From NCBI GenBank assembly GCA_021797555.1, contig JAJZZM010000024.1, positions 62,618 through 126,617 of the forward strand: a DNA stretch of 64,000 nt, read 5' to 3'. Both the position numbers and the translations under genes were made by a program. Every line of letters begins with the position of its first letter. Position 1 is the stretch's first letter. This document shows positions 1 through 64,000 of this stretch, piece after piece. This DNA is from Thermoplasmata archaeon. GTDB taxonomy: Archaea > Thermoplasmatota > Thermoplasmata > Thermoplasmatales > Thermoplasmataceae. Under the pieces are notes generated by a model, which saw only the letters and a program-made list of their open reading frames with translations, made no database searches and was not told where the DNA came from.

Positions 1-529
1 AATAATTATCATCATTATTATTTATTTCATTGAATATGCCATAGGCAAGAAGACTTTCCTTTCCGCTGGAAGACATTATTATAACCTTTTTATTATCTAT
101 ATTGTTTTTATAATCATCGTTATAATTATATTTGCATACAAGCTCTGTTATTCCATTAGCATTGTATTCGGTTATATCATCTTCATTTGGTATGTATTCG
201 TCTTTTATAAAATCATATCTTCTGTTTATTATTTTATTTATGAAAACTTCGTGTGCATTTATTTTCATAAATTTTTTAATTATATCCTTATCATTTTCAG
301 AAACAGGATAATTAAGCGTTAATTTTCTTGCAAAATATGTAAAATTTATTACAGGCATTGTTAAAATAAGACCTGCCATATTTTCATTAACATTGATTTC
401 ATCATTGTATGTAAAAATTAACTTAAAATTATAGTCATCCATTTTTATATTTCCTGTTATGTGATTTCTCTCTATTTTATCTATACTTACCTCAATGTTT
501 CCGAATGAAATTATTTTATCGATATACAT
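1..529 (-). CDS. PP-loop ATPase-fold protein, MurL-like, 5' part only (cut by window edge)
   Basis: The reading frame opens at the ATG at 529 and runs off the window at base 1, giving about 176 residues. The first ~110 residues are mixed strand and helix and resemble the N-terminal region of MurL-type epimerases (an LxxxMPVINFTYFA-like strand, then an NxxEVFINKI-like helix). Near residue 153 there is SSSGKESLLAYG, a PP-loop of the SGGKDS type that binds ATP and forms an adenylate. MurL epimerises the terminal L-Glu of UDP-MurNAc-L-Ala-L-Glu; this organism should have no murein, so the substrate must differ. The start overlaps the stop of the DUF1611 gene by one base (TAATG), so the two are co-translated. 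The family call is inference from a partial protein. Confidence 0.55.
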   Translation of the reverse strand, partial: MYIDKIISFGNIEVSIDKIERNHITGNIKMDDYNFKLIFTYNDEINVNENMAGLILTMPVINFTYFARKLTLNYPVSENDKDIIKKFMKINAHEVFINKIINRRYDFIKDEYIPNEDDITEYNANGITELVCKYNYNDDYKNNIDNKKVIIMSSSGKESLLAYGIFNEINNNDDNY

Positions 530-1557
530 TATAAATCAACTATTACATCTGTAATTTTTTCAAATTCCTCCAGTGGATCAAATACAGGCATATTATATTT
601 ACTTTCAAGTTTTTCTTTTTCTGCATTTATTTCATTGCTCTTCATGTTTTCGGTATTTAATGATATGGCTATAACTTTTTTATTTGATACAAGCTCTAAG
701 ACTTTTATATATTTATCCAACGGTTCTATAGGATATTCTGGGAATCCATCATAAAATTTTCTTTTAGGTGCATGCTGCAGTATTATGGCATCAGGCCTCA
801 TTGCACCTATAATTTCAAAGCCCCCCGGATACGCAGGGTGAAGTATAGATCCTTGGCCTTCAAGGAACATATATTCCGGCCTTTCTTCCTGCCACGCCTT
901 ATAAGTTATGTATTCCAGAGAACCCGCAACAAAATCGTTTATTATTGAATCCATAACTACAGTATATTTAAATCCCTGCATCCATGATGTTTGCCCGGTG
1001 CCTATTAACTCAGACCTTTTGCCAATATCATTCATGGCCCTGTTTAAATAAACTGCTGTTGTCCTTTTTCCTATTGCACTGTCAGTCCCTAGAACAGCTA
1101 TTTTCTTTGATTTTACTTCCTCAATTTTACCTGTAAATGAATATTCATATTTACTGAACATTTTTCTAACATCTGTTATTTTCACGCCATATATTTTTGC
1201 AAGTTTGGCGAATTCTGGGTCATCGCTTATATACTGGTGTAATCCGTTTACTATATTCATTCCTGCAGTTATGGCATCCGAAACATATTTCCTGTATTCT
1301 AATGGTAAATATCCGCCATCTGTTGCAACGCCTATTATAAAAGTTTCGCACCCAAGGTTTTTTGCCTCTGTTACGTTTTTTACAATTTTTATTCCCCTTT
1401 CCTTGCCCATTAAAACATGGCCAGCATCCATGCCATAATACCTTGAATCTATAACTGCAACTATATCATAACGCTTGCTATACCTTACAAGGCCATTGGC
1501 TGTTTTACCATAGGTTGTTGCAAAGACACCCTCTGATAATATTACTGCCTTTTCCAT
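529..1557 (-). CDS. DUF1611 family P-loop protein (DgcN-like)
   Basis: 342 residues, full length for DUF1611. The N-terminal half (1-145) is a Rossmann-like domain. The C-terminal half opens with a P-loop, GTDSAIGKRTT at 157-167, followed by GTGQTSWMQG and the EGQGSILHPAYPGG signature of the family near 233-247. In bacteria the DUF1611 protein DgcN has been assigned a role in D-glutamate N-acylation, and DUF1611 genes often neighbour dipeptide epimerases. Here it overlaps the upstream PLP-enzyme gene by 16 bases and abuts a MurL-like gene, so one operon is likely. The substrate is unknown; a link to acidic D-amino acids or glutamyl peptides is inference. Confidence 0.85.
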   Translation of the reverse strand: MEKAVILSEGVFATTYGKTANGLVRYSKRYDIVAVIDSRYYGMDAGHVLMGKERGIKIVKNVTEAKNLGCETFIIGVATDGGYLPLEYRKYVSDAITAGMNIVNGLHQYISDDPEFAKLAKIYGVKITDVRKMFSKYEYSFTGKIEEVKSKKIAVLGTDSAIGKRTTAVYLNRAMNDIGKRSELIGTGQTSWMQGFKYTVVMDSIINDFVAGSLEYITYKAWQEERPEYMFLEGQGSILHPAYPGGFEIIGAMRPDAIILQHAPKRKFYDGFPEYPIEPLDKYIKVLELVSNKKVIAISLNTENMKSNEINAEKEKLESKYNMPVFDPLEEFEKITDVIVDL

Positions 1558-2501
1558 TTTTTGTCACTTCCTGTTAAAACAACCACACATGTTTCATTAT
1601 CTACAATTCTTAAAGCTGCAGCAGCTGCACTGGCTGACGCTGGCAGTACGGGCAAATTATCATATTTTTTAAAGCCTTCGGATAAACTATACATCTCATC
1701 ATCGGTAACATAAACTGCTTTCCCATTGGTTTTATATAAAACATTTAATGCATTCTGCCCATCAAATGATTTATACGATATTAATGGTTCATTTATTTCT
1801 GTTTCACTTATATTTTCAGGGTTAAGATCATGAAGTTTTCTATAACCATTTAAAAATGAATAGATTACAGGATTTCCATTTAATGTGCTTGCTGCAATAA
1901 ATTCCGGTATTTTATTTACTTTATTATTTTTATAAAGATTATAAAAACCCTTATAAATACCATATAAAGTTGTACCATTGCCTACTGGAACAGATACATA
2001 ATCAGGAACATATGATAACTGACTATATATTTCATATGCAATTTGACTATAGCCATTTATATCTATCTCATTATTTTTCGACCCGGGACTTGCATCATAC
2101 CAGTTGTTTTTATCAGACAAATCACGCATATATTCAACCATTTCCTCATATTTTAAAGGCTTTTCAATAATATCAGCATTATATCTTTTTATTTCATTAT
2201 ATCTAATATTAGAATAATCAGATGGAATTCCTATTATGGCCTTTATTCCATATTTCTCAGCATAATATGCTATCGAAGCACCATAATTGCCACACGTTGC
2301 AACGGATATTTTATCATACCCATTAGAAATAGCATTCAAAACGTGTTTTTTTGATATGCGGTCCTTCTGTGTGCCTGTTGGGTTAACACCTTCCCACTTT
2401 AAAAATATATTCTCTCTATTTAAAAAACCGCCTATATCAAAGTCCCTTATTAATGGACTACCCGGTGGCTTATCATCTTCTATATTTGTTTCCATTTCCA
2501 T
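1542..2501 (-). CDS. Threonine synthase-like PLP enzyme (fold type II)
   Basis: 319 residues, shorter than authentic ThrC. It has the family's PLP lysine in NPTGTQKDR (K46, cf. NPTGSFKDR in ThrC), the CGNYGAS asparagine loop, a glycine-rich phosphate-binding loop PVGNGTT, and a TGS near the C terminus. The enzyme therefore does PLP chemistry on an amino acid, as a beta/gamma-replacement enzyme, ammonia-lyase or racemase. It is the first gene of a three-gene operon with DUF1611 and the MurL-like protein. An AT-rich TATA-like stretch lies in the 54 bases upstream. Its company argues against a simple housekeeping threonine synthase, but the exact reaction cannot be read from the sequence. Two near-adjacent ATGs (codons 1 and 3) are both possible starts. 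Confidence 0.8.
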   Translation of the reverse strand: MEMETNIEDDKPPGSPLIRDFDIGGFLNRENIFLKWEGVNPTGTQKDRISKKHVLNAISNGYDKISVATCGNYGASIAYYAEKYGIKAIIGIPSDYSNIRYNEIKRYNADIIEKPLKYEEMVEYMRDLSDKNNWYDASPGSKNNEIDINGYSQIAYEIYSQLSYVPDYVSVPVGNGTTLYGIYKGFYNLYKNNKVNKIPEFIAASTLNGNPVIYSFLNGYRKLHDLNPENISETEINEPLISYKSFDGQNALNVLYKTNGKAVYVTDDEMYSLSEGFKKYDNLPVLPASASAAAAALRIVDNETCVVVLTGSDKKWKRQ

Positions 2502-2555
2502 TTTATTTCATATTTTATAATTTAAATTTATATTTAAAGTTTTAGTGTTTATATA

Positions 2556-3323
2556 TTAAATTTTTATGATTTCAAGTCCATTTGAATCTGCAATTTCATT
2601 TATAAAAACCTTAACTCTGGATTTTGTTCCATGGTTATCCATTAAAAAACCTTTACATTTATATGTTTTATCAACAGCATTTATTATTTCATATTTTTCT
2701 ATAAATTCATGGACATATTTCGGAATTATGTGGCCTATGTTTATATCATTTTTAAAGAAATATTCACTTATTTTGGGTGCATAGTGGCCACCGCCAACAC
2801 CGATAAAGTTATCATAATTTTTAATATTGCTGCCGATTATTGAATGCGCCATTAAATCCAGTATATCATTTTTATTCCACTCATTTTCTGTTGTTCCTAT
2901 TTCAATAAAATATGATGGTTTTTCCAGATAAGGGCCATGGTGTGTTGCCTCGAATGTAATTTCAAAATAATTATCATTATAATTGTTTTTTATATATCTT
3001 AAGGAAGAACTCATCCTTTCAGGGTCAGAGCAAACAATCCTATTGTCATAGCCACCCAATTCAGCCTTCCTGAAATTGCCTATGGCATGAACCGTTAAGG
3101 ATTTAATATCCGCAGATGATGAATGCTTTGATAAAAATATTACAGAGTTTATGTCATCATTTAAATTTAAATCCGTATATATATGCATTGTATCTATAAA
3201 TCTTAATTTATAATCTTTATAACTGTATTCATTATTTATTTCATCAAAATCATATATCTCAAGTAATTTATTTGCCATATTCATGCTTGCTTTATCCTTT
3301 TTCGATGCTATGATTAAAATCAT
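2556..3323 (-). CDS. dtdA: D-aminoacyl-tRNA deacylase (archaeal/GEK1 type)
   Basis: 255 residues, typical length. Recognised by THHGPYLEKPSYFIEIGTTE (about 128-147) and VGGGHYAPK (about 177-185), the two conserved histidine blocks of DtdA, which binds zinc. It hydrolyses D-aminoacyl-tRNA to free tRNA and D-amino acid and so protects translation. It lies 54 bases upstream of, and on the same strand as, the PLP/DUF1611/MurL-like operon, which strengthens a D-amino-acid theme for the locus. The start is the first ATG; an AT-rich region with TATA-like sequence lies just upstream. Confidence 0.93.
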   Translation of the reverse strand: MILIIASKKDKASMNMANKLLEIYDFDEINNEYSYKDYKLRFIDTMHIYTDLNLNDDINSVIFLSKHSSSADIKSLTVHAIGNFRKAELGGYDNRIVCSDPERMSSSLRYIKNNYNDNYFEITFEATHHGPYLEKPSYFIEIGTTENEWNKNDILDLMAHSIIGSNIKNYDNFIGVGGGHYAPKISEYFFKNDINIGHIIPKYVHEFIEKYEIINAVDKTYKCKGFLMDNHGTKSRVKVFINEIADSNGLEIIKI

Positions 3324-3393
3324 TATAATATATTAAAGAATATAATATAATTTTAATTATTACTTTTCATTAATATAATTTTTATATGAAAGA

Positions 3394-3404
3394 TTTAAAT
3401 ATTT
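3394..3404 (+). promoter_or_regulatory. TATA box of the surface-protein gene
   Basis: TTTAAATATTT is centred about 25 bases before the ATG at 3423, the spacing expected for a leaderless archaeal transcript. There is no Shine-Dalgarno between the two. Confidence 0.6.
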
Positions 3405-3422
3405 TAATTTATATGCTCTTCT

Positions 3423-4724
3423 ATGAAATATAAATTAATAATTTCTGTGATGGTAGTAGTAATAATGGTAATGTCAATGATGATGGTACTGCCTGTTAAT
3501 GGCAATAACACAAATAATGCACCAAATGCAAGTATGTCGTCGTCAATAAATAGCACCATATACGGGCATTTTAAAGCGGAAAATAATTTTGGTGCAAAAC
3601 TAACATATAATAGTACAACAGGTATGATATCAGGCCAGTACATGCATGCAAATTTTAAAAATGGGGTTTTCACAAATTTAACTTATAACTTGACATCAAC
3701 AATGCTCATAAGTAAAATGTATGCAAATGGTACATCTGTTAGTTTATCTTCTTTTATTAATAAACATCTGTTAATAAATAATAATTCATATGCTATAGGC
3801 AATATGTTTATGTACATGAATAGCACGTCATTCTTTGTTTTGCATAATAATCCTACAATAGAAACAAATATGGCAGTCCATGATGGGGAAATACACATAT
3901 ATCTGCCATCATCTGCAAAGATATACAGTACAACAAACAATACACAGGTAAGTGCATCCGCAAATGCAAATTTCAACGCACAGTTAAAATCAACCATGTT
4001 CGGTGAAGTTTCAACATCAACAAATTTGATGCTTAATTTCAACAATACAATAAATGCTGGCAGGCAAATGATAATGATTGACAATAATGGAACCGTAGCA
4101 ATGGTCTTTGTGCATAACGGCAACTTTATGGTTAAAAATAATATAATAACAGTATATTCAAAAAGTATAGCAATGGTAAATATAGTTGCACCACCTGGAT
4201 TACAGAAAATGCCAGATAATGCAACAGTAATACATAATATATTTAATGGCAGAATATCATCTGAAATAGCCTTAAATTTAGTTAATGGAACAAAAACAAA
4301 CTCAACAATAAATTATAATTCTTCAATAGTATTAAAATATGTACATAGTACAAAAACAACAGATACATTTGATGTAAATTCAAGTGCACATCATTCAACA
4401 ATAGTATCAATATTTATAGGTAAAAATGTAACAAAGGATACAGGCCATGCATATGTTAAATTTGATGGGTCTACAATAACATATGTTTCATTAAGTAAGT
4501 TAGTAAATGAAACAAGCACAAGTAAAGCCTATTATTCTGATGTAAATACAAGTTCTGGAATGTATGTATTTGTATATGTCCCACATTTCTCAAATCATAC
4601 AATTGAGGTATCAAATGCACAATATCCTATAACTAACCTGACAGAATACTATGTGATAGGCGGTGTAATAGCAGTAATAGCAATAGCAGGCATAGCCGCA
4701 ATAATTATAAAGAAAAGAAAATAA
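3423..4724 (+). CDS. Secreted, membrane-anchored cell-surface protein, unknown function
   Basis: 433 residues. Residues 1-25 form a signal peptide (positive start, methionine/valine-rich core). Residues about 409-428 form one C-terminal transmembrane helix followed by KKRK, so the bulk (about 30-405) faces outside. The ectodomain is rich in Asn, Ser and Thr with many N-x-S/T sequons, suggesting heavy N-glycosylation as in other Thermoplasmatales surface proteins. No catalytic motif or known fold is evident. It may be an S-layer-like or adhesion protein. A leaderless promoter lies directly upstream. It is monocistronic, 51 bases before glyA, which has its own TATA box. Confidence 0.85.
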   Translation: MKYKLIISVMVVVIMVMSMMMVLPVNGNNTNNAPNASMSSSINSTIYGHFKAENNFGAKLTYNSTTGMISGQYMHANFKNGVFTNLTYNLTSTMLISKMYANGTSVSLSSFINKHLLINNNSYAIGNMFMYMNSTSFFVLHNNPTIETNMAVHDGEIHIYLPSSAKIYSTTNNTQVSASANANFNAQLKSTMFGEVSTSTNLMLNFNNTINAGRQMIMIDNNGTVAMVFVHNGNFMVKNNIITVYSKSIAMVNIVAPPGLQKMPDNATVIHNIFNGRISSEIALNLVNGTKTNSTINYNSSIVLKYVHSTKTTDTFDVNSSAHHSTIVSIFIGKNVTKDTGHAYVKFDGSTITYVSLSKLVNETSTSKAYYSDVNTSSGMYVFVYVPHFSNHTIEVSNAQYPITNLTEYYVIGGVIAVIAIAGIAAIIIKKRK

Positions 4725-4744
4725 ATTATTTTTTTAATGTAAAA

Positions 4745-4754
4745 TTAAATATAC
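4745..4754 (+). promoter_or_regulatory. TATA box of glyA
   Basis: TTAAATATAC is centred about 27 bases before the glyA ATG at 4776, so the mRNA is probably leaderless. Confidence 0.55.
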
Positions 4755-4775
4755 TTTTTTATATTATCTTATTTA

Positions 4776-6077
4776 ATGTTGAATAGAACCGATGAATTTT
4801 TAGAAGATGCATTGTATATAAGGGATTTAGCAAAAAAGCATAATAAATTTTTTGAAGAAAGCATTCCACTTATAGCTTCAGAAAATATAATGAGTCCAAT
4901 GGCAATGGAAATGTTGTTAACAGATTTCGGCTTTAGGTATGCCGAGGGATTACCTCATAAAAGATATTACCAGGGCAATTACTATGTTGATTTATTAGAG
5001 GATAGGGTAATAGATTTGGGACGTGCTTTATTTAATTCAAAATATATAGACCCGAGGCCATTATCAGGCACAAACGCAAATATGGGTGTTTTATATGCAT
5101 TTACAAAACCAGGAGATTTAATCTCAACTCCGGCTTTATCAGGTGGCGGACATATAAGTTCAGCATCATTCGGTGCAGTTGGCTTTAGGGGGTTAAAAAC
5201 AGTAAATTATCCATTTAATGTGGATGAAATGAATATTGATATAGACGGTACAATAAAAGTTATAAGGGAAAATAAGCCAAAAATATGCTGGTTCGGTCAG
5301 TCTGTATTTTTATTTCCGACGCCATTAAAGGAATTAAATGATGTTTTTAATGAAGTTAACTGTAAAGTAGTTTATGACGCTGCACACGTTCTTGGCCTAA
5401 TAGCAGGAAAGCAATTCCAGGACCCTTTAAGGGAGGGTGCAGAAATATTAACAGGAAGCACACATAAAACATTGCCGGGGCCGCAGCATGGAATAATTGT
5501 AGGCAATGGAAGTGAAGAAGACTGGAAGAAGGTTCAGAGGGGTATATTCCCAGGTACTTTAAGCAATCATCATATAAACGCAATGGCAGCTTTGGGCATA
5601 ACTATGTCAGAGCATTTGGAATTCGGTGAATCCTATGCAAAACAGATAATAAAAAATGCACGGCTTTTAGGTGAGGAATTGAACAAATACGGATTTAAGG
5701 TTTTAGGAGAAAAGAATGGTTTTACAAAGTCACACACATTGGCTGTGGATGTTTCAGAGAACGGAGGTGGCAAATACGTTGCAGAAACACTGGAAAAATG
5801 CAATATTATAATAAATAAAAACCTTTTGCCCTACGATAACAATAAAAAATCAATGAACCCGAGTGGTATAAGATTAGGAACACAGGAAGTAACGAGAATA
5901 GGATTTAAGGAGCAGGACATAAAATATTTAGCGGAGCTTATAAATGATGCAGTGATAAAACACAGGGATACAAACTCTGTAAAGGATGATGTAATAGAAT
6001 TTAAATCGCAGTTTAATGAAATAAAGTACTGCTTTGGAAAATATAAGCCATACCAATATGTTGAAATTTTTAAATAA
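4776..6077 (+). CDS. glyA: Serine hydroxymethyltransferase
   Basis: 433 residues, full length. A PLP enzyme that interconverts serine and glycine, loading the one-carbon unit onto a pterin carrier. Visible landmarks: IPLIASENIMS near the N terminus, YYQGNYYVD, the cofactor aspartate in VVYDAAHVLG (about 198-207), and the Schiff-base lysine K231 in TGSTHKTLPGPQHG. The C-terminal ends match the family (RLGTQEVTRIGF). The transcript is likely leaderless. The next gene, cydA, is 108 bases downstream with its own promoter, so glyA probably stands alone. Confidence 0.96.
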   Translation: MLNRTDEFLEDALYIRDLAKKHNKFFEESIPLIASENIMSPMAMEMLLTDFGFRYAEGLPHKRYYQGNYYVDLLEDRVIDLGRALFNSKYIDPRPLSGTNANMGVLYAFTKPGDLISTPALSGGGHISSASFGAVGFRGLKTVNYPFNVDEMNIDIDGTIKVIRENKPKICWFGQSVFLFPTPLKELNDVFNEVNCKVVYDAAHVLGLIAGKQFQDPLREGAEILTGSTHKTLPGPQHGIIVGNGSEEDWKKVQRGIFPGTLSNHHINAMAALGITMSEHLEFGESYAKQIIKNARLLGEELNKYGFKVLGEKNGFTKSHTLAVDVSENGGGKYVAETLEKCNIIINKNLLPYDNNKKSMNPSGIRLGTQEVTRIGFKEQDIKYLAELINDAVIKHRDTNSVKDDVIEFKSQFNEIKYCFGKYKPYQYVEIFK

Positions 6078-6091
6078 ATTTATATTATAAA

Positions 6092-6125
6092 TGATTAAAA
6101 ATTCACAAATATGTATTCTTAATCA
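6092..6125. promoter_or_regulatory. Inverted repeat upstream of the cytochrome bd promoter
   Basis: TGATTAA (6092-6098) and TTAATCA (6119-6125) are perfect 7-base inverted half-sites separated by 20 bases. They end about 25 bases before the likely TATA element (TTATATATTA, 6151-6160) of cydA. This could be an operator for oxygen or redox control, but the DNA is very AT-rich and chance is possible. Confidence 0.3.
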
Positions 6126-6185
6126 CAAAAAAAAGTTTTTTGAATAAAACTTATATATTATCTTGTATTAATGAATTGATTAAAC

Positions 6186-7673
6186 ATGTTCATATCATAT
6201 CCAAATTGGGATGCAGCAATGTTTGCATATACTATTTCATCGCATATATTGCTGGTAACTCTGAGTATGGGTCTTGCAATAACCATAACAATAGCGGAAT
6301 TCCTTGCGCTTAAAAAGAAAGATAAATATTACGACACATTAGCATATAAATTATCAAAGGCATTGGTTATATTCTTTGCTGTGGGAACTGCTTCAGGGAC
6401 TATAATGGCGATGGAGTTGTTTTTGTTCTGGCCGGCTTTTATGAAGTTAGTTGGTGAGGTATCCATAGGACCATTCTATGTGGAGGTCTTTTCATTCCTG
6501 TTAGAGGCAATAGCATTGCCTATGTACGTTTACTTCTGGAAAGATTTTAAAAACAGATGGGAGCATTGGGGATTATCACTTGCAGTTACGGTAGGTACAT
6601 ATTTATCTGCATTTACAGTAACTGAAATTAATGCATGGATGAACACACCAAATGGCTTTAATATAAAAGCCTATCTTTTATCTGGAGGCACAAAAGTAAT
6701 AGATGTTAATCCACTTGCACCATTTTTAACACCATCAACAGCTGCAGAAGAATTACATATGTCAGGTGCTATTTATTATGCAGGTTTATCATTTATTTTA
6801 GGTTATTTCATATACAAATACTTAAAAACAAAAAATATGGATGAAAAAATGATAGACAGAAGGGCAATAAATATAGCTTCTGTATTCTTAATATTTGATA
6901 TAATATATCAGGGCATAACGGGTTCAAATGAATTAACAACATTACTGGCCATAGAGCCTATAAAATATTCAGCCATGGAGCTTGATTTATACCCTGTGAC
7001 ATATGGTGCTCCAGAGCATATATTCGGCATACTGATAAATCATCATCTTGCATATTATGTTAATTTGCCGTTAGCGCAATCGTTATTAGCTTATCCATTT
7101 ACATTTGGCCATGGTGCTATACCGGGGTTAGTTCCATTAACAACATACCATGGCGTAACCAATTACAGTGTATGGCCTCCATCAATAATACATGACACCC
7201 TTGATTTAATGGTAGGTTTCGGAGTGCTAATGGGGTTCTACTGGTTATATGTAGTTATACAGTACTTCAGGAAGAAGGACCCATTAAGTGATAAGAAAAC
7301 ATTAATAGCTGGCATATTCTTTGCAGCAATGGGTATATTTACAATGGAAGATGGCTGGTACACAGCAGAGGTAGGAAGAGTACCATTTATAATAAAATCA
7401 GCGTTCCCCGGTGGCATTGTTCTAGACGGCAAAGCATATTATGGTACAATGACAATAGCGCAGGCTGCTTCCCATTCTCCTGTTGTATTCCCCATAGGAA
7501 TAGCAATAATATTCTTCTATCTTATCGCATTCCCGTTAACATTCTATTACGCAGGAAAGGTTATGAGGGTATCTAAGACAGAGGAAGACCTGAAAATTGG
7601 GGAAGATGATATTAAAATGGAAGAAGAGAGAAAGAATAGAAAAACTAACCCGGCAAAGGCAGGCATGAGGTGA
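6186..7673 (+). CDS. cydA: Cytochrome bd-type quinol oxidase subunit I
   Basis: 495 residues, strongly hydrophobic, about nine transmembrane helices. Subunit I carries the haems and the quinol site of a terminal oxidase that reduces O2 to water. Landmarks: H20 in ISSHILL (cf. H19 of E. coli CydA), E100 and E107 in FYVEVFSFLLEAIA (proton-channel glutamates), H191 (cf. H186), and DGWYTAEVGRVPF, equivalent to the GWxxxExGRxPW motif. The Q-loop is short, as in archaeal cyanide-insensitive-type oxidases. The C-terminal 30 residues are charged and cytoplasmic. Overlap or near-overlap with the next gene shows they form one complex and one transcript. Confidence 0.93.
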   Translation: MFISYPNWDAAMFAYTISSHILLVTLSMGLAITITIAEFLALKKKDKYYDTLAYKLSKALVIFFAVGTASGTIMAMELFLFWPAFMKLVGEVSIGPFYVEVFSFLLEAIALPMYVYFWKDFKNRWEHWGLSLAVTVGTYLSAFTVTEINAWMNTPNGFNIKAYLLSGGTKVIDVNPLAPFLTPSTAAEELHMSGAIYYAGLSFILGYFIYKYLKTKNMDEKMIDRRAINIASVFLIFDIIYQGITGSNELTTLLAIEPIKYSAMELDLYPVTYGAPEHIFGILINHHLAYYVNLPLAQSLLAYPFTFGHGAIPGLVPLTTYHGVTNYSVWPPSIIHDTLDLMVGFGVLMGFYWLYVVIQYFRKKDPLSDKKTLIAGIFFAAMGIFTMEDGWYTAEVGRVPFIIKSAFPGGIVLDGKAYYGTMTIAQAASHSPVVFPIGIAIIFFYLIAFPLTFYYAGKVMRVSKTEEDLKIGEDDIKMEEERKNRKTNPAKAGMR

Positions 7674-7678
7674 TAAAA

Positions 7679-8758
7679 ATGGATCTAATATTTTCTATAC
7701 ACATTGACGTTTTATTTTTAATAATAATAATAGCTTCTATGGTAACAATGTTCTCAACAGAACTAATGGCAACAGTTCCAATGCTTACAAAATATAAAAA
7801 TCCAACGGTAAGGGAAAGTCTATTAAAATATGTTGTCCCTGTCTGGGAGGTTGTTGGTACATTCATCGTATTGTGGTTGGTAGATATGGAAACTGTTATA
7901 CCTTCATTAATGCCTGCAATTTCATATACACTATTCCCATTATTCGCAGTATTTATATTCTTCCTGTTAATGAGGAATACCATTATAATATACGCAGAAT
8001 TTATATGGCACGATAATAAATACTTTGATGAAAGGAAATTATATTATATTTACAGTATATCAACATTTATAATGGGTTTAATGGCATTATCAATATTAGC
8101 AGCAATAACAAGTGGATATGGATTTTATTCATATGGTTATGGTAAATATTCGACAGTACCCTATTTAAATAGCTATGCAAACTATTCAGTATTTTATTCT
8201 CACATACAGGTAATAGGCTTTATACTGGGTGCACTGATAATATCTGCCGGTATAGGCCGTGTTTTCTATAGAATATCAAATATAGAAAATAAAGTTGATA
8301 GATTCCTCCCATTGATACTGGTAGCAATAGGTTTAGCAATATTTATGCCATCCTACTATTATCTATCATTGAAAGACTATATGGTAAATTCAGATTATAT
8401 AATAGTACCAATAATATTGGCATTACTAATACCTGTATTATATGCATTTAAGAAGACAACATATCTTGCATCATATAAACCATTTGTAATAATATTGATG
8501 ATGATATCAATAACATTCATAGAATTAAGGGAATATCCATATGTATTTGGTTATTCAAATAATATAGCATATATACCATCAATAATTACAGATGGGCCAA
8601 TGCAACATCTTGATTTAATCATAGATATAATAGGAGGCACATGGTTAATATTAATGATGATATATTATGCATTTGTATCAAATCACAGAATATCAAAATT
8701 AATACCGCCAGAAATGAATAAAAACACAGCTGATAAAAAAACAGGGAAAACAAATTAA
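7679..8758 (+). CDS. cydB: Cytochrome bd-type oxidase subunit II (CydB-like)
   Basis: 359 residues from the ATG at 7679; very hydrophobic, about eight to nine helices, similar in size to CydB. Recognised from position and from WEVVGTFIVLWLVDMETVIP near residue 60, resembling the CydB first-helix region; overall divergence is high, as usual for archaeal subunit II. I prefer the ATG at 7679 because AGGTGA at 7668-7673 is a good Shine-Dalgarno five bases before it; a GTG at 7670 would overlap that signal. Translation is coupled to cydA. No haem ligands are expected in this subunit. No cydX-like small ORF or CydDC exporter is seen nearby. Confidence 0.82.
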   Translation: MDLIFSIHIDVLFLIIIIASMVTMFSTELMATVPMLTKYKNPTVRESLLKYVVPVWEVVGTFIVLWLVDMETVIPSLMPAISYTLFPLFAVFIFFLLMRNTIIIYAEFIWHDNKYFDERKLYYIYSISTFIMGLMALSILAAITSGYGFYSYGYGKYSTVPYLNSYANYSVFYSHIQVIGFILGALIISAGIGRVFYRISNIENKVDRFLPLILVAIGLAIFMPSYYYLSLKDYMVNSDYIIVPIILALLIPVLYAFKKTTYLASYKPFVIILMMISITFIELREYPYVFGYSNNIAYIPSIITDGPMQHLDLIIDIIGGTWLILMMIYYAFVSNHRISKLIPPEMNKNTADKKTGKTN

Positions 8759-8780
8759 ATATTTTATATTTTATTTAATA

Positions 8781-8795
8781 AAAAATTAAATACAT
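8781..8795 (+). promoter_or_regulatory. Promoter region of tRNA-Pro and sRNA
   Basis: AAAATTAAATACATT forms a TATA-like element centred about 27 bases before the mature tRNA 5' end at 8816. Confidence 0.5.
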
Positions 8796-8815
8796 TCTTG
8801 TTATATAGATTTAAA

Positions 8816-8888
8816 GGGGCTGTGGGGTAGCTTGGTATCCTACGGGCTTTGGGAGCCTGAGACCCCGATTCAAATTCGGGCAGCCCCA
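8816..8888 (+). tRNA. tRNA-Pro (anticodon TGG)
   Basis: 73 bases with a full cloverleaf. Acceptor GGGGCTG (8816-8822) pairs with CAGCCCC (8881-8887), discriminator A at 8888. Anticodon stem CGGGC/GCCTG (8843-8847, 8855-8859) has loop TTTGGGA and anticodon TGG at 8850-8852. T stem CCCGA/TCGGG (8864-8868, 8876-8880) has loop TTCAAAT. No intron, and CCA is not encoded. UGG can read all proline codons by wobble. The tRNA is followed 12 bases later by a C/D box sRNA, so the two are probably made from one precursor. Confidence 0.97.
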
Positions 8889-8898
8889 TATAATTTAA

Positions 8899-8965
8899 TT
8901 GCCGCAATGATGATATTTATAAAAGGATGAATAAATGATTAATGACGGGCAAGCTGAGCAGCAAT
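8899..8965 (+). ncRNA. C/D box sRNA, predicted 2'-O-methylation guide
   Basis: All four boxes are present with archaeal geometry. Box C ATGATGA is at 8907-8913, D' ATGA at 8927-8930, C' ATGATTA at 8935-8941 and box D CTGA at 8954-8957. The D'-C' linker is 4 bases and the C'-D spacer exactly 12; the C-D' spacer is 13. The flanks TTGCCGC (8899-8905) and GCAGCAA (8958-8964) pair to a terminal stem with one C-A mismatch. The D guide (8942-8953, ATGACGGGCAAG) is complementary over eight bases to GCCCGUCA of the 16S rRNA 1400 region. The base five positions before box D pairs with the C equivalent to E. coli C1402. No separate promoter is obvious, so processing from a tRNA-Pro/sRNA precursor is likely. 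Confidence 0.82.
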
Positions 8966-9002
8966 AAATTTTAATAAAAATTAAAAAATAATTTAAATAA
9001 TT

Positions 9003-9221
9003 TCATTCTTTTGGGTTGTCGTAAAATGATTGTATTTCTATTCTATTTCCATCATGGTCATACACATATGTTTTTGTTTTATCTTCATCTACTGTTTTCA
9101 TATGATGACCGTCGCAGTATGGCTTATTTTCCGATAAACCACAGGCACATAAATGCAATTCTTTATCGCCAGCCTTAACAACATATGGTCTGTTCCTTTC
9201 ATGTAATACTACTCTTGCCAT
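9003..9221 (-). CDS. CDGSH iron-sulfur domain protein
   Basis: 72 residues, one CDGSH domain. It binds a 2Fe-2S cluster with three cysteines and one histidine: LCACGLSENKPYCDGHH (about 28-44) matches C-x-C-x(n)-C-D-G-x-H. These small soluble proteins act in redox or iron-sulfur handling; the partner is unknown. Single-domain type, with no membrane helix. Monocistronic on the strand opposite the tRNA, with AT-rich upstream DNA. Confidence 0.93.
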   Translation of the reverse strand: MARVVLHERNRPYVVKAGDKELHLCACGLSENKPYCDGHHMKTVDEDKTKTYVYDHDGNRIEIQSFYDNPKE

Positions 9222-9324
9222 ATTTATTAATTATATGCTACTATTTAAAATATATTAATATAAATATTAAATTATATTAGTTTTAAAATAGTTATATTTA
9301 AGTATATATAATTAATTTAAACTT

Positions 9325-10698
9325 ATGGATTATTTAGAGGTAAAACGTGATGATATAAATTATTCATATAAATATAAGGATACATATAACCTGATGAAAA
9401 ATGCAGGCAATTCTATATATAAATTTATAAAAAATAAATTCAATGCCAAAATAAATATATTGATAATATGTGGAAGTGGCAATAATGGCGGTGATGCAAT
9501 TTATGCAGGGTCATTATTAAACAGTGAATATAATGTTAAGCTTCTTCTAATAAATGGGATAACAGGGATAAAAACATACCAGGCAAAAAGGGCATTAAAT
9601 GAATATAATGGTGAATACTATAGTCTTGACTCTATTGATGATTTAATTAATAAGGCAGATGTTATAATAGATGCAATATTTGGAATAGGAATAAAAGGAG
9701 ACCCAAAGGAACCATATAAAGAAATAATACATAAAATAAACAAAAGCAATAAACAAATAATCTCTGTTGATGTGCCTTCAGGATTTCCATCAAAAACATC
9801 GGTAAAACCGGATTATACAATAACATTTACGGATATAAAGACCGGCATGAATAATAATAACAGTGGTGAAATCATTATTTCTGATATAGGAATACCGGAT
9901 GATATACTAAATTATTCTGGTCCGGGAGATTTAATATATATCAAGGACCCAGATATCAACTCACATAAGGGCATGAACGGTGTTTTAAATATAATCGGTG
10001 GTTTTACATATTATGGGTCATCCGTTATATCTGCCTCTGGGGCATATAATACCGGAATAGATCTAGTAAAGATATATACAAAAAAATATAATTATGATGT
10101 TATTTCATCATATAATTACAATATAATAGTAAGGGATATTGATAATGTAGATTTAAATGAAATAAATAAAAGTGATTCTTTATTAATTGGTCCCGGTCTT
10201 GGATTAAATGATGATTATAAATTATTAATAAAAAATATAATAAATAATTATAATAACAATATAATTTTAGATGCTGATGCATTAAAATTATTAAAACCGG
10301 ATGATATAAAAGGCAAAAAAGTTTTAATAACTCCACATAAAATGGAATTTAAAATATTTGCAGGTATGGAAGCAAGTGAGGAAAATGCAATAAAATTTTC
10401 AAAAGAATATAATATTATTACAGTTTTAAAGGGCGTTAAGGATATAATAACGGATGGAAATAGAACAATGTATTCTACAGGCGGCAATCCCAGAATGACA
10501 ATGGGTGGTACCGGTGATTTATTATCAGGAATAATTTCAGGGCTATCATCAAAAAAAATAGATTTATTTAAATGTGGTTTAATAGGGACATATATAAATA
10601 AAAAGTTAGGGGAATTAGCATTCAATGATAAGGGTTATTATTATAATATAAATGATATGTTATTAAATATACCAAAAATACTAAACAATAAAATTTAA
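9325..10698 (+). CDS. nnr: Bifunctional NAD(P)H-hydrate repair enzyme (epimerase + ADP-dependent dehydratase)
   Basis: 457 residues, a fusion of YjeF_N and carbohydrate-kinase-like YjeF_C. The N-terminal epimerase domain (1-~205) has CGSGNNGGDA at 49-58. The C-terminal dehydratase domain (from about 215) starts with HKGMNGVLNIIGG and ends with GGTGDLLSGIISG, which holds the catalytic aspartate. Together they convert damaged R- and S-NADHX/NADPHX back to NAD(P)H. Usual length is about 490-510, so this is a compact version. It is followed 23 bases later by a degenerate adenylate-forming protein on the same strand. Confidence 0.93.
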   Translation: MDYLEVKRDDINYSYKYKDTYNLMKNAGNSIYKFIKNKFNAKINILIICGSGNNGGDAIYAGSLLNSEYNVKLLLINGITGIKTYQAKRALNEYNGEYYSLDSIDDLINKADVIIDAIFGIGIKGDPKEPYKEIIHKINKSNKQIISVDVPSGFPSKTSVKPDYTITFTDIKTGMNNNNSGEIIISDIGIPDDILNYSGPGDLIYIKDPDINSHKGMNGVLNIIGGFTYYGSSVISASGAYNTGIDLVKIYTKKYNYDVISSYNYNIIVRDIDNVDLNEINKSDSLLIGPGLGLNDDYKLLIKNIINNYNNNIILDADALKLLKPDDIKGKKVLITPHKMEFKIFAGMEASEENAIKFSKEYNIITVLKGVKDIITDGNRTMYSTGGNPRMTMGGTGDLLSGIISGLSSKKIDLFKCGLIGTYINKKLGELAFNDKGYYYNINDMLLNIPKILNNKI

Positions 10699-10721
10699 AA
10701 GTAATTTATAATTATTATATT

Positions 10722-11894
10722 ATGCTCAACTCTCTTAAAGGCAATATAAAGATACCTGGAATCTCACTTTATTCATTATTATTGAAAAATGCGGAAATAA
10801 ATAAAAGCCAGCCTTTAACAATATTTTATAACAAGTATATAACATACAATAAATTTTTATCATATATTAATTCAATGGCATTTAAATTAAAAAACAATTT
10901 AAATATATCAAAGGATGATATTGTATTAATAATGGTGGATAATTCACCGGAATTTATAATATCAATATTTTCAATAATAAAAATAAACGCCGTTGCATTA
11001 ATAATTGATAGTACTATAACCGAAAATAAATTAAATGATATAATATCAAAATACAAAATAAAATTATTTATTACATGCAAGGGATATTATAATAAATTCA
11101 ATTATAACAATATAAAATATATAATATCAGATATAAATGATTTTTTAACACTTGGCAAGGCCATAAAAAATAATATATATAACCACATCAAAATAAAATA
11201 TAATAAGGATGTACTAAAATTCTATGATTTTATATATACAGATAATAATATAGAATACGAAGTTTCAATAGAAAAACCAAGAATACTGTTTATTAAAAAT
11301 GAAAAAATACTCGCATTTACAGAAAAAAATCTAATATCCTCAGCAATTATACTAAATTACTGGTTCCCGAAAGTTGATAAACGACCATATTTTTTTTCTA
11401 ATCTATCAATGTCCGATCCTGTAGGATTAGTTTACTCATTACTTTTACCCATAACTTTTTCAGGTACGATAGTAATTGATTCTCTTAAATATCTGAATAA
11501 AAACAACCCTGATTTTATAATAGGTGATTCAGCATTATATAATTTTATAATTGTGAAAAGGTTAGATTTAGGCAACATCAACTATTTAATATCGCCGTAT
11601 TATGATAATAAAATTTTCAACGACATTAAAAAACGTTATGGCAAAGAATTAATAACTGGTTTTTCTATGGGCGAAATTATAACAAGCCATCTAAATCCAT
11701 TTTATGATATACGCGTCAATTCAATAGGCATGCCATTAAGTAATGTAAATTATAAATTTGATGATGGTGAGATGTTAATAAAATCGGACCAAATTCCTTC
11801 ATATTTACTATGTGATAATTACATAAAAAATGATGAATGGTTTAATACACATAAAAAAATGATTATAAAGGACGATTATTTTTATCCTGCGTGA
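10722..11894 (+). CDS. Degenerate acyl-CoA synthetase/adenylate-forming (ANL) homologue
   Basis: 390 residues. The N-terminal ~120 residues look like an ANL enzyme: YNKFLSYINSMAFKLKN, then DDIVLIMVDNSPEFIISIF, then KINAVALIIDS. The nucleotide-binding A3 loop (Y-T-S-G-T-T-G-x-P-K) is replaced by ILFIKNEKILAFTEKN. The A5 Y-G-x-T-E is replaced by GFSMGEI. The frame stops where the hinge begins, so the mobile C-terminal domain with the catalytic lysine is missing. Adenylation is therefore unlikely. It has no internal stop and the frame is open, so it may serve a binding role, or it may be decaying. The 3' end overlaps the convergent gene by 32 bases. Confidence 0.7.
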   Translation: MLNSLKGNIKIPGISLYSLLLKNAEINKSQPLTIFYNKYITYNKFLSYINSMAFKLKNNLNISKDDIVLIMVDNSPEFIISIFSIIKINAVALIIDSTITENKLNDIISKYKIKLFITCKGYYNKFNYNNIKYIISDINDFLTLGKAIKNNIYNHIKIKYNKDVLKFYDFIYTDNNIEYEVSIEKPRILFIKNEKILAFTEKNLISSAIILNYWFPKVDKRPYFFSNLSMSDPVGLVYSLLLPITFSGTIVIDSLKYLNKNNPDFIIGDSALYNFIIVKRLDLGNINYLISPYYDNKIFNDIKKRYGKELITGFSMGEIITSHLNPFYDIRVNSIGMPLSNVNYKFDDGEMLIKSDQIPSYLLCDNYIKNDEWFNTHKKMIIKDDYFYPA

Positions 11895-12351
11895 TGTATT
11901 TTGAATTATACCTTATAATTAAATAACCAAAAAACAATGAGGTTAAAAGATTAACAATAACATATGCTATAATATATGGAAATGCTATAACTATTGATAA
12001 TCCAAATTCATATAAAGGTACTATAATAAAGAAAACAATCCAGTAAAATATTACGAAGAAATTAGTTTTTTCTTTAATAGTTTTTCCTGGCACTTTTTTA
12101 TAATATTTCAATAACAATACTGAAAACAGAACACCGAATAATAAACCGATTATAAAAATTGTCTCTACCTGTTTATCTATAAGCAAAGTAAAAAATATTG
12201 ACAAATCCTTTGTTGTTTCAGGAATTCTCTCTGCAATAACAATTTCACCTATGAAAAATATTATAATAACCACGTTAATAAATGAATTTATTAAAAAATA
12301 TATGAAACCTGATAATAATCCTGATTTTAATCCATTTTTAATTGCACCCAT
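11863..12351 (-). CDS. Integral membrane protein of unknown function (four helices)
   Basis: 162 residues. Hydrophobic segments lie at about 12-38, 61-82, 96-117 and 121-146. A charged loop follows the second helix (KYYKKVPGKTIKEKTN). The N-terminal Gly-Ala/Gly-Leu pattern (GAIKNGLKSGLLSGF) resembles small DUF4199-like or glycine-zipper membrane proteins, but I cannot assign a family. Its 3' end overlaps the convergent ANL-like gene by 32 bases. Translation starts at ATG with no clear Shine-Dalgarno. Confidence 0.65.
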   Translation of the reverse strand: MGAIKNGLKSGLLSGFIYFLINSFINVVIIIFFIGEIVIAERIPETTKDLSIFFTLLIDKQVETIFIIGLLFGVLFSVLLLKYYKKVPGKTIKEKTNFFVIFYWIVFFIIVPLYEFGLSIVIAFPYIIAYVIVNLLTSLFFGYLIIRYNSKYITQDKNNRPL

Positions 12352-12474
12352 GTATGGTCATTATAACATTAAATTAATATTTTATCAATAATAATCCACA
12401 ACATCGATATAGAAAAATCTATTTAAAAGTTATAAAATAAGCAATTAATATATTATAATTAAAAATATTTAATT

Positions 12475-12831
12475 TTATTTCTTAAAATTCTTTAATTCAT
12501 TTATTGTACTATTTATTTCTTCTATTTTCTTTTCCCTTTCGTTTATTATCTCTTCCAGTATCTCATTGAATTCCTTGGACAATTTGTAACCATGTATCGG
12601 TCTGCCTTTACCCTCTTTTTTCATATTGCGCTTTACAATCCAGCCTTTCCTTCTAAGCCACTGCATTGCTATTGATACCTCGGGCTGCCTCAGGCCTGTT
12701 TCTCTTTCTATTTCAACGGATGTTATTTCACCTTTATCTTTTATATATACCAGTGTATATGCAACGCTTCTTGGTATTTCTGATACCATTAAATATTTAG
12801 CTAATTTATTAACCTCTTCAGAGAGTGCCAT
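12475..12831 (-). CDS. Winged-helix transcriptional regulator
   Basis: 118 residues. A winged-helix DNA-binding domain covers about 15-85: helix-turn-helix ITSVEIERETGLRQPEVSIAMQ, then a wing with KRNMKKEGKGRPIHGYKLS. The C-terminal 30 residues (IINEREKKIEEINSTINELKN) are a short coiled coil, probably for dimerisation. This layout is common among archaeal MarR/TrmB-like predicted regulators. There is no sensor domain, so it may be autoregulated or respond through a partner. Monocistronic; its target is not visible. Confidence 0.85.
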   Translation of the reverse strand: MALSEEVNKLAKYLMVSEIPRSVAYTLVYIKDKGEITSVEIERETGLRQPEVSIAMQWLRRKGWIVKRNMKKEGKGRPIHGYKLSKEFNEILEEIINEREKKIEEINSTINELKNFKK

Positions 12832-12923
12832 AATTATCGATATAATAATTATATAATGTTATATATATTTAACTATTTAAAATAAAATTAATATAATACT
12901 CCATTGTATTTTCCATAAAAAAT

Positions 12924-13181
12924 TTAAGATTTTGAAAGTGACTCAAGTTTACTTATTATTGTATAAATTGCCGCTCTACCGTGTGACGGTACATTAGGAT
13001 CATTTGTTATATCATCAAGTTCAGATATCACTGTAGCACATCTCAAATCGAGACTTTCTTTTTCATCAAGCATTTTTTCCTTGGAATCAGATGACATTTT
13101 CCTGATATTTCTTGGTATAGATGTATCCTCAGCAAGGTCATCCATCAAAGCTAAAACTTCATTATATAAACCTTCGTCCAT
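12924..13181 (-). CDS. UPF0147 family protein
   Basis: 85 residues, all helical, acidic. It matches the archaeal UPF0147 family by ALMDDLAEDTSIPRNIRK and the second NDPNVPSHGRAAIY repeat. Function is unknown. A strong Shine-Dalgarno (GAGGTGAG) sits just before the ATG, and the gene starts four bases after the end of the RAM-domain gene, so the two are one operon. Confidence 0.88.
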   Translation of the reverse strand: MDEGLYNEVLALMDDLAEDTSIPRNIRKMSSDSKEKMLDEKESLDLRCATVISELDDITNDPNVPSHGRAAIYTIISKLESLSKS

Positions 13182-13185
13182 TTTC

Positions 13186-13485
13186 TCACCTCATATATAT
13201 ATCTTTCAGGATGGATAAAACCATCATTGTTTTGGATTTTTTCATTCCTTCTATAGAATTCAGGTTGTTAACTATGAATTTCTCGAGGGAAATGTAATCC
13301 GGGAATCTGACCTTTATCATTATGTCATATTCTCCTGTTACAATAAAAGTTTCCTCAACATTTTTGTTTTCTGCTATTGTTTTAGCAATTGTTTCAACCT
13401 TATTTATGTCGACTTCAAGACCTATAAGTGCCGTAACTATCCTATTATCATAATATTCCTTGAAATTTGTTATCTCAGCTTCCAT
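13186..13485 (-). CDS. Stand-alone Lrp/AsnC effector (RAM) domain protein
   Basis: 99 residues from the ATG at 13485. Only the RAM ligand-binding domain is present: ITNFKEYYDNRIVTALIGLEV, then TGEYDIMIKVRF and KSKTMMVLSILK. The DNA-binding helix-turn-helix that precedes it in Lrp/AsnC regulators is absent, and upstream sequence does not encode one. I place the start at 13485 because GGGTGA lies four bases before it; a TTG 33 bases further upstream is the only longer option. Such proteins form oligomers and may bind amino acids or modulate a full-length Lrp. Operon with UPF0147. Confidence 0.85.
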   Translation of the reverse strand: MEAEITNFKEYYDNRIVTALIGLEVDINKVETIAKTIAENKNVEETFIVTGEYDIMIKVRFPDYISLEKFIVNNLNSIEGMKKSKTMMVLSILKDIYMR

Positions 13486-13698
13486 CAATTCACCCGGATT
13501 AATAGATAATGTTATCAAAACACATAATATTTTCTAATATAACGTTTTAGGGTATAATTATTTTATACACATTTAGTTATGAATATACTATGGGTATTTA
13601 TCTATATATTCCTGAGATAGATTCAAGCATATAAACATAATGTAAATTATGGTTTTTATGAGGTTAAAAATCTTATATGTGTTAATAATACAAAATAA

Positions 13699-14310
13699 AT
13701 GAAGAATATAATTATGGGTAAATTAATAGTTATTACGGGCCCAATGTTTTCAGGCAAGACGTCAAGGTTAATAGAATTACTTGAGCGTGAAATGCTTGCC
13801 GGACGTAATACAATGCTATTCAAGCCTGAAATAGATAAAAGGTATGACAATAATTCCGTTACAACACATAAGGGGATAAAATTGCCCGCAATTGTTGTTA
13901 ATATGGACAATAATGGTGTAAATAAAATTTATGAATCATCTAAAAACGCTGATGCTATTGGTATAGATGAGGCCCAATTCTGGGACCACAATTCAATATT
14001 GCCCGACATTGCTGATAAAATTGCAGGTGAAAATAAAATGGTATATATTGCCGCATTAAATAAAAACCATTTTGGAATACCATTTAAAACATCAATGGAA
14101 ATAATGGCGAGGGCAGACCAGATATATTCATTAACTGCAGTATGTGCGAAATGTGGTGAAGATGCAACATTTACGCAGAGAATTATAAATGGAAAAGAAA
14201 CATTTGGCGAGGCAATCAAAATAGGTGGCAAGGAAAGCTATGAGCCAAGGTGCAGGAATTGTTTTGTTTATCCTGATAAAAGTGAGTTAAAAAAATTAAT
14301 AAATCAATAA
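13699..14310 (+). CDS. tdk: Thymidine kinase (type II)
   Basis: 203 residues. P-loop GPMFSGKT at 14-21, catalytic DEAQFW at 90-95 (E91 as base), zinc ligands C149, C152, C185 and C188 in CAKC and CRNC. It phosphorylates thymidine (and deoxyuridine) for dTMP salvage. ATG at codon 1 follows an AT-rich TATA-like stretch by the leaderless distance; the second ATG (codon 6) is also possible. Its 3' end overlaps the convergent carbamate kinase gene by 7 bases. Confidence 0.95.
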   Translation: MKNIIMGKLIVITGPMFSGKTSRLIELLEREMLAGRNTMLFKPEIDKRYDNNSVTTHKGIKLPAIVVNMDNNGVNKIYESSKNADAIGIDEAQFWDHNSILPDIADKIAGENKMVYIAALNKNHFGIPFKTSMEIMARADQIYSLTAVCAKCGEDATFTQRIINGKETFGEAIKIGGKESYEPRCRNCFVYPDKSELKKLINQ

Positions 14311-15179
14311 ACTGTAGTCCCCTCGCATAATTTATCTATGTTTTCCATGGAAGTAATATTTACATTTTTTCCACCCTTTCTGATAAAATTTAATGCTGCC
14401 CTTATTTTTGGTTTCATGGTGCCTTCCTCAAATTGATCCCCATTGTAATAATCTAATAATTTGTCATAACTTATATTTTTTAATGCTTTTTGGTTAGTTT
14501 TGCCATAATTGATATAAACATTCTTTACTCCGGTTATTATTATCAGCCGGTCAGCATCTATTAATGTACCTAATAACGATGATGCTAAATCTTTATCAAC
14601 TATTCCATAAAAGCTTTTATAATAGCCAAGATCTTTAATGACCGGTACGCCACCACCGCCGATAGCAAGCGGCAAATATCCATCAGATAATAATGATGAA
14701 ATAGCCGATTTTTCAAGTATATCTAAAGGGTCAGGTGATTTAACTGAAAATCTATATCCCTTATTTATTAATTTTATCATATTATCATTTAATTTTTTAT
14801 CATAATATTTGCCTATGGGCTTCAATGAATAATTATTTTCATCTATTACCGTTCTTGTAAACACAGGAATTATGTCCCTGGACAATCCATATTCATATTT
14901 TATTTTATCATATGCATTTGCAATAATATATGATAATAAACCCTGAGACATTGAATCGCATATATCTATATTGTAGTCTTCCTTCATCTTATCATATATA
15001 TTACCTACCTGTGGTCCATTGCCATATGTTAATACAACCTCATTTTCTGAAATGGTTCTCCCAAGTTTTTTGAATGTATTTTCTATATATTCTGACTGCT
15101 GATTGTCTGTATTATTTCCGTTATCTATTGAATTTCCCCCGAGTGCAATTATAATTCTTTCCAAGTTATCACATTTCAT
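14304..15179 (-). CDS. arcC: Carbamate kinase
   Basis: 291 residues, slightly short of the usual 310. Amino-acid kinase fold: ALGGNSID at the N terminus, TYGNGPQVGNI near 50-60, AIGGGGVPV near 167, and the C-terminal QFEEGTMKPKIRAAL. It reversibly makes ATP from carbamoyl phosphate and ADP, releasing CO2 and ammonia. In an archaeon it can either feed fermentation of arginine-derived carbamoyl phosphate or run the other way. No arginine deiminase or ornithine carbamoyltransferase gene lies in the window. Confidence 0.9.
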   Translation of the reverse strand: MKCDNLERIIIALGGNSIDNGNNTDNQQSEYIENTFKKLGRTISENEVVLTYGNGPQVGNIYDKMKEDYNIDICDSMSQGLLSYIIANAYDKIKYEYGLSRDIIPVFTRTVIDENNYSLKPIGKYYDKKLNDNMIKLINKGYRFSVKSPDPLDILEKSAISSLLSDGYLPLAIGGGGVPVIKDLGYYKSFYGIVDKDLASSLLGTLIDADRLIIITGVKNVYINYGKTNQKALKNISYDKLLDYYNGDQFEEGTMKPKIRAALNFIRKGGKNVNITSMENIDKLCEGTTVY

Positions 15180-15257
15180 TATATTATCTAAGAATATAAA
15201 ATTAATATAATAAACAAATTTATGATAGTATTATTAATTTAGCTGCCATTAACTTTT

Positions 15258-15740
15258 ATGGATAAAACAGTTAAGGAATCAGAGGCAGAATTAAGCCGGC
15301 TTGTACTTCCTGAAGATACAAACATGTTCAATAATCTATATGGCGGCAGGCTTATGGAATGGATGGACAATATTGCCAGCATAACGGCATTTAAGCATTG
15401 CAGAAAAAAAATAGTTACCGGAAGCATTGATAATTTATTCTTTTTATCACCTATAAAATTAAGCTACATAGTAAACATCCACTCGTTTATTACGTATGTA
15501 ACAAGATCTACAATGGAAATAGAAATAGATGTATCTGCAGAGGATTTAACCACAGGAGAAAAACATTTAACAACAAGGGCATTTTTTACATATGTTGCCA
15601 TTGATGATAACGGAAAGCCATTAGAAGTACCCGGATTAATTCTAAGTAACGATGAGGAGAAAAAAAGATTTAATGATGGTGTATCGCGTCATAATAATAG
15701 ATTAAAATTACTGAAAGAAACAAGGGAAAGTTTGAAATAA
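15258..15740 (+). CDS. Acyl-CoA thioesterase (hotdog fold, YciA/BFIT type)
   Basis: 160 residues. The hotdog signature N-x(3)-GG-x-L-M-x-W-MD is seen as NNLYGGRLMEWMDNIASITA (about 27-46), followed by VTGSIDNLFFLSPIKLS. It hydrolyses acyl-CoA thioesters; chain-length preference cannot be deduced. The C-terminal tail (about 130-160) is charged. Followed 41 bases later by hjc on the same strand, though hjc has its own GGTGAT ribosome site, so co-transcription is possible. Confidence 0.88.
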   Translation: MDKTVKESEAELSRLVLPEDTNMFNNLYGGRLMEWMDNIASITAFKHCRKKIVTGSIDNLFFLSPIKLSYIVNIHSFITYVTRSTMEIEIDVSAEDLTTGEKHLTTRAFFTYVAIDDNGKPLEVPGLILSNDEEKKRFNDGVSRHNNRLKLLKETRESLK

Positions 15741-15781
15741 AATACAATAAAAATTCTATTTTAACAGATGGTGATTATAAC

Positions 15782-16297
15782 ATGAATGGAAGTATTTATG
15801 AAAGGGAACTGGTAAATATATTATCAGGAAATGAAAAAACAATAGAAAAAATAGGCAAAAATATGGATCCTTTATCTAGGGATACACTGTATACATTAAT
15901 GGAAAAGCCATTCTATGTTGCCAGAGCAGCAGGATCATTTGGTGCTGATTTAGTTGCATTACGTGATGATTTCTCTCTTGTAATAGAGGTAAAATCTTCG
16001 GAAAGGGATCAGTTAACTTTCAGTGAAGCCTCAGGAAATAAGCAGGACCAGGCACTAAAATTGCATAATAAATGCATATTATCGGGATTATTTATAACAT
16101 ATGCATACCGATTAAAAAATTTTAAGGGTGATTTCTGGAGATTTTTCTCAATAGAAAGCAATTATAAATATACTGGCAAAATGCGTGGTTTATATGAAAT
16201 ACTGCCAAAGCAGGACATAACAAAAAGTGGTAATTTTATATTGAGATGGAGTAATGGATTGCCATTAATAAAATTTATAGAATATATAAATTCATAA
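15782..16297 (+). CDS. hjc: Holliday junction resolvase Hjc
   Basis: 171 residues; most Hjc are 125-140. Nuclease core: E9 in YERELVNIL, S52 and D56 in AAGSFGADLVAL, E69 and K71 in VIEVKSS, matching the E...D...E-x-K metal site of Hjc and archaeal PD-(D/E)xK nucleases. The spacer between the first helix and the core (about 15-42) and the C-terminal tail are longer than usual. It cleaves four-way DNA junctions in recombination. GGTGAT upstream sets the ATG. The 3' end overlaps the convergent aminotransferase by 6 bases. Confidence 0.88.
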   Translation: MNGSIYERELVNILSGNEKTIEKIGKNMDPLSRDTLYTLMEKPFYVARAAGSFGADLVALRDDFSLVIEVKSSERDQLTFSEASGNKQDQALKLHNKCILSGLFITYAYRLKNFKGDFWRFFSIESNYKYTGKMRGLYEILPKQDITKSGNFILRWSNGLPLIKFIEYINS

Positions 16298-17644
16298 ACT
16301 ATTTTTTATTGACTTATCAAGAATTTCTATGGCATTGTCTATCTCTTCATTTTTGATTATTAATGGCGGTATGAATCTTATTGCACTTTCTCCGGCTCCT
16401 AAAAGTATTAAACCATTATGATATGCATTTTCTATAACTTTGTTTCTCAATGATGCAAAATAAGCCTTTGTTTTTCTATTCTTTACGAAATCTATTGCCT
16501 GCATCAGGCCTAAACCGCGGACATCACCTATTGCATCATATTTTTCCTGCAATTCAATTAACCTCTTATTTAAATAATCTCCATTTTCCCTTGAATTTTT
16601 TATCATGTTTTTATTTTTTATTTCCTCTATTGTTGCCATGCTTGCTACACATGCTAATAGATTTCCACCGAATGTATTTGAATGCAAGCCGGATTTTTCA
16701 AAATCATACTTATTCTTTACTATTGAAGCGCCCATGGGTATTCCTGATGCTATGGATTTTGCCACTGACATGATATCGGGGTCAATGCCAAAGTATTCAG
16801 ATGCAAAGAAGTAGCCAGTTCTTCCAAAGCCTGTTTGGACCTCGTCCATAATATATAAAATATCATTATCATGCGCCATTTCCATCAATTTTTTATGGAA
16901 ATCCCTGGGAGGTACTATGTATCCGCCTTCACCCTGAATTGGCTCTACAAGTATTCCGGCAACACTATTCGATGGTAAAAACTTATCAAATATATATTCG
17001 TCCAGATAATCAAGAACTGCATTTGTCAAATCATCAGGATTTTCATAGCCATCAATGTTAAATGGATTTCTATATGGGTCGGGATACGGTATATGTGTAA
17101 CTCCATTCATCTCAGGGAAGAAATTTTCATGGTGAATTGCTTTAGAAGCTGTAAATGCTAGTGACCCCATGGTTCTCCCATGGAAACCACCTATAAATCC
17201 TACAAACTCTGGTCTTTTTGTATAACTCCGGGCAAATTTTATTGATGCTTCATTGCTTTCGGCACCACTATTTGTAAAAAACACTTTTTTATCATGACTG
17301 CCGGGCATTATGCTTATTAAGGATTCGGCTGCATTAACCTGCTCTTCATAGTAAAAATCCGTTCCTGCAAAATGCCATAATTTATGTAACTGATCCTCAA
17401 CTCTGGAAATTAGGTAATCATTTGAATAACCAACATTTGTGGTGCTGATTCCACTTGAAAAATCTAGGAATACGTTTTTATCAACATCCTCAATATAACA
17501 TCCATAGCCGCGGTAAGCAACAACTGGTAATGATTTTGTTGATGTTGCAAGGTATTTTTCATCCCTCTTTATAATCTCCCTTGCTTTTGGTCCAGGCAAT
17601 TCGGTTACAATTTTTACTTTATTAATCGCATTTAATTCCTTCAT
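16292..17644 (-). CDS. Class III PLP aminotransferase / amino-acid racemase family
   Basis: 450 residues. Fold type I PLP enzyme: GAES (127-130) phosphate loop, FHGRTMGSL (154-162), DEVQ at 267-270, and PLP lysine K296 in SVAKSIASGIPMG. The N-terminal ELPGPKAREIIKRDEKYLAT is typical of an archaeal subgroup annotated as 4-aminobutyrate aminotransferase, several members of which (in Pyrococcus) were shown to be amino-acid racemases rather than transaminases. A racemase would fit with the D-aminoacyl-tRNA deacylase in this window. Sequence alone does not separate transaminase from racemase. Monocistronic. Confidence 0.85.
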   Translation of the reverse strand: MKELNAINKVKIVTELPGPKAREIIKRDEKYLATSTKSLPVVAYRGYGCYIEDVDKNVFLDFSSGISTTNVGYSNDYLISRVEDQLHKLWHFAGTDFYYEEQVNAAESLISIMPGSHDKKVFFTNSGAESNEASIKFARSYTKRPEFVGFIGGFHGRTMGSLAFTASKAIHHENFFPEMNGVTHIPYPDPYRNPFNIDGYENPDDLTNAVLDYLDEYIFDKFLPSNSVAGILVEPIQGEGGYIVPPRDFHKKLMEMAHDNDILYIMDEVQTGFGRTGYFFASEYFGIDPDIMSVAKSIASGIPMGASIVKNKYDFEKSGLHSNTFGGNLLACVASMATIEEIKNKNMIKNSRENGDYLNKRLIELQEKYDAIGDVRGLGLMQAIDFVKNRKTKAYFASLRNKVIENAYHNGLILLGAGESAIRFIPPLIIKNEEIDNAIEILDKSIKNSL

Positions 17645-17728
17645 ATTAAATATAATATACCTCTTAATATATACTTTTTCATGAATACATATGGGAAATA
17701 TTATTTATAATGTAGTTATTAATCGGTA

Positions 17729-18715
17729 ATGATGGATAAAAATTCAAATTACCAGTTAAAGTTTTTAAGGGATGAATTAACGGATATGGTAATATATACA
17801 TATTTATACAGAAAATACAAGGATGACGATCTTAAAGAGAAGTTTAAAAAACTGGCAACTATTGAAAGCGAACATGCGAATTTCTGGGGTGATGCGCTGA
17901 AATCGTCTAATATAAATATAAATAAGGTTAATTACAGAAAAATTAAATACAATATTTTTAAGTTAATAAGATTTTTTGTTGGCAGAAATTTAATAATAAA
18001 TCTACTGGAACATGGCGAAAATGATTCAATAATAAAATATAAATCATATTTGGATTACTACCAAGATAATGATGAATATAGAAAGAGAGTAAATGAATTG
18101 ATAACAGAGGAAATGCAGCATGAAGAAATATTTGCAAAGAAAATATCAAACAGTGATAAAAATGTTCAAAAAAGCAGAGATTTCTTATATGGCATGAGTG
18201 ATGGGCTTGTCGAAGTTTTAGCAACTTTAGCAGGTTTAACTGCTATTATATCGCCACATCTGTATATTGCACTGAGTGGTGCTGTGGTAGGTACCAGTGG
18301 AACATTCAGTATGGCGCTTGGTTCATATTTAGCCCAGAAATCTGAATCAGAATATAAGATAGCTTTATTGAAAAGAAAACATATATTTTCAAAAAGTAAA
18401 TCAATTGATGATTTAATAAATAAATATTCCGGAGAAGCATCCACATCAGCATTGAATACAGCATTATCATATGTAATAGGTGCAATTATACCTATAATAC
18501 CATTTATATTTTTTGAAAAATATGTAGCAATAATACTTGCAGTTATATTTGTATTCTTCACGCAGGGCATTTCAAATTCAATAGTTGCATTATCGCTGAA
18601 TACAAAAATGTTAAAAGCTGGATTAAGGGCTGCATTTCTTGCACTGGGCGCCGCAGGAATAACATTTATTGTCGGAGAAATTTTCCACATAATATTTCAT
18701 ATATCTTTACTGTAA
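17729..18715 (+). CDS. Rubrerythrin-VIT1 fusion, membrane ferritin-like iron/manganese transporter
   Basis: 328 residues. Residues 1-~140 are an erythrin four-helix domain with a diiron site: E16, E46/H49 (IESEH), E94, and E128/H131 (EEMQH). Residues ~150-328 are a VIT1/CCC1 transporter with about five helices, beginning GMSDGLVEVLATLAGL. The same architecture occurs in MbfA-type exporters that protect against iron and peroxide. The domain order and the metal ligands are visible; export of Fe2+ or Mn2+ is inferred from the family. This suits an organism in acidic, iron-rich water. Start: two tandem ATGs, the first chosen. Monocistronic. Confidence 0.88.
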   Translation: MMDKNSNYQLKFLRDELTDMVIYTYLYRKYKDDDLKEKFKKLATIESEHANFWGDALKSSNININKVNYRKIKYNIFKLIRFFVGRNLIINLLEHGENDSIIKYKSYLDYYQDNDEYRKRVNELITEEMQHEEIFAKKISNSDKNVQKSRDFLYGMSDGLVEVLATLAGLTAIISPHLYIALSGAVVGTSGTFSMALGSYLAQKSESEYKIALLKRKHIFSKSKSIDDLINKYSGEASTSALNTALSYVIGAIIPIIPFIFFEKYVAIILAVIFVFFTQGISNSIVALSLNTKMLKAGLRAAFLALGAAGITFIVGEIFHIIFHISLL

Positions 18716-18787
18716 TTGTTTTTCCACTGTTAAATCTTATATTTTTATAGTAATAAAATTATTAATATTATAAATAAATACTAAATA

Positions 18788-19978
18788 ATGAAAGCCCCTA
18801 AAATATCATATTATATAGGATTTTCAGCCTTTTTTGCAGATATGGGTTATCAGGGTGCCATGGCCATATTGCCGGTATTTTTAATTTTTGTTTTAAAATT
18901 AAATTTTTTTATTTTCGGCCTTGTAGAGGCTTTTATCTTTGGATTTGGTGCCCTATTTTCCTATATGGGTGGAAAATTAGCTGATAAATACGGCAGTAAA
19001 AAAATTACGGTTTTTGGTAATAGTTTAATACCGTTATTATCATTTACAGCTTTCAGTTATATACCTTTTATAGCCATTCCACTATTCTCTTTTGGATGGT
19101 GGATGCGTAATTTAAGATCACCCACTAGAAGGTCATTTCTGGCCGAAAATGTGGATAAGGAAAATAGAACCGCAGCTTTTGGGGTTTTGCATGGACTTGA
19201 TGTTGGTGGTGGAGTACTATCAATAGTAATTCTAGTTATACTATTGCTTATGCATTTCTCATATAAATATCTATTTTTCTTCTCAATATTTCCATTGATA
19301 ATCTCAACTATTATTATTGCATCAGTAAAAGGCAAAAAGCATATAAAAACAGATAATATCAAAAATGTAAACAAAAATAAAATAAAGGGAAAATTCGTCT
19401 TTGAAGGTATAATCCTGGGCACAATGTTATTCGGATTCGGGTCATATGCCATGGGATTCCCAATAATAACAATAGCTGAGGGCTCTGGCAATTCATTATC
19501 GTTGAGAATTATATATGGTGTAATATCATACGGAATATTTTTAGGAATATCATCACTGACAGGATTTATATTAAGTAGAAAGGCAATAAAAAATGAGGTA
19601 TTATCACTGGGACTATATGGATATATTCTGGCAGGTTTAGGTACTCTAGGTTTTGCAATAAGTATAATATATTCTCTTGGCCTTATAGGATTTTATCTAT
19701 CTATTACCATTGTGGCAATAGCATTCGGCATGGCAGAAACATTTGAACCGTCAATAATATCCAAAATCGCAAATCCGGATAAAATGGGTTCCAGGATGGG
19801 AATACTGTCATCATCGAGATCCATTGGCTTTTTTATAGCAAATATAATTATGGGTGCATTGTATGAATTAAGGCCATCCTATTCATACACATACGCAGGT
19901 TTTGTTTCAATAATAGCAGGCATAATAATATTATTTGCATTATATAAGGAGAGAAAGGTAAACAGTAAGGTTATATAA
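18788..19978 (+). CDS. Major facilitator superfamily transporter
   Basis: 396 residues, about twelve membrane helices in two halves. The MFS loop 2-3 motif appears as GGKLADKYGSKKITVFG (about 60-76), G-x(3)-D-x-x-G-x-[RK]. A long basic cytoplasmic loop (about 180-200, KGKKHIKTDNIKNVNKNKIKG) separates the halves. An arginine-rich stretch WWMRNLRSPTRRSFLAE follows helix 4. Substrate not assignable; drug or small-molecule export is the usual annotation. ATG follows AT-rich DNA without a Shine-Dalgarno. Confidence 0.88.
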   Translation: MKAPKISYYIGFSAFFADMGYQGAMAILPVFLIFVLKLNFFIFGLVEAFIFGFGALFSYMGGKLADKYGSKKITVFGNSLIPLLSFTAFSYIPFIAIPLFSFGWWMRNLRSPTRRSFLAENVDKENRTAAFGVLHGLDVGGGVLSIVILVILLLMHFSYKYLFFFSIFPLIISTIIIASVKGKKHIKTDNIKNVNKNKIKGKFVFEGIILGTMLFGFGSYAMGFPIITIAEGSGNSLSLRIIYGVISYGIFLGISSLTGFILSRKAIKNEVLSLGLYGYILAGLGTLGFAISIIYSLGLIGFYLSITIVAIAFGMAETFEPSIISKIANPDKMGSRMGILSSSRSIGFFIANIIMGALYELRPSYSYTYAGFVSIIAGIIILFALYKERKVNSKVI

Positions 19979-20010
19979 AATTATATATAATATATTTCAT
20001 TACTAATATA

Positions 20011-20784
20011 TTGAGCTTTATAGAGATTAAGGATTTATACAAAAGATACGGTAATACAGTAGCACTTAACGGCATAAATCTTAATATAGAATCAGGACAG
20101 ATTTATGGCATTCTTGGCCCAAATGGTTCAGGAAAAACAACACTATTAAAAATTATGTCAGCAATACTTGCACCGACAACAGGTGAGGTATATATAAATG
20201 GCATTAAAACATACGACGATCCGGATAAAATAAAAAATATTATAGGCTATATACCTGAAACACCTGCACTTTATGAATCATTAACACCTGTAGAATTTTT
20301 TAACTTTATAGGGTCTGTATTTCATATTGATAATAAAGTATTAAAGCAGAGGGTTGATGCTTTTACATCTGCACTGGAAATAACAAAATATTTAAATGAA
20401 TTTATAGGTTCCCTATCATTTGGCACAAAACAGAAAGTTGCAATAATATCATCATTGATACATGACCCTGAATTAATAATAATGGATGAGGGCATGAACG
20501 GCCTTGACCCAAAAGCATCAAAAATTATAAAAGAATTACTCAAAAGCCTTACAGAAAAAGGCAAAACAGTAATATTTTCCACGCATATAATGGAAATAGC
20601 AGAAAATGTATGCGATAATATTTCTATACTGTATAATGGAAATATAGCAGGAACGGGAAATCTGGAAGCATTGAAAAATGAGGCAGGTTCCAGCAACAGT
20701 GATCTTGAAGGAATTTTCCTGAAATTGACCGGTGATGAAGATTTGGATAATCTCCTTAATTCACTGAGGGACACAATAAAATGA
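20011..20784 (+). CDS. ABC transporter ATP-binding protein
   Basis: 257 residues. Walker A GPNGSGKT at 36-43, Q-loop (YIPETPALYE), signature LSFGTKQKV about 131-139, Walker B LIIMDEGMNGLD, H-loop in FSTHIMEIA. It is of the ABC-2 exporter type with a short C-terminal tail. The start is TTG at 20011: no ATG lies near the domain start, and TATA-like TATATATAATATAT (about 19982-19995) gives the leaderless distance. Partner is the permease 48 bases downstream. Together they likely export a lipid, peptide or drug; substrate unknown. Confidence 0.93.
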   Translation: MSFIEIKDLYKRYGNTVALNGINLNIESGQIYGILGPNGSGKTTLLKIMSAILAPTTGEVYINGIKTYDDPDKIKNIIGYIPETPALYESLTPVEFFNFIGSVFHIDNKVLKQRVDAFTSALEITKYLNEFIGSLSFGTKQKVAIISSLIHDPELIIMDEGMNGLDPKASKIIKELLKSLTEKGKTVIFSTHIMEIAENVCDNISILYNGNIAGTGNLEALKNEAGSSNSDLEGIFLKLTGDEDLDNLLNSLRDTIK

Positions 20785-20832
20785 TAAATTATAAAAACAC
20801 AATTTATATTTATTGCATTAAAGGTGTTTGCA

Positions 20833-22431
20833 TTGTCTAAAAAAAATAATACAATGTTTCTGAGCAAGGTTATAATGGTGGAGCAGCGCTACCTTGCATT
20901 GAAAGATTCACCACAGTTCCAGAGGAGAATAGAATATGAAGACAAAAATAAATATTTTTCAAGATATATATTAACATCATATGTAATGAACGCAATAACA
21001 TTTTCATTATTTTCAGTTTTATTAAATTCTGTATATTTTGGAGAGAAAAACTCTGCATCCATTGCATCATTTGGCTTAATATTCTATATATACCTGTTTA
21101 TACTTGGTATTTATAATTCAATAGTATTTCTAAATTCAATATACGTAAATAATATCATGAGCCCGTTAAAATCTATACCAATAAATGTTAATGTTAATGT
21201 TCCATTTATATCGTGGTTTATATACAATGCATCATCATACATATTCATTATAATACCATCAATAATATTCTTCTTTTTATTGAAATTTGATTACCAGACA
21301 ATATTTTTGGGATTGTTATTTTCATTTATAGTTTTATTATTAAGCTTTATTATTTCCTCAGCTATATTTATATATGGTGGCCAGAAAGCAAAAAAACATT
21401 CATCCATTAAAAATGTTATAAAGATACTATCATTATTCATATTTCTTGGTGTTTTTTATGCATTGCTTGAAAATCCCGGAATATTTTCATATATAACGGT
21501 ATACCTCAACTCATTGCCATATGATGTAAAATATTTAATATTCCCAATAAACTTACAATATATAATATATCTTAACTATAACGCACCGTTATTTTTGAGA
21601 TTAATAGAGATTATCGTGTCAGTTGTTATTCTTATTATATTTTTATTTGTATATTCAAAAATAAGATATAGACTATATAATATTTTAATGACGTCTGAAG
21701 AAAATAGTTCAACTGAGATCATACTGTCAGAAATTAAATCCGATAAATTATATAAAGGCTTTATAAAGAAGGATATAAAAAGTACTTTCAGGAAATCTCA
21801 GAATTTAACATATATATTTCTGCCAGTATTATTTACAATACCATTATTCCTGGAAATAGGCACAGGAATTTTCTCATCAACGCTTATAATATTAATATAT
21901 CTTACAATATTTGTTTCATCATTTTACTCATTATTTTTGCTTGTAATAGAAGGAAAAGGCATAGAAATATTAAACTCACTGCCTGTAACAAAAAATCAAA
22001 TATCGTATTATAAAAGCATATTCGGTTTAATCATTTTTGCTGTTATAGCCATGGTATTGATAATAATTTCATCGTTGTTAATAAAAAATATAGGCGTAAT
22101 TGATATAGTGGAATTTATTGATGTATTATTATTATTTTATATTATTTTATACACAAATATTAAAAGGCTAATTAAAAAGGTGCCTGCCGCGGCTTCAAAT
22201 TTGAATTATTATTCATTCGGTAAATATCCTTTACTGCCGGTATTTATAATTTCAATTATAATACTTACGGCGTCGATAATTCCAGTTTTAGGCATATCAT
22301 ATATTTTATATCACGTTGTTTATTATTCATTATTTTCATTTATTTCAATAGATATTATTGTAAATATAATTCTATTTATAATAATTGTATTAAACAAAAA
22401 CTTTTTTAAAATACGAAAATCTTATAAATAG
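20833..22431 (+). CDS. ABC-2 type exporter permease
   Basis: 532 residues with about twelve hydrophobic segments, no known catalytic motif. I set the start at the TTG at 20833, because AAGGTGTTTGCA before it copies the spacing of AGGTGTTTATA before the L31e and S6e ATGs. The GTG at 20824 is inside that ribosome site. It has a cytoplasmic N-terminal stretch (~50 residues), a helical bundle, a soluble loop around 265-310, then a second bundle. It pairs with the ATPase just upstream, presumably as a homodimeric transporter. Confidence 0.85.
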   Translation: MSKKNNTMFLSKVIMVEQRYLALKDSPQFQRRIEYEDKNKYFSRYILTSYVMNAITFSLFSVLLNSVYFGEKNSASIASFGLIFYIYLFILGIYNSIVFLNSIYVNNIMSPLKSIPINVNVNVPFISWFIYNASSYIFIIIPSIIFFFLLKFDYQTIFLGLLFSFIVLLLSFIISSAIFIYGGQKAKKHSSIKNVIKILSLFIFLGVFYALLENPGIFSYITVYLNSLPYDVKYLIFPINLQYIIYLNYNAPLFLRLIEIIVSVVILIIFLFVYSKIRYRLYNILMTSEENSSTEIILSEIKSDKLYKGFIKKDIKSTFRKSQNLTYIFLPVLFTIPLFLEIGTGIFSSTLIILIYLTIFVSSFYSLFLLVIEGKGIEILNSLPVTKNQISYYKSIFGLIIFAVIAMVLIIISSLLIKNIGVIDIVEFIDVLLLFYIILYTNIKRLIKKVPAAASNLNYYSFGKYPLLPVFIISIIILTASIIPVLGISYILYHVVYYSLFSFISIDIIVNIILFIIIVLNKNFFKIRKSYK

Positions 22432-22459
22432 TTTATAAATAAACCTACATCGTGATAAT

Positions 22460-22909
22460 ATGGTAGATGTAAAAGAAGTACCTGCAGATTTATTAATAAA
22501 TAAAATTGCATCGGAATTTAAGGAAAAAGATGTAACTATCCCTGAATGGACAGAATATGTTAAGGATGGAATGGGCAGAGAGAAGGCATGGGCACAGGAT
22601 GACTGGTATTATACAAGATTGGCATCTGTATTAAGAAAGGTATACCTTAAAGGCAATATAGGCATATCCAGATTAAGCCAGGAATATGGTAGCAGGCAGG
22701 ATAGGGGAACAAAGAGATACCATCCTGTTTCGGGCAGCAGGTTCATAGTAAGGAATATATTACAAACCCTGGAATCAATGAATTATGTAAAAAAGGATAA
22801 AACAGGCAGGATAATCACACCTGCCGGGCAGTCATTACTTGATAAGGCATCAAAAGAAGTAATGAAAGAATTAAGTGAAAAGGATAAAGTGTTTGAAAAA
22901 TATTTATAA
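22460..22909 (+). CDS. rps19e: 30S ribosomal protein S19e
   Basis: 149 residues. S19e features: VPADLLINKIASEF at the start, DWYYTRLASVLRKVYLKG (about 54-71), and GSRQDRGTKRYHPVSGS. Found only in archaea and eukaryotes. A TATA-like TTTATAAATA (22432-22441) precedes the ATG by about 23-27 bases. It is the first gene of an operon running through PDCD5, L39e, L31e and aIF6. Confidence 0.97.
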   Translation: MVDVKEVPADLLINKIASEFKEKDVTIPEWTEYVKDGMGREKAWAQDDWYYTRLASVLRKVYLKGNIGISRLSQEYGSRQDRGTKRYHPVSGSRFIVRNILQTLESMNYVKKDKTGRIITPAGQSLLDKASKEVMKELSEKDKVFEKYL

Positions 22910-22938
22910 ATGTTCTATGAATATATGGAGGTATATCT

Positions 22939-23280
22939 ATGGGTGACGACGATGAGTTGGATAGGATAAGAAAGCGCAAATTTGAGGAAATGCAGAGAGA
23001 CGCTCAGAGAAGTCAAAATGATGAAGATAATAATCAGCAGGCACAGCAGGAAGAGGCAAGAAGGCAGCAGATTCTCCGCCAGATACTTTCTTCAGAAGCA
23101 AGGGAGAGATTAAACACATTAAAGCTTGTAAGACCAGATCTTGTTGATAATGTGGAAAACCAGTTAATACAGCTTGCAGGTATGGGAAGAATAAATAGGG
23201 TTATAGGCGATGAAGAATTAAAGAATATACTTTCCAGGTTAATAGGAAACCAGCATGAAACAAAAATAGAGAGGAGATGA
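22939..23280 (+). CDS. PDCD5-family DNA-binding protein (TFAR19-like)
   Basis: 113 residues, helical. The N terminus is charged ([17 protein letters not shown]), a Gln-rich linker follows, then the three-helix PDCD5 core with [18 protein letters not shown] and [12 protein letters not shown]. The archaeal homologue binds nucleic acid; the exact role is unresolved. GGAGGT is placed seven bases before the ATG. Between S19e and L39e, an arrangement common to archaea. Confidence 0.93.
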
Positions 23281-23282
23281 AA

Positions 23283-23438
23283 ATGAGTAGAAATAAGCCA
23301 TTGGGCAAGAAATTGAGATTAATGAAACAGATAAAATCAAATAGAAGGGTACCGGGATGGGTAATGTTAAAAACAGATAGAAAAATGACACAGAACCCAA
23401 AGAGAAGAAACTGGAGAAGGTCAAATTTAAAATTATGA
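23283..23438 (+). CDS. rpl39e: 50S ribosomal protein L39e
   Basis: 51 residues, very basic. It begins [20 protein letters not shown] and ends with [14 protein letters not shown], the diagnostic C terminus of L39e, which lines the exit tunnel. The ATG lies two bases after the stop of PDCD5, with GGAGA as ribosome site. Its TGA overlaps the ribosome site of L31e. Confidence 0.97.
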
Positions 23439-23448
23439 GGTGTTTATA

Positions 23449-23721
23449 ATGGTTGAGAACCAGGAACTAACAAATGAAGAACTGATAAATATATCCCTGA
23501 GAAAGGCAAGATTTTCATCAAAGTCAAGAAGGGCAGATACGGCAATAAGAATAATAAAGGATAGTGTATCAAAATATACAAAATCAGAATTAGGTAAAAT
23601 ATGGGTAGATAATAAGGTTAATGAAATGATCTGGGATAGAGGAAGGAAACATATAAAAACAAAAATTAGTTTAAAGATAATAAAATTAGAGGATGGAACA
23701 ACAGAAATATTACTTCCATAA
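23449..23721 (+). CDS. rpl31e: 50S ribosomal protein L31e
   Basis: 90 residues from the ATG at 23449. L31e features: ISLRKARFSSKSRRADTAIR (about 19-38), and VDNKVNEMIWDRGRKH. GAGGTG (23438-23442) is the Shine-Dalgarno, so the in-frame GTG at 23440 is not the start. Five bases after the stop comes the aIF6 gene. Confidence 0.96.
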   Translation: MVENQELTNEELINISLRKARFSSKSRRADTAIRIIKDSVSKYTKSELGKIWVDNKVNEMIWDRGRKHIKTKISLKIIKLEDGTTEILLP

Positions 23722-23726
23722 AAATT

Positions 23727-24383
23727 ATGATAAAACAATTTTCTATCTTTGATAGCGATTTTATAGGTGTTTATGTAAAATCCTATAAAGACACAGCTTT
23801 TGTGCCAAAAAATATAAGTTCGGATGCAGAAAATGTAATAAAGGACATACTTAATGTAAATACACTGCATATTATAATAGATAATTTTAGTTTAATAGGC
23901 ACAATGATAGCATTTAATTCAAGTGGCATTGTTGTATCCGGATTGGCCACAAAAAATGATTTCAAAGGCATTGATATAGGTGATAGGAATATATTATTTT
24001 TAAAGGACAGGTTAAATGCAGTAGGTAATAATATAATAACAAATGATAAAGCTGCAGTAATACATCCAGAGTTTACAGAATCATCAGAAAAGGCAATAGC
24101 AGATACACTTAATGTTGAGGTAATAAAGTCAAGCATAGCCGGTGTTAAAACAGTGGGTAGCGTTGCTGTTTTAAACGACAAGGGTATGTTAGTATCACCT
24201 GAAATTACCGATGATGAAATAAAGAATTTAAAGGAATTATTCGGAATAAATGTAAATACAGGAACAGCAAATTATGGAAGTTATTATATAGGTTCATCAA
24301 TAATAACAAACTCTAATGGTGTTTTAGTTGGAAAGGCCACAACTTCAATAGAACTTGGAAGAATAGATGATACATTATCTTGA
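23727..24383 (+). CDS. eif6: Translation initiation factor 6 (aIF6)
   Basis: 218 residues, five quasi-repeats around a pseudo-fivefold axis (pentein fold): repeats are visible as IGVYVKSYKD, LIGTMIAFNSSGIVVS, VGNNIITNDKAAVIH, VGSVAVLNDKGMLVS and IGSSIITNSNGVLVG. It binds the large subunit and prevents premature joining of subunits. Last gene of the ribosomal operon; its 3' end overlaps the convergent pyrE by 9 bases. Confidence 0.96.
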   Translation: MIKQFSIFDSDFIGVYVKSYKDTAFVPKNISSDAENVIKDILNVNTLHIIIDNFSLIGTMIAFNSSGIVVSGLATKNDFKGIDIGDRNILFLKDRLNAVGNNIITNDKAAVIHPEFTESSEKAIADTLNVEVIKSSIAGVKTVGSVAVLNDKGMLVSPEITDDEIKNLKELFGINVNTGTANYGSYYIGSSIITNSNGVLVGKATTSIELGRIDDTLS

Positions 24384-24884
24384 TTTTAGTATATCAGATA
24401 TTTTAACTAATGATTCTAATTCTATTCCGTTTTCTTTTAATAATTCATAACCACCGGATTCCCTGTCTACAACACATATTGCATGTTTTATTACTGCATT
24501 GTTTTTTCTCAATACATCCGCAGTTTTTAATAATGAATTTCCTGTCGTAACAACATCCTCTATTAAGTCTATTTCCTCATTTTCATTTATATTCCCTATA
24601 ATTCTTTTCCTTATTCCGTGCTCTCTCTCCTCCTTTCTTACTATTATATATGGGATATTCGCCTTTAATGATGTTGCAACAATTAATGGAACTGCACCTA
24701 ATTCCATGCCTGCTATTTTTTTTGCAATTAATCTTTTAGATAATTCTATCGAAATTTCATTTAACAGTTCCGGTTCTGTAGCACCCTCCTTTATATCAAT
24801 ATAATAATCCGATTTTTTACCTGAAGTCAATACAAAATCACCGAATTTTATAGACCCGCTTTTTATTAAATCCTGATCAAGCAT
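24375..24884 (-). CDS. pyrE: Orotate phosphoribosyltransferase
   Basis: 169 residues, a compact version (others 180-210). PRPP-binding loop LIEDVVTTGNSLL about 108-120, orotate-binding region YYIDIKEGATEP. Makes OMP from orotate and PRPP. Encoded divergently from pyrF with 319 bases between. Confidence 0.95.
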   Translation of the reverse strand: MLDQDLIKSGSIKFGDFVLTSGKKSDYYIDIKEGATEPELLNEISIELSKRLIAKKIAGMELGAVPLIVATSLKANIPYIIVRKEEREHGIRKRIIGNINENEEIDLIEDVVTTGNSLLKTADVLRKNNAVIKHAICVVDRESGGYELLKENGIELESLVKISDILKSR

Positions 24885-25203
24885 GAATCATAATTTCTTT
24901 CATTTATATAATATATGTTATATCTTTTACATCTAAGGCATGTTATTTCCTTCCCTCAAAGCTTTTTCTGGTTCTTTGAATCCGGATTTATCTTAACCCC
25001 AACACTATATCTAAGACCTTGACAACATTTTTGTTGCCCGGAAGTGAATCAAACAGGTAAGATAGTTCCTATCTACATTTCATTAAAGTCCCGGTTTCAT
25101 TTATTTTGCTATGTAACTTCCCAATTATTCTCATACTATTCATTTTTTCCATCAGCAGCGATTTAGAGGATTAAATTTATTAATGTAATATAAATAGCCA
25201 GCA
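24885..25203. other. Intergenic stretch, possible decayed gene
   Basis: 319 bases between the divergent pyrE and pyrF. Both ends are AT-rich promoter-like DNA, but about 24940-25160 is clearly richer in GC than other intergenic DNA in the window. On the minus strand, short open pieces (for example KMNSMRIIGKLHSKINE and DSLPGNKNVVKVLDIVLGL) are broken by several stops. CAACATTTTTGTTG at 25022-25035 is a small hairpin. It may be the remains of a gene or insertion element; I cannot name the parent. Confidence 0.35.
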
Positions 25204-25839
25204 ATGGAAAATAAAATAATATTTGCCTTGGATATCTATGATCATGATGAAGCTATAAGCCTTGCAAAAACTCTTGGGGATAAGGTATTTGCAATAAAGG
25301 TTAACTGGCCAATAATTTTAGAAAACGGTATTAAAATTGTTAGGGAATTATCAAAATATTCTAAAATAATATGTGATTTTAAGCTTGCAGATATAGATAA
25401 TACAGATAAACTTATAACAGAAAAAGTAAATGAAAATAATGCATGGGGAATTATAGCACATGCATTCACAGGTTACAAATCATTAAAAGCAGTTGTTGAC
25501 TCTGCAAAGGATACAAAGGTATTCTCTGTTGTTTCAATGTCGCAGGAATCATATATAGATGCCCTTACCGAAAAATTAATAGAAATGTCTAAAAAAGCCG
25601 GTGTTTATGGTTTGGTTGCGCCTGCAAACAGGCCGTTATATTTAAAGAAGGTTAAGGAATTATCAGGTGATTTAAAGATAATATCTCCTGGTGCCGGTGC
25701 TCAGGGTGGGGATATTTTAAATGCATTAATGCTTGGGTCGGATTATGTTATTATAGGCAGGTCTATTTATGCTTCCAGTAATCCCGAGAAAACATTAAAT
25801 GATTTCAATGATAATATAAGGAATAGTTTTAATATTTAA
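25204..25839 (+). CDS. pyrF: Orotidine 5'-phosphate decarboxylase
   Basis: 211 residues. TIM barrel with the catalytic tetrad region in CDFKLADIDNT (about 60-70; D-x-K-x-x-D-I), SPGAGAQGGD (about 160-169), and the phosphate motif VIIGRSIY. It makes UMP from OMP. Divergent from pyrE, followed 16 bases later by an SppA-like protease. Confidence 0.96.
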   Translation: MENKIIFALDIYDHDEAISLAKTLGDKVFAIKVNWPIILENGIKIVRELSKYSKIICDFKLADIDNTDKLITEKVNENNAWGIIAHAFTGYKSLKAVVDSAKDTKVFSVVSMSQESYIDALTEKLIEMSKKAGVYGLVAPANRPLYLKKVKELSGDLKIISPGAGAQGGDILNALMLGSDYVIIGRSIYASSNPEKTLNDFNDNIRNSFNI

Positions 25840-25855
25840 TATTCATATATTATAT

Positions 25856-26578
25856 ATGATAGCAATATTAAATTTTAATGGAACAATAAATTCATCAATG
25901 TTATCAAGGTATATGCCAGTTCTTGATTATATAAATAAAAAAAAGAAGATAAAAGGGCTATTATTAATAATAAATTCAGGTGGTGGTGATGCCAATGCAA
26001 CAGAAATTTTATATAATAAACTAATTGAAATAGGCAAAAATAAAACAGTGTATGCATTGATAGAAGGTATCGGGGCTTCAGGTGCTTACTGGCTATCGTG
26101 CTCTGCAAAAAAGATCTTTGCAATGGAAACATCAATAGTGGGCTCAATAGGTGTAATAAGTATGTCACCTGATTTGTCTGAATTTATGGATACAATAGGA
26201 ATAAAAATGAGAATAAATAAAATAGGCAAATATAAGGATATCAACTCTCCTTTCAGGAAAATGACCGATGAAGAAGAAAAAATTTATAATAATATCATGA
26301 AAGATATATTTTTAAAATTCAAAAACGAGGTAAAGAAAAGGAGAAATTACAGTGATGAGGAAATAGACAACATTGCAACAGGTTTAGTATTTTCAGCTAA
26401 AATGGGCAAGGAGAACCATTTAATTGATGATATAGGTGATTTAAATTACGCATTAAATGAATTAAAAAAAGAACAAAAAGATAACAAAACAAAAAATTTA
26501 ACACCGAAGAAACCATTTATGTCAAGGTTTATCTCAGTATCATTTGAAAGCTTTATTGATGCAATGAAAAAATTTTAA
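25856..26578 (+). CDS. SppA-type serine protease (peptidase S49), without membrane anchor
   Basis: 240 residues. Ser-Lys dyad protease of the ClpP/crotonase fold: nucleophile S75 in GIGASGAYWLSC, general-base lysine in GKYKDINSPFR (about 124-134). SIVGSIGVI follows as in SppA. Archaeal SppA usually has an N-terminal membrane helix; here the protein begins directly with the first strand, so it should be cytosolic unless peripheral. It probably degrades signal peptides or misfolded peptides. The 3' end overlaps the convergent CobT-like gene by 4 bases. Confidence 0.88.
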   Translation: MIAILNFNGTINSSMLSRYMPVLDYINKKKKIKGLLLIINSGGGDANATEILYNKLIEIGKNKTVYALIEGIGASGAYWLSCSAKKIFAMETSIVGSIGVISMSPDLSEFMDTIGIKMRINKIGKYKDINSPFRKMTDEEEKIYNNIMKDIFLKFKNEVKKRRNYSDEEIDNIATGLVFSAKMGKENHLIDDIGDLNYALNELKKEQKDNKTKNLTPKKPFMSRFISVSFESFIDAMKKF

Positions 26579-27588
26579 TTTAGAAATGAATTATAAACCC
26601 TTTTAATATTATCATATATCATATTTTCATCCTCTGAAAATATATACGATAATCCAAAGGTTGCACCGAAGCCTGTACCCTCTTTAACATAACCATTTTC
26701 ATAGTACTTTAACCCATTTATGCCTGAAAAATCTGTATTTGAATACATTACATTATCATTTACTATGTTCTTCATTAAATTATGATCATCATTCATTATA
26801 TATTTTGTTGTAAATACATATCTATTCTTTGATCTATTCATTAATTTATCTAATAGATAAACATTGGCCATCTGTGTACCGCCTGAATAAATTATGTTTG
26901 ATTTTTTAACATTCCTGCTTATGCCTATAGATAATGCCATCATATAATCTCCATATTCCTTTATAATATTATTATAATCATTTCTGTTTAATCTTATTCT
27001 TTTAAATGCTTTTTCAACCAAATCATTTTTTATAATACCTGGATTATCCTTTAAAGAACTGCTTGTCATATAATCATAACCCAAAGCCTTTAAAACGGCA
27101 TATGCAGTTGTTGTACCACCGGGGACGCTCTCGGCAATAAATATATATTTATATTTATTATCTATTAATTTTCCTATATATTCTCCATAATTTACCGCAT
27201 TTTCATAGTTTTCCAATGCAGTTTCCTCAGAAAATTTTTTTGCTTCCTTTAATCCTGTATATAAAAATGGGATTTTCGGGTATTCCATTAAACCTGAGTC
27301 TATTATTAATGTATTTATCTTTGAAACCTCATTTGAAGCCCTTGTAATTATTGCCGGTGTTGGTATGCCGTTGGATGTCATAGGTATAACATTATAGCTT
27401 AAACATTTCCCTGAATATATTATCTCTGAATCTAAAACCGGTGTTAGTTTTGTTAATTCTGGAGATTCTCCAGCTGCGGATATACCATTTATAGTTGAAA
27501 TTTTTGTTGTACCCGCTAATAATATATATAATACGTCATCCTTATCATTTATCCTTTCATATATCTTATTCCCATTTATAACTTCCAT
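26575..27588 (-). CDS. CobT-like nicotinate-nucleotide phosphoribosyltransferase (UPF0284)
   Basis: 337 residues. It resembles archaeal CobT homologues (UPF0284): LLAGTTKISTINGISAAG near the start, VPMTSNGIPTPA-like segment, ESVPGGTTTAYAVLKALGY (about 152-170), and YSGGTQMANV. This family is proposed to activate the lower base in cobalamin synthesis, consistent with cobD/cobQ at the other end of the window, although they are 35 kb apart. Monocistronic. Confidence 0.88.
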   Translation of the reverse strand: MEVINGNKIYERINDKDDVLYILLAGTTKISTINGISAAGESPELTKLTPVLDSEIIYSGKCLSYNVIPMTSNGIPTPAIITRASNEVSKINTLIIDSGLMEYPKIPFLYTGLKEAKKFSEETALENYENAVNYGEYIGKLIDNKYKYIFIAESVPGGTTTAYAVLKALGYDYMTSSSLKDNPGIIKNDLVEKAFKRIRLNRNDYNNIIKEYGDYMMALSIGISRNVKKSNIIYSGGTQMANVYLLDKLMNRSKNRYVFTTKYIMNDDHNLMKNIVNDNVMYSNTDFSGINGLKYYENGYVKEGTGFGATFGLSYIFSEDENMIYDNIKRVYNSFLN

Positions 27589-27772
27589 TATATGGTTATT
27601 AAAGATTAAAAATAAATTTTATCGTTAAAACTTCTTTATTTTCACTGAAGCATTTTTTATATATCATAAATTTAGTATTTAAATTTTTAAAATTAGCTAA
27701 TATAATTATATACACAAAAATTACAAAATAGATAAATGAATTATTTTTAATATTAAATTATAATAACCCTAT

Positions 27773-28429
27773 ATGGGAATCCCAGATATATTTATATCTA
27801 TTTATTTCAAAGAATTTAATGAAATGAAAAATGCATTTGATAAAAATAGTTTATCATTTAAAAGCAAATATGAAATAAGATATGATTTATTTGAGGATAA
27901 AAGTAAAGAAAATTTGATAAAAATATTAAATTTTTTAAATGAAAATAATGTTTTATATATATTTACATTCAGATCAAATAACAATATAGAATTAAATAAT
28001 GTCTATGACACAGCAATAAAGAATAATGCTCCTATAATTGATATAGATATAAATTCATTTAATTATAATAGAGACACATTCAAAAATTCGAGATTAATGC
28101 TATCACATCATGGAAATAATAATGATGATGTTATAAAAATTCTTAACAGGTTTATTGCTATAAATCCTGATATATATAAAATTGCTTTAACATACACAGA
28201 CAATGAAAAATTCATTGATGATTTAGATAAAATATCGAGATTTAAAAGTAAATATAAAATAAAGATCGCATTTATACCTATGGGAGAAAACAATAGTTTT
28301 TTAAGGATTGTTTCAGGTGGTCTTGTTTCAGATATAGTGTATGCAAAATATATTGAAAACACAGCTCCAGGGCAGCTATCAGTTGATGATTACAATAATA
28401 TGTTTAAAACATTTATAAAAATATCTTAA
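27773..28429 (+). CDS. aroD: 3-dehydroquinate dehydratase, type I
   Basis: 218 residues. Schiff-base type I enzyme of the shikimate pathway. EIRYDLFED near 35, FTFRS (about 64-68), the catalytic histidine in LSHHGN, lysine in KIALTY, and C-terminal SGGLVSDIVYAKY with ENTAPGQLSV. It supplies chorismate precursors for the trp operon found further on. Its 3' end overlaps marC by 17 bases, convergent. A TATA-like AATATTAAATTATA lies about 25 bases before the ATG. Confidence 0.94.
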   Translation: MGIPDIFISIYFKEFNEMKNAFDKNSLSFKSKYEIRYDLFEDKSKENLIKILNFLNENNVLYIFTFRSNNNIELNNVYDTAIKNNAPIIDIDINSFNYNRDTFKNSRLMLSHHGNNNDDVIKILNRFIAINPDIYKIALTYTDNEKFIDDLDKISRFKSKYKIKIAFIPMGENNSFLRIVSGGLVSDIVYAKYIENTAPGQLSVDDYNNMFKTFIKIS

Positions 28430-29039
28430 TTATGCCATTGGTTATAAGTTCAACAGCTATTGCAGTAAGCAATAAGCCCATTATTCTTGATATTACTATT
28501 GATCCGGTCTTACCAAGTTTTGCAAATATTTTTATGGAATACTTTAATAAAAAATATGCAAGTAAAAGGACTATAGCAACGGCAATTACAACGATAACCC
28601 TTTCTATTAATGTTATACCTGTACTATTAAAATAAATTATGGCTGTTGTTATAGACCCGGGGCCTGCCAGTAATGGAGTCCCTATTGGTGCTATTCCAAT
28701 GGCCTCTCTCTCCGCAGAATCATCTTTTTCGGCCTGTGTAATTTTTGTGTTTGATGTTTTTCCCTGAAGCATATCAAAACCAACCTTAAATAATAGAGCT
28801 CCTCCTGCAATTTCAAAGTCATATATGCTTATTCCAAGTATATCAAATATATATACTCCAATGAACATAAATCCAAAAATCATGCCTGATGCCATGTATA
28901 CACTTTTTATTATAACATCTTTTCTCTCCTTTAAGCTATAACCATCAGTTAATGATATAAGAATGGGCACAGCACCTATAGGATTCATTATTGCGAACAG
29001 TGCCACAAGGACAGTTACAAATAAAATTATAAGGCTCAT
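28413..29039 (-). CDS. MarC family integral membrane protein (UPF0056)
   Basis: 208 residues, six membrane helices. Family motifs: FAIMNPIGAVPILISLTDG at 16-34 and IGIAPIGTPLLAGPGSITT near 114-132. MarC proteins have a transporter-like fold with inverted repeats; despite the name, their transport substrate is unknown. Monocistronic on the minus strand. Confidence 0.93.
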   Translation of the reverse strand: MSLIILFVTVLVALFAIMNPIGAVPILISLTDGYSLKERKDVIIKSVYMASGMIFGFMFIGVYIFDILGISIYDFEIAGGALLFKVGFDMLQGKTSNTKITQAEKDDSAEREAIGIAPIGTPLLAGPGSITTAIIYFNSTGITLIERVIVVIAVAIVLLLAYFLLKYSIKIFAKLGKTGSIVISRIMGLLLTAIAVELITNGIIKIFL

Positions 29040-29273
29040 TTAAACAGTATAAACAACTTTTATATTAACTTTTAAAATAAGTTTAAAAATAAAACATTTG
29101 TCCTGGAGATAGTTAAGGTATTTTGCGAAATAGATGATGACAGAGTAATACTTCTATAAAATATAACAACTGCATAAATGGCATGTTTAAAGCTTATAAA
29201 TACAATATTTACATAGCATTTTCATATAGAAAGCAATAACTTATATTTACCTAAATTTGATAAACCATTAAAA
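29040..29273. other. Intergenic region before the TnpB relic
   Basis: AT-rich DNA with no convincing gene. An isolated ATGATGA at 29134 looks like a box C but has no box D partner. It may contain the eroded 5' part of the TnpB gene. Confidence 0.35.
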
Positions 29274-29567
29274 ATGTTTAAGCACATGAATTTAATAGAA
29301 ATAGGTATGTTTGATCCATCATCTAAAATGTGTTCAAAATGTATACATATAAAACATGAACTAAATTGTCATATAAGTCTATGTGATTTTACTATTGATA
29401 TTGATTTAAATGCAGCAATAAATATAAAAAATTTGTATTAATTAAATCTGGAGTATCAATGGGCATTGGCAATTTACGTTTGTGGGCAGAGGCATCAATA
29501 CATTATTCCCCCTGTAAAAGGAAAAAGTAATGCAAGCACACAGGTTGAAGCAGTAATTCCATTGCGT
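29274..29567 (+). pseudogene. TnpB (IS200/IS605-family OrfB) C-terminal relic
   Basis: From the ATG at 29274 a 55-residue frame encodes IGMFDPSSKMCSKC, then CHISLCDF, then DIDLNAAINIKNLY and stops at 29441. This is the C-terminal zinc ribbon and the third catalytic region (D-R-D-x-N-A-A-x-N) of TnpB, with the second C-x-x-C damaged and D-R-D changed to D-I-D. Further on (to about 29567) another frame reads VKGKSNASTQVEAVIPLR, matching the usual C-terminal tail of TnpB. RuvC-like residues upstream are missing, so it is dead. No TnpA gene is present. Confidence 0.75.
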
Positions 29568-29582
29568 TAGCCAGGTAGCATG

Positions 29583-31064
29583 TCACTTATAAGATCTGTC
29601 GTCGTTGTAATTATAATAACTGTAATATTCTCCTTTCTGTGAACCCGTGGATTCTTCACCAAGGGCATTATGCATGCTTCCATAATATTTCTTTATTTTT
29701 TCTTCCACAGGTACATATAATTCTAGGGCATCTTTAACATCAGACTTTCCTATTAATTTATGGTTTTTTTCAATAGCCATATCGCCTGAGGCCCTTATTA
29801 AACCCCCTAATTCTCTTAGCCTTAATGTTAATGCGTTGTTTTTATGGTTTTCTTTTGCCTTGCGTTTACCCTCCTCTATTATAAGGTCTGTTGCCTCTAT
29901 TTCCATATGTGGTATTTTGCCATCCATGTTTATTTCCTGTGCTATAAACTGTAAATATTTTAATCTGTTTTCTTTATTGTCTGGCATTGAGTCTTCCATT
30001 AAAATTTCGTAGCCATTGCCGACTATTCTGGATCTTAATGGGCTTAATATATACTGTAAATCCTCTATGTTACATGCAGCCACCAGAATAAAATCTGTAG
30101 GCACATCATCAACTTTCACACTTGCACCTGCACTTTGAGGGTTTCTCCCAACTATTGGGAATTCTCTCTCCTGCATTGCTGTTAAGATAAATCTCTGTAA
30201 ATTACCCAAATGTGTTATCTCATCTATAAATAATACGCCTTCATGTGCCATATGTATTGAACCTGCAATTACCCTTTCATATGGTAATGTACCTAATTGG
30301 GGGTGCCCTCCATATGGGTCATGCCTTACATCACCTAAAAGCTCTGTTTCACTGGCACCTGTTGCAAGTACGAAAGGATTTCTATCTATGGGTACTATTA
30401 CCTTGCTTGGGCTTTTCTTTTCAAGGTTTCTTCTTCTTTCAAGCGTTTTTTCATCTAATACCCTTATTTTATCGCCATATTTTTCATATACAACTATTTC
30501 TTCCCTGTCACCGATTTTCCTTGTTTGGGTTACCCGCTCATTATTGTTATTCACACCAAAAGCTACACCTATTACATTAAAAACATCATTAAATGGTCCC
30601 TGGCCATTATTAATAACCTTGCTGTTATTACAGTTAGGGCATATATTTTCAGTAGGCGATGAATAAAAACCACAGTGTGGGCATTTGTAACCAAGGCGTT
30701 CCGCAACATTCTGCGGTGCATCTTTTGGGTCTATTGCCACGCCTTCTATAGAATTCATTTCGTGCTTTTCCTTTTCTATTTCATCTATTGTTTTCACTTC
30801 TATAAATGGCCTTTCAGGGTATGTAGGGTTGTGTACAACCCTTATTTCCTCCTTGGGCCTTTCAATGTAAAATGACATTGCCTGAGCAATCATTGATTTT
30901 CCAACCCCTGGTGGTCCCACAAGCAATAGATTCCTTCTCTGCCTGGACGCAATAAGAGCTAATCTTACTGCTTCATTCTGACCTATAACCCTATCCAGCG
31001 GATTGGTCGGTATTTTAATATAGGATGTATCTGGATATTTATCTATATTTATATATGTTCCCAT
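29583..31064 (-). CDS. Lon-like AAA+ ATPase with zinc ribbon, no protease domain
   Basis: 493 residues. AAA+ core related to archaeal LonB: Walker A GPPGVGKS at 50-57, ATGASETELLGDVRHDP (234-250), Walker B GVLFIDE at 276-282, sensor 1 in ACNIED, arginine-finger region SPLRSRIVG, sensor 2 RLREL. Between Walker A and B there is a four-cysteine zinc ribbon (C128, C131, C142, C145) where LonB carries its membrane helices. The S16 peptidase domain with its Ser-Lys dyad is absent; the protein ends in a Tyr-rich tail (SYYNYNDD). It cannot be a Lon protease. It overlaps dnaG by 16 bases, so it may remodel replication or nucleic-acid complexes. Function inferred from context only. Confidence 0.85.
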   Translation of the reverse strand: MGTYINIDKYPDTSYIKIPTNPLDRVIGQNEAVRLALIASRQRRNLLLVGPPGVGKSMIAQAMSFYIERPKEEIRVVHNPTYPERPFIEVKTIDEIEKEKHEMNSIEGVAIDPKDAPQNVAERLGYKCPHCGFYSSPTENICPNCNNSKVINNGQGPFNDVFNVIGVAFGVNNNNERVTQTRKIGDREEIVVYEKYGDKIRVLDEKTLERRRNLEKKSPSKVIVPIDRNPFVLATGASETELLGDVRHDPYGGHPQLGTLPYERVIAGSIHMAHEGVLFIDEITHLGNLQRFILTAMQEREFPIVGRNPQSAGASVKVDDVPTDFILVAACNIEDLQYILSPLRSRIVGNGYEILMEDSMPDNKENRLKYLQFIAQEINMDGKIPHMEIEATDLIIEEGKRKAKENHKNNALTLRLRELGGLIRASGDMAIEKNHKLIGKSDVKDALELYVPVEEKIKKYYGSMHNALGEESTGSQKGEYYSYYNYNDDRSYK

Positions 31065-32350
31065 GTAACCACCCTTATATCATCCGGTTTTTTTGTTACA
31101 TGACCCATTTTCATGCCGTATATATTTTTTATTCCAAGGTTATATGCTATATCTATAAATCTCTGTGATATAACACCACCTGTTATTACTGTAATTCCAT
31201 TTTTAACATTCTGTATTAATTCTGCTGCATCAGAAACCGGATATCTAGCTATAGGATTTGAACTATCATCATATATTTCCATTGCCTTGCTTTCATACAA
31301 TTCATTTAATTTATTTCTTATAAATCTCGGGTCATTTATATCCTTAAGCTCCTCAATGGTTGAAACCGATGTTTCTGATTTATTAATTATTTCCTTTTTA
31401 CCGTTATTGTTCCCTGTATTTTTTTCACTGTTTTCTATTTTGTTTTCGCTTTTACTTTCTATTTTAACATTCTCATTGTTTTTAGTTATTTTTTCATTAA
31501 ATTCCTTTAATTCTTCTATCATCCCATGCGATTCTAAATACTGTTCAACAGGTGTTTTATATTTTAATGCTTTAACTATTTGTTTGTATGTCAATTCCTC
31601 TACTTCTGTTCCTGGAGGCGCCCTTGCTATGAAATCAACATCTGCTACCTGCAGCATTTCCTTTATTATTAACTCTCCTCCGTGGTCACCGTCAACAAAT
31701 AAAGTTACAGTCCTTGATTTTGACAGTTCTTTTACAGCCTTGGGCACATTAGTTCCCTGCACAGCTATAGTATTCTTTATTCCATATTTTAATAAATTTA
31801 AAACATCATTTCTTCCTTCAACAACTATTATGGAATCAGATGTATTTATCATGGGGCCTGCAGGTAAGTGTTCTTCACTATATGATATTATCTCCTTTTT
31901 CTCCACATCTTCCCTTACAGACTGTATTATACTTTCACTCAGGCTTTTTCCATTATTACCCATGTTTTTATATAATTCCTCTGCCCTCTGTATTACTTTA
32001 TCTCTTTTATTTACCCTTACGTCTTCTATGTTTTCTATCTCAACCTTAGCTTTGCATGGTCCTATTCTATCTATTGTTTCAAGCGCCGCAGCAAGTATAG
32101 AGCTTTCTACCTGATCAAGCCCAGAAGGTATCAGAGCAAAACCCTCTGTTCTACCCTTCTTCGTATCAATATCCACTTCTATTCTACCTATTTTGCCACT
32201 CTTCTGTAAATCCCTTAAATCTAATTCATCACCAAGTAAGCCCTCGGTCTGGCCAAATATAGCACCTACAATGTCTGGTTTTTCAACGACACCGTCTGTA
32301 ATTATTTTGGCTTTGATAAGATATTTTGTTATGTTTGGATCGACATTCAT
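31049..32350 (-). CDS. dnaG: Archaeal DnaG primase-like protein (TOPRIM)
   Basis: 433 residues from the ATG at 32350. TOPRIM domain: DSIIVVEGRNDVLNLL (about 165-180) and TLFVDGDHGG (about 214-223). N-terminal region IFGQTEGLLGDELDLRDLQ is typical of archaeal DnaG, which also belongs to the exosome. A charged low-complexity linker (about 285-325) leads to a C-terminal domain. Three starts compete (GTG 32359, ATG 32353, ATG 32350); GGTGA five bases before 32350 favours the last. First gene of an operon with the Lon-like ATPase. Confidence 0.94.
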   Translation of the reverse strand: MNVDPNITKYLIKAKIITDGVVEKPDIVGAIFGQTEGLLGDELDLRDLQKSGKIGRIEVDIDTKKGRTEGFALIPSGLDQVESSILAAALETIDRIGPCKAKVEIENIEDVRVNKRDKVIQRAEELYKNMGNNGKSLSESIIQSVREDVEKKEIISYSEEHLPAGPMINTSDSIIVVEGRNDVLNLLKYGIKNTIAVQGTNVPKAVKELSKSRTVTLFVDGDHGGELIIKEMLQVADVDFIARAPPGTEVEELTYKQIVKALKYKTPVEQYLESHGMIEELKEFNEKITKNNENVKIESKSENKIENSEKNTGNNNGKKEIINKSETSVSTIEELKDINDPRFIRNKLNELYESKAMEIYDDSSNPIARYPVSDAAELIQNVKNGITVITGGVISQRFIDIAYNLGIKNIYGMKMGHVTKKPDDIRVVTWEHI

Positions 32351-32380
32351 CATTATCACCGTTACTTTTATTAATTATCT

Positions 32381-32403
32381 TATGATAATTTTTCATTATC
32401 ATA
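32381..32403. promoter_or_regulatory. Perfect inverted repeat upstream of dnaG
   Basis: TATGATAAT (32381-32389) and ATTATCATA (32395-32403) form a perfect 9-base inverted repeat with a TTTTC loop. It lies about 30 bases upstream of the dnaG start. It may be an operator or an RNA hairpin in the leader. Confidence 0.35.
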
Positions 32404-32612
32404 TAATGTTATGTTTAAAATGTATATAACCTATTCGTTATAATATATTCTATATTAATGTTATATAAAAATTTAACCAGTATACTACCGTGGCTATAAT
32501 TATAAGCCATAAAAATATCTTTAATTAATTGCAAGTTTAATATACCATATTTATTCTTATAATTTGGATTAATTGAAAAAATTAAAATAATGCATAACTA
32601 TTATTAAAGTGA

Positions 32613-33626
32613 ATGATTAGATTTGGAGTAGCGGGTATACCCCTGACAAGCAAAGGGCGAACTTATATAGATTCTATTGAAAGTGTTGCAAATCTTGGTC
32701 TTAACTCACTGGAAGTTCAGCTTTTAAGAGTAAATGTAAGTGAAAATCCGGCCATGGAATACGCCGATATGTATCCACGTGAGGTTGAGGATTCTATAAT
32801 AGTTGATGTTTTGAGGCCTGATGAAAACGGTAATTATGAAAGTATTGGAACTGATAAAAAAATAGAGGAAGATGATATTGTTCAGGAACTATTCTGGAAC
32901 ATGGCAAGGAATTATGATGATTTAAATGATGGAAAACAGATTGCGGAAGAACTTGATGTAAACATATCAATGCATGCTCCATATTATATGGATTTATTAA
33001 ATGGTGGGGAAATGGCAGAAAAATCGTTGAACCATATAAGGTGGTCATTATTAATAGGAAAAGCCATGGGTGCAAAAAGGATAATAACACATACGGGCTT
33101 TTACTGCAAAAGAAAATCAGATAGCACAAAAAAAGCACTTAAAATATATGCAGACCTGGCAAAGGAATTTCCACACGATATGGGGTATCCATATATAGGT
33201 GTAGAATCATCAGGCAAGAAAGATTTATTCGGTACACAGAAGGAACTCTTCTATCTTGCAGATAGAATCCCGGATGTTGAACCAATACTTAATTTTCCAC
33301 ATATACATTCTGTAAACAACGGTTCCTTAATTGAAACAAAGAATTTTGAGGATGTTATTTCATCATTTTCAAAATATGCAAAGGGGGATCTATACACGGA
33401 ATTTGGTGGTGTGGACTACAGCAATGGTAACGAATTAAAGATCACGGCAATAAAGCATGGTGATTTAAAATTTGAAACGCTGTCCGAGGTTATTGCAAAC
33501 ATAGAAAATGATATGACCATAATATCGATGTCACCATTATTAGAACATGATGCACAGTATATGGAATTAATGTACTGGCGTGCATTATCAAAAAAATACC
33601 AGAAAAAATTTGCAAAAAAAATATAG
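32613..33626 (+). CDS. Endonuclease IV-like TIM-barrel protein (AP endonuclease family 2)
   Basis: 337 residues. Metal-binding residues of the Nfo/xylose-isomerase-like barrel: histidine in NISMHAPYYMDL (about 115-126), THTGFY (about 169-174), glutamate in IGVESSG, histidines in FPHIHS (about 230-235), and a late HDAQY. An insertion of acidic residues (about 75-100, after ADMYPREVEDS) is unusual. It may cleave DNA at abasic sites, but the length and insertion leave sugar-isomerase-like roles open. First of three genes on this strand. Confidence 0.75.
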   Translation: MIRFGVAGIPLTSKGRTYIDSIESVANLGLNSLEVQLLRVNVSENPAMEYADMYPREVEDSIIVDVLRPDENGNYESIGTDKKIEEDDIVQELFWNMARNYDDLNDGKQIAEELDVNISMHAPYYMDLLNGGEMAEKSLNHIRWSLLIGKAMGAKRIITHTGFYCKRKSDSTKKALKIYADLAKEFPHDMGYPYIGVESSGKKDLFGTQKELFYLADRIPDVEPILNFPHIHSVNNGSLIETKNFEDVISSFSKYAKGDLYTEFGGVDYSNGNELKITAIKHGDLKFETLSEVIANIENDMTIISMSPLLEHDAQYMELMYWRALSKKYQKKFAKKI

Positions 33627-33634
33627 GTGAAATT

Positions 33635-33928
33635 ATGAGAGAATACCCTGTGAAAAAAACAATAAAAATGAGTAATGATTACATTATAGATGTATTAAAA
33701 TCAGAAGTAGGCAATTATACAGTTTCAAACGGACATATAATATCATCATTTCCGGGCTTAAAAAAGCTTGAGGTATGGGCAGATGGCAAGAAATTATATA
33801 TGGAAACAGAAACAGATACTGAATATAAGAATCCATCCGAAACAATAAGAAAATTTAATGATTTGCTGGAAAAATTAACCGGCTATAATTCCAAGGAAAG
33901 AAAAAAATTTTTTTCAAAGTTAAAATAA
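33635..33928 (+). CDS. Small conserved protein, DUF5611-like
   Basis: 97 residues, alpha/beta, no cysteine. It starts 8 bases after the endonuclease IV-like gene with GGTGA four bases before the ATG, so it is in the same operon. Features: ISSFPGLKKLEVWADGKKLYM (two strands), TETDTEYKNPSETIRKFNDLL. It resembles DUF5611 proteins of Thermoplasmata from memory; no function known. Confidence 0.7.
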   Translation: MREYPVKKTIKMSNDYIIDVLKSEVGNYTVSNGHIISSFPGLKKLEVWADGKKLYMETETDTEYKNPSETIRKFNDLLEKLTGYNSKERKKFFSKLK

Positions 33929-33962
33929 TAAAATTTAAAACCATATTATACATATCATTTTT

Positions 33963-34331
33963 ATGGGAAATGATAAGTTGTATATACTATACATTCTAAT
34001 AAGTGCGGTATCCTTGTTTTTTTTAATAGTATCAATAAACGGCCTTGTTTTTAGGAATGCAGTTATAATGGCACATGTGGGAATTTTGGATGGGATAGGA
34101 TCATGGGAGTACTGGGTATTGATAGTATCTTTTATAGCTTTTATATATTTTGTATATCTGGCAATAACTAATATTAACGATATTAAAAAATTTAAAGATA
34201 TGATTAACAGTGAAAGCAAGAAAACATTTTTAGAAAATTTACCAGATTTAGAAAGGATATCAAAAAAGTTCGGAGAAAAATATAAAGATAATTTAAAGGA
34301 TGCAAAGCATAAATGGGGTATAAAAAGATAA
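33963..34331 (+). CDS. Small membrane protein of unknown function
   Basis: 122 residues. Two helices (about 7-29 and 44-66) followed by a soluble, charged C-terminal part (about 70-122) predicted to be helical and cytoplasmic. No family recognised. Its stop abuts the convergent speE stop with no spacing. Confidence 0.7.
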   Translation: MGNDKLYILYILISAVSLFFLIVSINGLVFRNAVIMAHVGILDGIGSWEYWVLIVSFIAFIYFVYLAITNINDIKKFKDMINSESKKTFLENLPDLERISKKFGEKYKDNLKDAKHKWGIKR

Positions 34332-35153
34332 TTAGATTATTATTTTCTTAACAAATTCAGGTAGATAAAATGAGCCCGCTAAAATATCTTTATTAAAATA
34401 TGTGCCATTAATTACATTTTCATCCCTTATTTTAAAAGCTCTTTCGGATGCCATTGTAAATGACCACAGTCCACTCGGGTATGTTGGTATAAATGCCAGA
34501 TATGTTTTTACATTACTAAATACACCTGAAAGACCTTTGTATGCCAATGATAATGCCTTTTCCTGGTAATAAGGTGAACCTGACTGTGTTACAGCAATAC
34601 CACCGTCAGTTAAATGGTTTTTGATATCATTATAAAATTCCTTTGAGAATAAACCCTCAGCAGGTCCAACAGGATCTGTTGAATCTATTATTATTCTGTC
34701 AAATTTTTCATTGCTATTTTTAATATATTTTATACCATCGCCTATAATTAATTTTACCCTTTTATCATCAAAGGATGATGCTATTTCCGGAAAATATTTC
34801 CTTGAAACCTCGACAACATTTCTGTCTATTTCAGCATTTACGATATTTTTAAAATTGAGTTTTAATAACCTCTTTGCTGCCCCACCATCGCCACCACCGA
34901 TAATCAATGCAGTTTCTGGTTTTGTATTAAAATAGTATGGCAACATTGTTATCATTTCATGGTATATGTATTCATCTCTTTCCGTTAACTGAACTGTACC
35001 GTCTATTGATAATAATTTTCCAAAGTCATATGTATCAAATAAATCTATTCTCTGATAATCTGTTTTAATTGATAATAGCTGGTCTTTTACCCTGAACGAT
35101 AGCTGTAAATTATCTGAATATCTCTCTGAAAACCAATTCTCTATTAATCTCAT
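34332..35153 (-). CDS. speE: Spermidine synthase (polyamine aminopropyltransferase)
   Basis: 273 residues. Class I methyltransferase-like fold: [16 protein letters not shown] (about 85-100) binds decarboxylated SAM; catalytic aspartate in [18 protein letters not shown] (about 154-171); N-terminal [19 protein letters not shown] fits the family. It transfers aminopropyl from decarboxylated SAM to putrescine or agmatine. No SAM decarboxylase gene is in the window. ATG start; monocistronic. Confidence 0.95.
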
Positions 35154-35330
35154 AACTCATTATATTTATAATATATATAATTTTTATTAAACATTTTTTC
35201 CTTTATTATTTATCTAATTCTTTTTATTAAATTTTTTGAATATAGGATAAATTAGTGAAATCAATGATTTATTAAAAATTGAATCGAAAGATTTTAATAC
35301 ATCTGTATATATTATGGTATTGGTGAAAAA

Positions 35331-35603
35331 ATGGTTGGAATAAGTGAATTATCAAAAACAGTAGCCAAGAAAACCGGAATAACACAGAAGAAAGCAGCAG
35401 ATGTTATAACAGAGTTCCTGAATGAAACAGTTTCAGAAGTAGACAAGGGATCAAAAATAAATCTGGCTGGCTTTGGAATTTTTGAAAGAAAAAAACAGAG
35501 TGCAAGAACAGCAAGAAATCCTCAGACAAGAGCCGAAATAAAGGTTCCAGCAAAGGAAAAGTTTGTGTTCCGTGCATCATCAAAAATAAAATACAAGGAT
35601 TAA
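35331..35603 (+). CDS. HU-family histone-like DNA-binding protein (HTa)
   Basis: 90 residues. Bacterial-type HU fold: helices ISELSKTVAKKTGITQKKA, INLAGFGIFERKKQSAR, arms with TARNPQTRAEIKVPAKE containing the RNP intercalation motif at 64-66 region, and FRASSKIKY. Thermoplasmatales acquired this from bacteria and use it as the main chromatin protein, in place of archaeal histones. GGTGA five bases before the ATG, and TTTTAATAC at about 35291 supplies a TATA box, giving a short leader and likely high expression. Confidence 0.96.
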   Translation: MVGISELSKTVAKKTGITQKKAADVITEFLNETVSEVDKGSKINLAGFGIFERKKQSARTARNPQTRAEIKVPAKEKFVFRASSKIKYKD

Positions 35604-35683
35604 AATTAATAATCTATTTATTAAATTTTTATATTTATTTTTTATTGATTATAGATTAAAATATTAAATAATAATATAGTTTT

Positions 35684-37279
35684 ATGTTAGTATTAGGTTT
35701 AGAAGGCACAGCGCATACAGTAAGTGCCGGGATAGTGAGTGAAAATTCTATATTATCAAACTCATCGTCAACTTATATACCTGAAACTGGTGGAATACAC
35801 CCAAGGGAAGCAGCAATACATCATGCAGATAAAATAATAGATATAATGAAAGATGCATTTGACAATGCAAATGTTAAACCTGAAGATATAGGTTTAGTTA
35901 CATTTTCTATGGGGCCTGGACTTGGACCATGCCTGAGAGTTGTTGCAACCGCAGCAAGAGCATTTTCAATAAAATATAATATACCGGTAATAGGTGTTAA
36001 CCACCCGATGGGGCATGTGGAAATTGGAAGGAAACTATCAGGTGCAAAAGATCCCATTATGCTATATATTTCAGGTGGAAACACACAGATAATAGCACAT
36101 GAGCTTGACAGGTATATTGTTTTAGGAGAAACTATGGATATTGGTTTAGGCAATATGCTTGATAAATTTGCAAGGGATTCTGGTATACCTTTCCCCGGTG
36201 GCCCTGTAATAGAAAAACTTGCTTTAAAAGGTAATAAATTACTGGATTTACCGTATTCAGTAAAGGGTATGGATACCTCTTTTTCAGGCTTATATACAGC
36301 TGCAAAGAGTTATTTAAAAAAGGAAAGTATAAACGATATATGTTATAGCATGCAGGAAGTATCATTTTCCATGGTCATTGAGGTTTTAGAAAGGGCTTTG
36401 TATTATACAAACAAAAATGAAATTTTACTTGCCGGCGGTGTTGCAAGAAATGATAGGCTAAGGTCAATGGTATCATTAATGGCCAAGGATGCAGGTTATA
36501 AAGCATATTTAACAGATAAAAAATACTGCATGGATAATGGTGCAATGATAGCCCAGGCAGGGTTGCTTATGTATAACTCTGGAACAAGAATGAATATTAT
36601 GGATACAAAAATTAATCAAAAATATAGAATAGATGAGGTTTATGCCCCGTGGATTAAATCTAATAATAATACAATAAATAAAAATAAGGGTGCAGAGTCA
36701 ATAATAAAGAGGTCTGAATTCTTCAACAGAAATGTTATAATAAAAAGGAGGATAATAAAAGGTTATAGGAATAATGAGTTAGATAAAAAAATAAGATATG
36801 CAAGGATGAAGAATGAATTTCTAATATTATACAATTTATACGAAAAAAATTTCAATGTTCCCGTGATATATGACTTTAATAAATATGATATGGAATTGAC
36901 CATGGAAAATATAGATGGAATAACTTTAAATGAATATCTAATTAATAACAGCAATTATAACGATGTTCTATCAAAAACTGGTGAAATAATAGGTAAAATG
37001 CACTCTTTAAAAATAACGCATGGCGATTTAACACCAAATAATATAATAGTAAAAGAAAATAAAATATACTTAATAGATCCGAGCATGGGGAGTTTACATC
37101 CGGAGTTAGAAGATATGGGCGATGATATATTTTTATTCATTGAATCACTAAAAGCACTGTACAAATGCTGGAATAAAATGCAAAATATATTTTTAAATTC
37201 ATATAGAAATAATTATCATGGCTATAAAGATATAATGGACACAGTAAAAAAAATCAGCGAAAGAAGAAGATACGTGTGA
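35684..37279 (+). CDS. Kae1-Bud32 fusion (tRNA t6A synthesis, KEOPS complex)
   Basis: 531 residues. Kae1 (1-~325): HPMGH metal ligands H107 and H111, SGGNTQI at 130-136, GGVARNDRL at 251-259. Bud32 kinase (~340-531): [13 protein letters not shown] (407-419), catalytic [11 protein letters not shown] (444-454), and LIDPSMGS (463-470) in the place of the DFG motif; the metal-binding aspartate is retained. Kae1 transfers threonylcarbamoyl to A37 of ANN-decoding tRNAs; Bud32 supports it. Fused genes occur in many euryarchaea. A TATA-like AAATATTAAAT lies about 25 bases before the ATG. Confidence 0.96.
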
Positions 37280-37354
37280 TATCTACAAATAAATATGCTT
37301 TACACATTATAGCATTAAAATAAAAAATAAATAATTCATTATAATATCAGATCA

Positions 37355-37900
37355 ATGATAAATTTTATAACGCACAATCCAAATAAATTTAATGAAGTAA
37401 ATGCTATCATGGAAAATAATAAAATAAAAATTAACTGGATAAAAATGGAATATGAGGAAATACAGGCAGATAATACTGATTATATTTCAGAGGATAGCTG
37501 CAAAAAACTTGAAAATATTGTTGATCCTCCATATTTTATTGATGATACCGGCCTTTATATAGACGAATTGAATGGATTTCCAGGTCCATATGCATCCTAT
37601 GTACAGGAAACACTTGGCAATAAGAACATTATAAAACTTGCATCCGGGTCCAGGGCATATTTTAAAACAGTTATATCATTTTATTATGAAAAAGTATACC
37701 AGTTTACCGGCATCTTAAATGGTAAAATATCCGGTGAAGAAAAAGGAGAGAATAAATTTGGTTATGACCCAATATTTATACCTGAAAATTATAATAAAAC
37801 ATTGGCTGAAGTAACCCTTGAGGAAAAGAATAGAATTTCACATAGATCCAGGGCAATCAATAATTTTATCTCATTTTTAATAGAAAATAATATAAAATAA
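37355..37900 (+). CDS. XTP/dITP pyrophosphatase (Ham1/RdgB)
   Basis: 181 residues. [16 protein letters not shown] at the N terminus (substrate loop), [20 protein letters not shown] (about 62-81), [15 protein letters not shown]. It hydrolyses non-canonical purine nucleoside triphosphates to monophosphates, which cleans the nucleotide pool. Same strand as Kae1-Bud32, 75 bases apart. Confidence 0.95.
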
Positions 37901-37983
37901 TTATTTAAATTAAAATGCTATTTAATCTATAATTTTATTAATAAGCATGGAATAAGGAATAAATAACTATTAAGGTGTTTATT

Positions 37984-38370
37984 ATGGTAGTGGCAGTAAT
38001 TGCAGATAAAAAAACAGGAAAAACATACAAAAAAGAAATATCAGATGATGTTCTCGGTTCATTATCAGGAAGAAGAATAGGTGAGGAAATCGATGGTATA
38101 TTCTTTGAAATGCCTGGCTATAAAATGAAACTAACAGGTGGAAGTGCCAATAACGGTTTTCCAATGAAAAAGGATCTGTCAATAGCAGGCACAAAAAGGA
38201 TTCTGGTATCATACAATACCGGAAGAAAGGGCAAGAATGGGATAAGGAAAAGGGTAACATTCAGGGGCAATATTATTGGTTCAGATATATCACAGTTAAA
38301 TCTTGTTATAACCCAGTATGGAGAAACTCCCCTGGAAGTGGAAAATAAAGAGGAAAAGGGAGAACAGTAA
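37984..38370 (+). CDS. rps6e: 30S ribosomal protein S6e
   Basis: 128 residues from the ATG at 37984. S6e features: GRRIGEEIDG, then the KLTGGSANNGFPMKKDL motif (about 42-58), GRKGKNGIRKRVTFRGN. AAGGTG (37972-37977) is the Shine-Dalgarno, so the in-frame GTG at 37975 is not the start. The stop overlaps the aIF2-gamma ATG by one base (TAATG). Confidence 0.96.
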   Translation: MVVAVIADKKTGKTYKKEISDDVLGSLSGRRIGEEIDGIFFEMPGYKMKLTGGSANNGFPMKKDLSIAGTKRILVSYNTGRKGKNGIRKRVTFRGNIIGSDISQLNLVITQYGETPLEVENKEEKGEQ

Positions 38371-39587
38371 TGGAACAGCCTTCTGTAAATATAGGCATGG
38401 TCGGGCATGTTGACCATGGTAAAAGTACTTTAACATATGCTTTAACAGGTAAAAAAACAGATATACATTCAGAGGAGGTTAAAAGAGGTATATCAATAAA
38501 ACTTGGATATGCAGATACGCCTATATATAAGTGTTATGATAGCAGTGGAAAAGAGTTTTATTCAAATAAAAAATTAAATGATGATTGCAAGGTATCAAGG
38601 GTTATATCTATAGTTGATGCCCCGGGACATGAAACGTTAATGGCTACAATGTTATCCGGGTCTTCAATAATGAATGGAGCAATTTTAGTAATTGCTGCAA
38701 ATGAATACTGCCCCCAGCCCCAGACAAGAGAACATTTAACTGCCCTGGAGATAATGGGCATTAAAGAAATTATAGTTGTTCAGAATAAAATAGATTTAGT
38801 AACAAAGGAAAGGGCAGTTGAAAGTTATAAAGAAATTAAAAACTTTTTGAAAGGCAGCATAGCAGAAAATGCACCGGTAATCCCGGTAAGTGCATACCAC
38901 AGTACAAATATAAATATAGTTTTAGAGGCAATAGAAAAAATTGTTAAAACTCCAGTTCTTAATGAAAATGATGACCCAATGATGTATATAGCAAGGTCAT
39001 TTGATATAAACAAACCAGGAACAAAGCCAAAAAATTTAAAAGGCGGTGTTCTCGGTGGGTCATTAATTAAAGGAAAATTAAGCGTGGATGATGAGATAGA
39101 AATATCACCCGGAATACAGCTAACAAAGGGAAATAAAAATGTCTGGGAAAATATAACAACAAAAATAGTTTCACTAATGGCAGGATCAGATAGTTATGAT
39201 TCAATAGTCCCGGGTGGACTGGCAGCAGTTGGAACAACACTTGATCCGTTCTTAACAAAGGGCGATTCATTTACTGGAAGAATCATTGGCAAAAAGGGAA
39301 GAGTGCCAAAAACACTGTTTAATATAACAATGAATTCGCATCTTTTAAACCGGGTTGTTGGCTTTGATGAAGAATTAAATGTGGAGCCATTAAAAACAAA
39401 TGAAACAATTATGCTTACTGTAGGCACTGCAAATACTGTCGGGGTTATCACATCAATAAAGGATGAAAGAATTGATGTTTCTTTAAAATACCCTGTTGCA
39501 GGAAATATAAATGATAGGGTTGCTATAGGTAGAAGAATATCAAACAGATGGAGATTAATCGGCTATGGGTCTATTCTGGAAATATAA
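38370..39587 (+). CDS. eif2g: Translation initiation factor 2 subunit gamma
   Basis: 405 residues. GTPase motifs G1 GHVDHGKST (11-19), G3 DAPGHE (near 85), G4 NKID (near 138), SAYH as G5. Domains II and III follow (RSFDINKPGTKP, then the C-terminal barrel). It delivers initiator Met-tRNA to the ribosome. S6e and aIF2-gamma together is a common archaeal pair. Confidence 0.97.
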   Translation: MEQPSVNIGMVGHVDHGKSTLTYALTGKKTDIHSEEVKRGISIKLGYADTPIYKCYDSSGKEFYSNKKLNDDCKVSRVISIVDAPGHETLMATMLSGSSIMNGAILVIAANEYCPQPQTREHLTALEIMGIKEIIVVQNKIDLVTKERAVESYKEIKNFLKGSIAENAPVIPVSAYHSTNINIVLEAIEKIVKTPVLNENDDPMMYIARSFDINKPGTKPKNLKGGVLGGSLIKGKLSVDDEIEISPGIQLTKGNKNVWENITTKIVSLMAGSDSYDSIVPGGLAAVGTTLDPFLTKGDSFTGRIIGKKGRVPKTLFNITMNSHLLNRVVGFDEELNVEPLKTNETIMLTVGTANTVGVITSIKDERIDVSLKYPVAGNINDRVAIGRRISNRWRLIGYGSILEI

Positions 39588-39589
39588 TA

Positions 39590-40459
39590 TTATTCATTAA
39601 ATATTTTATCATATAAATAACTTTTAAACCCATTATAATCAAGGTCTATCGCTATTTTTTTATTTATATTCCCTGAAGCATTTTTTAACGCTGTAATGCC
39701 ATTATTATCAACAGAAACATCTGCATCAATAAATTTAAATAAATTTTCATTTATTAAGCAGAGGGCAGCTATAGGGTCATGGAAATATAACCTTTTGTGC
39801 TTTAAAATTAAGTATTCTGATAATTTAATTATAATTCCAGGTATATTATTATTCTTAATTTTATTAAAATCATTATTATCCATTGAAAATTTTGGATCCA
39901 TTGTTACATCCAAACCTATTATATATTCATTTATATTATTTTTAAAAACTATTTTTGCAGCCTCCGGGTCATAATATATATTAAACTCTGCATTATTTAT
40001 ATTACCATTTCCATATTCATTTAAATGGAAGGCCCCTCCCATTATTATTATTTTTTCTATATTGTCAGATATACTGGGTTCCACGGACAATGCCAGTGCT
40101 ATATCCGTCAGTGGCCCGGTACTTAATATTGTATATTTATCCTTATTTAAGCTATCAATTAATTTAACTATTCCATTTTCTTTTTTTATAATATTTTCGG
40201 CCCTGTAATCTGCAAGGCCGTATTCTCCATGATATTTCTCCTCAAAATGTGGCCTTATTAATGGATTCTCTGATCCTTTATACACAGGTATATCCAAATT
40301 TAATGATTTTACAACAAAGTTAGTATTGTTAAATGTGTTATTTAAATAGGAATTTCCAGATGTTGCTATTATATAATCTATATTAATGTATTTTGATAAT
40401 AAGTATATGGCCATGGCATCATCTATGCCTGTGTCAACACTCATTATAACATTTTTCAT
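39590..40459 (-). CDS. Inosine-uridine preferring nucleoside hydrolase
   Basis: 289 residues. Calcium-binding DTGIDDAMA at 9-17, NTNFVVKSL, PVYKGSENPL, STGPLTDIALAL (about 114-125), IIMGGAF, and HDPIAA with a late histidine. It splits nucleosides into ribose and base for salvage. AT-rich codon use like the neighbours. Convergent with aIF2-gamma, separated by two bases. Confidence 0.93.
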   Translation of the reverse strand: MKNVIMSVDTGIDDAMAIYLLSKYINIDYIIATSGNSYLNNTFNNTNFVVKSLNLDIPVYKGSENPLIRPHFEEKYHGEYGLADYRAENIIKKENGIVKLIDSLNKDKYTILSTGPLTDIALALSVEPSISDNIEKIIIMGGAFHLNEYGNGNINNAEFNIYYDPEAAKIVFKNNINEYIIGLDVTMDPKFSMDNNDFNKIKNNNIPGIIIKLSEYLILKHKRLYFHDPIAALCLINENLFKFIDADVSVDNNGITALKNASGNINKKIAIDLDYNGFKSYLYDKIFNE

Positions 40460-40526
40460 TTTTTTATATAATGAATTTTTATTTAAATTTTGGGAATAAT
40501 AAAATAATAAATAACAATATATAAAA

Positions 40527-40811
40527 ATGGATTTAAAGGAGAAAGTAGAAAAATATTTTAAAATTGAAGAAGAAGCATTAGGTAAAATTAATATTTCTGT
40601 TCCGGAAGAGTCTTATTTATATGGCATCGCCTCAGATCATTTGAATATGATAAAAAATTATTATAATGATGCAAGATACTTTTATGAAAAAGATGATTTG
40701 ATTAATGCCTTTGCTGCATTGAATTATTCATATGGATGGATCGATTCTGCCATACGTATAGGATTGTTTAATGGCAAATCAGATCATAGATTATTCACTC
40801 AGTTTAAATGA
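40527..40811 (+). CDS. DUF357 family protein
   Basis: 94 residues, all helical. SDHLNMIKNYYNDARYFYEKDD and FAALNYSYGWIDSAIRIG match DUF357. Function unknown. Divergent from the nucleoside hydrolase, and its 3' end overlaps rmuC by 13 bases, convergent. Confidence 0.87.
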   Translation: MDLKEKVEKYFKIEEEALGKINISVPEESYLYGIASDHLNMIKNYYNDARYFYEKDDLINAFAALNYSYGWIDSAIRIGLFNGKSDHRLFTQFK

Positions 40812-41953
40812 TTAATTTCATCGGGTTTTTTATTTACCTCATCTATTTTTAATTTTGAATTATCTTTGGACAGCTCATTTTTAATTAAATCATTTATTAT
40901 AGGTTCTAATTTTTTCTCCATATTTCTTGCTGTTTTATTGAAATAATCAACCGTTTTGCCTAAATTTTTTGATGTTTCATTAAAATCGTTTATAAACATC
41001 TCAAGATTATTATAAAAATTTTTAATTTTGGATATTAATTCATTGAAGTTATTCATTGTGTTAATATCTTTCCATCCCATATGTATAGTTAATAATAATG
41101 ATATAAGTGTTATGGGCGTTGATATTATTACCTTTTTTGATATGGAATCTTCGACGCTCTCTCTTGAATTATCCATTACCAAGCTCAATAATGATTCCAT
41201 GGGCAGAAACATGACAACAAAATCAACAGAGTTATCAAACTTTTCCCAGTATTTCTTTGATTCTAATTCCTTTACGTGGCTATTGAATGCAGAAATATAT
41301 TTTTCCAGATAAATATTCTTATTCTCCTCATTTTCTAGGTATTCAAAATAACCACTTAATGGTACTTTAGAATCAACAATAACCTTTCTTCCATTGGGTA
41401 AATTTATTACCATGTCAGGTTTAATTGTTTTATCCGCTGATACAACCTGCTCAGAAAAATCACAGTAATTTGCCATGCCTGCTATCTCAACAACTCTCCT
41501 TAATGTGATTTCCCCCCATTTGCCTCTTATTGATGGATTTTTCAATGCACCTGTCAACTTTTTTGTATCATTTTCCAGGTCATTTATTTTTTTATATAAA
41601 CTGTCAAGATTATCCTTTAATGCACCGGACTCTGTTTTTCTCTCTTTTTCTATACTGTCAACATAATTCTGGTAGTTTGCCAATGAACTTTTTAATGGCT
41701 CGATTAAACTATTTATTTTCATTGTATTTTTTTCGTTTTCACTTTTCTCCAGTTCTATTGCATTTTTAAATGCATACACGCTTGAATTCATTAATGTTTC
41801 ATTCTGCTTCACCATAAAATCATTAAGTGAAATTTTCAAATCCTTCCCTATATTGTCATATATCCTTTTATGAACTTTTGAGTAAATAAATATACCTGAA
41901 AATAATCCTGCAATAAATCCTGAAAATAGACCTATGTATAATAATAGATACAT
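40799..41953 (-). CDS. rmuC: RmuC family protein (DNA recombination limiting)
   Basis: 384 residues from the ATG at 41953. N-terminal membrane helix (about 1-25), coiled coil (about 60-140), then the nuclease-like RmuC core: RGKWGEITLRRVVEIAGM (near 150) and PDMVINLPNGRKVIVDSKVP with the core aspartates and lysine, VDFVVMFLPME. Bacterial RmuC restrains sequence inversions and phage defence functions are proposed; its archaeal role is unknown. A GTG two codons upstream is possible but TATA-like TTATAAATT gives the leaderless distance to the ATG. Confidence 0.92.
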   Translation of the reverse strand: MYLLLYIGLFSGFIAGLFSGIFIYSKVHKRIYDNIGKDLKISLNDFMVKQNETLMNSSVYAFKNAIELEKSENEKNTMKINSLIEPLKSSLANYQNYVDSIEKERKTESGALKDNLDSLYKKINDLENDTKKLTGALKNPSIRGKWGEITLRRVVEIAGMANYCDFSEQVVSADKTIKPDMVINLPNGRKVIVDSKVPLSGYFEYLENEENKNIYLEKYISAFNSHVKELESKKYWEKFDNSVDFVVMFLPMESLLSLVMDNSRESVEDSISKKVIISTPITLISLLLTIHMGWKDINTMNNFNELISKIKNFYNNLEMFINDFNETSKNLGKTVDYFNKTARNMEKKLEPIINDLIKNELSKDNSKLKIDEVNKKPDEINHLN

Positions 41954-42053
41954 AAACACAGAATAATAAATAAATTTATAAACTTTGCATTAAAATTGTT
42001 CATGCGTTATTAATATTTATCTGGCATGTCAACATAAAAGTTAATATGATTGT

Positions 42054-42311
42054 TTAAATGTAACCTTTATGTTTGCCTCTTTTCTTAATAATAAAGTCAA
42101 TAAGATAAACAAATAATATAGAAAATGTGGCCACAAAAATGCCATTAAGCATATAATAGGCAAATGGTGAATTTCCAAAAATAACCGCTCCTTTATAAGA
42201 ATTAAAACCAAGAAGAAGTGACACCGGTCCAGAACCTATAAATATGGATATCCAGTATATTATTGCCATCTTGCGGCTCCATTTCCATTTTCTTATTACC
42301 TCAATTCTCAT
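42054..42311 (-). CDS. Small membrane protein of unknown function
   Basis: 85 residues. Basic N terminus (RKWKWSRK), two membrane helices (about 15-35 and 48-73), C-terminal basic tail KKRGKHKGYI. No family recognised. Monocistronic beside a gene-poor region. Confidence 0.65.
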   Translation of the reverse strand: MRIEVIRKWKWSRKMAIIYWISIFIGSGPVSLLLGFNSYKGAVIFGNSPFAYYMLNGIFVATFSILFVYLIDFIIKKRGKHKGYI

Positions 42312-42770
42312 GTTACATACTATAAAGCCATTATATTATAAAAATATGAGTATAATATAAGAATAATGGTTAGGGCTAGTTATCCATCATTTTTCAGCCA
42401 TGGGGCTACCTTTTTCCATATTTATTTTATTGTATTCCGTATTATTCTGTTAATTGAATATCGGCTCTTCCTGCAATTAATCCTATAACAAGCACAATAA
42501 TATATTTTAATGGCAAAAAATACCTCTGGATGCAACTATAACACCAGTATACATAATAGGTTAATATTACTATATTCAAACTTTTATGTAGAAACAGTAT
42601 CACCTCAGTTCATATAATCATTATATGCTGAAGATTAATATGTTAATAATGCTATATTTATAAAAGTGTATTGAAATAAACGGTAATTTATGTTTGTACT
42701 ATTATGACTGGCACTAAACAGGTTTTTCATTGTATAATTCAGCAATATGCTTATACATGAATTGCTTTAC

Positions 42771-42803
42771 ATTATTATTTAATAATTAAACTTAAATAAT
42801 AAT
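42771..42803. promoter_or_regulatory. Perfect 12-base inverted repeat, candidate trp operator
   Basis: ATTATTATTTAA (42771-42782) and TTAAATAATAAT (42792-42803) are perfect inverted copies separated by nine bases. The repeat ends eight bases before the TATA box of trpB. A dimeric regulator binding here could block or recruit transcription factors. AT-rich composition weakens the case. Confidence 0.45.
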
Positions 42804-42810
42804 CAATAAT

Positions 42811-42820
42811 GCTTATATAT
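42811..42820 (+). promoter_or_regulatory. TATA box of the trp operon
   Basis: GCTTATATAT is centred about 24 bases before the trpB ATG at 42840, so the operon mRNA is leaderless or nearly so. No leader peptide or attenuator is visible. Confidence 0.6.
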
Positions 42821-42839
42821 TGAATATCAATGTAGAATC

Positions 42840-44093
42840 ATGATTACATCAATAAACAAGGATATAATGCCGGAGAACTGGTATAACGTAGTGCCCGATT
42901 TACCTGAGCCTTTAGCACCACCAAGGGATTCTAAAAGCGATTTTTCGTCAATAAATCTGTTGAATAAAATACTGCCCAGAGAGGTCCTAAAACAGGAATT
43001 TACATTCAGGAGATATGAAAAAATACCTGATGAGGTAATGGAGCAGTATCAACAGATAGGTAGGCCAACACCATTAATAAGAGCAAAAAATCTTGAAAAA
43101 TTTCTGGATTATAATGGTAAAATATTCTATAAATATGAGGGCGCAACTGCATCAGGTTCACACAAAATAAATACAGCAATTCCACAGGCATATTATGCCA
43201 AAAATGAGGGAGTCAATGGTGTAACAACAGAAACAGGTGCAGGTCAGTGGGGATCTGCAACTGCTTTGGCCGCGTCATTGTATAAATTGCCGGCACAGAT
43301 ATTTATGGTAAAAATAAGTTTTGAGCAGAAACCATTAAGAAAAATTGTAATGAATTTATATAATGGAAATGTTGTTCCAAGCCCATCAAATTTAACTGAG
43401 TATGGCAGGAAGGTGTTAAAAGAACACCCGGATACGACAGGAACATTAGGCATAGGCATAAGTGAGGCTATTGAATATGCACTGGACCATGATTACAGGT
43501 ACATGGTTGCTAGCGTGATGAATGTTTCATTAACACACCAGAGTGTAATAGGCCAGGAAACAAAGAAGCAGCTTGAACTTTTAGGAGAACATGCGGATGT
43601 TTTAATAGGTTGCGTTGGTGGTGGAAGCAATTTCGGTGGTTTTACATTTCCATTTATTCCTGACCATCCGGATACGGAAATAATAGCAACAACAGCAGAT
43701 GAGGTGCCAAAATTCTCAAGGGGTGAATATAAATATGATTTGATGGATACCGGTGGCATTTTGCCTGAAGTAAGGATGTATTCCTTAGGTGCTGATTTTG
43801 TTCCCCCGTCTATATATGCCGGTGGATTAAGATATCATGGTGCTTCACCTTCGTTGTCCCTGTTAATAAATAAGGGGAGAATAAAGAGTGATGAGGTAAC
43901 CCAGGATGAGGTAAAGGAAGCAATAAAAATATTTGCAAATACCCAGGGAGTAATTATAGCACCGGAATCAGGGCATGCAGTTGCAACAATGTTAAAGTAT
44001 ATTAAAGAACATAAGAACGATAAGAAAACCATAGTTGTTAATGTAAGCGGTCACGGTTTGCTCGACCTGTCTATTTTCGGTGATACCCAATGA
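42840..44093 (+). CDS. trpB: Tryptophan synthase beta chain, TrpB2 type
   Basis: 417 residues. The long N terminus ([15 protein letters not shown]) and extra ~20 residues mark TrpB2 rather than TrpB1. PLP lysine in [13 protein letters not shown] (about 97-109), catalytic glutamate region [10 protein letters not shown] (about 126-135), [11 protein letters not shown] phosphate loop. TrpB2 makes Trp from serine and indole, and in many genomes lies outside the operon as a salvage enzyme; here it is the operon's only beta chain and is directly coupled to trpA (4-base overlap). The two should therefore work together. Confidence 0.95.
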
Positions 44094-44824
44094 AAAATCT
44101 AATTCCGTATTTCACCTTGGGTTATCCGGATAATCAAACTTTGATGAAATTTTTAAGGATAATGCCAGTAAACAAAATAAACTATTTAGAATTTGGATTT
44201 CCATCAAATGACCCGAGATATGATGGGCCCACAATACGTGAAACGCATAAAATTGGAAATAAAAATTTTAATGACAATTTATATAAGGACTTATTCTCGT
44301 ATTTCCACAAAAACAGAATAAAAATGTATTCATTATCATATTATTCAGATATAAAACCAAAATTTAATGAATTTATAGATTATTTGAAATCAAGAAGTTT
44401 TTCAGGCATTATTATACCGGATTTAATTATAGATTATTATTCAGAAGCTAAAGATACTATAAACTATTTAAATAAAAATGGTTTTGAATATATACCATTC
44501 TTCTCACCTGCCACACCTGACAAAATTATAATTGATATATCAAAATTAACAGATTCCTGGATTTATTATGGTCTCCAGCCTTCAACAGGAATAGATATAC
44601 CATATGAACTTGATTATACAACAGAAAGAATAAATTCTTTACTGCCTGGCAGGGAAATAACATATGGTTTTGGTATAAAAACGGAAGAGGATATAAAATC
44701 GTTAATGAAAAGTGGAGGTTCTGGTGTTGCAATAGGGTCATATCTGGAGAAAATGCTTGCAAAAAATGATGAAAGTGGTTTTTTAGAATATATAAACAGA
44801 ATACGGGGTGCCCTTGATGCGTGA
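44090..44824 (+). CDS. trpA: Tryptophan synthase alpha chain
   Basis: 244 residues, shorter than the usual 265. TIM barrel: catalytic glutamate in LEFGFP (about 34-39) and aspartate in [11 protein letters not shown] (about 40-50). Glycine-rich phosphate loops [11 protein letters not shown] and GVAIGS are near the C terminus. It cleaves indole-3-glycerol phosphate to indole and glyceraldehyde 3-phosphate. Overlaps trpB by 4 bases and trpD by 8. Confidence 0.94.
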
Positions 44825-45794
44825 TCCGGAGTTATATAATAATATGTCCAGGGAAGCTGCAAAAAATGCAATGATAAAAATAATGGATATGGACGATGAT
44901 GTTAAAATAGAGTTCCTAACGGAACTTCATTCAAGTGGAGAAACACCTGATGAAATAGTAGGTTTTGCAGAGGCATTAAGGGAAAAATCCAAAATAAAAT
45001 TAAAATACAGTAATCTAACTGATATAGTTGGCACCGGAGGGGATAAAAAAAATACAATAAATGTAAGCACAGCATCAAGCATATTATTATCATCTATGGG
45101 AATAAAAATAGCAAAACATGGCAATTTTGGAATAACTGGAAAACATGGCAGTGCAGATTTTATGAAATATTTAAACTATAATTTTAATATGACCGAAGAG
45201 GAAATAAAATATAACATAGACAAAAAAAATTATGTATATATTTTAGCACCACAGTACAATGATAATTTTAAAAAATTCGCAAATGCAAGAAAAAAAATAA
45301 ATTTCAGAACTGTATTTAATATTCTGGGGCCATTAACAAACCCATTAAATCCGGACCATGTTGTTTTGGGGGCATTCAACGATGAAATAGCAAAAATATA
45401 TTCAGAAGTAATATTAAAGGAAAATAAAAGGGGATTTGTAATAACATCAGAAGATGGTATGGATGAAATATCACCTTTCTCAAAGAATTACATATATTAT
45501 ATTAACAAAAAAATCCACAAATGCGTATTAAACCCTGAAAATATAATAGATGAAAATATAGATTTAAAAGATATAGCTACAGAAGACCCTAAAAAAAGTT
45601 TTGAAATGGCACTTGATGGATTAAAAGGTATTAATAAAAAAACTGAAAAATTTATTGCCATAAATGCTGCACCTGCACTGATTTTAAATGGTTTTTCAGA
45701 TGATATTTTAACAGCTTATGACAAAATAATAAAGCATGTAGATAATAGAATGGTTATACCCAAACTCAGGGAGGTTTTTAATTATGAAAATTAA
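44817..45794 (+). CDS. trpD: Anthranilate phosphoribosyltransferase
   Basis: 325 residues from the ATG at 44817. PRPP-binding VGTGGDKKNTINVST (about 69-83), KHGNFGITGKHGSAD (about 97-111), ILGPLTNPLNP. Makes phosphoribosyl-anthranilate. GGGGTG lies six bases before 44817; a GTG at 44808 overlaps that signal. Overlaps trpA by 8 and trpF by 11 bases. Confidence 0.95.
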   Translation: MRDPELYNNMSREAAKNAMIKIMDMDDDVKIEFLTELHSSGETPDEIVGFAEALREKSKIKLKYSNLTDIVGTGGDKKNTINVSTASSILLSSMGIKIAKHGNFGITGKHGSADFMKYLNYNFNMTEEEIKYNIDKKNYVYILAPQYNDNFKKFANARKKINFRTVFNILGPLTNPLNPDHVVLGAFNDEIAKIYSEVILKENKRGFVITSEDGMDEISPFSKNYIYYINKKIHKCVLNPENIIDENIDLKDIATEDPKKSFEMALDGLKGINKKTEKFIAINAAPALILNGFSDDILTAYDKIIKHVDNRMVIPKLREVFNYEN

Positions 45795-46383
45795 AATATG
45801 TGGGATAACAAATATTGATGATGCAATATATTCAATTAATAAAGGGGCTAATTTTATCGGTGTTGTTTTAGACTATAATGTAAAAAGGCATGGCACGGAG
45901 GATTTAATTAGGGAAATAAAAAACAATAGCCCTGAAACAGATGTTGTTGGGGTATATACAGAATTCCCGGATAATAATATAAATGAAGATTATATTCAAT
46001 TACATTTTCCACATAATAAAAATGATATAAAATATATTAAAAATAAATTGAACAAACATGTAATATCTGTAATAAATATAAATACTGAGGATTATAAAAA
46101 TAAAGTAAATGAATATATGGAAGCCGGTTCGGATTACATACTACTTGAGGATAGAAATGGCATTTATAGGGATAGAAATATACTTAATGGCATAAATAAA
46201 TACCATATAGGCCTTGCCGGGAAAATATCTTCTGGTAATGTAAAAAATGTACTGGAAATGGATCCTGAATTAATTGATGTTAGTAGTTCCCTTGAGGAAT
46301 ATACGGGAAAGAAATCATTTAAAAAAATAGATGAGTTCTTTAAAAATATAGGTGATTATAATGCTATTAAACAGTATAAATGA
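45784..46383 (+). CDS. trpF: Phosphoribosylanthranilate isomerase
   Basis: 199 residues. Catalytic cysteine in MKIKICGITNIDDA (C6), NFIGVVLDYNVKRH, catalytic aspartate in LIDVSSSLE near 166. Converts PRA to CdRP. GGGAGG precedes the ATG by eight bases. Overlaps trpE by 23 bases. Confidence 0.94.
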   Translation: MKIKICGITNIDDAIYSINKGANFIGVVLDYNVKRHGTEDLIREIKNNSPETDVVGVYTEFPDNNINEDYIQLHFPHNKNDIKYIKNKLNKHVISVININTEDYKNKVNEYMEAGSDYILLEDRNGIYRDRNILNGINKYHIGLAGKISSGNVKNVLEMDPELIDVSSSLEEYTGKKSFKKIDEFFKNIGDYNAIKQYK

Positions 46384-47497
46384 TTTTAAGGATAAAAATT
46401 TTGCATATTTCTGTAAATTCGATGAAAAAAGAATATACGGGAATGAATATTTGTTTGTATCCGATAAAGAATCCGTAAAAATTTATGATAATGCAGTAGA
46501 TCATTTAAATAAATTAAAAACGGATAAATTAATTCCATTATATTTATCATATGATTTTATTGATGATATATATCCAGATATAAAAATAAAAAGATCATCA
46601 TGGCCAAAATTATCATATATAATCCCTGATAGAGTTTATAAATCAAAAATAAAAAGGGAAGACAAAAAATTAAATGTAAAAAATGACGGAATGATAGATA
46701 ATAAACTATCGGAAAAGATCGGTAAATTAATAGATAGAATAAGGAAAGGCGACTTATTGCAGATAGTTATTTCAAAACGATTTGATTTAAATGACTACGA
46801 TATAATTAATTTATTGAGGAAATTTATATTTTATGATAAATCATTATATGTTTATTATTATAAATTTGATGATTATCAGATAATAGGAAGTTCACCAGAA
46901 AATCTGTTCACTGTGGATAATAATGTTATATCTGTAGACCCCATAGCAGGAACAAGGAAAATAGGCAAAACAGAAATTGAGGATAAAAAACTGGAAAATG
47001 AACTGAAAAACGATGAAAAAGAATTATTGGAACATAGAATGCTGGTTGATCTAGCAAGGAACGATATTGGAAAGATATGCATACCTGGAACTGTAAAAGT
47101 AACAAAATCAATGGAAATACAGAAGTTTTCAACAGTACAGCATTTAGTAAGCAATGTTGCAGGCACCCTGAATAATTATAATACTGGCGATATATTTAAA
47201 GCAATATTTCCGGCAGGCACAGTAAGCGGTGCACCAAAGAAAAAAGCTATCGAATTAATTAATGAAAACGAGGATTTGCCAAGGGGTTGTTATGCCGGGG
47301 CACTTGGAATAATGGACAGGAACCATATTGATATGGCTTTACTAATAAGATCATTGTATAAAAATAATAATGAAAACTATACGCAGGCAGGTGCAGGAAT
47401 AGTTAAGGATTCTATTCCGGAGAATGAAGTAAATGAAATGTATTCAAAGGCATTAACGGTTATGGGTGATTTATATGAAAAAACTATTGATTATTGA
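46361..47497 (+). CDS. trpE: Anthranilate synthase component I
   Basis: 378 residues from the ATG at 46361, short for TrpE (420-520). Chorismate-binding core: DPIAGTRKIG (near 192), LVDLARNDIG, TVSGAPKKKAIELI, GAGIVKDS. The N-terminal subdomain is trimmed. The LLES feedback motif that binds tryptophan in other TrpE is not seen; the corresponding stretch reads AYFCKFDEK. Feedback control may thus be weak. GGTGAT four bases before the ATG supports the start; the GTG at 46352 overlaps it. Works with TrpG, whose gene overlaps by 23 bases. Confidence 0.94.
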   Translation: MLLNSINDFKDKNFAYFCKFDEKRIYGNEYLFVSDKESVKIYDNAVDHLNKLKTDKLIPLYLSYDFIDDIYPDIKIKRSSWPKLSYIIPDRVYKSKIKREDKKLNVKNDGMIDNKLSEKIGKLIDRIRKGDLLQIVISKRFDLNDYDIINLLRKFIFYDKSLYVYYYKFDDYQIIGSSPENLFTVDNNVISVDPIAGTRKIGKTEIEDKKLENELKNDEKELLEHRMLVDLARNDIGKICIPGTVKVTKSMEIQKFSTVQHLVSNVAGTLNNYNTGDIFKAIFPAGTVSGAPKKKAIELINENEDLPRGCYAGALGIMDRNHIDMALLIRSLYKNNNENYTQAGAGIVKDSIPENEVNEMYSKALTVMGDLYEKTIDY

Positions 47498-48038
47498 TAA
47501 TTATGATTCGTTTGTTTATAATATATATCAGTATGCTAAATCTTTAGGAATAAATGTAGATATGGTTGAGAATAATAAGTTAAAGGATATAAATAATGAT
47601 TATGATGGATATATTATATCACCCGGCCCGGGGAATCCAGAAAATATAAACGATAGGGGTAATTTGTTTGAATTTATAGATGATAATAAAAATAAAAAAT
47701 TTCTGGGTATATGCTTTGGAAATCAGGCTTTAGGCTATTATTTAGGATCAAAAATTGAAATAGCAAAAAGGTTGATGCATGGGCAAACCGATAAAATTAT
47801 TCATAAAGACTCAATTTTATATAAAAACATACCTGAAGAATTTATAGCTATAAGGTACCATTCACTTGTTATAACGGAAAATAAAAATATTATTATAGAT
47901 GCCTATTCAGCAACAGACAATAGCATAATGGGATTTCATTCTAAAAACAACAATATTTTTGGTGTCCAATTCCACCCCGAGAGTTATTATTCCCAGTATG
48001 GAGAATTATTAATAAAAAATTTTGTTGATGCCATATGA
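47475..48038 (+). CDS. trpG: Anthranilate synthase component II (glutamine amidotransferase)
   Basis: 187 residues from the ATG at 47475. Class I amidotransferase: DNYDSFVYNIYQY near the start, SPGPGNPEN, nucleophile cysteine in FLGICFGNQALGYY (about 76-89), histidine and glutamate in GVQFHPESYY. Supplies ammonia to TrpE. Stop overlaps trpC by 4 bases. Confidence 0.95.
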   Translation: MKKLLIIDNYDSFVYNIYQYAKSLGINVDMVENNKLKDINNDYDGYIISPGPGNPENINDRGNLFEFIDDNKNKKFLGICFGNQALGYYLGSKIEIAKRLMHGQTDKIIHKDSILYKNIPEEFIAIRYHSLVITENKNIIIDAYSATDNSIMGFHSKNNNIFGVQFHPESYYSQYGELLIKNFVDAI

Positions 48039-48787
48039 TAGTAAATAATATATATAATAACGTAAATAAAAGAAAATTTATATTCAATAATATGAGAAAA
48101 CGCAATGTTTTAAGCCTTAAGAATACATTGAAGAATTATAAAGATTTCCCGGGCATAATAGCAGAATATAAAAGGAAATCACCATCAGGTTTCAGCAATA
48201 TTGTAAACAGTGATATACTTAAATACTTTAATTTAATAAAGGATAACATCGCCGGAATCAGTATTTTAACGGAGCCTGAATATTTCAATGGAAGCCAGTT
48301 AGACGTGGTATCCGTGCAATGCTATAACAAACCAATACTGATAAAAGACTTTATATCAAATGTAGACATGATAAGATCATCATATATGATAGGTGGGGAT
48401 ATATACCTACTAATAGCTGATTTCCTTGAATACAGTAAAATAAAGGACCTGGTTAAATTTGGCAAATCATTAGGCATGGAGGCTCTGGTTGAGGTGCATG
48501 ATAAAGATAAAATAAAGGAAATATACGCCGATGATAATGTGCTTATAGGATACAATAGAAGAAATTTAAGGACATTAAAAATTGAAGATCGGTCAGAGGA
48601 AGTATATGACGAATTGAAGTCCTTTGGATTGCCATTAATATTGGAAAGTGGAATATCAATAGATAATGCAGGAACACTAAACCTAAAAAAATATGACGGA
48701 TTATTAATAGGGTCGTCATTGCTTTCCGGCGAAAATATAAACAAATTAAAGGATGATGTAAATGATAGATATAAAAATAAACGATGA
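48035..48787 (+). CDS. trpC: Indole-3-glycerol phosphate synthase
   Basis: 250 residues. Catalytic lysine in IIAEYKRKSPSG (about 41-52), ISILTEPEYFNGS, second lysine in ILIKDFI, glutamate in EALVEVHD, IGYNRRNLRTLKI (normally VGVNNRDL), LESGIS. It closes the indole ring and feeds TrpA. Overlaps the DAHP synthase gene by 26 bases. Confidence 0.94.
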   Translation: MIVNNIYNNVNKRKFIFNNMRKRNVLSLKNTLKNYKDFPGIIAEYKRKSPSGFSNIVNSDILKYFNLIKDNIAGISILTEPEYFNGSQLDVVSVQCYNKPILIKDFISNVDMIRSSYMIGGDIYLLIADFLEYSKIKDLVKFGKSLGMEALVEVHDKDKIKEIYADDNVLIGYNRRNLRTLKIEDRSEEVYDELKSFGLPLILESGISIDNAGTLNLKKYDGLLIGSSLLSGENINKLKDDVNDRYKNKR

Positions 48788-49544
48788 ACTGTCAATTAAC
48801 GATGAAAATTTCATGGTTATAGCTGGGCCATGCGCAGTTGAAAGTGAGGATCAGGTAATAGATATTGCAAAGAATTTAAAGAAAATAGGAGTAAATGTAT
48901 TAAGGGGAGGGGCATACAAACCGAGAACGTGCCCTGATTCATTCCAGGGTTTAGGTGAAGAGGGACTTAAATTGCTGGTTAAGGCAAGGGAAGAAACAGG
49001 TATGTCTATAATAACAGAGGTAATGGATACAGAAACCCTGCCTTTAGTAGAGGAATACTCAGATATAATACAGATAGGATCAAGGAATTCACAGAACTTC
49101 TCATTGCTAAAAGCTGTAAGCAAATACAATAAGCCTGTCCTATTAAAAAGAGGCTTTGGAAATACAATAAATGAATTAATTGGGTCATCCAAATATTTAT
49201 CAATGAATGGAAATAATAAGATTATTTTAGTAGAAAGAGGAATAAGAACATTCGAAACAACGACCAGATTCACACTTGATGTTTCAGCCGTGCCGGTTTT
49301 ACATGAGAAAACTGAATACCCGGTAATAATAGATCCCAGCCACCCTGCAGGAGTAAATAGATATGTTGAACCACTGGCCATGGCGGGTGCGGCTGCAGGA
49401 TCAGATGGTTTGATAATTGAAGTTCATAATAATCCGGGAAATGCTTTAAGTGACTCAGCACAGCAATTAAGTATACCACAATTCAAGAATTTATATGATA
49501 AAATTAAAATGATAACAAATATGAACAATAAAAATTTAGTCTAA
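48762..49544 (+). CDS. 3-deoxy-D-arabino-heptulosonate 7-phosphate synthase (type I-beta)
   Basis: 260 residues, the short unregulated form without an N-terminal FL/ACT domain. VIAGPCAVESEDQV (18-31), GGAYKPRTCPDSFQG (about 47-61), ERGIRTFETTTRFTLD, IIDPSHPAG. First step of the shikimate pathway. As the last gene of the trp operon it raises supply together with Trp synthesis; with aroD at 27773 it shows a de novo aromatic pathway. Confidence 0.95.
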   Translation: MIDIKINDELSINDENFMVIAGPCAVESEDQVIDIAKNLKKIGVNVLRGGAYKPRTCPDSFQGLGEEGLKLLVKAREETGMSIITEVMDTETLPLVEEYSDIIQIGSRNSQNFSLLKAVSKYNKPVLLKRGFGNTINELIGSSKYLSMNGNNKIILVERGIRTFETTTRFTLDVSAVPVLHEKTEYPVIIDPSHPAGVNRYVEPLAMAGAAAGSDGLIIEVHNNPGNALSDSAQQLSIPQFKNLYDKIKMITNMNNKNLV

Positions 49545-49550
49545 AATTTA

Positions 49551-51257
49551 TTAATTTTTCTTATTATTTTTATTATGCTTATTGCTGTTTTTACCACTGG
49601 GCTTTTTCTTGCTTTCCAGCTTTTTCGGCTCGTTATTTAACTTTTTAGGTTCTGTAGTATTTGTAACTTTATTTTCAGTTTTGCTCTGAATGTTATTTCT
49701 TGGTTTGGTTGCACGGCGTTTTGATATTTCAAAATATGCAATGCCTATTATTATGATAGCTGCAACAACTGCACCTATTATTATCGGTATTTCATATGGA
49801 TATCTGTTTATAGTTACGGATTTCGTATACTGGCCAGAGGTTATAAATGATGACGGTTCATTTGAAGAAACTGCCTTTGCAGTAATTGTATATTTTCCAG
49901 TTACGCCTGGCGTAAATGTAAATGATAGGTTCTTGTATGCCGATGGGTTTATAGGCGTTATGTATGATTCTGAATATGTTTTGCCATTTATTATAACATA
50001 TAAACTATACGAATCAGCTGTTACTGTCCCCTCATTTGAAACGTTTATATAAATGGTTGATTTTATTCCATCTGATATATTGCCTGGTATATAAATACTG
50101 TTTACAACAAGCCTTGGTGTTGTAACTATAGGTTCAAATGTTTTATTTAAGTAAGCTGATACCTTTGATGGATTCGTAGTCTCTAAGGATAAAACAAATG
50201 ATTTATATGTATATATTTTTAATGTAATGTTTTCTGTTGTAAAGTTACCATGTATAATTTCATATGTGTTTATTGATTGCTTCATTTTTGTACCGTTTGA
50301 ATACATTATAGACCATAAATATGTTATGTTATGGCCATAATATATATCATATGAACCATCCGCAGAGAATATTACTTCCTCACCTACAGTAGGATTTTTT
50401 ATCGCTACTCCGGTCGCATTCGTTAATGTAAGTACCGGTACTGGTGGTGTTGTATCCATTATATAAAAGGTTAAAGTTGTACTATTTTTGTTATCTGTAA
50501 CTGATGTCACGTTAAGATGCAATGTAACATTTTTAAATGGCTCCTGGAATGTGTATGTTAAATTGGGGCCTATATATGTATAATTGTTTACTGTCCAGTT
50601 TAATATTAGTGGTACATTGTAATCCGTATTATATACTTTTAACGATGAATTATAACCATAAACACATGTAAACTGACCCTGTCCAACATCATATTTGCCG
50701 GATGTTTCATTTATTATTTTTGATTTCTGTTGAACGGTTGTATTTATTAATGGCTTCAATGTTGAATTTATAAGATAAACATGGAATGTTGTATTATTAT
50801 AACTGTTTGATGCTGTTACGTTAACACTTATATTAGCCTCTTCATGTTTGTATGATGTAAAGTTTATGGATGCGTTATATGAAGTGCTGTCATAAATTTT
50901 TATGCTACTGCTATACCATGTATAGCTTGCATCTGTATATTTTATTGATGAATTTGAGTCATAGAATGCCCTTGAAGCATTAAATGATACATTTGTATAT
51001 GGTGCTACGAATACAGTATTATTTAACGATGTGTTTACAGTATAATCAGTTGATACCATACTTTTCCAGTATAAATTTATTTCTGGGTCAGTTACTGTAA
51101 CATTTTTATTGGAAGATTGAGAGGTAAATGGTATATTTACACCATTCAAATTTATATTATTCGCGCTATTATCATTTCCAGCAATACTGGCAGTTGCAAT
51201 AGCCATTGAACTGATTATCATGATCATAGTTATTATAATTACAAAGGATTTTTTCAT
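49551..51257 (-). CDS. Surface protein with PKD-like and CARDB-like domains
   Basis: 568 residues. Signal peptide 1-27, ectodomain rich in N-x-S/T, one membrane helix at about 489-510, and a 56-residue cytoplasmic tail rich in Lys/Asn (KKPSGKNSNKHNKNNKKN). A PKD-like segment has FSADGSYDIYYGHNITYLWS (about 295-315). A CARDB-like domain near 395-480 has VSNEGTVTADSYSLYVIING and PGVTGKYTITAKAV. It is probably an adhesion or envelope protein. Convergent with the trp operon, 6 bases apart. Confidence 0.8.
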   Translation of the reverse strand: MKKSFVIIITMIMIISSMAIATASIAGNDNSANNINLNGVNIPFTSQSSNKNVTVTDPEINLYWKSMVSTDYTVNTSLNNTVFVAPYTNVSFNASRAFYDSNSSIKYTDASYTWYSSSIKIYDSTSYNASINFTSYKHEEANISVNVTASNSYNNTTFHVYLINSTLKPLINTTVQQKSKIINETSGKYDVGQGQFTCVYGYNSSLKVYNTDYNVPLILNWTVNNYTYIGPNLTYTFQEPFKNVTLHLNVTSVTDNKNSTTLTFYIMDTTPPVPVLTLTNATGVAIKNPTVGEEVIFSADGSYDIYYGHNITYLWSIMYSNGTKMKQSINTYEIIHGNFTTENITLKIYTYKSFVLSLETTNPSKVSAYLNKTFEPIVTTPRLVVNSIYIPGNISDGIKSTIYINVSNEGTVTADSYSLYVIINGKTYSESYITPINPSAYKNLSFTFTPGVTGKYTITAKAVSSNEPSSFITSGQYTKSVTINRYPYEIPIIIGAVVAAIIIIGIAYFEISKRRATKPRNNIQSKTENKVTNTTEPKKLNNEPKKLESKKKPSGKNSNKHNKNNKKN

Positions 51258-51355
51258 AATTTCACTTATTACGGTTAAATGAATTGTGTAATATAAATAT
51301 TTTCTTTAATGTGTATCTAGTTTAATATAAAATATTATTATATTTTTAAATTAAT

Positions 51356-52783
51356 TTAACCCTTCATAACACCTAATGGCACCATTCTTGCTATGGGATT
51401 TGCTATTCCGGCACCATTAACAACATTTATTACCTCATCAATATCCTTATAGCTATCCGGTGATTCTTCTGTTATAACCTTTTTTGTAGCCGCACGTAAA
51501 TATATATTTTTATCCGCTAATTTGCTTATAACATTATTGCCCTGGAAATACTCATTTGACTTTTTTCTGCTTAAAACTCTGCCTGATCCATGGCAGGAAC
51601 TGCCGAATGTACTATTAATGTTGTTTTCTGTTCCGACAAGCACATATGATGCGGTTCCCATTGAACCTGGTATTATAACTGGATGACCCGTATCATGGAA
51701 ATAACCGTCCACATGATTTTTTGGAAATGCCCTTGTTGCACCCTTGCGGTGGACAATTAATTTCATTTTTTTGCCATCTATTATATGTTCCTCTGTTTTT
51801 GCCATATTATGTGCTAAACTGTAAACTATTTTAATATCCATGGATTCAAAATCTTTTCCAAAAATATTTTCAAAAGCATTCCTTATTTTATATACAATTA
51901 TTTGCCTGTTATTAAAACCAAAATTTGCTGCAGCATTCATAGCATTTATATAGTCACTGCCATTTTTACTTCCTATGTAAGTTGAGATTAACTGTTTGTC
52001 ATTTTCATTTCTGACACTATCACAGGATTCATTTAATATATTCATAAAATCTGTTGCAACCTGATGCCCAAGGCCACGTGAACCTGTATGTACCATAATC
52101 ATTATCTGGTCTTCATTGTTTATTCCAAATTTTTTTGCTACTTCTTTATTATATATTTTATCAACCTTCTGTATTTCCAGAAAATGGTTTCCACCACCCA
52201 ATGTGCCAAGTTCATTTATTCCCCTTTTTAATGCCTTTTCACTGACTTTGTAAGAATCACATTCCAGTTTTCCATTCTCCTCCGTTCTGATCTTGTCATC
52301 CTCTATTGCATAACCATTTTTATAGGCCCAGTCTATTCCTGATGATAAAATATCTCTCATATCATTATTATTTATTTTAAATCCACCCTTAATATCTATG
52401 CCTGATGGTACTTTTTTGTATATTTCATTAATTAAATCCTTTATTTTGTTATTTATATCATTATAATTAAATGATGTTTTTATTAATGTAACACCACAGT
52501 TTATGTCATAACCAACACCGCCTGGAGATATTATGCCGCTGTCATAATCAAATGCGGCAACCCCACCTATTGGAAAACCATAGCCTAGATGGATATCAGG
52601 CATTGCAATTGAATTTTTTATTATTCCCGGCAGTGATGCCACATTTGAAACCTGTTTTAATGGCTCGCTGTCGCTGAATGCACTTAAAAGTTTTTCATTG
52701 ATATAAATTTTTCCTGGAACGTTCATATTGCCTGTTTTAGGCAATTCATATTCAAAGTCATTGATTTTATTTAAATTGAACAT
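51356..52783 (-). CDS. rtcB: tRNA-splicing ligase RtcB
   Basis: 475 residues from the ATG at 52783, matching the family length of about 480. An ATG at 52855 would add 24 hydrophobic residues and is less likely; TATAAAAAGTT sits at about the right place for 52783. Motifs: MPDIHLGYGFPIGGVAA (about 60-76), GVGYDINCGVTL, LGGGNHFLEI, VHTGSRGLGHQ, RKGATRAFP, PGSMGTASYVLVG, SCHGSGRVLSR (guanylylated histidine region). It joins 2',3'-cyclic phosphate or 3'-phosphate and 5'-OH ends of tRNA halves. Confidence 0.95.
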   Translation of the reverse strand: MFNLNKINDFEYELPKTGNMNVPGKIYINEKLLSAFSDSEPLKQVSNVASLPGIIKNSIAMPDIHLGYGFPIGGVAAFDYDSGIISPGGVGYDINCGVTLIKTSFNYNDINNKIKDLINEIYKKVPSGIDIKGGFKINNNDMRDILSSGIDWAYKNGYAIEDDKIRTEENGKLECDSYKVSEKALKRGINELGTLGGGNHFLEIQKVDKIYNKEVAKKFGINNEDQIMIMVHTGSRGLGHQVATDFMNILNESCDSVRNENDKQLISTYIGSKNGSDYINAMNAAANFGFNNRQIIVYKIRNAFENIFGKDFESMDIKIVYSLAHNMAKTEEHIIDGKKMKLIVHRKGATRAFPKNHVDGYFHDTGHPVIIPGSMGTASYVLVGTENNINSTFGSSCHGSGRVLSRKKSNEYFQGNNVISKLADKNIYLRAATKKVITEESPDSYKDIDEVINVVNGAGIANPIARMVPLGVMKG

Positions 52784-52894
52784 GTTACAATAATTACATA
52801 CTAAAAGATAACTTTTTATAATTATGTAACCACAAAATAAATATTTTAATAACAAATAAAAAGATTAATAAAATAATAAAGTAATGTGGTATGA

Positions 52895-53146
52895 ATGGCA
52901 AAAGTTTTTGATATAAACTCATTCGATGAACGAAAAAAATTTGAGATAAAATTACAGATAGCATTATTAAATAACACCATGAAAATAAAGGAAAATTCAA
53001 ATAATCCGGAAAAATATGATGAATACATACTTGAAAGGATTCAGAAACTAAGGGTTATACTCAATACAACGGCAAAATTTAGCATAGAGGAAGATGGAAA
53101 GATAATATATGATAGCGATAGAGTAATACTAAAAAATAATAAATAA
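52895..53146 (+). CDS. Small protein of unknown function
   Basis: 83 residues, charged, helical (ERKKFEIKLQIALLNNTMKIKE) then a beta-hairpin-like end (FSIEEDGKIIYDSDRVIL). No family recognised. Divergent from rtcB and 19 bases before the next regulator gene. Confidence 0.65.
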   Translation: MAKVFDINSFDERKKFEIKLQIALLNNTMKIKENSNNPEKYDEYILERIQKLRVILNTTAKFSIEEDGKIIYDSDRVILKNNK

Positions 53147-53165
53147 CCTATTGATATACATTATC

Positions 53166-53486
53166 ATGAATGAATATTCAATATTCAAAGAAATAAATGA
53201 AGACATAGAAACTCTAGAAAGACATATAATGATTATAAAAACATTGCTTAAGGAACAGCCCATGGGAATAATTAAAATGTCCCAGCAAACAGGAATTCCT
53301 GAACATAAAATCAGGTATTCATTGCGTATTCTTGAACACGAAGAAATAATAGAGGCATCAAGGGAAGGTGCAATATTAACATCAAATTTTCTTTCAAATA
53401 AGGATATCATACTCAATTCTGCTAAAAAAATGCATACAGACCTTGAAAATATATATAAAGAATTAAAAAATATACTTGAAAATTAA
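53166..53486 (+). CDS. Winged-helix transcriptional regulator with C-terminal coiled coil
   Basis: 106 residues from the ATG at 53166. The helix-turn-helix reads MGIIKMSQQTGIPEHKIRYS (about 32-51), then EHEEIIEASREGAILT forms the wing. The C-terminal 25 residues (MHTDLENIYKELKNI) are a coil. Resembles archaeal predicted regulators. Next gene starts 20 bases on. Confidence 0.8.
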   Translation: MNEYSIFKEINEDIETLERHIMIIKTLLKEQPMGIIKMSQQTGIPEHKIRYSLRILEHEEIIEASREGAILTSNFLSNKDIILNSAKKMHTDLENIYKELKNILEN

Positions 53487-53505
53487 TATATTTAAGGGTA
53501 TTAAT

Positions 53506-54048
53506 ATGCAGAATAATAGATTAAGGGATATATTTCTGAAAAAAAAAATTGATAAAAATTACATAATACGTAAAGCTGTACCTCAGGATGCAAAAGGCAT
53601 TATAAACTGCATGCAGAGTGTAATGAATGAAAAAATATACCTTGTAAGTGAATATTACTTATTAACAGAACGTGGAGAACATGAGAGATTAAAAAATCCC
53701 GGGGACCTGACATTGGTCTGTGAGTCAAATGGTGATATAGCCGGGGTTTTAACAATTCAAAGGGGCATGTATAAAAAAAACAGGCATATAGCAAATCTGG
53801 GCATAGCGATAAAAAAAGACTACAGGAACAAGAAAATAGGTACAAATATGATTATGGAAGCATTAATATGGTCAAAAGATCAGGGTATACTAAAGGTGAA
53901 TCTAGAAGTATTTTCAATAAATGTTAATGCAATAAAAACCTATAGAAAACTTGGATTTGAATATGAAGGTGTGAGGAAAAACCAGTTTATAATAGAAGGT
54001 AAATATGTTGATGATATACTTATGACCTTTTTTACAGATACATTATAA
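53506..54048 (+). CDS. GNAT family N-acetyltransferase
   Basis: 180 residues from the ATG at 53506. Acetyl-CoA binding: ANLGIAIKKDYRNKKIGTNM (about 93-112, motif Q/R-x-x-G-x-G/A), then NAIKTYRKLGFEYEGVRKNQF. It resembles RimI/PhnO-like acetyltransferases; substrate not known. AAGGGT lies before the ATG. Preceding regulator and following ABC genes are on the same strand. Confidence 0.9.
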   Translation: MQNNRLRDIFLKKKIDKNYIIRKAVPQDAKGIINCMQSVMNEKIYLVSEYYLLTERGEHERLKNPGDLTLVCESNGDIAGVLTIQRGMYKKNRHIANLGIAIKKDYRNKKIGTNMIMEALIWSKDQGILKVNLEVFSINVNAIKTYRKLGFEYEGVRKNQFIIEGKYVDDILMTFFTDTL

Positions 54049-54100
54049 TTAAAATGTCTGACATAAAAATTTAAATTTGTATTTTATATTAACTTTTATA

Positions 54101-55114
54101 ATGTTTAATAATATTTTAAAAATTATAATAAAATATACTGGTATATTCATAAGTATAACCATTTTATTTTTTATTATAATGAAACTTATCCCGGAAAATA
54201 TTATTATAAAGAATTATGGCGTTGGTGCATATACAAATCTTGGATTAAAGTACCCATTTTTTATTCAATATTTTTATTTTTTGTATGACCTTGTTGCCGG
54301 AAATATGGGGAATGTAAATATTAAAATTTATACAGGCAATACATTTAATATAATTAGGATTTTACTGCCTGAAACTCTGGAATTTATAATTATAAGTTTT
54401 CTTGCATCACTGGCTATATCATATAAATTGGGACTTTACATAGGAATTAAATACAAAAACACAAATAAAATTAATGTAAATATATTTCCATTCCTCGTTT
54501 TATACCTTATTACAGGTTTAATATTCCTAACCATTTTCAATGGCTTGCTTGGAATTTTGCCCTTTGAATACATAATATCCAGTCGTTTTTCAGATTATTC
54601 ATGGATACGCTATACTGGCTATGGGATTTTTATAACAAGGCCCACAGATATAATATTATTTGACAGTATAATAAATGGTAACTATTCTGTGTTAATAAGC
54701 TATATAAAAAGCTTTATCATGCCATTTATGGCACTGATAATACCTTCTACAATTTATCTAACTATGTATATAAGCCGGTTAACATCCACAGAATACAATA
54801 AGGATTACCTGAAGATTGGATTTATAAGGGGCCTATATGAAAATGATTACATAAAACATATAAAAGGAAATATAAATTTTGAAATTATACATGAATTAAG
54901 GCCTGTATTCATACTTTTTATTGGGGGCATGATAATAATAAGCTACATATATTCATATATGAATATAGGTGAATTTATAGTATATTCATTTTTAAGTTAT
55001 AACGGTGGCTTTATGGGTGCAATATACGGTATTTTTATATTGATAGTTATTGTCCTTATATTCAATTTCATTATTGATTTGATTATTAGAGGTAAAAAAT
55101 ATGTATTACATTAA
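54101..55114 (+). CDS. Opp/Dpp-type ABC transporter permease (DppB-like)
   Basis: 337 residues from the ATG at 54101, six membrane helices. Typical N terminus (first helix, then an extracellular loop with LKYPFFIQYFYFLYDLVAGN), and a partly kept EAA loop: YNKDYLKIGFIRGLYENDYIKHIKG (short of the E-A-A). The C terminus is membrane-embedded. It would form half of the peptide pore. A TATA-like AAATTTAAATTTGTA lies 25-37 bases before the ATG. Overlaps the next permease by 14 bases. Confidence 0.88.
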   Translation: MFNNILKIIIKYTGIFISITILFFIIMKLIPENIIIKNYGVGAYTNLGLKYPFFIQYFYFLYDLVAGNMGNVNIKIYTGNTFNIIRILLPETLEFIIISFLASLAISYKLGLYIGIKYKNTNKINVNIFPFLVLYLITGLIFLTIFNGLLGILPFEYIISSRFSDYSWIRYTGYGIFITRPTDIILFDSIINGNYSVLISYIKSFIMPFMALIIPSTIYLTMYISRLTSTEYNKDYLKIGFIRGLYENDYIKHIKGNINFEIIHELRPVFILFIGGMIIISYIYSYMNIGEFIVYSFLSYNGGFMGAIYGIFILIVIVLIFNFIIDLIIRGKKYVLH

Positions 55115-55904
55115 ATTGCTGATTAAAAATAAATTGTCATTATTAAGTATTATAATAATAATTTTATACTTCTTAGACTATATATTAGATATAATATACC
55201 CACAGTATCTCGGAGTTAGTAACATCAATAATTTACTTGTTTTCAGGGTGAAAGATTATTTAATACCTATTGCACCATCCCTGATTTCGTGGCATTTATA
55301 CATGGGTACAACATATTATGGAATAGCAATATTTCCGGCCATCCTTGCATCATTAAAAATAGATTTTACAGTAATGCTAACATCACTTGCATTATCCGTT
55401 ATAACGGGTTTTTTCCTTGGATATATTGCATTAATATCAAATAGTAAAATTTACAGGAGGGCCATATTATATATAAACAGGGTTTTTTTTGATATCCCAT
55501 ATATAATTATAGCATTGTTAGTACTTTTTGTTGTGAGGCCATCAATATATGGCATAATAATTGCAATATACATAGCATGGTTTCCATTTTATATAAACAG
55601 GTCGTATAAAACAGGCCATAAAAATATAAAAGATGCCTTTATGGATATTATGCCATATATAATATCCGATATGGGGAGTATGTTCGGTCTTATAACTATA
55701 ATAACATTCTTCGGATTTTATTACAGCAATCCATTTATAGTTGATTTAGGCAATATAATGAATATTGATGGAGATGTTTCGCAGTACATATCATTCGGGG
55801 ACTGGTGGATTGTTATCTTTCCACTTATTTTTATTATTGTATTCATTATATCTACATCAATATTAAGCTATAGAATAAAGGTGGTTTTAAATGATAAAAA
55901 ATAA
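55101..55904 (+). CDS. Opp/Dpp-type ABC transporter permease (DppC-like), EAA loop eroded
   Basis: 267 residues, six helices. The PTS region MGTTYYGIAIFPAILASLKID resembles the G-T-D-x-x-G-R-D start of DppC with changes. The ATPase-contact loop that normally reads E-A-A-x(3)-G-x(9)-I-x-L-P is SYKTGHKNIKDAFMDIMPYI, without E-A-A and shortened. Overlaps the permease before by 14 bases and the ATPase-like gene by 14. Confidence 0.85.
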   Translation: MYYIKLLIKNKLSLLSIIIIILYFLDYILDIIYPQYLGVSNINNLLVFRVKDYLIPIAPSLISWHLYMGTTYYGIAIFPAILASLKIDFTVMLTSLALSVITGFFLGYIALISNSKIYRRAILYINRVFFDIPYIIIALLVLFVVRPSIYGIIIAIYIAWFPFYINRSYKTGHKNIKDAFMDIMPYIISDMGSMFGLITIITFFGFYYSNPFIVDLGNIMNIDGDVSQYISFGDWWIVIFPLIFIIVFIISTSILSYRIKVVLNDKK

Positions 55905-57210
55905 TGAATGCTTTAGATTTATTACTGAGAATTTCTCCCTAAAAATAGATAATGACCCAGTAGTTAATGGTTTAAATATTAAAATAGAATCAGACAAAAG
56001 CCTTTTAATATTTTCCAATAACAGTAATATATCAGATTTTTTATCAATTTTTATGCTTAAGATTTTTAATAATAATTACTACTCAGGGAACATTTTCTAT
56101 GATAACGTAAACATTACAGAAATCATGAAAAAAATAAAGAAATTCAATGTAAAGGACAAAAATATATTGAAATTGTCCAGCATTATAAAAAATATATTTG
56201 TTATACCTGAAAAAACTGTGGATATATTTGATAAAACATTAACAGTATCGGATCAGATACTGGATTTTTTAACCTATAATACAAGGATAAAAATGCTAAA
56301 TTCGATAATAAGAAGGGAAATGATAAGCCACAGTGACATTGAATATTTAATAGAAAATTATAATAATTCTGATGATAAGGATAGTTTTCTTATATACTGG
56401 GCAACCGAATACGGGGTACCAAATATTTTAGATGGGCTTGATAAAATTTTAAAAAATGGTGAAAATTTAAATCAAAAACTTATGGAGGCATTACTATACC
56501 AGAAAACAGGAGTTAACCTTGCAGATATAGTAGTTTTAAGGGATTATTATAAATATAAATTAAAGAATAATGAATTTAATACATACAACAATAAAAATAC
56601 TGAAGAAACTCCAAATATAATTAATATTAAATTAAAAAAGAGAAGCAATGAAGAATTATTAAAAAATGAAATAAACAAACATATAATAGAATATCTAAAA
56701 TTTTTAGGCGTAGATAATGGAATTGACATATTAAATAAAAAACCCGAAGAAATTGAAAATCCAATATTAAAGGAGATATTGCTTGTAATAATGATTTTTT
56801 CCGATGCTGGCATTTTAATTCTGGATAACCCCGGAATAGAAGGTGAGGAAAAAAAGTTTATGAATAATATATATAAAATACACAAAACATTTAACTTTGC
56901 TTATATATGTATGGCGCATAATAATGATGTTATAAAATACTATCATGAATTATTTGATGATATCAAAATTATATACAATGGCAATACAATTGAGGAGTCT
57001 TCCATAAAAGATTTTATTGAAAACCCTTTGCACCCATACTCAAAATATATATTAAAAAATAGTGGTAATCAAAAAAGTTATATGCAAAATGGATGTAATT
57101 ATTATAATTTGTGCAAATTTTCCATGAATTTATGCAAACATAAGGTTCCTATTGAGCATGAAGCATTGAAAAACCATTCAGTATCATGTTTTATTTATGA
57201 CAATAAATAA
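55891..57210 (+). CDS. Degenerate Opp-type ATPase (Walker A lost)
   Basis: 439 residues. The P-loop position is FSNNSNIS (41-48) instead of G-x-x-G-x-G-K-[ST]; no LSGGQ is found. The Walker B region is GILILDNPG (307-315), with N for the catalytic E after D. H343 (CMAHNNDV) is the H-loop. The C-terminal hallmark of Opp ATPases is intact: NPLHPYSKYIL (378-388) and the four-cysteine motif at 402, 408, 415, 433 (cf. C-x-P-x-C). Between about 90 and 260 lies an atypical low-complexity, AT-rich insert. ATP hydrolysis is very unlikely. No second ATPase gene is nearby. AAGGTGGT precedes the ATG. Confidence 0.85.
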   Translation: MIKNNECFRFITENFSLKIDNDPVVNGLNIKIESDKSLLIFSNNSNISDFLSIFMLKIFNNNYYSGNIFYDNVNITEIMKKIKKFNVKDKNILKLSSIIKNIFVIPEKTVDIFDKTLTVSDQILDFLTYNTRIKMLNSIIRREMISHSDIEYLIENYNNSDDKDSFLIYWATEYGVPNILDGLDKILKNGENLNQKLMEALLYQKTGVNLADIVVLRDYYKYKLKNNEFNTYNNKNTEETPNIINIKLKKRSNEELLKNEINKHIIEYLKFLGVDNGIDILNKKPEEIENPILKEILLVIMIFSDAGILILDNPGIEGEEKKFMNNIYKIHKTFNFAYICMAHNNDVIKYYHELFDDIKIIYNGNTIEESSIKDFIENPLHPYSKYILKNSGNQKSYMQNGCNYYNLCKFSMNLCKHKVPIEHEALKNHSVSCFIYDNK

Positions 57211-57211
57211 A

Positions 57212-60200
57212 TTAATTTATTAAATTAAACATGATTATATTACCTACCATACTGTTGTTTAAATTTAGATATTTATTATAAGTAACCATAATATTATCGT
57301 TTCCTGACTTTATATATAAATATAAATTATTGAAATATTTTACTGTACTATTTAGGTTTTTACTGTTGTAATTTTTATTTAGATAGGTTATATTCTGTTC
57401 CATATATTTCATAAGCGTTGATTGGTTTTTATCTGTTATATTGAAATTATATGCATTAAATCCATTATTATAAAGATGTGTATAATTTAATGTTGAACCC
57501 AAATATGTGTAATAGTATGTTTCATTTATATTGCTTTTTATTAGCATATTATACACTGGCATTGGGTTTTCACCATATTTTTCATTATTTAAAATAAAGG
57601 CAGAATTTTCTGTGATTATAGGATAACTTGAACCATTTATAATAGATTTAAGCCTCAGTGTGAAGCTAGTTATATTCTTCATATCGCTCATCTGATTTAC
57701 AAATATAGGTATTACAATATTGTTTCCATTATACGTATAATCATTTGTGGCACGGTCATATTTTATATTGTATTTATTATTTTTTACAAACTCACTCCAT
57801 AATTCCCTGGCCTTAGTTATATTATAGTTATTGCCGAAGGCATAATAAAAAGTTTCCCTTACAGTAATGTTTGAAAATAGATTAGAAGGCATGTTAGAAT
57901 ATGAATATTTATCAAGTTCCTTTATGCTTACATTTGCATTGAAGTTATAAAGTTCCGTGTAATTAATAGTTTTATTATATATATTTACATTGCCCAACTG
58001 GTTTATATATGGTTTATAATCAGATGGGAACTCTGCTATCTGGGTTACGTTTAACCTTAGATCCTGGTAAATTTCTGATAAATATCCTCTATAATTGATT
58101 ATTACCATATTTATTTTTGGAACTGGGTCACCTTGCCTGCCTTCAAAATAAGGATTTTTAATTAAAACTAAGGAATAATTTTTAATATATGAGTATATTT
58201 CATACGGCCCATTGGATACTGTATTATCTAAGGAATATTTACTATATGTGCCATTTTTAAATGCATTAAAACCTTTTTCAGACCATGTGAGATTGCCATA
58301 ATCCTTTATATAGGTAGTTGAAGTAATAAATGCACCCGGGGATGATAAAATTTTAAAAACCAGGTTCCTATTCACAGGCATATTGAAATGCAATGTTATA
58401 TTATCAGTGGAATTATTTACAGTTATTGCATTGGCAATATCTGTATAATTATTTGTTTTGTAATAATTTCCTGAGAGCAAATACTGTGCTAAAATCCAGC
58501 CAGGAGTCTGTGGTGTTTTATTATCTAATAATAAATCTGCCGCCAGTGAATATGCAACATCCCACGCATTTACTTTATTGCCATCCTGGAAATATGCTTC
58601 ATCATATATATGGAATGTATAGTTTTCATTGTTGTTCGAAATGCCACCATTAGAAATTGATGGCAGGTATGCTGCAATTTCAGGTATATATGACTTGCCA
58701 TTATAGTAAACTAAAAACTGGTTTGTATTCATCAATATCTGCAAATCAGATTTGGAATCTGCAATTTCAGGGTTCAATGTGTTATATGGCGATGTTGAGG
58801 TGTATGTTATTGATTTAACTTTATTATTTATGTAAAGGCTTCCATTATTGTATACGGGTATATCCATATAATAATAAGTTTGATAAATGCCATTTGATGC
58901 ATTTATATCGCCGGTTATCCCTGCATTTATTATTCCCGGGGTTTTATATGCTACTGCTGCATGTGTATCATTTAAATATGTTATTTTAGAATTGTTTCCA
59001 TACAGTAATTCTGATCCTGATGAGACGTAAAATTTTGAATTATTAATATATATTAAATCTCCCTTATTATAAAGAACAGATGAATTAATATAATTAAAAT
59101 ATGTATTGTTCATGGTTATTACTGCAGCAGTTGAATTAAATTTAATTGTATCTGTTCTGTTTAATTTTAATACTGTTGAGTTTTTATAATTATATACTTT
59201 GTTGTTTAAAATATATGAACCACCTAAAGGCAGTCTAATTGATGCATTTTCCAATGCTGTTATTTTAGATCCATTTGAAATATAGAAAGTATCACCTTTT
59301 ACTACAGAAACATTTGAGTTTTTATAGTATATACTGGAACCTGATTTAAATAATAATGATCCATTGTTTTCATCTATTGCATTTGTACTATTTTTGTATT
59401 CTATATATATTACTGAATGACCATTATATGTACCGTTGTAATAGTACGCTGCATCCTTATTATACGTGATATTAGTATAATCAGTTTCATTAACATTTAT
59501 ATACTTATCAAGCAGAGAGGCCGAGTATGTGACAAGCTTTAATGTATACATTCCATTGGTTAAATTTTTTAATAAAAAACTATTATTTTTATTTTCATAT
59601 AACTGTGACGAATAATTAAATTTATACTGTAAATTATATGTCCTTATTAAAGAATTATTTTTATATAAATATAATGTCTGTGATATAACCTGATATGTGC
59701 TATTTGCAGGCTCATTAGAATATGATACTGAGAGATTTATATATGTACCTGATAAAAATATATTGGAATCTGACACTGCCGGTACTTTTGAGTAATTGTT
59801 TATATAAATTATTCCATTGGCAGTTTTATTATTGTTTAATGGTGCAACATATACTGGAATAAATGTGTTATTTTTATAAATTGAGCTGGTAAATTGAATT
59901 GTGTAATGTATATAGTATATACCGGGATTATTATATACATGGCTTGCGAATATTGTATCCCCAGATGATTTTACTATATTTATTGAATTGTCGCCCCAAC
60001 ATATCTCTGCATATTTAAATGGCCCATTTGTTTTTAATGTTAAATTATATATATTACCTGCCTGTATATAATTTTGGGCAGAATCTATTGTGGCATCAGG
60101 CACCTTATTAGCAGGATGGAACGCAGATAAAACTGCAAATGATGATAATAAAACTATTAAAATAACTATTATGGCATACCATTTATTCTTTGTTGACCTT

Positions 60201-60244
60201 GGTTTTTTCGGAGAGGTTTTTGGTTCTGGTATATCATAATTCAT
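57212..60244 (-). CDS. Membrane-anchored family 5 solute-binding protein with N-terminal PKD and repeat region
   Basis: 1010 residues. Short basic cytoplasmic tail (KKPRSTKN), one signal-anchor helix at 22-42, PKD-like domain about 46-135 (WGDNS, HVYNNPGIYYIHY), Asn/Tyr-rich middle, short repeat units at about 290-430 (e.g. GDTFYISNGSKITALENA, GDLIYINNSKFYVSSGS), and the SBP_bac_5 domain from about 480 to the end (NYTFHIYDEAYFQDGNKVNA). Family 5 proteins bind oligopeptides or other ligands for Opp transporters, usually near 550 residues, so 450 are extra. Convergent with the Opp-type operon, 1 base apart. Many N-x-S/T sites. Confidence 0.85.
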   Translation of the reverse strand: MNYDIPEPKTSPKKPRSTKNKWYAIIVILIVLLSSFAVLSAFHPANKVPDATIDSAQNYIQAGNIYNLTLKTNGPFKYAEICWGDNSINIVKSSGDTIFASHVYNNPGIYYIHYTIQFTSSIYKNNTFIPVYVAPLNNNKTANGIIYINNYSKVPAVSDSNIFLSGTYINLSVSYSNEPANSTYQVISQTLYLYKNNSLIRTYNLQYKFNYSSQLYENKNNSFLLKNLTNGMYTLKLVTYSASLLDKYINVNETDYTNITYNKDAAYYYNGTYNGHSVIYIEYKNSTNAIDENNGSLLFKSGSSIYYKNSNVSVVKGDTFYISNGSKITALENASIRLPLGGSYILNNKVYNYKNSTVLKLNRTDTIKFNSTAAVITMNNTYFNYINSSVLYNKGDLIYINNSKFYVSSGSELLYGNNSKITYLNDTHAAVAYKTPGIINAGITGDINASNGIYQTYYYMDIPVYNNGSLYINNKVKSITYTSTSPYNTLNPEIADSKSDLQILMNTNQFLVYYNGKSYIPEIAAYLPSISNGGISNNNENYTFHIYDEAYFQDGNKVNAWDVAYSLAADLLLDNKTPQTPGWILAQYLLSGNYYKTNNYTDIANAITVNNSTDNITLHFNMPVNRNLVFKILSSPGAFITSTTYIKDYGNLTWSEKGFNAFKNGTYSKYSLDNTVSNGPYEIYSYIKNYSLVLIKNPYFEGRQGDPVPKINMVIINYRGYLSEIYQDLRLNVTQIAEFPSDYKPYINQLGNVNIYNKTINYTELYNFNANVSIKELDKYSYSNMPSNLFSNITVRETFYYAFGNNYNITKARELWSEFVKNNKYNIKYDRATNDYTYNGNNIVIPIFVNQMSDMKNITSFTLRLKSIINGSSYPIITENSAFILNNEKYGENPMPVYNMLIKSNINETYYYTYLGSTLNYTHLYNNGFNAYNFNITDKNQSTLMKYMEQNITYLNKNYNSKNLNSTVKYFNNLYLYIKSGNDNIMVTYNKYLNLNNSMVGNIIMFNLIN

Positions 60245-60324
60245 TTTACTGTTATCTAAAAGTAAATATTTAAATTTTCTTTAATTAAACCAAAATAATA
60301 TTAACATGTTTATTATTTATAACT

Positions 60325-61407
60325 ATGACTGTTAAGGCTGTTGTAATGGCAGGTGGCAAAGGGACAAGACTCAGGCCTATAACATATTCAATACCAAAAC
60401 CCATAGTCCCAATAGCAGGCAAGCCATGCATATCGTATTTATTGGACTCGTTTTACAATGCCGGCATAAAAGACAATATTATTACAACAGGTTATAAATT
60501 TGATACTCTAATAAATAAAATAATAGAGAATAAATATAATGACCAGAATGTACTTTTCTCAGTTGAAAATGAACCGGCCGGAACTGCAGGCAGTATAAAG
60601 ATTATTTCTGGATTCCTTGATGATACTTTTATAGTTGGGAGTGGTGATATATTATCAGATTTCAATATAAAAGATATATTAAATTTTCATAAAAAAAATA
60701 ATTCCAAAATAACAGTAGTATTAACTGAAGTAAAGGATCCGAGCCAGTTTGGGATTGTGGAACTAAAGGATAATAAAATAGTAAGGTTTTTGGAAAAGCC
60801 ATCAGAAAGTGAAAAATTTTCAAATATGGTTAACACCGGTATATACGTAATTGAACCTGAAATATTAAATTATATAAAAAATATACCATATGATTTTGGA
60901 AAGGATTTATTTCCAAGATTATTAAGAAAAAATGTAGATATATACGGTTATTTGGGCAATGGTGTATGGCTGGATACAGGCAGACCAAATGATTTAATAA
61001 AAGCAAACCAGATAATGATAGATAGATATGGAAATAATTATAATGATGAATTTATAAAGGGAAAAAATATAATTATTACAATGTCAAAATTTGATGGCAA
61101 CCTTATAAGTGAAAGCTATATAGGAAACGGTATTCGCATGGATAAAAATATAAAAATAGATAATTCAGCAATTTATGATAATGCCAGCCTTGAATATAAT
61201 GTTGATATAGAAAATTCAATATTAATGGAAAACGTCACAGTTAAAAAGAATACTAAAATAAAAAATTCAGTTATAATGAGGAATTGCATCATTGGTGAGG
61301 ATTCAGAAATAGTCGACAGCGTAATGTCACCTGATTTATCACTGCAGGGCAAATCAAGGGTATATAATGTATCACTGGCATCAAAGATTATAGGAGATGA
61401 TATATAA
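60325..61407 (+). CDS. Sugar-phosphate nucleotidyltransferase with left-handed beta-helix
   Basis: 360 residues. Nucleotide-binding GGKGTRLRPITYSIPKPIVPI at 10-30 (nine of these: GGKGTRLRP). VGSGDILSDF (Mg aspartate) about 107-116, VNTGIYVIEPEIL. After about 245 come hexapeptide repeats (IGNGIRMDKNIKIDNSAIYDNA, IENSILMENVTVKKNTKIKN). Similar to glucose-1-phosphate thymidylyl- or mannose-1-phosphate guanylyltransferase. It makes a nucleotide sugar, likely for glycans on surface proteins. Convergent overlap of 20 bases with DUF131. Confidence 0.9.
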   Translation: MTVKAVVMAGGKGTRLRPITYSIPKPIVPIAGKPCISYLLDSFYNAGIKDNIITTGYKFDTLINKIIENKYNDQNVLFSVENEPAGTAGSIKIISGFLDDTFIVGSGDILSDFNIKDILNFHKKNNSKITVVLTEVKDPSQFGIVELKDNKIVRFLEKPSESEKFSNMVNTGIYVIEPEILNYIKNIPYDFGKDLFPRLLRKNVDIYGYLGNGVWLDTGRPNDLIKANQIMIDRYGNNYNDEFIKGKNIIITMSKFDGNLISESYIGNGIRMDKNIKIDNSAIYDNASLEYNVDIENSILMENVTVKKNTKIKNSVIMRNCIIGEDSEIVDSVMSPDLSLQGKSRVYNVSLASKIIGDDI

Positions 61408-61822
61408 ATATAACATATATTAGAATTATTATTAATGCTATAATCATTGATATATAAACAAGTTTTTTGTTGTCACCGAATATTATTGGTACCGGCCCTA
61501 TCATTACAATGCCGCCGAACCCCGATTTTTTCTCTTTGTATTTCTTATTTTCAATATTATTATCATGAAATGCATTATCATATTCATCAGAATTTTTGTA
61601 TTCATAATTATTATATTTTTTTATATCATAGGATGGTGAAACAAATAACATTATAAATCCAGTAAAAATTATCAATGCCGGGATAACTGATAATGCATTA
61701 TTGCTTACTATAAATGGAAATACTAAAAATATGCCTACCCTCGCTATGCCAAGAAAACCAAAAATAATAAAAATAATAAAACCTGCTATAATAAGGGATA
61801 ACCCCGTTTTATAAATTTTCAT
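61388..61822 (-). CDS. DUF131 family membrane protein
   Basis: 144 residues. Two or three helices near the N terminus (about 7-30 and 38-63), a charged loop (NNYEYKNSDEYDNAF), then GFGGIVMIGPVPIIFGDNK (about 101-119), the DUF131 motif, and a final helix at 121-141. Function unknown. It follows the coiled-coil gene by 7 bases. Confidence 0.85.
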   Translation of the reverse strand: MKIYKTGLSLIIAGFIIFIIFGFLGIARVGIFLVFPFIVSNNALSVIPALIIFTGFIMLFVSPSYDIKKYNNYEYKNSDEYDNAFHDNNIENKKYKEKKSGFGGIVMIGPVPIIFGDNKKLVYISMIIALIIILIYVIFIYHLL

Positions 61823-61829
61823 AATATAT

Positions 61830-62714
61830 TTATAGGAAACCTGCCTTCTGCAAAGTTAATAGATCTTCTGTGGTTAACTGTTCACCAGCCTTAAATTTCT
61901 CATATAAGGCTGAAGCTTTTTCCTGCAATTCCGATTCTTTTTCCCTCTTTTTTGTTACCTTAGTTTTATTTCTAATGGAATAAATGGCTTTTTCAAGATC
62001 CCTTAAATCATTCTTTGATTTAATAAAAGCTGCATGCTCTGCCTCTGACTCTTTACTGTACTTTATAAAAATTTCGTGGTTTTCATCGGCCTCTTTTCTT
62101 ACATTGTCCAGATTCTGCAACTCCTCATTTATCTCATCGCTTAACTTTGATATCTGGTTTGATAATTCTTCTATCTGTTTTTTAAGCGATTCCCCCAGGG
62201 TTCTTTCGCTGTTAATTTTATCTGTTAACTCTTTTATATCATTATTCTTTAAAAGTTCTTCCTCCCTCTGAGTTTTTGCTTTCTTAATTTCATTATTCAA
62301 CCTTCTTATATCAACAATAATTTTATTTTCATCATCTTTTGTAAGCTCTGTTGTTTGCTGTCTCTTTTCAAGATATTGGAGTTCTTTTTCCTTCATTTTT
62401 ATATCCTTTAAATCAAGGCCAGCACCAAAATTTGATTTAAGGTCCTTTAATTGCCTCTTAAGGTCGGATAAATTTTTGTAATGCTCTTCCTTATCGTCTC
62501 TCAAAACTTTTATTTTATCTATTAACTCATTTTTTTCAGCTATCTTTTCCTTCGCATGTTCACGCATATCGTGTGTTTTCTGATTAAGTTCATCACGCTT
62601 TTTTGCATATTCCTGCGCTTTGGCATTGGCTTCGTCTCGCTTCTTAATGTGGAGTTCTACCTCATCCCTGATAGTTTCCTTTTTTGTTTCAAAATCTTCC
62701 AAAAGGTCGGTCAT
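61830..62714 (-). CDS. COG1340-type archaeal coiled-coil protein
   Basis: 294 residues, almost all coiled coil, highly charged (Lys/Glu). No membrane helix. C-terminal YEKFKAGEQLTTEDLLTLQKAG is the conserved end of the archaeal COG1340 family. Role unknown, perhaps structural; the length matches the family. First gene of an operon with DUF131. Confidence 0.88.
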   Translation of the reverse strand: MTDLLEDFETKKETIRDEVELHIKKRDEANAKAQEYAKKRDELNQKTHDMREHAKEKIAEKNELIDKIKVLRDDKEEHYKNLSDLKRQLKDLKSNFGAGLDLKDIKMKEKELQYLEKRQQTTELTKDDENKIIVDIRRLNNEIKKAKTQREEELLKNNDIKELTDKINSERTLGESLKKQIEELSNQISKLSDEINEELQNLDNVRKEADENHEIFIKYSKESEAEHAAFIKSKNDLRDLEKAIYSIRNKTKVTKKREKESELQEKASALYEKFKAGEQLTTEDLLTLQKAGFL

Positions 62715-62902
62715 GCTAACACTTCTATATCTTTGTGTGAAAATAACGGTAAATTAATATCATTATCCTCACAATTAAAATTCGTATTTAAAAAAACTAT
62801 ATAAGTATTACTATAAATTAAACTTGGTATATAGTTTAAATATAATTTAAAAAAATAATATTAACAATAAAAGAATTAAATAATTATATATTATTAACAA
62901 AA

Positions 62903-63934
62903 ATGCATGGTGGAAATATTTACAGTGTTTCTAAAAATAATAATGTAAAATTAAACAAAATACTTGATTATTCAGCAAATATGAACGACTTTATAAAAAT
63001 AAATAATATAATAATAAAATCGGAATATATTAAGAATTATCCGGAAATAAAGTTAGACAAATATAAAAAATTTTTATCAAACAGGGAATTTGGTATAAAA
63101 AATATATCAATAGTTCCTGGATTAACATATTTTATCCATAAATTTATTTCATCATTAAAAAATAATATAATAATAATATATCCATCTTTCACGGAATATA
63201 TATATTCAAAATATGATTATAATAAAATAATAATAAATTATGATATAATAGTTAAAAATCCAGACATTATAAAAAACTATGATTTTACAGCAATTTTTTT
63301 AGTTTATCCTGATAATCCCACCGGCAATTTAATAAATAAAGATATTTTATTTAAATTAATAGATATAGCATATAATAAAAATGCATATTTTTTTATTGAC
63401 GAATCCTTTATTTATTTTGTTAGGAATAGAAAAATAAATGAAAACGAAATCATAAATAATTATAATAATGTGATAATAGGAAGATCATTGACAAAAATCT
63501 TTTCTATACCTGGATTAAGATTAGGGTATATAATATCGGATGAAAATAATATAAACAGTATTGAAAAATATTTAGAACCCTGGGGAATATCAGAAATAAC
63601 CCTAAAATATATAGAAAAACTCGACTTTAATGAAATAATTAGCACACCGGAAAAAACTGAAATTGAAAGGAATTATATGATTAAAAATTTATTAAAAATG
63701 AACTTTGAATTAATTGGCAATCCAGAAGCAAATTTTATTACAATAAAATTAAAGGGTAATTATAATGGCTATTTATTAAAAAATTATTTGGAAAATAAGA
63801 ATATTATGATAAGGTTACTTGATGACTATGATTTATTCAATGAAAATTATATAAGATTAAATGTAAAAAAACATTATAAAAATAAAATATTAATAGACAA
63901 TATAAAAAATTTTATGGTGAATAAAAATGAATAA
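62903..63934 (+). CDS. cobD: CobD-like L-threonine-O-3-phosphate decarboxylase (aminotransferase fold I)
   Basis: 343 residues. HisC/CobD-type PLP enzyme: MHGGNIYSVSK at the start (CobD-like), LVYPDNPTGNLI (about 134-145) and the PLP lysine in IGRSLTKIFSIPGLRLGY (about 192-209). The pairing with cobQ supports CobD, which makes the aminopropanol-phosphate linker of cobalamin, rather than HisC. AT-rich codon use. Overlaps cobQ by 8 bases. Confidence 0.85.
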   Translation: MHGGNIYSVSKNNNVKLNKILDYSANMNDFIKINNIIIKSEYIKNYPEIKLDKYKKFLSNREFGIKNISIVPGLTYFIHKFISSLKNNIIIIYPSFTEYIYSKYDYNKIIINYDIIVKNPDIIKNYDFTAIFLVYPDNPTGNLINKDILFKLIDIAYNKNAYFFIDESFIYFVRNRKINENEIINNYNNVIIGRSLTKIFSIPGLRLGYIISDENNINSIEKYLEPWGISEITLKYIEKLDFNEIISTPEKTEIERNYMIKNLLKMNFELIGNPEANFITIKLKGNYNGYLLKNYLENKNIMIRLLDDYDLFNENYIRLNVKKHYKNKILIDNIKNFMVNKNE

Positions 63935-64000
63935 AATAATTCAGGTTTTAGGCACATCCTCGGATTCCGGCAAAACAACATTTGCAATGGCTTTATGCAG
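63927..64000 (+). CDS. cobQ: Cobyric acid synthase CobQ/CbiP, 5' part only (cut by window edge)
   Basis: 24 codons before the edge. The first strand and P-loop read IIQVLGTSSDSGKTTFAMAL, close to the start of CobQ/CbiP, which amidates cobyrinic a,c-diamide with ATP and glutamine. GGTGA six bases before the ATG. A CbiA-like dethiobiotin synthetase-fold relative is possible, but the CobD gene upstream favours CobQ. Confidence 0.78.
   Translation, partial: MNKIIQVLGTSSDSGKTTFAMALC

Follow-up and report, generated by a model that had tools for sequence, protein, structure and literature searches.

The closest described relatives of the locus reported here are the Dpp/Opp importers. In the importer of Escherichia coli, the coupling partners are DppB with DppD and DppC with DppF, and DppD ligates a [4Fe-4S] cluster through C284, C290, C297 and C315 (PMC12136057). 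A functional importer of this type was taken to require two complete NBDs, EAA helices in both permeases, a family-5 solute-binding protein (SBP) with a complete fold and pocket motif, and peptide uptake driven by ATP; an NBD fold without catalytic residues defined an ABC-fold pseudo-ATPase, and relaxed selection (dN/dS near 1) or interrupted frames defined a pseudogene. In some heterodimeric ABC proteins, such as TM287/288, CydDC and TAP, one of the ATP sites is degenerate. To our knowledge, no importer is known that lacks any working ATP site yet is kept whole by selection, and a search for importers with degenerate NBDs, made in a limited library of literature, returned nothing matching. 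Here we describe a locus that very probably encodes such an ATP-uncoupled complex kept by selection, although the new function itself has not been demonstrated.

The window, that is, the whole stretch of 64,000 nucleotides that was analysed, comes from a relative of Ferroplasma, whose genus (g1) includes F. acidarmanus Fer1 (NC_021592.1). Three genes follow one another on the + strand: permease B' (DppB/OppB-derived, 54101-55114, 337 aa from the ATG at 54101), permease C' (DppC/OppC-derived, 55101-55904, 267 aa), and D' (55891-57210, 439 aa), a pseudo-ATPase derived from the D subunit and identified by motif alignment, a predicted NBD fold and dN/dS. The B'/C' and C'/D' overlaps are 14 bp each. 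Convergent to them on the - strand is the gene of a membrane-anchored family-5 SBP (57212-60244, 1010 aa), recognised by its SBP_bac_5 match, and all four genes are open frames. The permeases were assigned through weak profile matches and alignment with intact orthologues: in B', the Pfam family BPD_transp_1 scores 22.7 bits, below the cut-off, next to weak NikB/Opp1B matches; C' has no Pfam match and only weak Opp2C/NikC matches. A winged-helix-like protein and a GNAT acetyltransferase (53151-54048, + strand) lie directly upstream of B' and are syntenic in most intact loci too. A homologous B and C permease pair with a family-5 SBP at one locus meets the criterion for assigning it to the Dpp/Opp importers. 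Elsewhere in the window, a CARDB-domain surface protein (49551-51257, 568 aa) has orthologues of 763-1025 aa in the intact genera and of about 203 aa in genus g18, and a tRNA-Pro (TGG, 8816-8888) is the sole tRNA and the sole Rfam match.

The motifs of D' were compared column by column with 10 intact orthologues of the same syntenic locus. At the former Walker A (56014-56037, + strand), SNNSNISD stands in place of GESGCGKS, and the Q-loop Gln has become Glu107. Across the former ABC signature (the EENPIL region) and Walker B (ILILDNP; together 56746-56832, + strand), SGG of the signature has changed to E-N-P and the Walker B Glu to Asn313. All dead copies are without the P-loop Lys, the Q-loop Gln, the signature and the catalytic Glu, and the pattern GxxxxGK[S/T] was not found in the derived copies scanned. 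The Walker B Asp312 is kept by 11 of the 15 derived copies, that of the window included; the H-loop His343 is present in the window copy and gone from nearly all relatives. With a single NBD-derived protein whose motifs are lost, the requirement for two complete NBDs is not met. The sole Pfam match of D' is oligo_HPY, which at 22.5 bits falls below the cut-off. In the AlphaFold2 model (pLDDT 78.6, pTM 0.79), D' is predicted to adopt an NBD fold in which the insert is well packed, and the nearest structures are E. coli DppD and M. tuberculosis OppD; with this predicted fold and without the motifs, D' qualifies as an ABC-fold pseudo-ATPase. We also considered D' as a shrunken two-cassette fusion and rejected this, because the intact orthologues are single cassettes with a long insert. 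Another alternative is that D' is a divergent cassette that still binds ATP. The predicted persistence of the NBD fold and the frequent retention of Asp312 speak for it; the absence of GxxxxGK[S/T], of the Q-loop Gln, signature and catalytic Glu, and of both the F subunit and the C coupling loop speak against it, and we regard it as very unlikely.

What D' has retained is equally distinctive. The NPLHPY element and Cys402, Cys408, Cys415 and Cys433 (57022-57189, + strand) are present, and the Cys spacing of 6-7-18 equals that of the cluster-binding Cys in E. coli DppD (comparison with PMC12136057). The four Cys are retained in six genomes and missing in the seven other Ferroplasma and in the full-length g19 copy, so the cluster is optional. 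The length of D' varies as well, at 439-442, 360-385, 444-465 or 308 aa across the derived genomes. The best-kept part is a helical insert (residues 118-232; 56242-56586, + strand) between the Q-loop and the signature, which is also found in intact D; it contains 22 of the 32 invariant columns of D' and is predicted with a pLDDT of about 90 over most of its length. A 113-position model of the insert matched D-type ATPases in 33 of 250 genomes across the class, all of this family apart from a single genome from a different family of the order and one genus further off, and no relative was found among solved structures (best E 0.19). The insert therefore appears to be restricted to Thermoplasmata. 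Gln122 is mostly kept in dead copies, and Asp114 and Asp125 stand in for Asn and Glu in most of them; this region is near the segment that contacts the permease loop in Dpp (PMC12136057). This residue pattern suggests that the permease-facing side of D' has been retained and the ATP-facing side lost.

The permeases have changed as well. Where intact C orthologues have the EAA coupling helix (55593-55670, + strand), C' is gapped, and gaps at ARLSRSL..K..YVEAATASG and SPxFVQxSL occur in all 14 derived copies. B' retains its coupling loop with a changed consensus (E231, Y236 and others), and its EAA consensus is gone; EAA helices in both permeases, as a functional importer needs, are therefore not present. 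Outer-side and membrane residues are kept and cytoplasmic ones altered, all predicted membrane segments are retained, and the permeases are among the best-conserved parts of the system, with a mean column identity of 65% for C'. Given the DppB-DppD and DppC-DppF pairing, loss of F together with the C helix, and survival of D together with the B loop, fit a stripped complex. These changes bear on a further alternative, namely that the transporter is driven in trans by the ATPases of another Opp system. In its favour, the genome holds four other Opp/Dpp-type sets with intact ATPases. Against it, in no derived genome does C' offer a loop to which an NBD could couple, the EAA consensus of B' is lost, the ATPase sites are partly taken by D', and the SBP is altered too; driving in trans is thus disfavoured, chiefly because of the missing loop, and we consider it unlikely.

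The SBP has one N-terminal hydrophobic anchor (residues 20-38). Its match to SBP_bac_5 (E 2.8e-21) covers only positions 12-226 of the 368 of the profile, and in derived SBPs generally the match ends at 183-226, versus 360-365 in intact orthologues. A stretch after 'VR.AF.YA' is gone from derived SBPs, as is the motif GWAPDYPYPTDY (GWAPDY), which is lost in 13 of 13 derived copies and present in 7 of 7 intact ones (once as GWSPDF). In the window, the place where intact orthologues have this motif lies at residues ~895-930 (57455-57562, - strand). The GWAPDY region aligns with GWCADYNEPTSFL of the OppA pocket, the segment whose residue contacts the amino group of the peptide. A peptide bound in the conventional manner is therefore an unlikely ligand of the SBP, and a complete family-5 fold with the pocket motif is not present. 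Foldseek places the protein in the OppA-like fold class; its AlphaFold2 model is moderate (pLDDT 59, pTM 0.35) and supports the fold class only. The original prediction, made from the sequence alone, had called the lost ATPase motifs and the missing EAA loop of C', and the alignment with intact orthologues bears out both; it had also called the binding protein intact, which holds for the reading frame only, given the short SBP_bac_5 match and the loss of GWAPDY.

Elsewhere in the family, other genera carry in the syntenic neighbourhood (winged-helix-like protein, GNAT, RtcB) a complete system of SBP (~920-1320 aa), B, C, ATPase D (~525 aa) and ATPase F (~485 aa). Walker A, signature and Walker B are all present in both D and F. 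Nearly all intact loci also have, following ATPase F, a small ORF of ~110-140 aa without Pfam match (L045:6552-6896, L047:10704-11039 and L087:12343-12678, among others). In the derived loci (three genera, 15 genomes), F and the small ORF are absent wherever the contig covers their place, and the small ORF, lost alongside F, may have been an unrecognised subunit. D is dead in all 15 genomes searched of these genera (10/10 in Ferroplasma, 3/3 in g18 and 2/2 in g19), the coupling loop of C' is gone wherever the gene is on the contig (14/14), and GWAPDY has disappeared from every derived SBP (13/13). The locus has thus lost F, the catalytic motifs of D', the C loop and the pocket-region motif of the SBP. 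Many of the genomes compared are metagenome-assembled; an assembly artefact or chance was rejected, because the same changes are seen in 15 genomes, including two published single-contig ones, of which F. acidarmanus Fer1 is one. Relocation of D and F was also rejected, as no long frames of D or F type occur among the Opp-type ATPases of the Ferroplasma genomes checked.

In a quick RpoB tree, the three derived genera group in a single clade (SH-aLRT 100), next to which stands an intact genus (SH-aLRT 87). One origin of the derived state thus suffices, and the loss of ATP coupling was likely a single event, in the ancestor that Ferroplasma shares with its two sister genera. An independent loss in g19 was considered and rejected, as g19, g18 and g1 share this clade. 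Judging from a published phylogeny (PMC10354927), g18 probably corresponds to Acidiplasma, g19 to Picrophilus and the intact sister genus g6 to Thermoplasma. In G091, a single-contig genome of g6, both the D with the insert and permease C are missing, and with them the entire system. The dead version is thus retained in 15 of 15 genomes, whereas the intact genus has a genome without the system, and we take the complete absence from related genomes that do not need it as support for selected retention.

Some other Opp-type ATPases were observed in passing. The F ATPases of intact loci (for example L045:6859-8334) have a long extension within the C-terminal Cys region, with ~485 aa compared with ~330 in E. 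coli DppF. The genome of the window has another Opp-type locus (C14:223531-233129), in which the SBP frame is 1732 aa long and D and F are fused into one ATPase of 711 aa, and an intact Opp D ATPase (C10:164266-164973) that ends at 275 aa inside oligo_HPY, without the Cys tail. Similar early stops of an Opp D ATPase occur in G002, G007 and G009.

Selection was assessed by pairwise Nei-Gojobori dN/dS with bootstrap. In four pairs, D' gave 0.153 (95% bootstrap 0.10-0.21), 0.150 (0.07-0.28), 0.144 (0.10-0.20) and 0.189 (0.05-0.54), and by region it is nowhere near 1 in the parts long enough to test. B' gave 0.07-0.13, the permeases together 0.07-0.18 and the SBP 0.09-0.17; control neighbours mostly fall at 0.04-0.17, with one near-identical RtcB pair being uninformative. 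dS nears saturation when the window is compared with its closest relatives, though the results of close pairs agree. No frameshift or internal stop was found in the genes used in these comparisons. All remaining genes are under purifying selection, and the definition of a pseudogene is not met. The alternative is slow decay, in which the locus is a non-functional remnant still open by chance. It has in its favour the loss of F and of the motifs and a D' that becomes progressively shorter (439-465, 360-385, 308 aa); the shrinkage from ~440 to 308 aa and the partial loss of the Cys, which slow decay would also produce, are indeed evidence against our own reading. Against decay, the dN/dS intervals of D' exclude 1 in four independent pairs, as does every testable region, and the system has been retained in 15 of 15 genomes since before the split of three genera. 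We therefore hold decay to be very unlikely.

The claim that the complex is repurposed rather than decayed accordingly held, with losses common to 15 genomes, dN/dS far below 1 and uninterrupted frames. An intact Walker A at this locus in relatives had been named as a refutation; it is confined to other genera, which also have F and a normal C at the locus, and thus represents the ancestral state. Among the three roles originally offered, driving by another ATPase is disfavoured, and receptor versus channel is undecided. The complete absence of the second ATPase F and of the small ORF of the ancestral operon goes beyond that prediction.

We propose that the former Dpp/Opp-type oligopeptide importer is now an ATP-independent complex acting as a receptor or scaffold, with a probability of roughly 0.5; it has no expression, interaction or ligand data behind it. 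In this proposal, D' would be a structural subunit, a pseudo-ATPase that stays attached to B' by the face of Q-loop and helical insert which it has retained; the gene overlap and the conserved permease-facing segment hint at association of D' with the permease pair, which has not been demonstrated. The SBP would still dock on the permeases at their outer loops, which are conserved, and the resulting assembly would be unable to pump peptides. Its most likely role would be that of a ligand-responsive receptor or scaffold that, by way of the permease pair, relays an outside signal to D' or anchors the surface protein to it. The altered ligand pocket of the SBP weakens a peptide receptor, and no signalling partner was recognised at the locus.

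Alternatively, the complex may be an ATP-independent transporter, either a facilitator or a proton-coupled carrier that draws on the large proton gradient directed into the cell of an acidophile; D' would then be a structural plug or stabiliser. The highly conserved permeases (65% for C'), their low dN/dS, and the retained membrane segments and SBP favour this possibility. ECF importer parts such as solitary BioY are reported to function without ATPases. Against it, GWAPDY is lost from the SBP, and the alignment shows no conspicuous acidic or His residue newly fixed within the permease membrane helices; flux is undemonstrated. Within the ATP-uncoupled reading, a receptor or scaffold is as likely as not, and a passive or ion-coupled carrier falls a little short of that. 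A bolder version, which we put forward tentatively and would not expect to win an even bet, is that the whole importer is now an ATP-independent machine whose pseudo-ATPase is kept mainly for its permease-gripping insert, serving as a surface receptor or as an SBP-gated, proton-driven carrier fit for life near pH 1.

Such a locus is easily counted as an ordinary oligopeptide ABC transporter, which is a hazard for annotation. With the intact ancestor at the same locus in relatives, and the joint change in one clade, the locus offers a direct test of what the permease, binding protein and cassette of an importer can do without ATP. Among known systems, TRAP transporters achieve SBP-dependent transport without ATP (PMC9352664, PMC9971032); their membrane subunits are unrelated to B' and C', and the analogy is functional only. 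Closer in origin, BioY, a solitary ECF S component, is likewise part of an ABC importer that persists without ATPases, but it is a single integral subunit with neither a pseudo-ATPase nor an SBP kept. CFTR and SUR1 likewise put an ABC scaffold to a use other than pumping; they still bind ATP, whereas D' is not expected to. TM287/288, CydDC and TAP have likewise lost catalytic residues in a retained NBD, but they keep a second NBD and one working ATP site, and the locus here has no working site. The Dpp/Opp importers of E. coli (DppABCDF) and M. tuberculosis (OppABCD and DppABCD) differ in having F, the catalytic motifs of D, the EAA loop of C and the pocket-region motif of the SBP; the locus is nevertheless like them in its B-C-D arrangement with a family-5 SBP, its NBD fold and NPLHPY element and its synteny with intact members, and the Cys of the window copy are spaced as in the [4Fe-4S] site.
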